From contig DAHUXR010000041.1 in NCBI GenBank assembly GCA_027307045.1, forward strand, positions 1 to 37,786: 37,786 nt of DNA, read 5' to 3'. Positions 1 through 37,786 of the stretch are shown here, one piece after another (the stretch's first letter is position 1; each line of letters begins with the position of its first letter). A model generated the notes under the pieces. The model did no database searches. It was given only the letters and a program-made list of their open reading frames with translations, and had not been told where the DNA came from. Origin of the DNA: Acidobacteriaceae bacterium. GTDB taxonomy: Bacteria > Acidobacteriota > Terriglobia > Terriglobales > Acidobacteriaceae. A program made the translations under genes and the position numbers.

Positions 1-1
1 G

Positions 2-166
2 CTGCCGGAACGCCCATTGTCCGTGATGCTTCCGCGATGGAACTATCTACATATCCATAACGATGTAATTCCCGCGCTGAAGCAGAAAGGCGTGACTGAC
101 GAGCAGTTGCAAACCATGCTGATCGCGAATCCGCGCAGAATTTTTGAACGGCAGGGTGGGTATTGA
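2..166 (+). CDS. Phosphotriesterase-family hydrolase, C-terminal end only
   Basis: This is the last 54 codons of a gene that begins before the window; the frame is open from base 2 to a TGA at 164-166. The readable tail contains LHIHNDVIPALKQKG followed by GVTDEQLQTMLIANPRRIF. This matches the usual end of phosphotriesterase-related (PTE/Php) metal-dependent hydrolases, in which a final helix (FIPALKKAGVTDEQI-type) leads into a conserved NP-R-x-F ending. These are TIM-barrel enzymes acting on esters or lactones. The metal ligands lie outside the window, so substrate and activity cannot be judged. Family assignment is by motif recall only. Confidence 0.72.
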   Translation: MPERPLSVMLPRWNYLHIHNDVIPALKQKGVTDEQLQTMLIANPRRIFERQGGY

Positions 167-219
167 GCTGAGATGGAGCGCGCCTATCTCCTCCGCGTGG
201 CCCGGGCAACACAGCCATC

Positions 220-399
220 TCAGGCCGCCAGCGGATCATCTTTTTTCTGGTTCTGATTTTCCTTTTGCCGCTTGCCAGGGTGCTGGTCAACTTCCATCTC
301 CGGCTCTTTCGATTCCGGATCGATGCCGTGAGAGGGGTTTTCCTCCTCTGGCTTCTTCTTGTCTTCGTTGCGTTCTCTCTGGTCGGTTGGCTGTTTCAT
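220..399 (-). CDS. Very small charged hypothetical protein (59 aa)
   Basis: An ATG at 399-397 opens a 59-codon frame ending in TGA at 222-220. The product is almost entirely hydrophilic, rich in Lys, Glu, Asp, Gln and Pro (starts MKQPTDQRERNEDKKKPEEE, ends QNQKKDDPLAA), with no membrane segment, and looks disordered. An in-frame TAA lies two codons upstream, so the start is well bounded, but I see no good Shine-Dalgarno. The composition resembles the other small charged protein at 14443-14745. The hydrophobic plus-strand ORFs over the same DNA look like its antisense shadow. I do not recognise a family. It may be a real acidobacterial small gene or chance. Confidence 0.38.
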   Translation of the reverse strand: MKQPTDQRERNEDKKKPEEENPSHGIDPESKEPEMEVDQHPGKRQKENQNQKKDDPLAA

Positions 400-526
400 G
401 GATTATTGGATGGCCGATGCGTTTCTTGTGTCGCCTCTCACGGGCTTGATCGTGATTGTTTCGCGCGAATTGCGAGATGGAATGTTTTGCAGTCCGCGTC
501 CGGCAATCTGTAACCTTCTTGAGCTT

Positions 527-2188
527 CTAACGTGAATCGCTTACAGAAACAACTGGAACTTCGAGAGTTCCCACACGGCCGGTGGCCAGATCGCGCATTG
601 CCAACCGCACACGCGCAACGTCTCTCGTCCGCAAGAATTGTACAGTTTGCGTCATCCCGCTTCCCTGGATCCGCGTTATATCCGCGGGCTTAAGTTTGAT
701 TCGCAAATTTGCATAGTTCTGGCCCAGCACGCCGCCATGTGTGTCAAAGGTAGCTACAGCAACCTCCATGCGAAAAGCAGGGTGTTCACCCTGCATCGGC
801 ATTAAGGTTGAGCCATCAATCCACACTTTCAGCCTGCCAGGATCGTTTGGATCAAGCTCTCCCATCAGTAGAAGTCCGTTTGCGGTCTGGCCGGTCTCGC
901 GAACAAATGTTTCCAACTGAGATCGGCTGATTGCGTCTGACGATGAGCGGATCTCGGCGAAATAACTTTTGCGATACCTTAGTTGAATCCCCGGACGCGT
1001 GCATATGAGGCGTATCTTATGAATTTTCCCATCGGGCCTGGAAAGCAATGGATTGAAAGCGAGAGCATAAAAAGAATCGCCGTCAGTGTAGGCGTCCTGC
1101 AATTCGCGCGATATGTCATTGTGATTGTAGAAAGCCTTGCCGCCGGTCAGATCGGCCACATTGCGCATGGATTGCTGGCGTTGCGCTACGCTCTGCGTCA
1201 GCGCATTCTGGTAGAGCCGGACGCTCTCCTGAGAGGTATCTGTCATCGTGGTCTCAAGTCCCTGGGCGTCCACCGGATAAACCGCAATACCCGAGTTCGC
1301 CAGCATATGTGAGACTTGCTCTAGAATTCCCGTGAAATCACGCGGCTCCCCGTAGAGATAGCCTCCATAGGAGCCTTCCATGGCAGGGGTCAGCCCGGTA
1401 AGGTTGGTAGGAAACATCCCTGCAGGGAACGAGCCCGAAAGCCAGATCAGGTTCTTGCGTCCGCGCAACCCTTGCACATGCAGGGCCAACGCCGTCAGCG
1501 CCAGAGTGGTGCGTTGCACACGCCAGTCCGTCCGGGTCGTGTCCAGAGATCGACTGGCTCGCTTCTCTGGCTGGAGATTGGCCGTATGAATCCCGCCTTT
1601 CTCGATGCTTGCAAGCAGGACGGCGCGGTCCGTGGTGAAGTCCTGGACCAGATGCAGCGACCGATCCAGTGCATAGATTGCAAGAGGTTTTGCAAGGTCG
1701 GCGGTCCTGATGAATTCTTTGAGCTGTTCGTGCGCCTGCGGTTGCAGCTCAAGCGGAGTATTCAACCAATCCGCCAGCAGGAGCGTGCATCCATTGAGTG
1801 GAACTTCCGACACATCTTCGGCAAAGTTGGTATACACGAGCTTGGATTTGTGTTGTGCCAGCGCGCGCAAACGCTCAGTTGCATGCAGATCGAGTTTTTC
1901 TACTCTTTCAAAAGAAAAGTGAGCGAGCGCACGCTGATGATCATCTTCAAAAACTTTGAACTCATCCGCTCGCAAGTCAGTAACCGCCTTGCCGTGGGAA
2001 TCGGTAGCCACCGTATCCACTTCCACGAGCTGGGTTTCAGTGCGGAACGTAGGCGTTTGAGAAGGGCCCTGCTGTGATGTGCAGGATGGCGGAGAAGCCA
2101 GGAACATAGTCAGGCTTAACAGTGCAACAAGAGCTACAGCAAACAAGCGGGCCATGGATTTGGATACCTGAGAACTAGACTTTAACAC
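527..2188 (-). CDS. Exported VWFA-related acidobacterial domain protein
   Basis: This 553-residue protein has an N-terminal hydrophobic export segment (about residues 13-33, LFAVALVALLSLTMFLAS) and so is probably secreted or periplasmic. It then follows the acidobacterial VWFA-related pattern: QLVEVDTVATDSHGKAVTDL, DEFKVFEDDHQRALAHF, and later GRKNLIWLSGSFP and a C-terminal beta-rich part with YRKSYF. In this family a von Willebrand A-like fold is expected at roughly residues 60-400. The strand that normally ends in the metal-binding DxSxS reads LLLADWLNTPLE here, so the classical MIDAS is not present; this is the 'LLD-LNT' subtype. Function is unknown; family members are very numerous in Acidobacteriota. 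It stands alone and is divergent from the leader/ferredoxin unit to its right. Confidence 0.88.
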   Translation of the reverse strand: MLKSSSQVSKSMARLFAVALVALLSLTMFLASPPSCTSQQGPSQTPTFRTETQLVEVDTVATDSHGKAVTDLRADEFKVFEDDHQRALAHFSFERVEKLDLHATERLRALAQHKSKLVYTNFAEDVSEVPLNGCTLLLADWLNTPLELQPQAHEQLKEFIRTADLAKPLAIYALDRSLHLVQDFTTDRAVLLASIEKGGIHTANLQPEKRASRSLDTTRTDWRVQRTTLALTALALHVQGLRGRKNLIWLSGSFPAGMFPTNLTGLTPAMEGSYGGYLYGEPRDFTGILEQVSHMLANSGIAVYPVDAQGLETTMTDTSQESVRLYQNALTQSVAQRQQSMRNVADLTGGKAFYNHNDISRELQDAYTDGDSFYALAFNPLLSRPDGKIHKIRLICTRPGIQLRYRKSYFAEIRSSSDAISRSQLETFVRETGQTANGLLLMGELDPNDPGRLKVWIDGSTLMPMQGEHPAFRMEVAVATFDTHGGVLGQNYANLRIKLKPADITRIQGSGMTQTVQFLRTRDVARVRLAMRDLATGRVGTLEVPVVSVSDSR

Positions 2189-2253
2189 TGACGCTGGAAA
2201 GAGCCCTAATGTTATTGCCGCAACTTTTTCACCTGCTGGTGTTTACACATATA

Positions 2254-2404
2254 TAACGCTCTGATCTTTATCTGAGCTGTGGGGAAGGACTCCTTAGGGA
2301 TAAAACGGAATCTTTCACTGCGGAAGTGCGATGCGAGAGGCGGCTGCCAGCCCATTCACACCAAAATCGGCCGTGAACGAGGCCCGCAGCCGCCCTTTTT
2401 TTTG
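2254..2404 (+). ncRNA. Candidate structured leader or small RNA ending in a terminator
   Basis: Between a divergent gene and the ATG at 2452 lies an ORF-poor stretch with an A/T-rich -10-like TATAAC at 2254-2259. Downstream are two small hairpins (AAGG/CCTT near 2285-2296 and CACT/AGTG near 2317-2329). Then comes a large hairpin whose outer stem is 2339-2347 paired with 2386-2394 and inner stem 2355-2359 with 2373-2377, followed by eight T residues. It could be an independent small RNA or an attenuated 5' leader of the [2Fe-2S] gene. I cannot match it to a known RNA family. Promoter position is inferred, the helices are read directly. Confidence 0.4.
2339..2403 (+). terminator. Rho-independent terminator-like hairpin with T tract
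   Basis: GGCGGCTGC at 2339-2347 is perfectly complementary to GCAGCCGCC at 2386-2394, with an inner TTCAC/GTGAA helix and an uninterrupted T run at 2396-2403. It lies 48 bases before the start codon of the 2Fe-2S protein, so it must either end a separate small transcript or regulate read-through. Confidence 0.62.
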
Positions 2405-2451
2405 AGAAAACCCAAGTCCATTAAGAATCAAACTCCATTAAAATCGGAGCT

Positions 2452-2784
2452 ATGTCCAATGCTGGGCCGCTGTTTCGTCCATATGACAAGCTGGTAAAGA
2501 TCACGCTGGGGGAAAAGCAGTTTGAAGTCCCTGACGGCAACATGTTATTGCGGGCGTTGCAGTTTCTCTCTCCTGAAGATATTTCCTACGGAAAGTTTTG
2601 CTGGAATGAAGAGTGCCAGTATTGCCGCGTGAATTATGATCTGGGGCCGGACACGCCGAACCGCACTGCAATCTCATGCAAGCTGATGGTGCAGGATGGA
2701 ATGCGCGTAACGGAAGTGGCGCAGGAGATCAAGTATTGCCTGCGCAAGCTGGGACTTGATCTGAAAGTGAAGGAAACCAAGTGA
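2452..2784 (+). CDS. Small [2Fe-2S] ferredoxin-like protein
   Basis: The 110-residue product has the Cys pattern of plant-type [2Fe-2S] ferredoxin folds: C-WNEE-C-QY-C (CX4CX2C) at about residues 50-58, followed by a fourth Cys in AISCKLMVQDGM about 17 residues later. The N-terminal half (KITLGEKQFEVPDGNMLLRAL) fits the beta-grasp start of such domains, which are also used at the N-terminus of NuoG and formate dehydrogenases. The expected role is one-electron transfer, partner unknown. GGAG sits two to three bases before the ATG, a rather short spacing. It is preceded by the structured leader at 2254-2404 and followed by a convergent operon. An N-terminal Met at 2452 gives a normal length. 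Confidence 0.8.
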   Translation: MSNAGPLFRPYDKLVKITLGEKQFEVPDGNMLLRALQFLSPEDISYGKFCWNEECQYCRVNYDLGPDTPNRTAISCKLMVQDGMRVTEVAQEIKYCLRKLGLDLKVKETK

Positions 2785-2867
2785 TCCGGGGCTGAACCGA
2801 CGAAATCTCGAACCCAATCAAAAACTCCGGCAGCAAAGAAGCGATGTGTCCTAAAGCTTTTGTAAAT

Positions 2868-2893
2868 GATAGGGACCTCTCGCTACGCTCGAG
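2868..2893 (-). repeat. Dispersed gene-end hairpin repeat, copy 1
   Basis: Read on the minus strand this is CTCGAGCGTAGCGAGAGG followed by TCCCTATC; it lies just after the cpoB stop. A near-identical copy sits just after the phosphoesterase stop at 35541-35567, in the same orientation relative to its gene. Each can fold CTCG with CGAG. Confidence 0.6.
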
Positions 2894-2903
2894 GTTTCAG
2901 ACT

Positions 2904-3803
2904 TTAGCGGTGGCTGGGCGAGGGGCGGGCGGGTTTCTTGGAGGCCGCGCCGGCGGCCCCCAGTTTTGTAAGACGGTCACGGGCCTGCAAGGCCTCAGGG
3001 CTTTTTGGATAGCGGCTGATCAAGCTGCGCAATTCCTGCACTCCGGCATCGCGCTGGCCAAGCTCGAGCAGCGCATAGGCTTTCTTTAATTGCGCGGCGG
3101 CGGTCTTGTTTCCGCCAGGATACTGGTCAAGGACTTTGTTGTAAGCCTGCACGGCACCGGCGTAGTTTCCCTGGCGATAAGATATCTCTCCCAGGTAGAA
3201 CTGCGCGTTGCCTGCGAGATCGGTATTTCCATACACCTGTAGATACTGGGCGAACTCCTGTGACGCCAGATCGTTTTTGTTGGCGTTGTAATCTCGCAGT
3301 CCGTCGTTATAGAGCTGGTCAGCGGGCGGAGCTTGTGGCACATTGTTGGCTGCGCCGCCGGGACTACCGGGCTGAGAGCCTGCGGGTGGAGCGGTAATAT
3401 TTTGCTGCGCCGTCTGCATATCGTCGAGCTGTTTGCTCACCTTAGCGAGACGCGCTTTCAGTTCGTCCACGGCATCGTGCAAAGCCTGCACCTGTCCGGA
3501 AATCTGGTCGACCTTGCTGCCCGCATCACTGGTTTGCTGTCCCAGCGTTTTTTGCAGATTCTGGACAGCCGCGCCCATCTTGTTCACGTTATCAGTCTGC
3601 TGCGTGAGCAGGTCTTTCATCACGCCCATGCGCTCATCGAATGACTGCTGCATGCGTGACATGTTGTCCTGCATGAGTTGGAGCTGGGTCTGGATCTGGA
3701 TGAGCTGTGATTTGGTGTCCGCGGCCGACGCGGTGTGGCTGGCGCAAAGTGCAAAAAGCAGCAAGGCCAGCACAACGGCGAAACTTTGTTTCTTCATAGG
3801 CAT
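2904..3803 (-). CDS. cpoB: Cell division coordinator CpoB (YbgF), Tol-Pal system
   Basis: The 299-residue periplasmic protein starts with a signal peptide (KKQSFAVVLALLLFALC, cleavage likely after ASA near residue 27). Next is a coiled coil from about 30 to 130 (many Gln/Leu heptads), a Pro/Gly linker, and then tetratricopeptide repeats from about 160 (DQLYNDGLRDYNANKNDLAS, AQFYLGEISYRQGNYAGAV, AYALLELGQRDAGVQELRSL). This is the canonical YbgF/CpoB layout. In E. coli CpoB trimerises through the coiled coil, binds TolA and coordinates outer-membrane constriction with septal peptidoglycan synthesis. It is the last gene of the tol-pal operon, after pal, separated by a hairpin terminator. AAAGAG lies upstream of the chosen ATG; a second Met at residue 3 is also possible. 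Confidence 0.9.
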   Translation of the reverse strand: MPMKKQSFAVVLALLLFALCASHTASAADTKSQLIQIQTQLQLMQDNMSRMQQSFDERMGVMKDLLTQQTDNVNKMGAAVQNLQKTLGQQTSDAGSKVDQISGQVQALHDAVDELKARLAKVSKQLDDMQTAQQNITAPPAGSQPGSPGGAANNVPQAPPADQLYNDGLRDYNANKNDLASQEFAQYLQVYGNTDLAGNAQFYLGEISYRQGNYAGAVQAYNKVLDQYPGGNKTAAAQLKKAYALLELGQRDAGVQELRSLISRYPKSPEALQARDRLTKLGAAGAASKKPARPSPSHR

Positions 3804-3943
3804 TTAACTCTTTAGATGCAGAATAGCTGGTTGATCCTGCAAAGATTTTTCTTTTTTCTCTGACGAGGAAGCGCGTCCTCTAAGTGTGCACCGGAATCAG
3901 GGCTTGCGGAAACCAAACCTTGGGCGCGAACCAAACTTGATAA

Positions 3944-3969
3944 GCCGGACGGGCACAGGCCCGCCCGGC
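3944..3969 (-). terminator. Strong GC hairpin after pal
   Basis: An 11-bp stem (3944-3954 with 3959-3969, one G-T pair on one strand, loop of four) lies just past the pal stop. On the minus strand it is followed by TTATCAAGTTT; on the plus strand by CCCTTTTGTTT. It could act as a partial terminator or mRNA 3' stabiliser between pal and cpoB. Confidence 0.55.
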
Positions 3970-3977
3970 CCTTTTGT

Positions 3978-4712
3978 TTAGTGTAACAGTGAGAAATGAT
4001 CGCGGCGATTTTTCTGCCAGCAATCTTCATTCTGATCAGTGCATTGCGGCTTTTCCTTGCCGTAGCTGATGGTCTTGAGCGCGTCGGCACTAATGCCGTT
4101 GCGAATCAGCGCCTGCTTGGCCGAGTCAGCGCGACGCTCACCCAGCGCCAGATTGTATTCGGTGGAACCGCGGTCGTCGCAGTTGCCTTCAATCTGGACC
4201 TTCCAGCCCTTTTGTTTGATGACCTGTGCCGCCTGCGCCAATGCCTGTTGCGCATCCGGACGCAGATCAGCCTTGTCATAGTCGAAGTAAATATCCTTTA
4301 CCGTCTGGGCAAAAAGCTGGTCCTCGGTGATGGGAGGCGGAGTCGGTGCCGGCGTAGGCGTCGGCGTTGCCTTCGGCGTCACCGAAACTTGTGCCGTGGC
4401 TTCCTGCGTTCCGGCCGCGCCCTTCGCGGTCAGATGGTAAGTAGTGGTTTGCGTCGGCGAGACGGTTTGTGAACCGCTGGGATCAACCTTGTTGCCATCA
4501 AGAGCAACATCAGTTGCGTTCTCCGTGCTCCAGGTTAGGGTTGAAGACTGGCCAGCTTCAATGGAAGTCGGGTTGGCGGAAAGTGTGGCGCTTACTGCTT
4601 TAGGCGGCGGTGGCGGTGGTGGCGCAGGCTGTTTCTTTTTACATCCGCTTGCCACCAGCAAAAAAGCCAGCACCCCCAGGACGACGATCCGATTGCTCGT
4701 GCTCTTGTTCAC
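3978..4712 (-). CDS. pal: Peptidoglycan-associated lipoprotein Pal
   Basis: The 244-residue product has a lipoprotein signal with lipobox LVASGC (acylated Cys about residue 24), then a Pro-rich tether. A short Ig-like segment follows (about 38-115, SANPTSIEAGQSSTLTWS), then a Thr/Pro linker and a C-terminal OmpA-like domain (about 130-244). The latter contains IYFDYDKADLRPDAQQAL, IEGNCDDRGSTEYNLALGER and YGKEKPQC. OmpA-like domains bind meso-diaminopimelate in peptidoglycan; Pal anchors the outer membrane and interacts with TolB. The extra Ig-like domain between lipid anchor and OmpA domain makes this Pal longer than the enterobacterial one (about 173 aa). It lies 39 bases downstream of tolB, in operon order. 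Confidence 0.93.
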   Translation of the reverse strand: MNKSTSNRIVVLGVLAFLLVASGCKKKQPAPPPPPPPKAVSATLSANPTSIEAGQSSTLTWSTENATDVALDGNKVDPSGSQTVSPTQTTTYHLTAKGAAGTQEATAQVSVTPKATPTPTPAPTPPPITEDQLFAQTVKDIYFDYDKADLRPDAQQALAQAAQVIKQKGWKVQIEGNCDDRGSTEYNLALGERRADSAKQALIRNGISADALKTISYGKEKPQCTDQNEDCWQKNRRDHFSLLH

Positions 4713-4751
4713 CTCATGTCCTCCAAAAAGTAATGCAATTTTCTATAATGC

Positions 4752-6107
4752 CTATTTAAAGCTCCAATTGGGCTGGCTATTGCGGCCCTGACGCGTCAAT
4801 TGCTGCAAATGCGTGCCGTCCGCCAGAACGCTCCAGATCTGCTCATTGCCCGTGCGGTTGGACTGGAACACAATGTGCCGCCCATCCGGAGACCATGACG
4901 GAAAATCATTGCGCCCGCCATCGTGGGTCAATTGTATGATCTGTCGTGATGCGATATCCATAAGATAAATGTCCGAGCCGCCAAGCACCCCGGGGCCATA
5001 ATTGCGGACCCACGCAAACGCCAGCAGCAATCCATTGGGCGACCACGCTGGCGAAACAGCATAGCCCTGGTCGGTCATTTTTTGCACGTTACTACCGTCC
5101 GCGTCCATAACGTATATTTGCGGCAGTCCGGTGCGTCCGCTTACCCAGGCAATTTGGCCATTCGTTTTGGGATTGAACACCGGCGATACATCACCTTTGC
5201 CGGTGCTCAGCCTGCGTGCGCCCGCGCCATTCGCGTCCGCGACAAATATCTCTGACAACCCGCTATGCACGGTGGATGCAAAAGCGATTTTAGTTCCATC
5301 CGAGGCCCATGCGGGAGAAAAATTATCGCCGGCATTTCGTGGGAACGCCACTGTGCGGCCCAGTTCCAGCGAATACATCATGATCTGCCATGAATCTTTC
5401 GCCAGGCCGCTGAATGCCAGCCGCGATCCATCCGGTGAAATCCTGGGCGACAGCGCTATCGACCCGAGTTTAGTAATTTGCTTTTGATTTGCCCCGTCAT
5501 AATCCATCGACCAGATTTCCTTGTTCCCGCTGCGCGTGCTCACAAAATAAATCTGGCTCTCCGCGATCCCCGCAATGCCGCTGCCCAGGCGCGCAATAAT
5601 CTCATCGGCAAAGCGGTGCGCGATCGTCCGCGCCATGTCCGGTGTGGCGTCTTCTTTATATTGCTTGCCCAGGATCTGCGGCGCGCCGGGATTTTTCACG
5701 TCATACAGCCAGCCCTGGACATCTACTTTCCCATTGTTCACGCCCAGGTTGCCGAACGTGATTACTCCGGCGTTTGGCGGCGGATCTCCCCACGCCTTCG
5801 CTTGCAACTCCGCCGGCTGCCCTGGTGTTTGCGACGGATAAAAGCTCTTCGCCACCAAATCGAAAATTCCGGCATTATCCAGATCGTTCCACAGCACCTG
5901 GTTAAACACTGTGTTCAGCGGAGCGGTTTGCGGATCGCCATTCGCGCCCTTGAAATCCGGCACAGCGATCCGTGGACGTTCCTGGCCCATATTCAATTCA
6001 ATCTTGATTCGGTCCTGCGCGGCTGCGCTCAAAAAGCTGCCGAGCAACATCACGCCTAAAAGCAGTAAGCTCGATTTTCCCGTACCAATTCTTTTTTCTT
6101 TAACCAT
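4752..6107 (-). CDS. tolB: Tol-Pal system protein TolB
   Basis: The 451-residue periplasmic protein begins with a signal peptide (LLLLGVMLLGSFLSAAAQ). The TolB N-terminal domain (about 35-170, including RPRIAVPDFKG and QTPGQPAELQAKAWGD) is followed by a beta-propeller of WD40-like PD40 repeats. These include SPDGSRLAFSG, ASDGTKIAFAS, FNPKTNGQIAWVSGRTG, SPNGLLLAFAW and SPDGRHIVFQSNRTGNEQIW. TolB cycles between TolA and Pal to relocate Pal to division sites. It starts nine bases after the stop of the tolA-like frame, with no clear Shine-Dalgarno, so coupled translation is likely. That makes the premature TAG in tolA potentially relevant to tolB expression. Confidence 0.95.
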   Translation of the reverse strand: MVKEKRIGTGKSSLLLLGVMLLGSFLSAAAQDRIKIELNMGQERPRIAVPDFKGANGDPQTAPLNTVFNQVLWNDLDNAGIFDLVAKSFYPSQTPGQPAELQAKAWGDPPPNAGVITFGNLGVNNGKVDVQGWLYDVKNPGAPQILGKQYKEDATPDMARTIAHRFADEIIARLGSGIAGIAESQIYFVSTRSGNKEIWSMDYDGANQKQITKLGSIALSPRISPDGSRLAFSGLAKDSWQIMMYSLELGRTVAFPRNAGDNFSPAWASDGTKIAFASTVHSGLSEIFVADANGAGARRLSTGKGDVSPVFNPKTNGQIAWVSGRTGLPQIYVMDADGSNVQKMTDQGYAVSPAWSPNGLLLAFAWVRNYGPGVLGGSDIYLMDIASRQIIQLTHDGGRNDFPSWSPDGRHIVFQSNRTGNEQIWSVLADGTHLQQLTRQGRNSQPNWSFK

Positions 6108-6115
6108 GAATTCGC

Positions 6116-6904
6116 CTATTTCGGAGGATAGTCAAACCAGAAATCTACAGTCACGCTGTTGCCTTCCGGCAATTTGCCAAAACTATCAATGCGCTGGATC
6201 GCCCGCATGGCCGACTGGTCCAGTGACGGCACGCCGCTCGACTGCGCCAGATGCACGTTTGCCGGGCTGCCGTCGCGCGTGATGTCAAATTCTATAAACG
6301 CGCGATGCGGCGCTTTGATGCGCGGATCAATCTCCTACGTCAGCCAGTTGGCTTGCACCTTACGCTTGACTCCGTCAACATACCAGCCATACTTGCCGCC
6401 AAAGTCGGCGTTCTGGAAACTGAAGCCGCCTTTGTAATTCGCGGTCGTTACCGATCCAAACGGTCCGCTCACTGGCCCGCCTTCACCATAAGGCACAGCG
6501 GTCTCCGGCGTCGGCACTGGCCGTGGAGGCTGTGTCACATGCGCCTGCTGCACCGGCTTTTCAATCTTTTGAGGTTTAACTTTTCCTTGGATCGGGACTG
6601 CGTCATCCGGAGGCTTCTCCACCGGCTTGGCTTCCAACTGCGTCTGCGTTACGCCCTTGCTCTCATTGGCCACGATGTTGTCGGACTGCTCGGCCTTCGG
6701 AATCGGAATCGACGCGCTCACCAGTTGCGCCGTCACGGCGTCGCCCTGCTTAATGCCCCAGTCATTGGCCGTGCTGTGCTGCTGCGCCACGTAGCCCCAC
6801 AAAGCAATGGCCAACACCAGCAGCCCATGGAATCCCATGGAAAGAAGCACTGGCTTCTTCCATTGCTCGCGTTCATAAAACAGGTTGGCCCTGACGTATG
6901 CCAT
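6116..6904 (-). pseudogene. tolA: TolA/TonB-like energy transducer with an in-frame TAG
   Basis: The frame starts at ATG 6904 and reads 189 residues: cytoplasmic start, one TM segment (VLLSMGFHGLLVLAIALWG, about 19-37) and a Pro/Lys-rich periplasmic spacer. The C-terminal domain then begins (GGKYGWYVDGVKRKVQANWL). It meets TAG at 6337-6335. After the TAG the same frame continues, with no shift, for 72 more residues (EIDPRIKAPHRAFIEFDITR, SSGVPSLDQSAMRAIQR, VTVDFWFDYPPK) to a second TAG at 6118-6116. Those residues are the rest of a TonB/TolA C-terminal domain, so a single base change truncates the protein. Without the domain it could not contact TolB/Pal. The rest of the operon looks intact. 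Alternatives are a sequencing or assembly error, a tRNA suppressor, or a true recent nonsense mutation. Confidence 0.88.
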
Positions 6905-6951
6905 GGTTTAGCAATTAGTAATCAGCACTTAGCAATCAGCACTCAAAATCA

Positions 6952-7151
6952 CGAGGTGGAGCAGGGCTTCAGCCGCTGAGGTAAACCATCTCCTTTTCGC
7001 GGCATTTTGAACTTTTCCCCAATCCGCCTACTTCAAAACTGTATCCACCCGCGAGGTGGAGCAGGGCTTCAGCCCCGCGTTACAAGTCTTACGAAGCTGC
7101 GGCTTCAGCCGCTGAGGTAAACCATCTCCCCTTTCGCGGCATTTTGAACTT
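6952..7151. repeat. Duplicated palindromic spacer between tolR and tolA
   Basis: The 300-base gap between tolR and the tolA-like gene contains two copies of CGAGGTGGAGCAGGGCTTCA (6952 and 7052, exactly 100 apart). It also contains two copies of an approximately 48-base block that starts GCTTCAGCCGCTGAGGTAAA (6966 and 7102) and runs into TTTCGCGGCATTTTGAACTT. The units contain short palindromes of the form GCGGCTTCAGCCGC. No ORF is supported here. Confidence 0.75.
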
Positions 7152-7206
7152 GTCCGCAAATCCGCTTCTATCCGCGGTAAGCTTTTGCCTTTTCCGGCGA
7201 TTCCCG

Positions 7207-7629
7207 TTATTTCTTCCCCGGCTGTATCGGCTCCGTCACAATGCTCACGTTCGTGATCCCCGCTGATTTCACCGCGCTCATCACCGTGGCAAACGCGCCA
7301 AAAGCCACGTTCTCGTCGGCCCGTACATACACGGCCTGCCCTCTGGGGTCGCGAAACTTCTTGCGCAGCGCGTCGCCAATTTCGTCCAGCCGCACGTGGT
7401 CGCTGTTCAGGTAAACTTCCTGCCCTTTGGTAATGGTAATCACCAGGCGCTCTTCGGAAATTTCCTTCACCACTTTTGTCTTGGGGACTGTAACTTCAAT
7501 GCCGGACTGCAGCACCGGCGCGGTGACCATAAAAATGATCAGCAGCACCAGCACCACGTCCACAAACGGCGTCACGTTGATTTCAGAAAGCGACGTTTCC
7601 GTGCGCCCGCTCTTGGTGGTAAATGCCAT
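7207..7629 (-). CDS. tolR: TolR/ExbD-family proton channel subunit
   Basis: The 140-residue protein has the ExbD/TolR layout: a short cytoplasmic N-terminus with LSEINVTPFVDVVLVLLII, a single TM helix (about 21-41) containing the conserved Asp of the proton path (PFVDVVLVL), and a periplasmic domain (about 45-135). With TolQ it forms the inner-membrane motor that uses the proton gradient to energise TolA. Its position between tolQ and the tolA-like gene supports TolR over a general ExbD. The start codon overlaps the TGA of the preceding repeat-derived frame (TGATG), a coupling arrangement that probably once linked it directly to tolQ. Confidence 0.92.
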   Translation of the reverse strand: MAFTTKSGRTETSLSEINVTPFVDVVLVLLIIFMVTAPVLQSGIEVTVPKTKVVKEISEERLVITITKGQEVYLNSDHVRLDEIGDALRKKFRDPRGQAVYVRADENVAFGAFATVMSAVKSAGITNVSIVTEPIQPGKK

Positions 7630-7669
7630 CAGCGTACTCCCGCGGGCGTAAATGCCGCCAGCTTCCAGC

Positions 7670-7890
7670 TTTGCTGTGTCCCTCGCGGGGTGGAGCAGGC
7701 ATTTATGCCTTTTTTAATTCCCGTTTGCTGTGTCCCTCGCGGGGTGGAGCAGGCATTCATGCCTGCGGTTTCTGCCTCCGTCAGCGCGGCTTTAGCCGCT
7801 GCGGTAAAAGTGTCCATGACGAAACAAGTTTCAGGGCACGACTTTAGTCGTGCCGCAAGACGCTCAGATAGGACAGGGGCTTTAGCCCCT
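7670..7890. repeat. Cluster of short palindromes inserted between tolQ and tolR
   Basis: Two direct copies start TTTGCTGTGTCCCTCGCGGG (7670-7710 and 7724-7764), each carrying GGTGGAGCAGGCATTYATGC. Three further hairpins follow with different stems but the same centre CTTTAG: CGGCTTTAGCCG (about 7787-7799), CACGACTTTAGTCGTG (about 7838-7853) and GGGGCTTTAGCCCC (about 7876-7889). Stems vary compensatorily while the loop is kept, as expected for structured repeat RNA or DNA. Confidence 0.8.
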
Positions 7891-7903
7891 GAGATAACCA
7901 CCA

Positions 7904-8665
7904 TCACCGCACCCCCGTTGTAACCCCGGTGGTACGCTCAATAAAGTTCATGATCTCCATGGTGAAGTCGTCCATGCGCGCGCCAAATTCGCGCATGCTG
8001 TGCGTGAACTGGTTATAAAAGATCACGGCCGGGATGGCGGCAAACAATCCGGCGGCGGTGGTAATCAGCGCCTCGGAAATTCCCGGCGCCACCGCGCGCA
8101 GCGTAGCGGAGCCCTCGCTGCCCAGTCCGTTGAACGCGTCAATAATGCCCCACACCGTGCCAAACAGTCCGATAAACGGCGCCACGGCGCCGGTCGTCGC
8201 CAGCCAGGGCAGCTTGCGTTCCAGCCGCGTCAGCTCTTCAGACGATGCAATCTGCGCCGCTCTCTGCACAGCATTAATGTTGCCATCGCCCTGCCGCCGA
8301 AACTCGTCATAAGCGTTGTCAAACACCGCCACCAGCGGGCTGGGCTTAAACTGCTCAGAGACCGCCGCCACGTCCTGCAGCCGCTGCGCCTTGCGGAACG
8401 CCCGCAGAAAGCGCCCGCTCTGTGCGCGCGCCCGCTTGATTGCGCCCCACTTGGTAAGAATGATGGACCACGACAAGATGCTGAATATCAGCAGAATAAT
8501 AAGGACCACCTGCGCCACGGCCCCGGTCTGCCGTATCAGATTAAAAATCTCTCCGCCAACAAAGGAGGCGAAGACAGGTGCGAAAACGGGTGCTACGGAC
8601 CCAGGGATTGGGGCAAACACTCCGCTGGCGATGGACGCGAACAGGGGGAATTGTGGATTTATCAT
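7904..8665 (-). CDS. tolQ: TolQ/ExbB-family proton channel protein
   Basis: The 253-residue inner-membrane protein has three TM helices: about 48-68 (AQVVLIILLIFSILSWSI), about 150-170 (ATTGAVAPFIGLFGTVWGII) and about 194-214 (EALITTAAGLFAAIPAVIF). The last two carry the MotA/TolQ/ExbB signature, including the GLFGTVWGI and TTAAGL stretches that line the proton path with TolR. It is the first gene of the tol-pal operon. The N-terminal approximately 35 residues are Pro/Ala-rich and may be periplasmic. It ends TGATG; that ATG opens a repeat-derived frame instead of tolR, which starts 275 bases further on. Confidence 0.94.
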   Translation of the reverse strand: MINPQFPLFASIASGVFAPIPGSVAPVFAPVFASFVGGEIFNLIRQTGAVAQVVLIILLIFSILSWSIILTKWGAIKRARAQSGRFLRAFRKAQRLQDVAAVSEQFKPSPLVAVFDNAYDEFRRQGDGNINAVQRAAQIASSEELTRLERKLPWLATTGAVAPFIGLFGTVWGIIDAFNGLGSEGSATLRAVAPGISEALITTAAGLFAAIPAVIFYNQFTHSMREFGARMDDFTMEIMNFIERTTGVTTGVR

Positions 8666-9262
8666 TGCAAAGTCAACCGCCTCTATCAGTTAACTCTTTC
8701 GACCGTAACACCTCGTGCAGCTCACGTCAAACGGGTGAATACATTGGCTAAACAGGGTTAAATGTGGGTTAGAACCCGCAGGGATTAGAAATGTTCCGGC
8801 AGGTTCTTCTGGCACACGCACTCTTGCCTGTGCCTGCTCCACGTGCGACTGACGAGTCCGTGGACCGCAGGCGCCCTCGCCTGCGCAAAGCGCTACCCAG
8901 AACACCTTTCCATCTTGAGCGCCGCCCGAGCAAGCGCTAACCGGGGTCCCCGGGCACGCGCGGTGCTCGCCTGACGGGGCGGTCGTAGGCGCACGCGAGG
9001 GCAAGTCGAAAGACCCCGACAATTTGTCCACCACAAAGCTGCTTCAGGGAATTCTCACGACCATTTCAAACCCACGACATGCCATCCCGAACTTCGACCG
9101 GCGAGCCTTTGGTGAGCCGGAGAAGGTGAGGGTTCGGCTCCGCTGCTGCATGGGGGTAACACCCGCAAATACCACCGGCATTGCTTTCTCCCTGACCGGC
9201 TAGGAAAGGTCGGTATATTCGCCTAGGTGTTCTAGGAGACGACGTTCGAGGAGAAGGGGCTT
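8666..9262. other. Intergenic region upstream of tolQ and padR, with hairpins
   Basis: About 600 bases without a supported gene lie between the divergent tolQ and padR. It holds the hairpin CGCAGGCGCCCTCGCCTGCG at 8866-8885, which recurs in related form at 36621-36641, and a GGCGAGCC/GGTGAGCC-type stem near 9101-9122. The minus-strand frame over 8690-9034 has no recognisable domain and runs through these palindromes. GAGGAGAAGGGG at 9248-9259 is a strong Shine-Dalgarno for padR. Confidence 0.6.
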
Positions 9263-9604
9263 ATGGGCAGGCAGCTCGATCTTCTGCAAGGCACGCTGGA
9301 CGTGATGATCCTGAAAGCTATCTCGCTTGGGCCATTGCACGGCTATGGCGTCCTGCTTCGCATTCAACAGATCTCAGGCGATCAACTGGAAATCCAGCAG
9401 GGTTCGCTGTATTTGGCCCTCTTTCGGCTGGAGCATCAGGGCTTGATCGCCAGTGAATGGGGCGAATCGGAGAACAACCGCAAAGCCAAGTTCTATAAGC
9501 TAACCGCGGCTGGCCGAAAAAAACTCCAAACTGAAACCGCCAACTGGAACCGCATGGCGGAGGTGATGGCCAGCATCCTGGGCCGCAAGCAGGAGGAAGT
9601 ATGA
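9263..9604 (+). CDS. PadR-family transcriptional regulator
   Basis: The 113-residue product is a typical short PadR winged-helix regulator: QLDLLQGTLDVMILKAISLG, then PLHGYGVLLRIQQIS, QQGSLYLALFRLEHQGLI (recognition helix and wing) and KFYKLTAAGRKKLQ, ending with a dimerisation helix. In Acidobacteriota such PadR genes very often precede, with a four-base overlap, an ADOP permease. Here the downstream gene retains only the ADOP N-terminus. GAGGAGAAGGGG lies just upstream of the ATG. The regulator is intact although its partner permease is not, so its current target is unclear. Confidence 0.9.
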   Translation: MGRQLDLLQGTLDVMILKAISLGPLHGYGVLLRIQQISGDQLEIQQGSLYLALFRLEHQGLIASEWGESENNRKAKFYKLTAAGRKKLQTETANWNRMAEVMASILGRKQEEV

Positions 9605-10176
9605 GCGCCGCAACAAGGCTTCATACCTGGTGGAAGGCTCTGGCCCATCGCTCAACGCTTGAGAGTGAGATGGAAGCGGAGCTGCGCTTTCACATTGAAA
9701 GCTACGCCGCGGACCTGGTGCGCAACGGTCTGAAACCGGAAGAAGCAATGCGCCTTGTCCAGCATATGAACGAGAGGCTTCATTTGTATTATGAGGCGTC
9801 AAAAATCTTTAACGCGCTGGTAATGGCCGGCCTGCTCGCAATTTTTTACCGCAGGCAAAAGTGGTATTTCGGCGAACATGCTGTCACGTCTTTTTACTTC
9901 TTGTCGTTTACCTTGTTGCTGACGATTGTGAAGTGGCCGTTGTGGCTTGCATTGGGTGCGCCGGTCCAAAGCGCCTCTGCATATATCCTGTCGCTCATCT
10001 TTCTTTTGATTGCTCTTCCGTACCTATGGGTGACTTTGCGGCAGCTCCATGGCGAAGGCCCATGGAAAACAGCGGCCAAGTCAGTGCTGGTGTACGGTGG
10101 AACGCAGCTAACCATCATTGTTACGACCCTCGTCAGCTTCGGTCTCGCCGTCCTGCATACCGTGTTAGTGCGCTAA
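9601..10176 (+). CDS. Chimeric protein: ADOP N-terminus joined to DUF3667-like membrane domain
   Basis: The ATG overlaps the padR stop (ATGA). Residues 1-50 (RLHTWWKALAHRSTLESEME, LRFHIESYAADLVRNGLKPE, EAMRL) match the N-terminal helical segment of acidobacterial duplicated orphan permeases. From about residue 55 (MNERLHLYYEASKIFNALVM) the sequence is instead like the C-terminus of DUF3667 membrane proteins: YRRQKWYFGEHAVTSFYFLS, then TM helices at about 98-118, 124-143 and 163-187. There is no FtsX or MacB domain. A deletion fusing padR-ADOP 5' DNA to the 3' part of a DUF3667 gene explains this simply. The frame is open and coupled to padR. Function unknown; it may be inert or a new small membrane protein. 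Confidence 0.72.
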   Translation: MSAATRLHTWWKALAHRSTLESEMEAELRFHIESYAADLVRNGLKPEEAMRLVQHMNERLHLYYEASKIFNALVMAGLLAIFYRRQKWYFGEHAVTSFYFLSFTLLLTIVKWPLWLALGAPVQSASAYILSLIFLLIALPYLWVTLRQLHGEGPWKTAAKSVLVYGGTQLTIIVTTLVSFGLAVLHTVLVR

Positions 10177-10225
10177 GCGCTTCCCGCGAAAATGCATGCC
10201 CAGCCGCGATATAGCGTGCCGCCGG

Positions 10226-10254
10226 TTTCAACCAGACGCCAAATCCTCTATAAT
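10226..10254 (+). promoter_or_regulatory. Putative promoter for fabZ-lpxA
   Basis: A perfect TATAAT at 10249-10254 is preceded, 17 bases upstream, by a weak TTTCAA. The predicted start of transcription falls within a few bases of the fabZ ATG at 10267, implying a leaderless or almost leaderless message. This agrees with the absence of a Shine-Dalgarno. Confidence 0.5.
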
Positions 10255-10266
10255 TCGCGCTTCAGA

Positions 10267-10815
10267 ATGAGTGAAACCACAAATTTGAATCCCGCAGAAG
10301 CCCAGGCTCCCGCAGCCCCCTCAGGCGCAATGGACATCAACCAGATCCTGTCAATCCTGCCGCATCGCTACCCCTTTCTGTTGATTGACCGGGTGGTGGA
10401 GATGGAGCGCAAGAAGAGGATTGTGGCCATCAAGAACGTGACCATCAATGAGCCGTTCTTCAAGGGGCATTTCCCGGATTTCCCCATCATGCCGGGTGTG
10501 CTGATTGTGGAAGCCATGGCCCAGACGGGCGGCGCCCTGTTGCTAACGGAAGTGGAAGATCGTGCCAGCAAATTGATTGTCTTCACCGGCATTGATAGGG
10601 CGCGCTTCCGCCGTCCGGTGGTGCCGGGCGACCAGCTTCGGATTGAGGTGGTAATGCTGAGCTGGAAAGAAGGCGCGTCGCGCATTGCCGTGCGCATGGA
10701 AGGCAAGGCATTTGTGAATGGCAAAGTGGTGTGTGACGGCACCGTGAGCGCGCAATTGGTATCGCTCAAGCGCGCGCAGGCAGGTCCGGAATCCCCGGCT
10801 GAAGCAACGGAATGA
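10267..10815 (+). CDS. fabZ: 3-hydroxyacyl-ACP dehydratase FabZ
   Basis: FabZ dehydrates (3R)-hydroxyacyl-ACP to trans-2-enoyl-ACP in type II fatty acid synthesis and is often clustered with lipid A genes. The 182-residue product shows MDINQILSILPHRYPFLLID (about 22-41), the catalytic-His motif FFKGHFPDFPIMPGVLIVEA, and a hot-dog fold sequence through VVMLSWKEGASRIAVRMEGK. A 21-residue Ala/Pro-rich N-terminal extension precedes the conserved MDINQI; an internal start at 10330 is therefore possible. I chose 10267 over the further-upstream ATG at 10192 because the TATAAT at 10249 lies between them. The stop overlaps ATGA with a short repeat leading into lpxA. Confidence 0.93.
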   Translation: MSETTNLNPAEAQAPAAPSGAMDINQILSILPHRYPFLLIDRVVEMERKKRIVAIKNVTINEPFFKGHFPDFPIMPGVLIVEAMAQTGGALLLTEVEDRASKLIVFTGIDRARFRRPVVPGDQLRIEVVMLSWKEGASRIAVRMEGKAFVNGKVVCDGTVSAQLVSLKRAQAGPESPAEATE

Positions 10816-10828
10816 TCCACCTAGAGCC

Positions 10829-11620
10829 ATGATCCATCCTAAAGTGATGATCCATCCCACAGCATTGATAGATTCCCAGGCGCAGGTGCATTCAACCTGT
10901 GCCGTAGGGCCGTATTGCGTGGTGGGCCCGGGCGTGGAACTGGGCGAAGAGTGCGAATTGATGTCGCACGTGGCCATACATGGGCCGGCAAAGATTGGCT
11001 CGCACAATCGTTTCTTTCCTTTTTGCGCGATTGGCGGCGAACCTCAGGACATGACCTATAAAGGTGAAGAGACCCGGCTTGAAATCGGCAGCCACAACGT
11101 TTTTCGTGAATACGTAACCGTCAATCGAGGTACAACCAAGGGTGGCGGCGTGACCAGGATCGGCAGTCACACGCTGCTGATGGCTTATGCCCACGTGGGA
11201 CACGACTCTGTGATTGGAGACCGTGCCATGCTGGTAAATGGCGCCACGCTGGCCGGACACGTTACGGTGGAAGAATGGGCGGTGGTGGGCGCGCTGAGCG
11301 CGGTCCATCAGTTCACGCGTGTTGGCGCGCACGCTTATATCGGCGGAGGCTGCATTATTACCAAAGATGTTTTGCCCTTTGCCAAGTGCGCCACGCCGCG
11401 CGAAGTGAAAACCTACGGCCTGAATTCAGTGGGGCTGCAGCGCCGGGGATTCAGCGAGGAACGCATCTCCAGGATCCACCATGCGTTTCGCGTGCTCCTC
11501 AATTCCAAGCTGAACACCGCGCAGGCACTGGAAAAATTGAAATCGGAAACCGACCGCGGCCCAGACGTGGATATGCTGCTGCGGTTCATTGAAGATTCAG
11601 AACGAGGAGTTATCAAATAA
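10829..11620 (+). CDS. lpxA: Acyl-ACP--UDP-N-acetylglucosamine O-acyltransferase LpxA
   Basis: LpxA performs the first step of lipid A synthesis, moving a 3-hydroxyacyl chain from ACP to UDP-GlcNAc. The 263-residue sequence is a left-handed beta-helix of hexapeptide repeats (VGPYCVVGPGVELGEECEL, IGSHNRFFPFCAIGGEPQDM). It has the catalytic His region AYAHVGHDSVIG and family motifs KGEETRLEIGSHN and REYVTVNRGT. The C-terminal helical part follows from about 190 (LNSVGLQRRGFSEE). The start area contains three tandem ATGATCCAYC units (10812, 10829, 10847). The third gives the canonical MIHPTALID beginning, so the true start may be 10847. It directly follows fabZ, the usual order. Confidence 0.95.
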   Translation: MIHPKVMIHPTALIDSQAQVHSTCAVGPYCVVGPGVELGEECELMSHVAIHGPAKIGSHNRFFPFCAIGGEPQDMTYKGEETRLEIGSHNVFREYVTVNRGTTKGGGVTRIGSHTLLMAYAHVGHDSVIGDRAMLVNGATLAGHVTVEEWAVVGALSAVHQFTRVGAHAYIGGGCIITKDVLPFAKCATPREVKTYGLNSVGLQRRGFSEERISRIHHAFRVLLNSKLNTAQALEKLKSETDRGPDVDMLLRFIEDSERGVIK

Positions 11621-11635
11621 TAAAAGAGAGGGACT

Positions 11636-11968
11636 TTAGGCCGCCCTTATGGAATCGTCCTTTGTGGCCGGATTTGATGCATCCGTAAGCCCCTTGTCGG
11701 GCTTGGTCAGCCGATGCTCCGCCGCCGTTTTTTCCGGCGCAGCAGCTTCGCTCGTCGGTAAAGCATTTTCTTCAACGCCCCGCATTAAAGCATCGGCATA
11801 GCCTAAATAATGGCGGACGTAGCTTTGCTCTTCAGGGCTCAAATCGGGGTCAACACGGTCCATCAAGACCTCATTCTCTGACGTCATGCCGGGAATGTTG
11901 TAGCGGCCATGGCGCTTTTTAAACGGGACAAGATTCTTGCTTCTGAGTTGGTCTGGAATTATCCGCAT
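11636..11968 (-). CDS. Small acidobacterial hypothetical protein (110 aa)
   Basis: I take the ATG at 11968 (MRIIPDQLRSKNLVPFKKRH) rather than the longer frame, because the upstream extension would read into the lpxI promoter region and AAAGAG lies just before this ATG. The sequence is hydrophilic: a basic N-terminus (FKKRHGRYNIPGMTSENEVL), an acidic middle (MDRVDPDLSPEEQSYVRHYL) and a charged, disordered-looking tail. No TM segment, no known domain. It sits antisense between lpxA and lpxI, two genes normally adjacent and co-directional, and is divergent from lpxI. Confidence 0.6.
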   Translation of the reverse strand: MRIIPDQLRSKNLVPFKKRHGRYNIPGMTSENEVLMDRVDPDLSPEEQSYVRHYLGYADALMRGVEENALPTSEAAAPEKTAAEHRLTKPDKGLTDASNPATKDDSIRAA

Positions 11969-12063
11969 GTTTACTCTTTGGTTATGATGCGGATAGCCAG
12001 GGTTAGGTGTGCTTACTACCAGGAAATAAAAGGCGGCAAAGACAAATTGATACACTGATCCGA

Positions 12064-12924
12064 ATGGCTGAAGGGCAAAAACTCGGATTAATCGCAGGGA
12101 ATGGCAGCTTTCCTTTGCTGCTGCTGGATGCGGCCCGCGCACAGGGAGCTCAGGTGGTGGTGGCCGCCATCAAGGAAGAAACTTCCCCTCTGATTGAGAG
12201 CCGGGGTGCCGCCACGGTTCACTGGATGTCATTGGGCGAACTGAGCAAGCTGATCGATTTTTTCAAGCGTGAAGGCGTGAGCACCGCGATCATGGCCGGG
12301 CAAGTCAAGCACAAGCAGATATTCTCTTCCATAAGGCCGGACTGGCGGCTGGCCAAGGTGCTTTTGTCCCTGGGAACGCGCAACACGGATTCTTTGATCG
12401 GCGCGGTAGCCAAGGTGCTGGAAGCCGAAGGCATTCACCTGATCAGTTCCACGTCGTATCTTGAGCCGCTGCTGGCGCGACCCGGAGTACTCACGCGCCG
12501 CAGGCCAAGTGAAGCCGAGCAGAAGGACATGGACTATGGCCGACAGGTGGCTCGCCATCTGGCCCAGTACGATATCGGCCAAACGGTCGTAATTGCCCAG
12601 GCCGCTTGCGTTGCTCTGGAAGCCATGGAAGGGACCGATGCGACGATTATCCGGGCCGGCGAACTGATGAAGAGCGCAGCTGTGGATGGTGACTCAATGT
12701 TGAGCCGAGAGCTGACAGTTGTAAAAGTAGCCAAGCCAAATCAGGATATGCGCTTTGACGTTCCGGTGATTGGACTGAAAACCATTGAGACCATGGCACA
12801 GGCTGGAGCGACGTGCTTAGCGATCGATGCGGGGAAGTGTCTGTTTCTGGACGGCGACAAGATTATTCATGCGGCGGATAATGCGGGAATTGCTGTGGTG
12901 GCCGAAGCTCCTGATAAAGGCTGA
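12064..12924 (+). CDS. lpxI: UDP-2,3-diacylglucosamine pyrophosphatase LpxI
   Basis: LpxI hydrolyses UDP-2,3-diacylglucosamine to lipid X and UMP, replacing LpxH in many non-gammaproteobacteria. The 286-residue product carries the family's N-terminal LGLIAGNGSFPLLLLDAARA, the region VSTAIMAGQVKHKQIFS, and the catalytic C-terminal domain (DIGQTVVIAQAACVALEAME, GTDATIIRAGEL, MRFDVPVIGLKTIETM). The start at 12064 (MAEGQKLGLIAGNG) is preferred to an ATG 57 bases upstream because family members begin about here. No Shine-Dalgarno is visible. With lpxA and fabZ nearby it indicates a lipid A-bearing outer membrane. Confidence 0.93.
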   Translation: MAEGQKLGLIAGNGSFPLLLLDAARAQGAQVVVAAIKEETSPLIESRGAATVHWMSLGELSKLIDFFKREGVSTAIMAGQVKHKQIFSSIRPDWRLAKVLLSLGTRNTDSLIGAVAKVLEAEGIHLISSTSYLEPLLARPGVLTRRRPSEAEQKDMDYGRQVARHLAQYDIGQTVVIAQAACVALEAMEGTDATIIRAGELMKSAAVDGDSMLSRELTVVKVAKPNQDMRFDVPVIGLKTIETMAQAGATCLAIDAGKCLFLDGDKIIHAADNAGIAVVAEAPDKG

Positions 12925-12968
12925 GTTGCTGTTGCCGCATATCGTCGATAAACGTATCATCTTCCGCT

Positions 12969-13640
12969 ATGGAAAGTCTTGACCAGCAAGAACAATGGCA
13001 TCAGCTTACGGATACCTATCGCCGGATGACTGAGGAAGAACTTGGCCGGGTGGCCGAGGACGCATTTGATCTGGTGCCGACTGCCAGGGAAGCATTGCAG
13101 GCAGTGATTTCTGAAAGAGGACTGAAAATTCAACTGGCCGCGGCGCCTCCGGCTCCTGAGCCTTCAAAATCTTCAGGCGGCAATGGCTTTATCGATGATG
13201 ATGATCCGGAGGACTCCGAGGACCCGGATTACAAACTGGTTTGCGTGCGTACAGTTCGAAATGAGTCTGAAGCGAAGCAGCTAAAGGCCTTGCTTGATAC
13301 CAACTTTATCGCGTCCTGTGTGGGACCTGAAAATATTGTTGACCTGAAGGATTTCAAAGCGAGCTTTGAGGGTGGAGTTGAGCTCAAGGTCCATGCCTTC
13401 AACAGCCGTCGCGCTTTTGATGCGCTGAGGCTGCTTGCGCCGGAGGAGAAAGATCTGGACGAAGAGCCGGACGACGAGACAGAATATGCCGTGCTTTGTC
13501 CTAAATGCCATTCTCAGGAAGTATTTTTGAGGGACGACGGGCCTGAAGCACAGGCCACGGCTGCCGAAGCGAAGTTCAAATGGCAATGCGATGGATGTGG
13601 ACATCAATGGGAGGATGAAGGCATAGAAGAGAAGCTGTAA
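12969..13640 (+). CDS. DUF2007-like protein with C-terminal zinc ribbon
   Basis: The 223-residue acidic cytosolic protein has three parts. The N-terminal helical segment (about 1-60) carries TYRRMTEEELGRVAEDAFDL. The middle (about 85-155) resembles DUF2007 'signal-transducing' domains: YKLVCVRTVRNESEAKQLKA then LLDTNFIASCVGPENI. A C-terminal zinc ribbon follows, with CPKC at about 182-185 and CDGCG at about 213-217. The pattern of a split-barrel domain plus zinc ribbon is common in acidobacterial hypothetical proteins. No enzymatic motif is visible. It follows lpxI by 44 bases in the same direction and may be co-transcribed. Confidence 0.72.
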   Translation: MESLDQQEQWHQLTDTYRRMTEEELGRVAEDAFDLVPTAREALQAVISERGLKIQLAAAPPAPEPSKSSGGNGFIDDDDPEDSEDPDYKLVCVRTVRNESEAKQLKALLDTNFIASCVGPENIVDLKDFKASFEGGVELKVHAFNSRRAFDALRLLAPEEKDLDEEPDDETEYAVLCPKCHSQEVFLRDDGPEAQATAAEAKFKWQCDGCGHQWEDEGIEEKL

Positions 13641-13671
13641 CGGACTTCTTCCTGGCGCGATTCTCCTTGAT

Positions 13672-14385
13672 TCAATCCTGTTCTTTGCGAGCGCCGGCCT
13701 TTCCCGCTCGCTGCAACAATTCTTCCACACATTTCTGGACCCGATTGGCCCGCGCCTCAGGAGTGCGGTAATAGAAAATCGCGAACAGGTGTGCGCGGCG
13801 ATGTGACGGCGACATGCGATTCCATTCCGCACAGGCTTTGGGGTTCCGGCGAAAAGCCAGCTGCATGATTGGAGGAAGCGCAAATTCGGCCTCCATGGTT
13901 TCCATCAAGCGCTCGGCAATTTGCTCAGACCTGCGTTTTCGGGCCTCTGAGGTTTTGCACTGCGCAATCCACTTGGCAATTTCATGCCGCCGCGAGGGAC
14001 TCAACGATTCAAAAAACTTCAGCTGCCGCTTTGACTGTGCTAATTCGCGCAACAGTTCTTTCGGCGGTGAAACAGTGATGCGCGGAGTTGTGTCCGGCTG
14101 GAGCCGAAATTTCGCCGTCAATCCTGCTGCGGTCTTTCCGCCGCTTAGCATTTTCTTGTTGACGATGAGAAAGTGATGGCCCTGACCGTCAGGGAACAGA
14201 GTGGCCGTAAAAGCGAAGCCGTTGATTTCGCCCTGCACCTTGATTTGTCCACGCTTGCCCCAAAGAGTTGCGGCGTCAAAGGGAACGCGCGCAATCACCC
14301 AACGCAGGCGGTCGGGAGTGCGCTCAAGCACTGCTGTAAAGGTCTTGCCTTCAAGAGGCTTTGACGCGGATTTAGAGGCTGGCAT
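13672..14385 (-). CDS. DUF1905 plus YdeI/OmpD-associated family protein
   Basis: From the ATG at 14385 (MPASKSASKPLEG) the product has 237 residues. Residues about 10-95 fit DUF1905, a small beta-barrel (FTAVLERTPDRLRWVIARVP, KVQGEINGFAFTATLFPDGQ, HHFLIVNKKML). The C-terminal half fits the YdeI/OmpD-associated helical domain (ESLSPSRRHEIAKWIAQCKT, SEARKRRSEQIAERLME). Such proteins are linked by homology to bacteriocin or peptide stress tolerance, but the biochemical role is unsettled. The longer frame to 14412 adds nine residues without family support. It lies convergent to the zinc-ribbon gene. Confidence 0.82.
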   Translation of the reverse strand: MPASKSASKPLEGKTFTAVLERTPDRLRWVIARVPFDAATLWGKRGQIKVQGEINGFAFTATLFPDGQGHHFLIVNKKMLSGGKTAAGLTAKFRLQPDTTPRITVSPPKELLRELAQSKRQLKFFESLSPSRRHEIAKWIAQCKTSEARKRRSEQIAERLMETMEAEFALPPIMQLAFRRNPKACAEWNRMSPSHRRAHLFAIFYYRTPEARANRVQKCVEELLQRAGKAGARKEQD

Positions 14386-14442
14386 CAGCGATAGTCTAGC
14401 AAGCGCAACCAACTGGAGCCATCGGCGCGGCGGTAGACGGAA

Positions 14443-14745
14443 CTAAGCGTCTTTGCGCTTGATTTCCTTGACTGGCTTGGCTGGACGGGGCCGTTTGTCC
14501 TGGGGATTTTTGGGGCTGACCACATGCTTCTCAAAGTCATGTGCGACTGAAGGATTCAGGTCGCCGCCAATTGTGTTGGGAACTTTGGGAATGTTTTTGC
14601 CGGAGGTTTCGTTGCGCTGCTGCGTCCGGACGGGCATTTCCAGGATTTTGCTCTCCCCATGGGGGTTCGGGCTCTTCTCTGACATTTCCTTGCCGGACTG
14701 CCGCCCTAGTGGAGAAACGATTCTGGGCCCTTTGCGCTCTGCCAT
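14443..14745 (-). CDS. Small basic, probably disordered hypothetical protein (100 aa)
   Basis: The ATG at 14745 has AGAGGTGG seven bases upstream, an excellent Shine-Dalgarno, so I prefer it to the longer frame ending at 14835. The product (MAERKGPRIVSPLGRQSGKE and on) is rich in Lys, Pro, Asn, Ser and Arg, lacks hydrophobic segments and Cys, and ends in KPVKEIKRKDA. It is unlike a globular enzyme; nucleic-acid binding or stress protection are only guesses. The neighbours are unrelated. Confidence 0.62.
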   Translation of the reverse strand: MAERKGPRIVSPLGRQSGKEMSEKSPNPHGESKILEMPVRTQQRNETSGKNIPKVPNTIGGDLNPSVAHDFEKHVVSPKNPQDKRPRPAKPVKEIKRKDA

Positions 14746-14859
14746 ACGCCACCTCTCACATACAGTGAGATGGCGCGGGATGGTTCCGGGTGGCGTCAAA
14801 ATCGAGAGCTGACGCCAACAAGGCGCAAACCGCATTGATCAGACGCATCAACACGGATG

Positions 14860-16287
14860 TCACTTTCCAGCTTTGGCTTTGGCCTGTCGCTCTCGCCGGT
14901 CGCGGGCCCAACCGTCTTTGGTGATCTGCGGGCTGCGGCCCAGGGCCAGAGCGTCAGCGGGAACGTTTTTTGTGATGGTTGAACCGGCGCCCACGTAAGC
15001 GCCCTTGCCAATACGAACTGGCGCCACCAGAGTGGAGTCGCTGCCGATGAAAGCGCCTTCTTCAATCACGGTCATGTGTTTGTTGACGCCATCGTAATTG
15101 CAAGTGATGGTGCCCGCGCCCACGTTGACGCCTGCGCCAATGTCCGAGTCACCGAGATAACTGAGGTGGTTGGCTTTGGCGCCGCGTCCCATGCGGGTCT
15201 TTTTTGTTTCCACAAAATTGCCCACGTGCGCGCCCTCGCCGATCTCACTTCCCGGGCGAAGATGCGCGTACGGGCCAAGCTGCGCTCCGGCGGCGATGGT
15301 GGACCGATCAACGATGCAGCCGGGCCGGAACAATACATTGTCAGCAATTTGAGAATCGCTGATGATGGTGAAAGAGCGTATGCGGCAGCCTGAGCCGATG
15401 CGCGTCTGGCCAAGAATCTGGACGAACGGCTCAAGGATTGTGTCCGGGCCTATTTGAACATCGTTATCGATCAAGCATGTTTCAGGGCGATAAATGCTCA
15501 CGCCCGCCGCCATAAGATCGGAGCACTTGCGGGCCCGCATCGTCGCATCCAGAGACGACAACTCCGCCAGAGTGTTTGCGCCCAGTACTTCCGCAGCGTC
15601 AGAGGCCTTTAGAGCGACCACGGTAGCTTTGCTTTTTACCAGCAGCGCAGCCATGTCCGTGAGGTAAAGCTCGTGATGCGCGTTGTCCGTGCTGAGGCGA
15701 TCGATGTTGGCGAACAGGGGTTTTGTGGCAAAAGCGTAAATGCCGGAATTAATCTCGCGTTCTTTCTGCTGAGCCTTGCTCAGGGCCTTCTGCTCCACGA
15801 TGGCCTTCACGCGATCACTGGAACCGGCGCGAATCACGCGACCGTAACCAAAGGGGTCGGTAGGCGCGGCGGTAAGAATCGTCATGGCCGCTTTTTTACC
15901 GAGATGGAAATCGCGTAAACGAGCAATGGTCTCGGGACGAATAAGAGGCACGTCGCCAGAGAGCACGAGAATGTTCTGGTATGAGGCCACTTGTTCGCGG
16001 GCGCACATAATGGCGTGTCCGGTGCCGCGCTGCTCAGCCTGCAATACAAACTCTACGCCCATGGGAGCAACAGCCGCGCGCACATTTTCCGCCTGATGGC
16101 CGACGATGACAAAAATATGCCCGGCGGGAACGATCTGCTGGGCAGCCTTGATTACGTGTGCCAGCAGCGGCTGGCCCGCAATCTCATGCAGGACCTTGGC
16201 GCGGCTGGATTTAAGACGCGTACCTTTACCCGCGGCCATGATTACTATGGCGAAATCAGGATTGCCGTTACTTTTCTGGTTAGGCAT
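14860..16287 (-). CDS. glmU: Bifunctional UDP-GlcNAc pyrophosphorylase / GlcN-1-P acetyltransferase GlmU
   Basis: GlmU makes UDP-GlcNAc, feeding both peptidoglycan and the LpxA step encoded in this window. The 475-residue protein has the N-terminal nucleotidyltransferase (IVIMAAGKGTRLKSSRAKVL, QAEQRGTGHAI, LSGDVPLIRPETIARLR, EINSGIYAF). The C-terminal beta-helix acetyltransferase starts about 260: IGPDTILEPFVQILGQTRIG, LRPGSEIGEGAHVGNFVETK, then AKANHLSYLGDSDIGAGVN and GAGTITCNYDGVNKH. Length is normal (E. coli 456). It follows the yvcK-like gene by seven bases on the minus strand, forming a three-gene run with the TPR gene. Confidence 0.96.
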   Translation of the reverse strand: MPNQKSNGNPDFAIVIMAAGKGTRLKSSRAKVLHEIAGQPLLAHVIKAAQQIVPAGHIFVIVGHQAENVRAAVAPMGVEFVLQAEQRGTGHAIMCAREQVASYQNILVLSGDVPLIRPETIARLRDFHLGKKAAMTILTAAPTDPFGYGRVIRAGSSDRVKAIVEQKALSKAQQKEREINSGIYAFATKPLFANIDRLSTDNAHHELYLTDMAALLVKSKATVVALKASDAAEVLGANTLAELSSLDATMRARKCSDLMAAGVSIYRPETCLIDNDVQIGPDTILEPFVQILGQTRIGSGCRIRSFTIISDSQIADNVLFRPGCIVDRSTIAAGAQLGPYAHLRPGSEIGEGAHVGNFVETKKTRMGRGAKANHLSYLGDSDIGAGVNVGAGTITCNYDGVNKHMTVIEEGAFIGSDSTLVAPVRIGKGAYVGAGSTITKNVPADALALGRSPQITKDGWARDRRERQAKAKAGK

Positions 16288-16294
16288 TAAGCCA

Positions 16295-17356
16295 TCATCT
16301 TAAAGCCTGCCGGGCCAGTTCAGGGGAGCGACGGGCGGAATATGCCAGCTGCACCAGTTCGTGGCATAGGCGGTCAGTGGCGTGACGGGCAAAATGGCTT
16401 TCCATGACAAAGTTGCCGGGAATGCACTTGACGCCGAGCGCCTCAATAGCAGGAATATCGGCTTCCACCTGCTCGGCATGCTCTTCCGCATAGCGCTCTC
16501 TCATGCTGGCTGAAACGGGAACGGTATTTACCAGGGCGTAATCAAAAATCCTGCTGGGCGAGTGATCATAAATGGCCCTGATGTGGTCAGAGGCTTTCAT
16601 ATGCAGGCTTTCATTGGCCTCCGTCATCAGATTGCAGATGAAAACTTTTACGGCAGGCGAGGCCGCGATAGCTTCAGGAATGCCGCGCACCAGAAGATTT
16701 GTGACCAGGCTGGTGAAGAGGGAGCCCGGCCCCATGGTGATGATATCGGCGGCGGCAATGGCTGCCAACGCCTGCGGTAAAGGCTCAGGATTAGGCGGCA
16801 CAATCTGCAGTTCAACAATGCGACGCTGGCTGGCGTTGATATTGGTCTCACCCAGGACCTGCGAGCCATCGTCCATAATGGCTTTGAGCTGGACATTGGC
16901 TGAGGTGGCCGGGAGGATATGCCCGCGCGTTGCCAGGATTTCCGAAGCCTGCTGGACGGCCACGGCGAAATCACCCGTCATGGCCGTGAGCGCGGCCAGA
17001 AACAGGTTGCCAAAGTTGTGGCCTTCAAGGTCGCCGGGACTGGAGAAGCGATACTGAAAAAGCTTGGAGAGAAAGTTCTCGTCTTCAGAGAGCGCGACAA
17101 GGCAGTTGCGGACATCGCCCGGCGGCAGCATGCCCAGCTCACGGCGCAGGCGTCCGCTGGAGCCGCCATCGTCACTTACGGTGACAAGCCCGGTGAGATC
17201 TGAGATGTAAGGGCCATCGGGAGCAACGTCACCGGTGCGTACCGTGTATTGCTTAAGGCCTTTGAGCAGGGTGGAAAGCCCCGTGCCGCCGCCGATGGCG
17301 ACAACACGAATCCCGCGAGCTGAGCGGCCGCGATTCTGCTCTGCTGGCGACTGCAT
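16295..17356 (-). CDS. YvcK/CofD-like UDP-sugar-binding protein (gluconeogenesis factor family)
   Basis: The product begins MQSPAEQNRGRSARG at 17356, ten bases after the TPR gene's stop; the longer frame would overlap that gene. Family landmarks are VVAIGGGTGLSTLLKGLKQY, TVSDDGGSSGRLRRELGMLP, PPGDVRNCLVALSEDE, ITMGPGSLFTSLVTNLLV and IFDYALVNT. YvcK-type proteins bind UDP-sugars and in Firmicutes and actinobacteria control peptidoglycan precursor synthesis and carbon flow. Location directly before glmU, the UDP-GlcNAc producer, supports a role in precursor control. About 353 residues, normal for the family. Confidence 0.9.
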   Translation of the reverse strand: MQSPAEQNRGRSARGIRVVAIGGGTGLSTLLKGLKQYTVRTGDVAPDGPYISDLTGLVTVSDDGGSSGRLRRELGMLPPGDVRNCLVALSEDENFLSKLFQYRFSSPGDLEGHNFGNLFLAALTAMTGDFAVAVQQASEILATRGHILPATSANVQLKAIMDDGSQVLGETNINASQRRIVELQIVPPNPEPLPQALAAIAAADIITMGPGSLFTSLVTNLLVRGIPEAIAASPAVKVFICNLMTEANESLHMKASDHIRAIYDHSPSRIFDYALVNTVPVSASMRERYAEEHAEQVEADIPAIEALGVKCIPGNFVMESHFARHATDRLCHELVQLAYSARRSPELARQALR

Positions 17357-17366
17357 GCGCGTTGCG

Positions 17367-18020
17367 CTAGCGCTTCCTCTGGTCAGCGGTTGAGGGCGGG
17401 AGATCGGTAGGCTCGGGATAGAGCAATTCAGTAAACCTGGGATCGTCAGCCATGTTCTGAAAGTCCGAGTCATTGCGGGCCTGGAAGCGGTTCTGCGGAT
17501 TCAGGCGGATGGATTCTCCCAGGTTCTTGAGCGAGCTTTCAACCTGGCCGGTAAGGCAATCCACCACGGCCATGCCGTAATAAGCAAAGTCCGCCTTGGG
17601 ATTGCTCTTGAGGATCTTCTCCATATGGGTGCGGGCCTGGTCAAACTGGCCTCCATTCAGGAGAGAAACAGCGTAATCAAAGTGCTCCTCATGGGTCTTA
17701 AAGGTCGTGGCGGCGCCGGCCAGTTGCTGATTGCAGAGGTTCAAGTGGACTCGGGCGCGGTCCATCAGTTCGCGGTTACCGGCTGCGAGAATCTTCTCCA
17801 GCAAGGTCTTGGCTCTATCGAATTTGTGCTCCTGCATGGCCTTGACGGCAGCTTCATAATTTTGCACAGCCTGTGCAAAACCAGGGTCTTCCCTGAACGT
17901 CGGCTTTTGCGGCGGAGCAGGTGGTTTCTTGCCAGCCATGGTCTTTCTATTCCTAATGGGTTTTGCATTCAATGGTTTAGCAGGCAAACGATTAACGCTT
18001 CCTGCCAGTTTCTTCTTCAT
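17367..18020 (-). CDS. Tetratricopeptide-repeat protein
   Basis: The 217-residue protein has a basic, Pro-rich N-terminus (about 1-45) and then helical repeats: FAQAVQNYEAAVKAMQEHKF, DRAKTLLEKILAAG, DYAVSLLNGGQFDQARTHME, KILKSNPKADFAYYGMAVVD. There is no signal peptide. The C-terminus has RFQARNDSDFQNMADDPRFT, as in TPR proteins that tally fixed positions. AAGGAAAC lies eight bases before the ATG at 18020; an internal Met at 17939 is an alternative. It is first in a tight run with the yvcK-like gene and glmU and may scaffold that pathway, but this is inference. Confidence 0.8.
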   Translation of the reverse strand: MKKKLAGSVNRLPAKPLNAKPIRNRKTMAGKKPPAPPQKPTFREDPGFAQAVQNYEAAVKAMQEHKFDRAKTLLEKILAAGNRELMDRARVHLNLCNQQLAGAATTFKTHEEHFDYAVSLLNGGQFDQARTHMEKILKSNPKADFAYYGMAVVDCLTGQVESSLKNLGESIRLNPQNRFQARNDSDFQNMADDPRFTELLYPEPTDLPPSTADQRKR

Positions 18021-18180
18021 TCTATTGTTTCCTTGCGGCTCAGGTCAGAATAGCAATGAAAACGGGCTGTGGAAATCAGAAGAACCAGCTATCCCACCAG
18101 CGACAGAGCCGCTCAGGGGTGCAGCCCTTTATACGCAGAAAAAACGCATGCGTCAACTGCACCAAATACTGTGCAACTAG

Positions 18181-18636
18181 TTAGTTTACCGGCTCTGGAT
18201 TTTGAAGATCCAGCAACTTATAGTCGCCGCGCATAATACCATCACGAATCATCTTGGCCGACCAGCCTTTGCGGGACTGGCGATAAGAATAAAGCGATTC
18301 CTGCATGCAAGTGCCGCAGTTGGCGCCATGTGTGCTCTCAAAGCAGCTGCGCAGGCTGGTGTGGCCGTGGTTGCGGTCACAATAGCAATAGCAAGGCATC
18401 TGATACAGAACGGAACCGGCTTTGGCAGCGGCTTTATACGAAGCCACCTGCGCGGGCGCGATCATGCCCTGGTCCGCGAGTTGCTTTTGCGTGAGCACCG
18501 GCGGCAGCGTTGTGCCGGCCTTGGGAGGCGCGGGATGGAACGCCGGAACCTCAGCGGCCTGATTCACAAACTGAGCATGCGTCATGCCAGCGGCAAGAAG
18601 GACAGTGAGGACACTCAAAAAATGCTTCATATCCAC
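18181..18636 (-). CDS. CYCXC-family exported protein, cysteine form
   Basis: The 151-residue product has a signal peptide (MKHFLSVLTVLLAAGMTHA) and a Cys-rich core about residues 82-112: MPCYCYCDRNHGHTSLRSCF, then HGANCGTCMQE. The CYCxC cluster with a following CF and CxxC is the signature of the acidobacterial CYCXC family, related to PCYCGC-type lipoproteins; some members of that family carry selenocysteine. Here the third position of the motif is a normal Cys codon and the frame is unbroken. A periplasmic metal-binding or redox role is plausible. It lies 1.3 kb from the TGA-containing redox gene at 19700. The start could be two codons later (MKHF). Confidence 0.75.
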   Translation of the reverse strand: MDMKHFLSVLTVLLAAGMTHAQFVNQAAEVPAFHPAPPKAGTTLPPVLTQKQLADQGMIAPAQVASYKAAAKAGSVLYQMPCYCYCDRNHGHTSLRSCFESTHGANCGTCMQESLYSYRQSRKGWSAKMIRDGIMRGDYKLLDLQNPEPVN

Positions 18637-18741
18637 GCTATTTTACTCCAGAATAGGAGTCACTGAAATAGGGGCTACGGACCCTGGATTCTACGTATAA
18701 TCAAATTAATCCAGGTAATCAGGAAACGGGAGCTGCTTTAA

Positions 18742-19323
18742 GTGGAGACGCCACAACAGGAAACAATCCAGGTACAGACGGAGCCGCCGGCGCCCGCGCC
18801 GGAATCCAGCGGTCTGCGAACCTTGCGCACCTCAATGCGGGACCTGTTCTTTTCTGTGCTGGTTTCATTCTTCATCATCCTGTTTGTCTATCAACCGGTG
18901 AAAGTTGAAGGCGGCAGCATGGAGCCCGGCCTGGAAGACCAGGAGCGCATTGTCATCAACAAGCTGGTGTACCGGCTGGAGAGTATTGAACGCGGCGATA
19001 TTATCGTGTTCCGCTATCCGCGCGACACGCGCAAGAGCTTTATCAAACGGGTGATTGGGCTTCCCGGCGACCACATCCGCATTGTTTACGGGCACGTTTA
19101 CGTGAATGATGAACAGCTTTCCGAGCCTTATGTGCCTTCAGACTACCTTGATGCCCGCTCCTACTCAGACATTGTGGTGCCCAGCAATTCATACTTCGTG
19201 CTGGGCGACCATCGCTCCATGTCCAACGACAGCCGCGAATTCGGCCCGGTGATGCGCAGCTATATCTACGGCAAAGCCGTCTTGGGTTATTGGCCCATGG
19301 AGAAGCTGGGAATGGTGCACTGA
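18742..19323 (+). CDS. lepB: Signal peptidase I
   Basis: LepB removes signal peptides from exported proteins at the outer face of the inner membrane. The 193-residue protein starts with GTG, preceded by GGGAG about ten bases upstream. It has a short Pro/Glu-rich cytoplasmic tail, one TM helix (about 35-52, FFSVLVSFFIILFVYQPV), then the catalytic Ser in VEGGSMEPGL and catalytic Lys in SFIKRVIGLPGDHI. The box VLGDHRSMSNDSREFGPV is the family E motif. Length and domain order are those of compact Gram-negative and Gram-positive-like LepB. It is followed 19 bases later by a small membrane protein. Confidence 0.95.
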   Translation: METPQQETIQVQTEPPAPAPESSGLRTLRTSMRDLFFSVLVSFFIILFVYQPVKVEGGSMEPGLEDQERIVINKLVYRLESIERGDIIVFRYPRDTRKSFIKRVIGLPGDHIRIVYGHVYVNDEQLSEPYVPSDYLDARSYSDIVVPSNSYFVLGDHRSMSNDSREFGPVMRSYIYGKAVLGYWPMEKLGMVH

Positions 19324-19342
19324 CCGCCGGGGTGATTACAAG

Positions 19343-19672
19343 ATGTTGGAGAAGTACATGAGTCGTCCCACTAATCCGTTACCTGTAAGAGTGAATGCAA
19401 TAGAGCCTAAGTGGGGACACGCACTGCGCGTCTGGTGGGCCTGGCAGTGGCGCATAGCCGCGTTCGGGGTGCTGATTGAGTTATTTATTCGGCTTCTCGG
19501 TTATGCTCATTGCATCCTGGGTTTAACCGTGCAAACGTTGACCACGGTGCGCATTGGCCTGGCTCTCGTTTTTTCAGGGCTGGTTGGGGTGTATCTTTTC
19601 AAACTCATTCTTGATTCGGATTTTGGCAGCTTCCGTGTATGCATCATTTCCAAAGATTTTCCACCACAATGA
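19343..19672 (+). CDS. Small membrane protein of unknown function
   Basis: The 109-residue product has two hydrophobic stretches: about 38-60 (AAFGVLIELFIRLLGYAHCI) and about 67-90 (GLALVFSGLVGVYLFKLIL). The N-terminus is basic and Trp-rich (WGHALRVWWAWQWR). I recognise no family. It starts 19 bases after lepB with GGGGTGATTACAAG upstream, and a second Met five codons in (MSRPTNPLP) is an alternative start. It precedes the selenoprotein candidate by 27 bases, so lepB, this gene and the redox gene may be one transcript. Confidence 0.58.
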   Translation: MLEKYMSRPTNPLPVRVNAIEPKWGHALRVWWAWQWRIAAFGVLIELFIRLLGYAHCILGLTVQTLTTVRIGLALVFSGLVGVYLFKLILDSDFGSFRVCIISKDFPPQ

Positions 19673-19699
19673 AATTCCCGGACCATTTGGAAAAGAGAA

Positions 19700-20218
19700 G
19701 TGTTTTCAAGATTTAAAGTAGCTTTGATCCGCAAGTTTGCCCGCAAACGCCTGGGCAAAGACATTGCGCCGCTCGCAACAATCGCCACGCACCCTGACGT
19801 GCTGATTCCTTACACCAAGTTCAGCATGGCTCTGGAGAAGACCAACCTTGTCCCGGCCAAGCTGAAAGTTCTGGGACAGATTCGCGCGGCCAAGCTGGTG
19901 GAATGTCCTTTTTGAATCGACATTAATTCTGCCGGGGGCAGAATCGCAGGATTAAGTGAAGATCAGATCCGCAACATGAACTGGTACGCGGAAAGCGACC
20001 TTTTCTCTCCCGATGAAAAGCTTGTGCTCGAGATGGCGGACGCTATCACGGCGACACCGGCGAAAGTGACACCGGAACTGCGCAAGCGGCTGCAACAGCG
20101 ATTCTCAACGCCGCAACTGGTGGAACTGGCCGCGGCAATTGCGTGGGAGAATTACCGGGCGCGATCGAATAGAGTGTTTGGCTTTGGGAGCGAGGGGTTT
20201 TACAAGGACAAGGGATAG
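19700..20218 (+). CDS. AhpD/carboxymuconolactone-decarboxylase-like protein with in-frame TGA (probable selenocysteine)
   Basis: A GTG at 19700 opens a frame that runs to a TAG at 20216-20218 with a single internal TGA at 19913-19915. Before it the product reads THPDVLIPYTKFSMALEKTN and QIRAAKLVECPF. After it, in the same frame, IDINSAGGRIAGLSEDQIRN, then NWYAESDLFSPDEKLVLEMA and LVELAAAIAWENYRARSNRV. AhpD-like members have CPFC-IDI at this point, so TGA stands exactly at the second Cys of the CxxC redox centre: CPF-U. The total is 172 residues, the family's usual length. A perfect 8-bp stem with a GGG loop follows 10 bases after the TGA. Known biology: AhpD-like proteins reduce peroxidase partners through CxxC, and CxxU forms exist. 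Alternative: a simple TGC/TGT to TGA nonsense mutation. Confidence 0.8.
19916..19944 (+). promoter_or_regulatory. Candidate bacterial SECIS element
   Basis: Directly after the TGA at 19913-19915, ATTCTGCC (19926-19933) and GGCAGAAT (19937-19944) form an uninterrupted 8-bp stem closed by a GGG loop (19934-19936). The loop begins 18 bases after the TGA and its first residues are G. Bacterial SECIS elements lie just 3' of the UGA inside the coding region, with a guanine-bearing apical loop at about this distance, where SelB binds. The codons of the stem still encode family-typical residues (NSAGGRI). Confidence 0.72.
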
Positions 20219-20310
20219 CTGATTGATCGGATAAAACTCTGGATGTCCCGCGGCCCAGAGGGTGCTACCTCACTCTGCTTGGGCAAATCAGGCCGACGAA
20301 ATCATGAACG

Positions 20311-20697
20311 CTACCCCCTGGCTGCTTTCTTAGGTCTTCCGCCAAGTTTCCCGTTCGCTCTGGAAGCAGAACGCCTCGCCATGCTCGTGGATTGGCCGCC
20401 AGCTTGACCAAGTCTTGATGCCATCCACTTCTTGAAGCCCAAGGGGCCTTCTAAGAGACCTGGAACGTATAGATCTGCATCCAGTTTGGGAAAATGAATT
20501 CCAAAATCTGATGGAGTAATCTCAATTTCATCCAGATGAGCGGACTTGGCATTTTGCAGACCCTGAACGTCATTTGGCGAAAAACTCAGAGTCAGTTTTG
20601 AGCTTAGCTCGATTACGACACGCCCGCTTTTGCGATCATAGCGGACAGAGATTGCCTTCGGAACGCGAGCTTTATGGAGGATTGGTACGAATTGATT
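20311..20697 (-). pseudogene. DUF2442-family protein lacking a start codon
   Basis: The minus frame between an in-frame TAA (20700-20698) and TAG (20313-20311) encodes 128 residues. They include KAISVRYDRKSGRVVIELSS, FSPNDVQGLQNAKSAHLDEI, FGIHFPKLDADLYVPGLLEG and a tail ANGKLGGRPKKA. This is the DUF2442 pattern, with the helical domain and the GGRP tail intact. However, no ATG, GTG or TTG lies before the conserved part. A good Shine-Dalgarno-like AGAGGAAAG is seen just upstream, followed by ATC where ATG would be expected, in a different frame. So a lost start plus a one-base shift is likely. It lies 43 bases after the broken DUF3800 gene, also minus strand. Confidence 0.7.
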
Positions 20698-20740
20698 TTA
20701 TACTTTCCTCTTTTTTTGCGTTTTCTGTTACGGTTACTCT

Positions 20741-21482
20741 TTAGCAGTTCAAGCAGGTTGTGTTTGTCAGTAATCGCAACCCAATAAAATCCCTGCAAAC
20801 CTCGAAATTTGTCCTCCTCGCCTGGCAAGGATGTCCTTGCTCCCACACTTGCACAGCATTACGGGAAACATGAGCAACCATGTCGGCTACTTGCAATGGC
20901 GGATGATGTTTGTCGTCAAGGTGTGTAATGAACCCATGTACTTTGCCAATTTTTTCTGATTCCTTTTGAGAGCAAAGTAGGCTTCTTCAGCCGCTTTTGA
21001 TTTTTCGTGTTCATCGCAAACAAAGGCGATCATCTCATTGGAGAAATGTCTTGATAAACGTCGAACAAGGCTGATGAACAGGAGATGGTAAGCCCACTAC
21101 ACAGGATCAGGCGGAAAAGTTTTTCGTGCCTGAGCACTGTGCTTCAATACCCACGCATAGTCTTTCAGGTTAATCCCAGCCGAATAAAACAGCAGGCTCT
21201 CTGAATTAGCGATCTGTACAAATTCCTTGCGGATGGCTTCTGTATATGTCCGCATGTCGCCTGGATATTTAATGGCATTCCGAAACTGGTGAAATTGCTT
21301 CCGTACCGAAAGGCATTCGGTAGCCCTGAATACTGGAGAAGGTGTTTATCTAAACAACGAGCCCACTTCCGGTTAATCTCTTGCCAAGCCAAAGGCCAGC
21401 CTACCGCCGCGCCTACTTGAACGATCTCCTGACTTCGCTGGTCAGAACTGTTATCACAGTAAGTCCAGAGCGCAGACATCAT
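20741..21482 (-). pseudogene. DUF3800-family protein, broken by two frameshifts and a stop
   Basis: Pieces in three frames join into one DUF3800 protein. Frame 1 starts ATGATG at 21482 after AGGGAGGGA and reads SALWTYCDNSSDQRSQEIVQ, WPLAWQEINRKWARCLDK. A one-base deletion near 21330 shifts to ATECLSVRKQFHQFRNAIKY, then KEFVQIANSESLLFYSAGIN. A TAG at 21099-21097 interrupts before WAYHLLFISLVRRLSRHFSN and MIAFVCDEHEKSKAAEEAYF. A second shift near 20923 leads to LDDKHHPPLQVADMVAHVSR and the stop at 20743-20741. The acidic positions typical of this RNase-H-like family (CDNSSD, CDEHE, VADMVAH) are still visible. DUF3800 genes are common in accessory and defence-associated DNA; here it is dead. Confidence 0.82.
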
Positions 21483-22118
21483 TCCCTCCCTGAAAATGGT
21501 CGCGGGAAAAGTATGGGCGAAAGATCGTCCAGACTTATTCTCGCTAAAAGGCATTCCCTATCGTCGGCGAATGATTGGTCACGAATATTGTTTGCCAAAG
21601 ATTTCACAGGGTGGTCGATATCAGTGACATGCCGGGAAGATGTAATCCTCCAAGCGATCATTGCGTATTTTGACGACTGCGCGAGTCGCTTGGGTACCGT
21701 TGCAGCATCGGGAACACAGAATGCGCCGGGGCGTTTTTGTCACGTTGGCGCGAGTACACCTATGAAAATTAGCAATTCCGGAGCACTTGCGTAGAAGATC
21801 ATTGCTGCTGGAGCCATGAATTTGAATGCCCGGTTCAGTGGTAGTTTCTACCATAGTAATTTCGATGCCACTAGCGAATCTTCTATTCCAAAGCCGAGGC
21901 GGAGCAGGTTCCTCGGGTCCTACGAGTCCGCTGAAGAAGGCGCGGCCTCGTGACGGACCTCTCGGGATGGCATGTCGTTGGTTTTTAATTTGTGCTCGTC
22001 CGGCGAAAGCTCGCCGAGCTCGACGGTCACAACAGCACCACGGCAAACAACAGCAGCCCTCGAATTCGCGCCAAACCTGCGTTGTCTTTATGAATCCAAT
22101 TAGTCAAGGATTCACCAC
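21483..22118. other. Gap with no supported gene
   Basis: About 640 bases upstream of the broken DUF3800 gene. Short frames exist on both strands but show no domain, and the base composition is patchy. Near 21890-21920 there is a GAGGCGGAGCAGG motif like the GGTGGAGCAGG repeat seen in the tol operon. Near 22003-22024 is a palindromic GCGAAAGCTCGCCGAGCTCG. The tract is probably decayed accessory DNA. Confidence 0.5.
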
Positions 22119-22835
22119 ATGCGCGCCAGCAATCTTGCATTTGCCCAGCCTCGCCCCAGAGAAATCCATCGAGAACAGATAACGCCTCAAGCCAGGAGGT
22201 GCCGCAAAAAGTTTCTGCGCTTCTTTCCGGGCGGCTTCGAGGATGAAACTTACCTTGCCTGGGAACGCGATTACAAATTGAATGCCAATCGCGAATGGGA
22301 CCGCATGCTGAATCAGTCCGCTTACTCAGCGTTGCTGCGTGAAGGCGATTACGCCGAGATCGCGTTGCGCGCGGTAAGGATTGAAGCGCGGACCAACCTG
22401 ATTTTTTCATTTGAGAAGATGGCGCTGCGCGACGCGGTGAAACCCGCCGCGGGTGCGCGCATGTTTGCCACGGGTTTGTACGATTTTCTCCACGGCAAGG
22501 GAAGGATGCAGGAGCGGTTTGAGCGATGGTGCGATGTGGTGGCGCGCCTGCCACGCAAACAGACGCGCGTCTTAACGTGGCCCATTGTGACGGTGTTCGG
22601 CTTTCTGGCGGAGCCCGAAAAGCACATCTTTCTTAAGCCCAACGTCACGAAGACTGCGGCCCGTGAATATGGATTTCCGTTTCATTATCAGTCGCGGCCG
22701 GAATGGAAGACCTATGCGAGCTGCCTGGATTTTGCCGAAACAGTGCGTGACAACCTTGGGGACCTTGGCCCGCGCGACATGATCGATTTGCAGTCATTTA
22801 TCTGGGTACAAGGGTCGAGCGAATACGACGAGTAG
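22119..22835 (+). CDS. Conserved-looking hypothetical protein (238 aa)
   Basis: The frame is long, ends TAG three bases before the convergent ADOP stop, and has coding-like composition. The product has a basic start (about 1-35), then KKFLRFFPGGFEDETYLAWE, REWDRMLNQSAYSALLREGD, IEARTNLIFSFEKMALRDAV, YDFLHGKGRMQERFERWCDV and a C-terminal DFAETVRDNLGDLGPRDMID, LQSFIWVQGSSEYDE. It is mostly helical and soluble, with no signal peptide. I have the impression of a widespread hypothetical family in soil bacteria but cannot name a domain. An in-frame TAG eight codons before the ATG bounds the start; no clear Shine-Dalgarno. Confidence 0.7.
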   Translation: MRASNLAFAQPRPREIHREQITPQARRCRKKFLRFFPGGFEDETYLAWERDYKLNANREWDRMLNQSAYSALLREGDYAEIALRAVRIEARTNLIFSFEKMALRDAVKPAAGARMFATGLYDFLHGKGRMQERFERWCDVVARLPRKQTRVLTWPIVTVFGFLAEPEKHIFLKPNVTKTAAREYGFPFHYQSRPEWKTYASCLDFAETVRDNLGDLGPRDMIDLQSFIWVQGSSEYDE

Positions 22836-22838
22836 CCG

Positions 22839-25307
22839 CTACTGGAAGCGCAGGCAAACCATGGGATCAATGCGCGCTGCGCGGCGTGCGGGGATATAGC
22901 TGGCAATCAGCGCTACAATGCTCAGCAGCACGGCAACTAAAGTGAACGTGAGCGGATCATTAGACTTCACTCCGTAGAGAAGGCCGCTGACGAGGCGCGC
23001 GAAAGCAAACGCCGCAACCATGCCGATTGCCACTCCTGTAAAGGCCAGCATCATGCCTTGCTTCACAACCAACTTAAGGACGCTAGGCTGAGTTGCGCCG
23101 AGCGCCATGCGGATGCCGATTTCCCGAGTGCCTTGATTCACAAGATAAGCCATCACGCCATAAATGCCGATGGCGGCAAGAATCAGCGCGAAGCCCGCAA
23201 ACAGCGCCAATAAAACGGCAGTGAACCGGCGTCTGGCAAGAGAGTCTGCAATGCGCTGGTCCATGGTGACGACGCCGTAAAGCGGAAGGTCGCCGTCAAC
23301 TTCATGTAGTTCATGGTTTACGGCGGACGTGAGAGACGCGGGATCAGTGGTGGTGCGCACCACCAGATTGAACAGCCTGCTGATGTACTGGCTGTGCGGG
23401 AAATAAAGCGCCATACGGGAATCCGAATCCAGCCTTTCTTGCTTGATGCGGCCAACCACGCCGACCACCGTGGCCCAGACCGGCGGGGCCTTCAAATCGG
23501 AGAAACTGAGGCGCTTGCCGAGCGGATTCTGATTGGGCCAGAGCTGCTTGGCCATGAATTCATCCACGATCACGACTGGTGGCTTGTCCGCGGTATCGTC
23601 GTCATTAAAGTAACGTCCCTTGAGCAGCGGAATCTGCATGGTTTCAAAATAATGGCCGGCGACAACGCGCTGATCGGCATTGATAAATTTTTCACCCGGC
23701 AGAGGCACCCGTCCTTCCACGATAATAGGCCCCCACGCGAGCATACCGCTGAGAGGCAGTGAAGAGACAGCGCCAACGGAGGTCACGCCTGGCAGACGCT
23801 CCAGGTTCTCTAAAAATCGACGACTGGCGGCGCGATTTGCTTTTGGATCTTGATATTTGTCGCCGCTCAGCGCCAGTTCCACGGTTAAGACATTGTTCGG
23901 ATTGAATCCGGGATCGACGCGTTCCAGAAGGATAAAGCTGCGGAGCAGCAGTCCCGCCGCAATGAGCACAACCACGGAGATGGACAATTCAGCGATGACC
24001 AGGAGCCGGCGCAGATTGTTGCCGCGTCCCCACATGGCGCTGGCGCCTGCGGAGCCGCGTTCAGAGTTCTTGAGCCTGGCGAGCATATCAACACGCGCCA
24101 TACGCAATGCCGGAGCAAGGCCAAAAAGAATACCCGACGCCACGGAGATGAGAAAAGTAAACAACAGCGCGTCACCGCGAATGCCGACCTCCTCCAGTCG
24201 CGGCACGCTCCGGGGGCCAAGCACATGCGTCCAATGGATGCCGATAAAGGCAAGCAGCACGCCCAGGGCGCCGCCGCAAAGCGCAAGCAGCACGCTTTCC
24301 GTAAGCAACTGGCGGATAACGCGTCCCGTACTCGCGCCCACGGCCGTGCGAATCGCGATCTCTCTTTGTCGTCCTAGCGCGCGTGAAAGCAAAAGGTTGG
24401 CAACATTCACGCATGCAATCAGCAGCACGCATCCCACAGCCGCCAGCAACAGCCACAACGTATGGCGAACGTTGCCCACAACCTGTTCCAGCAGCGGCAG
24501 AATAATGAACGTCAGGCCGCCATTCGGCGGATAAACGTCCGGATGGGCCTGGCGAAGCCGGGCCGTGATGGTGTTCATCTCAGCGCGGGCTTCTTCAAGA
24601 GTCACTCCTGGTTTGAGCTTGCCCACAATGTTGTAATCCTCATTGCCGCGGTCCGTGCCAAAATTGGGAAACTGCGGCATGGGAAGAAGCAGGTCAGACT
24701 GCTCCGCGGAATCCAGTGTGGGCAGGACCTCTCGCGGAAGAGAAAAGCTCTTGGGCAGCACCCCGATCACTTCATACTGGTGGGTGTTAATAGTAATGTG
24801 CCTGCCTACCATGTGCGGATCTAATCCGTACCGGCGCGCCCATATGCCATAACCCAGAATCGCGACGTTGGGGCCTCCATAGCGGTCATCGTCGGGATTA
24901 AAAAGCCGGCCCTGAATGGGATGCACGCCAAACATTGGCAACAGGTTGCTGGTAACCCGGATCACGCCCACGCGTATCGGCTCGCCATCGCCGGTAATGT
25001 TGTAATTGCCGCCAATGGCCATGGCCAGCTGCTCAAACCCGTGGTGGTTGTTCTTGATATCAAAATACTGCGCCGTAGAAAACCAGTCCTGTGGGATTCC
25101 CAGCCCTGGCGACGAATTCCATAGAATCACCAGGCGGTCAGCATCTTTATACGGCAGGGGATGCAGCAGCAATGCGCTGGTAATGCTGAAAATGGCCGTT
25201 GTGGCGCCTATGCCAATGGCCAATGACAGGATTGCAGCCACCAGAAATCCCGGGCTTCTGCCAAAAGCCCTTAAAGCGTATTGAAGATCTCGTGCCAGGA
25301 TGGACAT
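22839..25307 (-). CDS. ADOP-type ABC transporter permease (MacB/FtsX family)
   Basis: The 822-residue membrane protein has the acidobacterial duplicated permease layout: LQYALRAFGRSPGFLVAAIL leading into TM1, a MacB periplasmic core (about 50-260; FEQLAMAIGGNYNITGDGEP, GRHITINTHQYEVIGVLPKS), and an FtsX domain with three TM helices (about 285-405; VGCVLLIACVNVANLLLSRA, LGRQREIAIRTAVGASTGRV). A second core and a second FtsX domain follow (about 690-815; GVMAYLVNQGTREIGIRMAL). No ATPase gene is adjacent, as usual for these orphan permeases, and no PadR precedes it. It also lacks the N-terminal cytoplasmic segment seen at 9601. Substrate unknown. It is convergent with the hypothetical gene at 22119. 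Confidence 0.94.
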   Translation of the reverse strand: MSILARDLQYALRAFGRSPGFLVAAILSLAIGIGATTAIFSITSALLLHPLPYKDADRLVILWNSSPGLGIPQDWFSTAQYFDIKNNHHGFEQLAMAIGGNYNITGDGEPIRVGVIRVTSNLLPMFGVHPIQGRLFNPDDDRYGGPNVAILGYGIWARRYGLDPHMVGRHITINTHQYEVIGVLPKSFSLPREVLPTLDSAEQSDLLLPMPQFPNFGTDRGNEDYNIVGKLKPGVTLEEARAEMNTITARLRQAHPDVYPPNGGLTFIILPLLEQVVGNVRHTLWLLLAAVGCVLLIACVNVANLLLSRALGRQREIAIRTAVGASTGRVIRQLLTESVLLALCGGALGVLLAFIGIHWTHVLGPRSVPRLEEVGIRGDALLFTFLISVASGILFGLAPALRMARVDMLARLKNSERGSAGASAMWGRGNNLRRLLVIAELSISVVVLIAAGLLLRSFILLERVDPGFNPNNVLTVELALSGDKYQDPKANRAASRRFLENLERLPGVTSVGAVSSLPLSGMLAWGPIIVEGRVPLPGEKFINADQRVVAGHYFETMQIPLLKGRYFNDDDTADKPPVVIVDEFMAKQLWPNQNPLGKRLSFSDLKAPPVWATVVGVVGRIKQERLDSDSRMALYFPHSQYISRLFNLVVRTTTDPASLTSAVNHELHEVDGDLPLYGVVTMDQRIADSLARRRFTAVLLALFAGFALILAAIGIYGVMAYLVNQGTREIGIRMALGATQPSVLKLVVKQGMMLAFTGVAIGMVAAFAFARLVSGLLYGVKSNDPLTFTLVAVLLSIVALIASYIPARRAARIDPMVCLRFQ

Positions 25308-26152
25308 TGCGGAAAGTTATCGTAACATGACTCCCGCCCTGTCCCCCATCAACCAGGATTCTAAAGTACTTAGGTAATTAAGTGCCCGGGGGAATGCTTG
25401 TGTGCTGCCGCCCTCGATCGTGGTCATAGGGTGGCGCCGCCTTTCACGCCTTTGGGCTACGTACAATCTTGGATAGGTAAAATCCGTTCGTTCTTTTCCG
25501 CGTCCTCCGCGGCAGCTTTTGTTCCTCGATTGTTCGGCGGTTTTGCGCGATCGACCCCACCCCATTCCCCCTGGGTTTCCCGGTCACGGGCGATTGCGGC
25601 GATTCAACCCCACCCCCCCGGGATTCATCCCAGATTGGCGTAGACTTCAGAGGGTTTATCCCAAGTCATCACAGATTGGCGTGCACTTGAGAGATCAGGC
25701 TACAATTGGCGCAGGGTTCAGCGGATCCACCGATCCCCCGGATCACTCGATTTAACGGATCACCCGATCTCGATATACCCCTCCCCCGGCTGCCAACTAG
25801 GATTTAAAAGGACTTACATGGCGACACCCAAGTCACCGCAATTTGGCGTGTACTTAAGAGACTCGTCCTTTGTGTTCCTTAGTGTCCTTCGTGTTAAAGG
25901 TTTGGGTTTTTAGCCAAGAGAGCAAAGGCCCAAAGCCAAGGGCCTCTTTTGTCCAGTTGCCAATTGCCAGCATGCTCAGTTTTCAAAGAGCTTTGTTGCG
26001 ACGGTTACACCCTGGGGCGCCTGCCGGAGTATAGCTATTTTCTTCGCCCATATCAATTGCGAATAAGGACAATGCTGGATACGCCAATTTCGCAAGGCAT
26101 TAAGTTATAAGGAGCGCTAACTCGGGTTTTCATCCTGAGTGCTTTCGCATAT
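25308..26152. repeat. Repeat-rich intergenic stretch
   Basis: No gene is supported here. A 34-base unit occurs at 25660-25693 and 25827-25860 (CCCAAGTCAYCRCA followed by a TTGGCGTG core and ACTT-AGAG), with a shorter third copy at 25631-25652. Runs of GATCAC and GATCCCCCGG appear near 25735-25775, and a line of KGTGTTCCTTAGTGTCCTTC type at about 25868-25900. The latter two motifs recur at 36826-36989. A small hairpin AGGCCC/GGGCCT with CTTTT at 25926-25950 could be a terminator. Confidence 0.7.
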
Positions 26153-26182
26153 AAAAAAGAGCGCGGCTCGGAAGCCGCGCTC
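26153..26182 (-). terminator. Rho-independent terminator
   Basis: A perfect 10-bp stem GAGCGCGGCT / AGCCGCGCTC (26159-26168 and 26173-26182, four-base loop) is followed on the minus strand by six T residues (26158-26153). It lies 25 bases after the stop of the gene fragment at 26208 and is a textbook terminator for it. Confidence 0.88.
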
Positions 26183-26207
26183 AGCGCAATTGGATCTCAA
26201 ACGTGGC

Positions 26208-26660
26208 CTATTGAGTCATGAGAAATACGTCGTATGCGGTTTTCCCGACATCGGCTGGACCATGAAGTCCTTGATTCACGCGCGCTCTATACCGGAAAAG
26301 GTTTCCGTACTGGTCTTTCCGCTCAGACAGCGCATATTCCAGGCTGATAGAGAAAATACCCAGTTCCGGCAATGTGTGCAATTCGCCGAGCTGGCAAATT
26401 CCATCGTGGTTGGCGTCCACCCAAAGGCGCAACGCCGAAAAGATTGTGTCGCGCTCGTCAATCACACCATCGCCGTTGCCGCCGTTCATAGGATCGTCAT
26501 AGACCGCAAGCGCCAGAAAGCCGTTGGGATGCGGGGATGATGGCTGCGCCGTGAAATTGCCAAACATTTCCGCGCCGCTGTTGATCACACCGTTCTGGTT
26601 GCGATCAAGGACCAGCCATCCGTTGTTCGCATATGCGGTCCATGCTAACCATCCCGATGC
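26208..26660 (-). pseudogene. C-terminal fragment of an exported EF-hand-like repeat protein
   Basis: The frame after an in-frame TAA (26663-26661) reads ASGWLAWTAYANNGWLVLDR, NQNGVINSGAEMFGNF, FLALAVYDDPMNGGNGDGVI, DERDTIFSALRLWVDANHDG and ICQLGELHTLPELG, ending AYDVFLMTQ. The DRNQNGVIN, GNGDGVIDERD and DANHDGICQ motifs are calcium-binding dockerin/EF-hand-like loops. This block is a known C-terminal module of large secreted proteins in Acidobacteriota. Only about 150 residues remain, the N-terminus and any signal are missing, and no good start precedes the conserved part (a GTG before INSG is possible but internal). The intact terminator downstream suggests a gene truncated from its 5' side. 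Confidence 0.75.
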
Positions 26661-26785
26661 TTATTTGCCGCAAAGCCGGCGCAAGGAGTTTTCCAATGCG
26701 AAATTGCATTCTAAAGACATTTTTGTTCGTTTCGCTTTCCCGTTAATCTGTTGGGATCTCAATTCCGGCAAGCCTGGCAATCCCC

Positions 26786-27787
26786 TTACTCAATCCTCAC
26801 CACTCTTTCGCTGACCCTGGGGAATTTTTCAAATACAGCGGGATCGTGCCCGGGGACGATCAGCCGGGGCGAAGCGGCGAGTTGTTTCATGCGGTCCTGA
26901 GCGCGGAGATTGGATGCGGCGTCGAGCGTCTGGGCGATAGGGACATGCTTTTCCAGGTTTTCATAAAGATACATATTGTCGCTGGCCAGAATCACCGTGC
27001 CGGCTTTGGTGTTCACGCCCACGTACTGTGACTGGAAAGTATGCATGCCGCCGATGTAGCACATGATGCCGGGAAAAATTTCCTGGGCGTCGCCATTCAC
27101 CAGTGTGACGCGGCTCGCCAGGTTGAGTTTCACGGCGGCCAGCACGTCGTCGGGCTCAATGCCGCCATGGGTGCGCGGACTCTGCCATGCTTCTCCAGTG
27201 TAATAGGTGTATTCATCTTTTTGCAGCCAGACGCGTGCCTTGGGAAAAAGATCCATGCCGTCCGCATGGTCCCAGTGCATGTGCGTGATCACCACGTCAG
27301 TAATGTCTTCCGGCGTGAGCGCGGCCTGCCCTGCGGGCATGATGCCGGGCTGGCCAACAGCTTCAGACGCTTTGATGAAACTCTCCACCTTGAATTGCTT
27401 AAAGAATTGCGGACGATAGAACCCTGAATCCACCATGATGTTATGGCCGTTGCCGCGGATGAGCCAGACCGCCATGGCGATGGAAAGTTTGCGCCCCGGA
27501 TCGGCATCGCCGATGAGCGCGTTGACGGGAAAGTCTGGAATGGAAGCGTAGCGGATGGCAAAAACTTCATACACCGGCGCGGCCACTGTCGCCATGGGAG
27601 CTGCGGTTGTGTTCTTAGCTTGGGCAGCCCTCCCGAAGTTGCGGGCAACAGTCGCGGACAAGGCCGTTGTGGAGGAAAAAGCTGTGGCAGAATTTACGGA
27701 AGCATTTACGTGGTTTGCTGAAGGAGACTGTGCAATAGTGAACAGAGCTAAGGTAAAAAACAGCGCGACAATCGATTTTGCTATCAT
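26786..27787 (-). CDS. Exported metallo-beta-lactamase-fold hydrolase (AHL-lactonase-like)
   Basis: I use the ATG at 27787 (MIAKSIVALFFTLALFTIAQ), which gives a signal peptide and has GGAG five bases upstream. The mature protein (333 aa in all) has a Ser/Ala/Thr-rich linker to about residue 70, then a metallo-beta-lactamase fold. The metal-binding motif THMHWDHADGMD is at about 177-188, a downstream metal His in IGGMHTF, the Asp in VILASDNMYL and the His in LIVPGHDPAV. The pattern with an IMVDSGFY strand resembles the N-acyl-homoserine-lactonase branch (AiiA-like), but exported members with unknown substrates are common. Quorum quenching is only a possibility. Confidence 0.88.
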   Translation of the reverse strand: MIAKSIVALFFTLALFTIAQSPSANHVNASVNSATAFSSTTALSATVARNFGRAAQAKNTTAAPMATVAAPVYEVFAIRYASIPDFPVNALIGDADPGRKLSIAMAVWLIRGNGHNIMVDSGFYRPQFFKQFKVESFIKASEAVGQPGIMPAGQAALTPEDITDVVITHMHWDHADGMDLFPKARVWLQKDEYTYYTGEAWQSPRTHGGIEPDDVLAAVKLNLASRVTLVNGDAQEIFPGIMCYIGGMHTFQSQYVGVNTKAGTVILASDNMYLYENLEKHVPIAQTLDAASNLRAQDRMKQLAASPRLIVPGHDPAVFEKFPRVSERVVRIE

Positions 27788-27845
27788 TCTGGCTCCATTT
27801 TGCGGCATCATCCTTGAATAAAGAAAGCCTAGGAAAATACACTGC

Positions 27846-28328
27846 ATGAATAGCGCTAAAATGTCGAGACTCCCAAAAGTCCCGTCATTGTTGCGTCGTA
27901 TCAGCTTCAGCTTTCTGCTGGGCTTTGCCCTGTTTGTGCTGGGCGCGGGATTGCAAGGCGTGCTGCAGCAGCGCGGCATTACCCGCATAAACACTTATGT
28001 GGATGATCTGGTCCTGGGAGTGCTGGCGGGTTTGCTGGTGTTTGCCTATGAGCATCGGCGATCTCGTGAGCTGCGCCAGAAGCTGGCGGTGATTTCCGCC
28101 ATGAACCATCACGTCCGCAACGCGCTGCAAACCATTGCTTATGTGCCCTACACTGAGCAGGCCAAACAGGTGCTGCTGATCCAGCAGTCAGTCACCCGGA
28201 TCCAGTGGGCGCTCAATGAAATTTTGCCCGGAGAAGGGCCGGAAACCCGGAGTTTCCCTCCGACAATGCCTGTCAGCAAAAAGACGATGGAGCCAGAACC
28301 GCGCACAGGAACGTCAGGCAAAGCTTGA
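27846..28328 (+). CDS. Two-TM protein with a histidine-kinase-like DHp helix
   Basis: The 160-residue protein has two TM helices (about 20-40, SFSFLLGFALFVLGAGLQGV, and about 50-66, VDDLVLGVLAGLLVFAYEH). A helix with HRRSRELRQKLAVISAMNHH and VRNALQTIAYVPYTEQAKQV follows. The AMNHHVRNALQ stretch resembles the phospho-acceptor helix (H-box) of histidine kinases, and a second helix follows (LIQQSVTRIQWALNEIL). There is no catalytic ATPase domain; the tail is disordered. Such truncated HisKA-like proteins occur in Acidobacteriota. It is divergent from the metallo-hydrolase (58 bases between starts) and convergent with the broken Crp/Fnr gene. Confidence 0.72.
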   Translation: MNSAKMSRLPKVPSLLRRISFSFLLGFALFVLGAGLQGVLQQRGITRINTYVDDLVLGVLAGLLVFAYEHRRSRELRQKLAVISAMNHHVRNALQTIAYVPYTEQAKQVLLIQQSVTRIQWALNEILPGEGPETRSFPPTMPVSKKTMEPEPRTGTSGKA

Positions 28329-28391
28329 GTTGGAATTTACGCCGGCGCTGAGAGAATCTTTTGTGCGATTGAAAGACATCTACTCTCTCAA

Positions 28392-29184
28392 TCACGCGCC
28401 ATTTTCACCAGCCGATCTCTTTGCCGACATGCCCAGCAGCCGGTCAAACTCTCGCTTGCTCACGGCATAGCATTCGCAGGAGCGCTTCATCAGCCCCGCG
28501 TGGTCAAGGATTGTTACGTGGCCCCGCGTATAACGGATCAGCCCGGAGCGCTGCAACTCGCCGGCGGCAAGCGTGACGCCCGGCCTTTGCACGCCCAGCA
28601 TCATGGCCAGGAACTCCTGCGTGAGCTGAAACTCATTCGACTGCATGCGGTCCTGCGTCATCAAAAGCCAGCGGCAACAGCGCCGCTCCAGCACATGAAA
28701 CGTATTGCATGCAGCCGATTGCGCCACCTGGTTAAAGAATGCATGGGCGTAATGCAGCATGGCCGTGCGCAGGGAAGCGCTGCGCTGCATCTCTTGCCAG
28801 AAGGTTTTTGCCTTCATCCGCAGCCCGTGGCCCGCCACCTGCATATAAACGCTGGTGGGCGCCTGGGTTGTCGCCAAAGATCACCGGCAATCCCACCATG
28901 CCTTCATTGCCAATCGTGCCGACCTCCGCCGCATTGCCGTTCTTCATGGTGTTCACCAGTGAAGCCACGCCGGTCTCAATGAAATAGACAAATTCAATTT
29001 GCTCATCGGCCCGATAGAGCGAGAGTTTGCATTTGAACTCCACCGGCAGAAGATGCCGGCGCAGCCGCTCATAGTCTTCAGGCGGCAGAAGTTTCAGCAG
29101 CCGATTCTGTGGTTCGGCCTGCGCGGTCTCAGGTGCTGCGGCACTGCGCTGGTTTCTCACCCGTTGTGTGGAAGCAGTAGGCAT
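28392..29184 (-). pseudogene. Crp/Fnr-family regulator with a one-base frameshift
   Basis: From ATG 29184 (GGGAGCACC upstream) the frame encodes a cyclic-nucleotide-binding-like domain: PEDYERLRRHLLPVEFKCKL, IEFVYFIETGVASLVNTMKN, GTIGNEGMVGLPVIFGDN. At about 28865-28869 (a GGG run on the plus strand) the reading shifts. The continuation in the other frame is QAPTSVYMQVAGHGLRMKAK, then VLERRCCRWLLMTQDRMQSN and the helix-turn-helix region EFQLTQEFLAMMLGVQRPGV, LAAGELQRSGLIRYTRGHVT. Removing one base of the run restores a normal 260-residue regulator. So this is either a very young pseudogene or a homopolymer sequencing error. Start codons, domain order and ending are otherwise typical. Confidence 0.86.
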
Positions 29185-29616
29185 GGTGCTCCCAGATAGC
29201 AGCCCCCGCGCTCGATTTCAAGGCCTGATCTAAGTTTACTCCTAAAATTCGGCTGGATTTGCCGGGCTCTGTTGCGCTGAATCCGACTGTGTTAATTGCG
29301 GACGGCGGCGGCAGTCTTCTACCTGCAATTCATGGAAACAAAAGCGCTCAGCCAGCTTGTCCCGCTCCAGAGAGATCAAACCAGGGGACACCGGGCAGCG
29401 GCTGCTGTAATGCGCTCATCTGAGAGAAGTAGAGCTGGGGGCCCAGGCCCAAGCTGCTGGCCCGCGGCTTCAGAAGTGTCCCACCAGGGCTGCATTTTTC
29501 CTTAGTTCTACAACCTCCAGGCTGGGCCTTAGTTCTAACTATTTAAGGCGGGGTTCTTCCCTGGGGTTAATGTAGGGGTTAACGTCCACTTTTTTTTGAC
29601 CATCAAAATTTTGGCG
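29185..29616. other. Intergenic stretch, nothing recognised
   Basis: About 430 bases between the divergent Crp/Fnr gene and the exported protein at 29617. Two short direct copies of CCTTAGTTCTA (29502-29512 and 29527-29537) and a GGTTAATGTAGGGGTTAA tandem near 29566-29581 are visible. I see no tRNA-like cloverleaf and no clear terminator. Confidence 0.45.
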
Positions 29617-30408
29617 ATGCTGAACGAAAAAATGACTCGTTTTTTTCTGACTTTCGTGTTGATCTTTAGCTGTGCTCTTGCGTCCGCGCAGGCGCCGCCG
29701 CCCGACGCGACAGAATCTTCCAGCGTCATGGCCACGCCTTCCAGCGACTCTTCTTCCAGCATTATTCTTATAGCCGAAGCGCCATTGCTGCCTCAGCCCA
29801 CCCGCCTTCAGCAGATGAAGAGCATGATCAAGCTGCAGGTGAACCGCGCCATCGACGGCAAGCCGTATCCTTCTCTTACTGAATGGCAGCCGCTCACCGC
29901 AAGGCAGAAGTTCGACGTATTTCTGCATAGCACTTATTCGCCTCGCACCTTCGCCAACGCCGCTATTGACGAAGCCGCCGACCGCGCCCGCGGCCATCGC
30001 CTGAATATGGAATATGAAACTGGAATTCGCGGCGCCGGCCAGGCCTACGGAATCAACCTGGCCACCAATGAGACTGACGTCTTCTTTCAGCGCTTTCTTT
30101 TTCCCACTTTGTTGAGACAGGACCCGCGCTACTTCCGCAATCCTGACCTGCCGTTCTTCCGCCGCGCGCTGTATGCCATGAGCCGCGTGCTGATCACGCG
30201 GACCGATAGCGGGGGCCAGACTTTCAATTCATCGCGAATTTTGAGTCTTGCTGCCGCGCAAGAGGTGGCGGATCTTTATGTTCCCGGCGAACGGCAGGGT
30301 TTGCATCCGATCGCGGGTTGCGTCACCTTTACGCTGCTGCGCGATGCCGGCGAGAACCTGCTGCATGAGTTCTGGCCGGACGTTCGCCGCAAATTCCTGC
30401 ATCGATAA
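29617..30408 (+). CDS. Exported acidobacterial hypothetical protein
   Basis: From the ATG at 29617 (an ATG five codons later is equally possible) the 263-residue protein has a signal peptide (TRFFLTFVLIFSCALASA, cleaved near AQA). A Ser/Pro-rich linker and a conserved-looking domain follow: LTARQKFDVFLHSTYSPRTF, DEAADRARGHRLNMEYETGI, TDVFFQRFLFPTLLRQDPRY and LFFRRALYAMSRVLITR-like helices. The QDPRYF motif and overall pattern recur, by my recollection, in many secreted acidobacterial proteins of unknown function. No metal-binding or catalytic motif is evident. Confidence 0.78.
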   Translation: MLNEKMTRFFLTFVLIFSCALASAQAPPPDATESSSVMATPSSDSSSSIILIAEAPLLPQPTRLQQMKSMIKLQVNRAIDGKPYPSLTEWQPLTARQKFDVFLHSTYSPRTFANAAIDEAADRARGHRLNMEYETGIRGAGQAYGINLATNETDVFFQRFLFPTLLRQDPRYFRNPDLPFFRRALYAMSRVLITRTDSGGQTFNSSRILSLAAAQEVADLYVPGERQGLHPIAGCVTFTLLRDAGENLLHEFWPDVRRKFLHR

Positions 30409-30424
30409 AAATTATCGCCGGCGA

Positions 30425-30802
30425 TCAAGCCTTGCCTTCTGGCCCGAACAATGACAGCAGATGCCCGTCCACGTCCCTGAAGTGGACAGCCCAATCCGTC
30501 GGCGTCACCGCTCGCGGCTCACTTAGAAACACCACGCCTTTTGCTTCCAGCGCTGTGTGCGTGCCCCGCAAATTGTCCACCCCGAACGAGACTTCCACGG
30601 CTTCTGCCAGCGGCGCGGCATTCATGTGCCGTGGACTCAGGCCCAGCATGATATTTCCGCATTGCAGCAGAGCAAGAGCCGGCTCCTGCATGATTACCCT
30701 GAGCCCCAGCTTGTCTCTGTAAAACCCAATCGACGCCGGAAGGTCGCGCACCCCCAGCATAATGGCCGCGATCCGCGAAAGTTGCGCTGCTCCTGCCATC
30801 AA
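30425..30802 (-). CDS. VOC-family (glyoxalase-like) protein
   Basis: The 125-residue protein is a single vicinal-oxygen-chelate domain: AAIMLGVRDLPASIGFYRDK, LGLRVIMQEPALALLQCGNI, AVEVSFGVDNLRGTHTALEA, DWAVHFRDVDGHLLSLFGPE. The final strand D-G-H-LLSLFG is typical, but the usual metal-binding His near the N-terminus is absent (IMLGV), so metal use is uncertain. Roles in the superfamily include glyoxalase, antibiotic-binding and dioxygenase activity. It is divergent from the MarR regulator and shares its two palindromic operators, so it is probably the regulated target. Confidence 0.86.
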   Translation of the reverse strand: MMAGAAQLSRIAAIMLGVRDLPASIGFYRDKLGLRVIMQEPALALLQCGNIMLGLSPRHMNAAPLAEAVEVSFGVDNLRGTHTALEAKGVVFLSEPRAVTPTDWAVHFRDVDGHLLSLFGPEGKA

Positions 30803-30827
30803 CAGCCTCCTGCTTAATTTGATATAG

Positions 30828-30840
30828 TTAGCAAGGCTAA
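30828..30840. promoter_or_regulatory. MarR-type operator 1
   Basis: TTAGC-AAG-GCTAA is a perfect inverted repeat with a 3-base centre, 26 bases before the VOC start. An identical-arm copy lies at 30879-30891. Confidence 0.75.
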
Positions 30841-30878
30841 TTAAACGGTTTGCCGTGGCCGTGTGTCAAGAAAAATAG

Positions 30879-30891
30879 TTAGCCTAGCTAA
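30879..30891. promoter_or_regulatory. MarR-type operator 2, next to the marR start
   Basis: TTAGC-CTA-GCTAA is flanked, like operator 1, by ATAG on the left and TAA-like bases on the right. It ends three bases before the ATG of the MarR gene, occupying the place of the Shine-Dalgarno. Autoregulation is likely. Confidence 0.75.
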
Positions 30892-30894
30892 TAA

Positions 30895-31332
30895 ATGCCA
30901 AGGTTGACCAAAATTGAAGATCTGGCGGACCGCCTGCACAGCACCGCCATCCACCTGCTGCGCCAGGCCCGCGTGCAGGATTCAGCCAGCGGTCTTGCCC
31001 CGGCACGGCTCTCGGCGCTCTCCGTATTGGTCTTTGGCGGCAACATGTCACTGAATGACCTGGCCCGGGCAGAGCAGGTGCGCCCGCCCACCATGAGCCG
31101 CATCGTCGATGCCCTGGAGTCAGAAGGCCTGGCGCGCCGCACGGTGAATGCTCAAGACCGCCGTGCCGTAGTGATTGAGGCCACGGAAAAAGGGACGGCC
31201 ATTCTGTGGCAGGGAAGAAAGCGCCGCGTCAAGTTTCTGGCCCAACATCTCTCCCGGCTGAGTGAAGAGGAACGCAGGAAAATTGGCGATGCCATCATCG
31301 CAATCCACAAAGCCATGCCCCGTCAACCTTGA
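30895..31332 (+). CDS. MarR-family transcriptional regulator
   Basis: The 145-residue protein shows the MarR winged helix: RLHSTAIHLLRQARVQDSAS, LSALSVLVFGGNMSLNDLAR, AEQVRPPTMSRIVDALESEG (recognition helix), ARRTVNAQDRRAVVIEATEK (wing), and a C-terminal dimerisation helix. The wing motif with D-RR is conserved. It is divergent from the VOC gene across two TTAGC-N3-GCTAA operators. No Shine-Dalgarno is visible, because the operator ends at the start codon, so leaderless translation is possible. MarR proteins often answer small phenolic or oxidative signals; the ligand is unknown. Confidence 0.92.
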   Translation: MPRLTKIEDLADRLHSTAIHLLRQARVQDSASGLAPARLSALSVLVFGGNMSLNDLARAEQVRPPTMSRIVDALESEGLARRTVNAQDRRAVVIEATEKGTAILWQGRKRRVKFLAQHLSRLSEEERRKIGDAIIAIHKAMPRQP

Positions 31333-31361
31333 TAAGATAGCCATTTCCTTTGAGGGCCTTC

Positions 31362-33989
31362 ATGCTGACTCTTTCATCTTTTCTCGCGCGGCTCACGTTA
31401 TCAACATTTCTCTTTCTCACGATTGCGGCAACGGACCTCACGGCGCAACGCCTGCCCACCACCATTATTCCCGGCCATTACAAGCTGCTGCTGGACCCTG
31501 ACATTGGCCAACAGAAGTTCACTGGCGAAGAGACCATCACGGTGCAGGTGCAGCAGGCGACAAGTGAGATTGTGCTGAATTCGCTGGGACTCGATATCTC
31601 CCTTGCGGAAGCGACCGCAGCGGACAAGACCGTGATGGCCCAAGTGACCTATGACCAGCCAAATGAAACCGCGCGGCTTTCCCTTGCACAGCCTCTCCCA
31701 GCCGGCGCAGCAAGTCTGCATTTAAAGTTTTCCGGCAAGCTTACGGCTGGTTTGCGCGGGCTGTATCTGAGCAAGTCGCGGAAGCGGCAATATGCGGTCA
31801 CGCAGTTTGAAGGCACCTATGCCCGCATGATGTTTCCTGGCTTTGATGAGCCTGCCTTCAAAGCCACGTTCGATCTTTCTGTCATCGCGGACAAGGGCGA
31901 CACAGCCATCTCCAACGGCCGAATCGTAAAAGACGGTCCCCTGCCCGGCTCCACGCGGCACAAGATCGCGTTTTCAACCTCGCCCCGGATGTCCACGTAT
32001 CTTGTTGCTCTCGCAATCGGCGACTGGCAATGCCTGGAGCGCACTGTTGATGGCACCCCAATCCGCGTCTGCGCCGAGCCCGACAAAAAGCAGTACGGCC
32101 AGTTCGCGCTGGAAGCCGCCGCGCAGTCTGTCCATTTCTATAACCAGTGGTATGGCATCAAATATCCGTTTGAAAAGCTCGATATGCTGGCCATCCCCGA
32201 CTACGAGTGGGGCGGCATGGAGAACACCGCTTCCATTTTCTATCGCGATACCGCGCTGCTCATGGACGAAAAGACCGCATCCGTGTTCGCCAAACAAAGC
32301 CATGCCACGGTAGTAGCGCATGAGATCGCGCACCAGTGGTTCGGCGATCTCGTAACCGCTGCGTGGTGGGATGATATTTGGCTCAATGAAGGCTTTGCCA
32401 CATGGATGGAGCGCAAGCCCATTCGCGCGTGGCATCCGGAGTGGCATCTTGAAGACGATGAAGCCGCCACGGCGCAACGTATCATCGGGCTCGATTCGTT
32501 AAGCGCGGCGCGGGCCATCCATGGCGATCCGCGCACTTCAGCCGAGATCAAGGAAATGTTTGACGGCATCACCTATCAAAAAGGCGGGGCAGTCCTCGGC
32601 ATGTTGGAGTCTTACGTCGGGCCGGAGGTTTTCCGCAACGGCGTGAACGCTTACCTGAAAGCGCACGCCAACGGTAACGCCACCTCGGCGGATTTCTGGC
32701 GGGCTGTGGCAAAAGTCTCCGGTAAGCCCGTCGATAAGATCATGCCGACATTCGTCATGCAGCCCGGCGTACCGCTGGTGACGGTGAGCGGAAGTTGCTC
32801 AAGCGGCAAGCAGACGGTGGAACTTTCGCAGCAGCGATTTCTTTTATCGTCATCGGGCGATAGCGAAAACCAGGGCCAGCTCTGGTCAATTCCTGTTTGC
32901 ACCAAAGCTGCTCAAAATTTGAGCTCGTCATGTTACCTCGTCAATAAGAAGACAGAAGAAGTTGCCGCCGTGAAGGCATGTCCGGACTGGATATTCGCCA
33001 ACCGCGACGCCAAAGGCTATTACCGCGTGTTCTACCAGGATCCCAAAAATCTGCTGAACGCATCTGCGGCGGCGGAGAAAAATCTGACCGTCCCGGAGCG
33101 CATCGCATTTGTTGAAGACCTTTGGGCGATGACACGTGCGGGCAAAGAGCCGGTAGGGATTTTCCTGAATGTAGCTCGCGACGTGCAGCCTGAGCGCAAT
33201 CGGCTGGTGGTTGAGATCGTCGCTGATCACATGAATACCATCGGGCGCTCGCTCGTGCCTGAGCAAAAGCAGAAAGAATATCGCGAGTTGGTGAGGCGGC
33301 AGTTTATGCCATTGGCCAAAGAAGTCGGCTGGAGCGGCGGACGCAGTGATAGTGACGAGCAGAAAGCTTTGCGCGCCAGCCTGCTGGGGATCCTGGGGAG
33401 TGCCGGTGATCCTGGCGCCGTGGCGGCAGCTCAAAAAATTGCGCAAGCGTACATAAAGGATTCGACTTCAGTGGAAGGCACCATCATTGGCCCGGCGCTT
33501 GCCGTTGCGGCACAAAATGGCGATGCCGCGCTCTATGAGCAGTTCACGCAAGCCATGGGCAGCGCGCGCAACACTGAAGATTATTACCACTTTCTTTTCG
33601 CGCTTACGTCTTTCCGCCAGCCTGAACTGGCGCAGCGGACACTAGCGCTCATCGACCAGGGCAAAATCCGCCAGCAGGACTATGTACGGCTGTTCCCGGC
33701 GTTGCTGGCTGAGTCTCCAGGGCGCGAGATTGCGTGGGACTACCTGAAGGCCCACTGGGATTCGCTGGCTGAAAAGGTCACGTCTTTCGGCGGGAGCGGC
33801 GCTGTTTCCGCGCTGGGCGGGTTCTGTTCCATCGAGAAGCGCGACGAGATCAAGCAGTTTTTTGCCACGCATCGCGCTCCGGGCGCCGAGCGCGCTCTGC
33901 AACAGGGCCTGCAACGGATCACCAGCTGCGTTGAGTTCAAGCAGTTCCAAACCCGCAATATGCAGAAGTTTTTACGCTCAATCCCGTAA
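31362..33989 (+). CDS. Exported M1-family aminopeptidase
   Basis: The 875-residue zinc metallopeptidase begins at ATG 31362, with GAGG about nine bases upstream, and has a signal peptide (SSFLARLTLSTFLFLTIAAT). It then follows the M1 order: N-terminal beta domain (about 30-210), the substrate-recognition GGMEN loop (DYEWGGMENTASIF), the zinc motif HEIAHQWFGDLV with the third ligand Glu in LNEGFATWME, and the catalytic Tyr region downstream. A small beta domain and a C-terminal helical ERAP1-like domain (about 540-875) follow. All catalytic residues are present. It probably trims peptides in the periplasm. It follows marR by 29 bases but has its own start signals. Confidence 0.96.
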   Translation: MLTLSSFLARLTLSTFLFLTIAATDLTAQRLPTTIIPGHYKLLLDPDIGQQKFTGEETITVQVQQATSEIVLNSLGLDISLAEATAADKTVMAQVTYDQPNETARLSLAQPLPAGAASLHLKFSGKLTAGLRGLYLSKSRKRQYAVTQFEGTYARMMFPGFDEPAFKATFDLSVIADKGDTAISNGRIVKDGPLPGSTRHKIAFSTSPRMSTYLVALAIGDWQCLERTVDGTPIRVCAEPDKKQYGQFALEAAAQSVHFYNQWYGIKYPFEKLDMLAIPDYEWGGMENTASIFYRDTALLMDEKTASVFAKQSHATVVAHEIAHQWFGDLVTAAWWDDIWLNEGFATWMERKPIRAWHPEWHLEDDEAATAQRIIGLDSLSAARAIHGDPRTSAEIKEMFDGITYQKGGAVLGMLESYVGPEVFRNGVNAYLKAHANGNATSADFWRAVAKVSGKPVDKIMPTFVMQPGVPLVTVSGSCSSGKQTVELSQQRFLLSSSGDSENQGQLWSIPVCTKAAQNLSSSCYLVNKKTEEVAAVKACPDWIFANRDAKGYYRVFYQDPKNLLNASAAAEKNLTVPERIAFVEDLWAMTRAGKEPVGIFLNVARDVQPERNRLVVEIVADHMNTIGRSLVPEQKQKEYRELVRRQFMPLAKEVGWSGGRSDSDEQKALRASLLGILGSAGDPGAVAAAQKIAQAYIKDSTSVEGTIIGPALAVAAQNGDAALYEQFTQAMGSARNTEDYYHFLFALTSFRQPELAQRTLALIDQGKIRQQDYVRLFPALLAESPGREIAWDYLKAHWDSLAEKVTSFGGSGAVSALGGFCSIEKRDEIKQFFATHRAPGAERALQQGLQRITSCVEFKQFQTRNMQKFLRSIP

Positions 33990-34253
33990 AGAATTGGGTC
34001 CATCAACAGGCCAGTACCTTGGTCTTGGCGTAATGCTCGTCTGGTCTGTTAGCTTCCAAGCAAGAAGCAACCAAGATAATGATGTTGACGCAAGATCTAG
34101 CTAAAGCTCCTTTCATCGAAAAGTAACATTCCCTTCACCGTACTTCCATACAGCCCTGCTATCCCTTGAACCGTGGCGCGATGGTCCCCCCGATCGCACT
34201 CAACTGATCGCCAGCCAGCGCTCGCCGCCAATCCTAAATATCTGGAGCTATCA

Positions 34254-35531
34254 ATGTCGCACGTCAGACGTCTCGGCATGCTGGGCGTATTTGCCCTGTT
34301 ATTCACCGTCGGCCACTTGGCCGCCGTCGCGGAAGATGGCAAAGACGGAATCAAAACGGTTTTCGTGATCGCCATGGAAAACCACAATTGGACCCAGCCA
34401 GCCAACCAGTTTTCCGGCCCTATCCAGCAGATTTTCCAAAATCCCAACGCTCCATTCATCAACAGCCTTGTGAACGGAAATGCGACTGCCGTCATTAATG
34501 GCCGTCAGGTCAACATCAGCCGGCAGGTGGCTTTTGCCACGAATTATCGCAACGTTCTGGCTACAGCGGGCGGAAACAATTCCCACATTCACCCGTCTGA
34601 GCCCAACTATCTCTGGGCGGAAGCCGGCACGAACTTTGGCGTTTTCAATGACAACGATCCCTTTTCCCCCGCGAGCGGCACGGGACAGATCAGCAACCAG
34701 GACAATCAACTGCACCTTACGCGTCTCTTTGACCAGTGTGGGGTGAGCTGGAAGTCGTATCAGGAAGATATCGATCTGGTCCCGGACGGCGCCTCCTTTG
34801 ACAACATCGTTCTGCCCCAGAGTCAATGGACGTCGCCGATCAGGGGCCTCTCCGGAAATTTTGTCGTTGGCGTCAACCAATTCAACGGCTCGACGCAGTT
34901 CAATTACGCGGTCAAGCACAATCCCATGGCCTTCTTTACTGACAGCAGCGGCGGCAACGATACCACCACCGCCAATCCGAAGCGTCTGAACTTTGCTCCG
35001 CTGCAGCAGCTGTTCACCGATCTGGCCAACAACAACGTGGCCCAATACAACTTCATCAGCCCGGACCAGTTCAATGACCAGCACACCACCCTTGCCGCTG
35101 GCTTCAAAGGGCTGACCGGCGATCCGGCCAAGATCCTGCAGGGCGACTTTTTCCTGCAGCAGGTCATTCCCGTCATCATGGCTTCAAAGGCCTACCAGGA
35201 CCATGGCGCCATCATCCTGTGGTGGGACGAGTCCGAGCAGGATGGCGTCCCCGGCGACAACCCGGACGACCTGACGCACACAGTGCCCGAGATCGTCATT
35301 TCCCCTGACGCTCACCCCAATGTGGGCGGCTCTCCCTTTGCCAGTGACGTGTTCCTCACTCACTCGTCCGATCTGCGCAGCATGCAGGAAATCTTTCACG
35401 TGACCAACCCGTTCTTCCTGGGCGATGCCATACGCGCTAATGATCTTTCCAGCCTGTTTGCAGAAGGCGCGATCCCACAGCGTGGCGGCAATGATGGCGA
35501 CAGAGGTAACGGCACTTGCGGAAGAGACTAG
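34254..35531 (+). CDS. Exported phosphoesterase (acid phosphatase / phospholipase C-like family)
   Basis: From ATG 34254 (GGAG eight bases upstream) the 425-residue protein has a signal peptide (LGMLGVFALLFTVGHLAAVA). An alkaline-phosphatase-like fold of the phosphoesterase family (Pfam PF04185 type) follows: IKTVFVIAMENHNWTQPANQ at the N-terminal metal site, NAPFINSLV, NYLWAEAG, YNFISPDQFNDQHT, IILWWDESEQDG and HSSDLRSMQEIFHV at the end. The MENH and WWDESE elements are the expected metal and nucleophile neighbourhoods. Members hydrolyse phosphomonoesters or phospholipids. The tail (GGNDGDRGNGTCGRD) is Gly-rich. Substrate not predictable. Confidence 0.88.
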   Translation: MSHVRRLGMLGVFALLFTVGHLAAVAEDGKDGIKTVFVIAMENHNWTQPANQFSGPIQQIFQNPNAPFINSLVNGNATAVINGRQVNISRQVAFATNYRNVLATAGGNNSHIHPSEPNYLWAEAGTNFGVFNDNDPFSPASGTGQISNQDNQLHLTRLFDQCGVSWKSYQEDIDLVPDGASFDNIVLPQSQWTSPIRGLSGNFVVGVNQFNGSTQFNYAVKHNPMAFFTDSSGGNDTTTANPKRLNFAPLQQLFTDLANNNVAQYNFISPDQFNDQHTTLAAGFKGLTGDPAKILQGDFFLQQVIPVIMASKAYQDHGAIILWWDESEQDGVPGDNPDDLTHTVPEIVISPDAHPNVGGSPFASDVFLTHSSDLRSMQEIFHVTNPFFLGDAIRANDLSSLFAEGAIPQRGGNDGDRGNGTCGRD

Positions 35532-35540
35532 TTCTTTAAT

Positions 35541-35567
35541 CTCGAAGCGAAGCGAGAGGTCCCTATC
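35541..35567 (+). repeat. Dispersed gene-end hairpin repeat, copy 2
   Basis: CTCGAAGCGAAGCGAGAGGT followed by CCCTATC starts nine bases after the phosphoesterase stop. It matches the element after cpoB (2868-2893, opposite strand) at nearly every position and lies in the same sense relative to its gene. Confidence 0.65.
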
Positions 35568-35780
35568 GGAAATTTTTCAGCCGGTAGGGGTTTTTGCTTT
35601 ACCGACATTGGCTCTTCTCCGTGACTCCGTTGTGAGTTTTTTGGTTCTTCCGATCCCGGCGATTCCGTGCGATGTCGGCGATCTCGGCGATTTTCGCCCC
35701 CTCCCCCGGCCTTTTTCCAGCTTTTGTTGAAAACAAAGGCCGGACCGCAAATCGACGCTTGGGTGGCCCTTGCGTGACGC

Positions 35781-35844
35781 TTGGGTGACCCTTGGGTCTC
35801 GCTTGGGTCACCCAAGGGTCACCCAATCCCAATCCCAATCCCAG
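35781..35844. repeat. 17-bp inverted repeat plus AATCCC tandem
   Basis: TTGGGTGACCCTTGGGT (35781-35797) and its exact reverse complement ACCCAAGGGTCACCCAA (35810-35826) flank a 12-base spacer. Each arm itself contains repeated TTGGGT/ACCC units. AATCCC then repeats three times to about 35844. The tract can fold into a very stable cruciform. Confidence 0.85.
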
Positions 35845-35879
35845 TCGGCAGAGGGTCGCAAGACTTCCCGATTTGGCTG

Positions 35880-37131
35880 ACTGCTGACTGCTAAATTTTC
35901 AAAGACCATGCGCACTTCGGCGCTGCCGTACTGTAGCGCAATTCATCTCGGAAATCACGAGCGAACTAGTTCATCTGCACCGGTCACTGCCCTTTGCGAC
36001 CCACTGCTTAACATGGTTCATTGTCCAATCGGCCAGCCCTTGTGCAAACTCTATTTCAGATGCCTGAGTGATTTTTGGGAATTCAGTAGCACGTCGATGT
36101 GTGAAGTGGCCTCGCAATCCCGCCTCGCACTGACGAACTGCCTAGGTCGATGACTCCGTAAATACAACGACTTGCTGTTCCGAGGGGCCGAACCGTCATC
36201 GCTGCTGAACTCTCCGGCACTGCTTCTGTGAGGACCGAGGAATCGGCTCCGCTGATCTGAAGGATCACAATCTGTACGGACTCATGAAGCTTGCCGCATC
36301 AGATCGAATCAATCGCATCAGCTGATCTGGATTTACCGGCAAGTTGCCGATGTAGGTGATCAGTAAAAGAACAGCCCATACATATAGCGGCTTTGGTTGA
36401 GGCGTGAACGCGACGGCGGGAGCCTTGCGTCCTGGAAGAGGAGTGTCTATGTTGAGCGCCAGCCATGTTTGCCTGCCCCGTGACAGGTGAACTGCGGTTA
36501 GGGCGCATTCGGTGTTTCAGCACCGGGCGTTGCCCGTTAAGTTAAGCAATTGGCAAATAACAATTGCTAATGAGCGTTCTTGGTTAGCTTCTTGTTTTTC
36601 CTTTGCTAGGTTTAACGTGGCGCAGGCGCTCTTTGCCTGCGTCTTTCGTTTTGGTTTGACTGCCAAACTGCTAACGGCTCTCACACATATAGCTCATTTG
36701 GCTGATGCGGGTAAAGAGAGTTTTATTCGCTTTTTAAGTTCACGTTTGGCACAAACGGCCTAACAAAATTAAGCGCTGGATTTTTGCTTTTCTGATCGTC
36801 CGATGTCTCGATGTCCCGATTCTTTGATCCGTGTCATCCGTGTTAATCCATGGCTGAGGTTTTGACTTGTTCTGATCCGCGGCCATCCGCGTAGATCCGC
36901 GGTAAGCCCTCCTGGTTTTGCGATCACCAGATCACCGGATCACCCGATTTCCGATCAGTGTCATCCGTGTTAATCAGTGGTGAGTTTTTGGGTTTTCGGT
37001 AGTGGGCTAATCTTGCGTTGCTTTCGCTTTCCGATTGCTTCCATTCTGATTATCGCCTAAAAGTGAGTCGGGCAGCGTTCGTGCGAGAACACGGAAGCTG
37101 CCCTAACCAAAGCACCTGATAAGAGGCGACA
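35880..37131. other. Long non-coding stretch with shared repeats
   Basis: About 1.25 kb without a gene I can support. Two copies of a GTGTCATCCGTGTTAATC unit lie at 36826-36863 and 36953-36989, each running into a TGG-TGAG-TTTT tail. Between them are GATCCGCGG variants and GATCACC runs, also seen near 25740-25775 and 7160-7185. A hairpin CGCAGGCGCTCTTTGCCTGCG is at 36621-36641. Weak frames on both strands show no domains. Confidence 0.6.
36621..36641. repeat. CGCAGGCG hairpin, related to 8866-8885
   Basis: CGCAGGCGCTCTTTGCCTGCG shares its stem and centre with the copy upstream of tolQ. A third group, GCAGGCATTYATGCCTGC, occurs at 7697-7710 and 7750-7767. Confidence 0.6.
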
Positions 37132-37449
37132 ATGGCTGATCTTGATGTTATCCAAAAGACCAAGATTTATCACACCCTTTACCTGCTCAATCTCTCGTTT
37201 GCCCGAATCGTTGCACACTGCCAAACCCTACATGATGCCGGAGTCTTTAAATCCAAATTCTCCCGCCTTTACCAAGCCTACGCGCAAGAGCTACAGGCCG
37301 AAATCAATGACGAAGCCTTGGAAACCGTAACCAGCATCGAAGCCGATGATATGCACCGCTTCGGTAAGGTCAGAGACGCTAGGGACAAAGAACTCCGCGA
37401 TCCTGATGATGGTGCGCCACGAGCGCGAAAATGCCGAAAGGCTGAGTAG
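37132..37449 (+). CDS. Small hypothetical protein (105 aa)
   Basis: ATG 37132 has AGAGGCGAC just upstream, a good Shine-Dalgarno. The product is helical and charged: DVIQKTKIYHTLYLLNLSFA, RIVAHCQTLHDAGVFKSKFS, RLYQAYAQELQAEINDEALE. It has no signal peptide. I believe similar short proteins occur in other Acidobacteriota, but I can name no domain. The last 20 residues (DDGAPRARKCRKAE) look different from the rest, and a frame shift of one would give HERENAERL, so the 3' end may have been altered. The stop touches the possible 5' end of a group II intron. Confidence 0.66.
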   Translation: MADLDVIQKTKIYHTLYLLNLSFARIVAHCQTLHDAGVFKSKFSRLYQAYAQELQAEINDEALETVTSIEADDMHRFGKVRDARDKELRDPDDGAPRARKCRKAE

Positions 37450-37786
37450 TGCGTAACTGCTTAACTGATGAGGGGAGGCCCCTCGGAACCGGCCTGCAGG
37501 GGCAGGTTCCAAACCACCTTCAGGCGGCTGTGGTCAAAAGCCATGGTCGTGAGCACGGAAGGAAAAGGCCTGGCGAGGACCAGGTCAGGTGACAGGCAAG
37601 AAGAGGACCGCAAGGGAACCACTGTAGAAGTGTCGAAAGGGTCGAAAGATGATGTCAAAAACCGTGGTGTCGTCGTTACTGCGGGAACAAAGCTCCGACG
37701 AAACCTGTTTACGGGCGGAGCGGCATCCGGCATGAAAGGTGGCCTGAGCTTGCCAAGGAGGCAGTTGAGCGGAACGTGGGAACCTG
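37449..37786 (+). mobile_element. Probable 5' RNA portion of a group II intron (incomplete)
   Basis: From GTGCG at 37449-37453, a group II 5' boundary-like motif (GTGYG), the sequence runs 338 bases to the window end without a supported ORF. It contains a dense series of stems and A-rich loops reminiscent of domains I-III: GGTTCC/GGAACC arms near 37478-37510, AAAAGGCCTGGCGAGGACCA, GGAACCACTGTAGAAGTGTC, GAAACCTGTTTACGGGCGGA and GGAACGTGGGAACCTG. I recall such strings from leader parts of bacterial group II introns, upstream of the reverse-transcriptase ORF in domain IV, which would lie beyond the window. Domains V and VI cannot be checked. Confidence 0.5.

What the first reader, a model, noticed from the sequence alone, without database searches (positions are those of the whole stretch)
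19700..20218. Candidate selenoprotein: AhpD/CMD-like thiol oxidoreductase with CPF-U active site
Seen: one uninterrupted frame with a single TGA placed exactly at the second Cys of the family's CPFC redox motif, with full family-like sequence on both sides. An 8-bp perfect stem with a GGG loop sits 18 bases past the TGA. Established: bacterial Sec insertion needs a hairpin immediately 3' of the UGA, and AhpD-like CxxU proteins are known in principle. Inference: this is a real Sec codon in an acidobacterium, sitting with lepB and a small membrane gene, and would be annotated as two fragments by standard pipelines.
Basis: partly seen in the sequence, partly recalled or inferred. Interest (0 to 1): 0.9.

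Follow-up and report, generated by a model that had tools for sequence, protein, structure and literature searches.

The report
Acidobacterial AhpD-like selenoprotein gene
A soil acidobacterium reads one stop-like codon as the rare amino acid selenocysteine in a small redox enzyme; the call is well supported by relatives, and it is a new branch of an already known kind of selenoprotein.

Summary
Window 19700-20218 (+) is one frame with a single in-frame TGA (19913-19915) at the second Cys of a CPFC motif. An 8-bp hairpin (19926-19944) follows, with its GGG loop 18 nt after the TGA. The genome carries tRNA-Sec, selA, selB and selD. All 9 genus genomes searched, own included, have the TGA. The stretch after the TGA is under stronger purifying selection than that before it. 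The hairpin persists with compensatory changes and far above synonymous recoding. Of 90 superfamily rows, 61 of 65 TGA rows but 2 of 25 Cys rows have a hairpin of 6 or more pairs. It is a selenoprotein by comparative evidence; no experiment was possible. It is a CMD/AhpD-superfamily protein (PF02627), near but far below the cut-off of NCBIfam NF053654 'YciW-related (seleno)protein'. CxxU AhpD/CMD selenoproteins have been in print since 2005, so this is a new branch of a known kind. Added here: a clade across Acidobacteriota, Sec and Cys versions near ECF41/SigJ-type sigma genes in Actinomycetota, and lepB linkage in the genus. The substrate is unknown.

The parts
19700..20218 (+). AhpD/CMD-like selenoprotein gene, 172 aa with Sec72 (GTG start, TAG stop)
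   Evidence: (PF02627, 27.1 bits over gathering 23)
19904..19915 (+). CPFU redox motif (C69-P-F-U72); TGA Sec codon at 19913-19915
   Evidence: the C69 and U72 columns are invariant (Sec read as Cys) in the 38 rows of A1
19926..19944 (+). bacterial SECIS hairpin: 8-bp stem, GGG apical loop starting 18 nt after TGA
18742..19323 (+). lepB-like signal peptidase I (PF10502); nearest shared upstream gene, same strand, in 7 of 7 genus relatives with flanks (gap -1 to 510 bp; 376 bp in the window)
19343..19672 (+). 109-aa ORF (two hydrophobic stretches by eye), matched only in this genome of 90 searched; probably not part of the conserved unit

Best explanation
The gene encodes a CMD/AhpD-superfamily thiol-redox protein in which UGA at codon 72 is decoded as selenocysteine. 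SHOWN by comparison: a single in-frame TGA at the second position of C-P-F-U; coding constraint on both sides; a conserved hairpin with a G-rich apical loop 18 nt downstream, kept by compensatory and codon-choice constraint; Cys in place of Sec in relatives, mostly without the hairpin; selA, selB, selC and selD in the genome. INFERRED from established bacterial Sec biology: SelB bound to Sec-tRNA and to the hairpin delivers Sec at the UGA. INFERRED from the family: Cys69 and Sec72 form a selenenylsulfide couple, with the Sec selenolate (at the position of the AhpD nucleophile Cys, recalled as Cys133 of M. tuberculosis AhpD) reducing a peroxide or another oxidised or electrophilic substrate and Cys69 resolving it. 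The substrate and the electron donor are unknown.
For: tRNA-Sec 73.9 bits (gathering 47), also called by ARAGORN; selB 367.3 bits with its neighbours in the frame; selA 541.6 bits; selD 364.8 bits, itself with one TGA. 9 of 9 genus genomes searched carry the ortholog with 1 TGA (G002 split over two contigs), and 28 of 150 genomes searched, own included, have a match at E <= 1.4e-18 with 1 TGA. Of those 28, 25 have selB over the cut-off; the other three are 81, 84 and 54% complete. Uncorrected pN/pS is 0.08-0.18 after the TGA and 0.15-0.31 before it, lower after in 7 of 7 comparisons. Hairpin on 39 TGA rows: 85.6% paired cells, 24 cells changed on both sides versus 6.9 shuffled (0 of 500), slid controls 35-52% paired. 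Synonymous recoding of 16 rows chosen by me, window register: 7.13 pairs observed, null 4.15 +/- 0.29, maximum 5.38, 0 of 20000. Arg at +9 is AGA in 30 of 33 against 7 of 133 Arg codons in four window genes. TGA rows 61 of 65 with 6 or more pairs, Cys rows 2 of 25. Three Cys rows group with a Sec row in the tree.
Against: No expression, selenium-labelling or mass-spectrometry data. Longer RNA pieces of the window row do not fold into the SECIS as the minimum-energy structure. Four of 65 TGA rows have fewer than 6 pairs (L032 3, L084 4, L080 5, L086 5), and one Cys row (L062) has 9. Only 12 of 39 TGA rows reach p<0.05 singly. selB is common in the group (110 of 150), so co-occurrence is weak support; in a second set 8 of 11 genomes with the TGA form had selB over the cut-off (G529 of the Rubrobacter MAG, G537 and G541 did not), and so did 4 of 4 with the Cys form. 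The peroxidase role is untested, and the AhpD relay His at +4 (recalled) is Asn here; over 47 CP(F/V)U-x-D rows it is Asn 22, Gly 18, His 6, Val 1.
Confidence: 0.95

Rival explanations
1. The TGA is a real stop: the locus is a pseudogene or two separate small genes.
For: Table-11 ORF calling splits it into 71 aa and 80 aa.
Against: Same TGA in 9 of 9 genus genomes searched and in other phyla; purifying selection is stronger after the TGA than before; selA, selB, selC and selD are present.
Confidence: 0.02
2. The TGA is read through as Trp or Cys by an altered code or by leaky suppression, and the hairpin only reflects conserved amino acids.
For: The S-A-x-G-R segment is conserved in protein, and the single-row recoding test for the window is p = 0.08.
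Against: The pooled recoding test is 0 of 20000, and the codons AGA and TCT are favoured where the stem needs them; 23 of 25 Cys rows lack a hairpin of six pairs; lepB next door ends at TGA.
Confidence: 0.02
3. It is a selenoprotein, but its work is not peroxide reduction: e.g. a disulfide reductase/oxidase or a reductive dehalogenase of the CMD fold.
For: The A1 profile matches the CMD-type debrominase Bmp8 (6ohi, 2.2e-15, profile 8-162) more strongly than the AhpD-named entries 6k40, 6e8l and 5dik; the relay His is mostly missing.
Against: Uncharacterised CMD proteins score better still (2gmy, 2.4e-20); sequence similarity does not fix the substrate.
Confidence: 0.35

Closest known systems
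NF053654 GroundWater_YciW, 'YciW-related (seleno)protein' (NCBIfam 20.0)
   Same: Same superfamily; Sec at the same motif position in its best-scoring A1 row (L044, CVFUQDINAA, 250 bits); a hairpin at about the same offset there. All 38 A1 members hit the model at E<=0.001.
   Different: The window protein scores 91 bits against a cut-off of 310; motif CPFU-x-D rather than CVFUQDINAA; separate clade.
TIGR01926 / COG2128 AhpD-like CxxU selenoproteins (PMC1088965, PMC2398784, PMC13188914; passages)
   Same: CxxU motif in a CMD-type protein. The own genome also has one, CEYULASHT, 91.6 bits over the cut-off 81.8.
   Different: Window protein 22.8 bits, below the cut-off; 31% identical over 131 residues to the own paralogue, and +4 residue Asn instead of His.
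CMD-like PF02627 CxxU selenoprotein (4 sequences in the Sargasso Sea set; PMC1088965 passages)
   Same: Same Pfam family and motif form.
   Different: The published sequences could not be compared here, so the window clade may be the same one.
ECF41-linked carboxymuconolactone decarboxylases ('COE', PMC3426412, passages)
   Same: CMD proteins with CxxC; in Actinomycetota both Sec and Cys relatives of the window protein have a SigJ/ECF41-like gene in the held flank.
   Different: No SigJ-like gene was found by tblastn with one query in the held flanks (about 3 kb or less) of the window gene or its Acidobacteriota relatives. The word selenoprotein occurs 0 times in PMC3426412.

Membership tests
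Bacterial selenoprotein | In-frame UGA flanked by conserved coding sequence, Cys in homologues | tested here: met
Bacterial selenoprotein | bSECIS: stem-loop just after UGA, G in the first two loop positions, 16-37 nt from UGA to loop (criteria from passages of PMC13188914) | tested here: met
   18 nt, loop GGG
Bacterial selenoprotein | selA, selB, selC and selD in the genome | tested here: met
Bacterial selenoprotein | Sec physically present in the protein | not testable with these tools
   needs mass spectrometry or 75Se labelling
CMD superfamily PF02627 | Pfam gathering score | tested here: met
   27.1 bits against 23
NF053654 YciW-related (seleno)protein | curated cut-off 310 bits | tested here: not met
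   91 bits; best A1 row, L044, 250 bits
TIGR01926 peroxidase-related enzyme | curated cut-off 81.8 bits | tested here: not met
   22.8 bits
TIGR00778 AhpD core domain | curated cut-off 27.8 bits | tested here: not met
   17.4 bits for the window protein; 21 of 38 A1 members match at E<=0.001, best 1.3e-13, so some relatives probably pass
AhpD alkylhydroperoxidase | relay His four residues after the second Cys (recalled) | tested here: not met
   Asn in the window row
AhpD alkylhydroperoxidase | peroxidase activity | not testable with these tools
   enzymology needed
AhpD-like fold | predicted structure matches CMD fold | not tested

The most novel reading that the evidence does not exclude
A phylum-crossing clade of Sec-containing CMD enzymes (CPFU-x-D), near NF053654, that mostly lacks the AhpD relay His and performs a selenium-dependent reaction other than peroxide reduction, for instance reductive dehalogenation or organic disulfide/electrophile reduction; in Actinomycetota it would be a target of an ECF41 sigma factor, which would make selenium use part of the ECF41 response.
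Probability: 0.15. Interest if true: 0.65.

Novelty: new member of a known kind. Interest (0 to 1): 0.42.

Why it matters
It adds a well-supported selenoprotein clade that standard ORF calling splits in two, in soil Acidobacteriota, a phylum credited with 3 selenoprotein families and 4 selenoproteins in the 2006 survey (PMC1794560, passage). Sec and Cys versions in one family, with and without the SECIS, make a natural comparison for why Sec is kept. The ECF41 neighbourhood in Actinomycetota suggests a testable regulatory link; a full-text search for 'selenocysteine' with 'ECF41' listed one paper, on biosafety by its title and abstract (listing only).

Tried and rejected
Pseudogene and altered-code readings were rejected. 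Co-occurrence with selB was tried as a test: 25 of 28 family genomes against 110 of 150 overall, too common to count for much; in a second set 8 of 11 TGA-form and 4 of 4 Cys-form genomes had selB over the cut-off. Single-row energy folding was inconclusive. Structure prediction gave no model, so no fold search was made. Deeper neighbourhoods: 20 proteins, nearly all from the 83 neighbour ORFs listed, were scanned, with no partner shared by several Acidobacteriota lineages among them beyond thiolase/acyl-CoA dehydrogenase genes at the Cys rows. selB directly upstream was seen in G058. A plasmid search gave only distant hits, at most 31.6% identity in the rows listed. Rows dropped before the count: repeat fetches of the same genes, the near-copy L057, weak hits L045, L046, L066 and L067, loci of other genes, and 16 of 106 rows at 115 bits or less.

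Full report
WHAT IS THERE. Window 19700-20218 (+) reads as 172 residues with one TGA, at codon 72, inside LVECPF-U-IDINSAGG. Standard ORF calling gives two fragments. The protein passes the Pfam CMD cut-off (27.1 bits against 23). An ATG stands 71 codons before the TGA in 7 of 7 genus relatives read; the window has GTG there.

SEC MACHINERY. The genome has tRNA-Sec (73.9 bits, also ARAGORN), selB (367.3 bits with its neighbours in the frame), selA (541.6 bits) and selD (364.8 bits, itself with a TGA).

CONSERVATION OF THE TGA. Of 150 genomes searched, own included, all 9 of the genus have the gene with one TGA (G002 split over contigs), and 28 have a match at E <= 1.4e-18 with one TGA. Of the 28, 25 have selB over the cut-off, against 110 of 150 overall. 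A scan of named genome contigs gave 21 loci: five (L047-L051) repeat genus genes already counted, two (L066, L067) were too weak to use, and of the other 14, 11 have TGA (Acidobacteriota, an Actinomycetota MAG, a Rubrobacter MAG and a deltaproteobacterial MAG placed in Myxococcota) and 3 have TGC or TGT (L059, L061, L062). A phylum-wide sample found 37 of 396 genomes at E <= 1e-25, a set that includes the paralogous CEYU clade. In the phylum of G531 (titled Actinomycetota) 33 of 296 genomes matched at E <= 1e-35, with both TGA and Cys forms.

CODING AFTER THE TGA. Against 7 genus relatives uncorrected pN/pS is 0.08-0.18 after the TGA and 0.15-0.31 before it, lower after in each of the 7.

THE HAIRPIN. 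On 39 ungapped TGA rows the window's stem is paired in 85.6% of cells. There are 24 cells with changes on both sides (shuffles 6.9, 0 of 500 as high), and slid controls pair 35-52%. Related rows inflate shuffle tests, so a codon test was added. For 16 rows chosen by me to be diverse, the window register holds 7.13 pairs on average against 4.15 +/- 0.29 for synonymous recodings, none of 20000 as high. Codon usage for that test came from four window genes and was applied to all rows. The row-by-row test is weaker: 12 of 39 TGA rows reach p<0.05, the window row has p=0.08, and L032 has no hairpin. Ser at +5 is TCT in 32 of 38 and Arg at +9 is AGA in 30 of 33, against 17 of 123 Ser and 7 of 133 Arg codons in the four genes. 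L021, L022 and L025 use a shifted stem within the genus. Over 90 superfamily rows above 115 bits, 61 of 65 TGA rows and 2 of 25 Cys rows have a hairpin of at least 6 pairs; means 6.8 and 3.1. The TGA exceptions are L032, L080, L084 and L086; the Cys exceptions are L062 and L093. The TGA rows there include the sister and paralogous clades; of 47 CP(F/V)U-x-D rows 45 have 6 or more pairs. Alone, the 35-nt window piece folds into the hairpin at -10.1 kcal/mol (z -2.08), but a 53-nt piece prefers another fold.

FAMILY. Three clades with Sec appear: the window's clade (39 rows, 36 Sec and 3 Cys, support 95/91); a CVFUQDINAA-type clade, whose row L044 scores 250 bits for NF053654; and a CEYULASHT-type clade, whose own-genome row L072 passes TIGR01926. 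The own genome thus has a member of the first and of the third, 31% identical over 131 residues. The three Cys rows (L059, L061, L062; the last titled Pyrinomonadaceae) group with a Sec row, L084 (100/99), whose hairpin is poor (4 pairs; its match also spans one TAA). So Sec and Cys have interchanged there; the direction is not shown. With the Actinomycetota rows added the tree needs 7 changes. None of the four window-clade members whose NCBIfam scores were shown (window, L028, L056, L065) passes any model's cut-off in the rows printed; one search gives only tallies for the 38 A1 members, and some of them probably pass the TIGR00778 AhpD core-domain model (best E 1.3e-13).

NEIGHBOURS. In the genus, lepB is the nearest shared gene upstream on the same strand in 7 of 7 relatives with flanks; glmU, the TPR gene and the PCYCGC-motif gene are kept in 7 of 7 and the CofD gene was matched in 6 of 7. 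The gap from lepB to the Sec gene is -1, 6, 7, 24, 64, 146 and 510 bp. In G058 selB lies directly upstream. A SigJ/ECF41-like gene lies in the held flank of 21 of 106 loci examined, 7 Sec and 14 Cys forms, each from the Actinomycetota searches; two of those genes pass TIGR02957. ECF41 genes are reported to lie beside CMD-type genes and to control them (PMC3426412, passages). No such gene was seen near the window gene.

LITERATURE. AhpD-like and CMD-domain CxxU selenoproteins were reported in 2005 (PMC1088965), AhpD-like ones again in 2006 and 2008 (PMC1794560, PMC2398784), and both stand in a 2026 review (PMC13188914); passages only were seen. PMC9312934 and PMC12013277 were seen in passages too. 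Full-text searches (listings, with passages of seven of the papers) showed no report of this clade; subscription papers are mostly not in that library, and PMC12013261 was not held. The clade may still be one already catalogued, since published accessions could not be compared.

VERDICT. A real selenoprotein gene by comparative evidence, 0.95. New clade as far as these searches reach, known kind. The enzymatic reaction is inferred from the family only.

Noticed in passing
L072:1493-2038 (-) (G000:C109): A second AhpD-like selenoprotein candidate in the same genome, CEYULASHT, over the TIGR01926 cut-off; the ORFs beside it look by eye like a STAS antagonist and an RsbW-like kinase.
   Followed up: partly
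L069 (G000:C69:269-1195): selD of this genome itself carries one in-frame TGA.
   Followed up: no
L111 / L029 (G058:C158): selB lies directly upstream of the Sec gene on the same strand.
   Followed up: no
L060, L063, L121-L125: SigJ/ECF41-like sigma gene near the Sec form of this family in Actinomycetota, and near 14 Cys forms too.
   Followed up: partly
window 19343-19672 (+): 109-aa hydrophobic ORF between lepB and the Sec gene with no match in 89 other genomes searched.
   Followed up: partly
window 18181-18636 (-): PCYCGC-motif protein of unknown function (PF13798), conserved next to lepB in 7 of 7 genus relatives with flanks.
   Followed up: no
L021, L022, L025: Genus members whose hairpin is shifted a few bases 3' relative to the window's, with a different stem but a G in the first two loop positions.
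   Followed up: no
L084 (G528:C180:4807-5322): A TGA row sister to the three Cys rows with a poor hairpin (4 pairs) and a further TAA in the matched stretch: possibly a Sec/Cys transition or a decaying copy.
   Followed up: no
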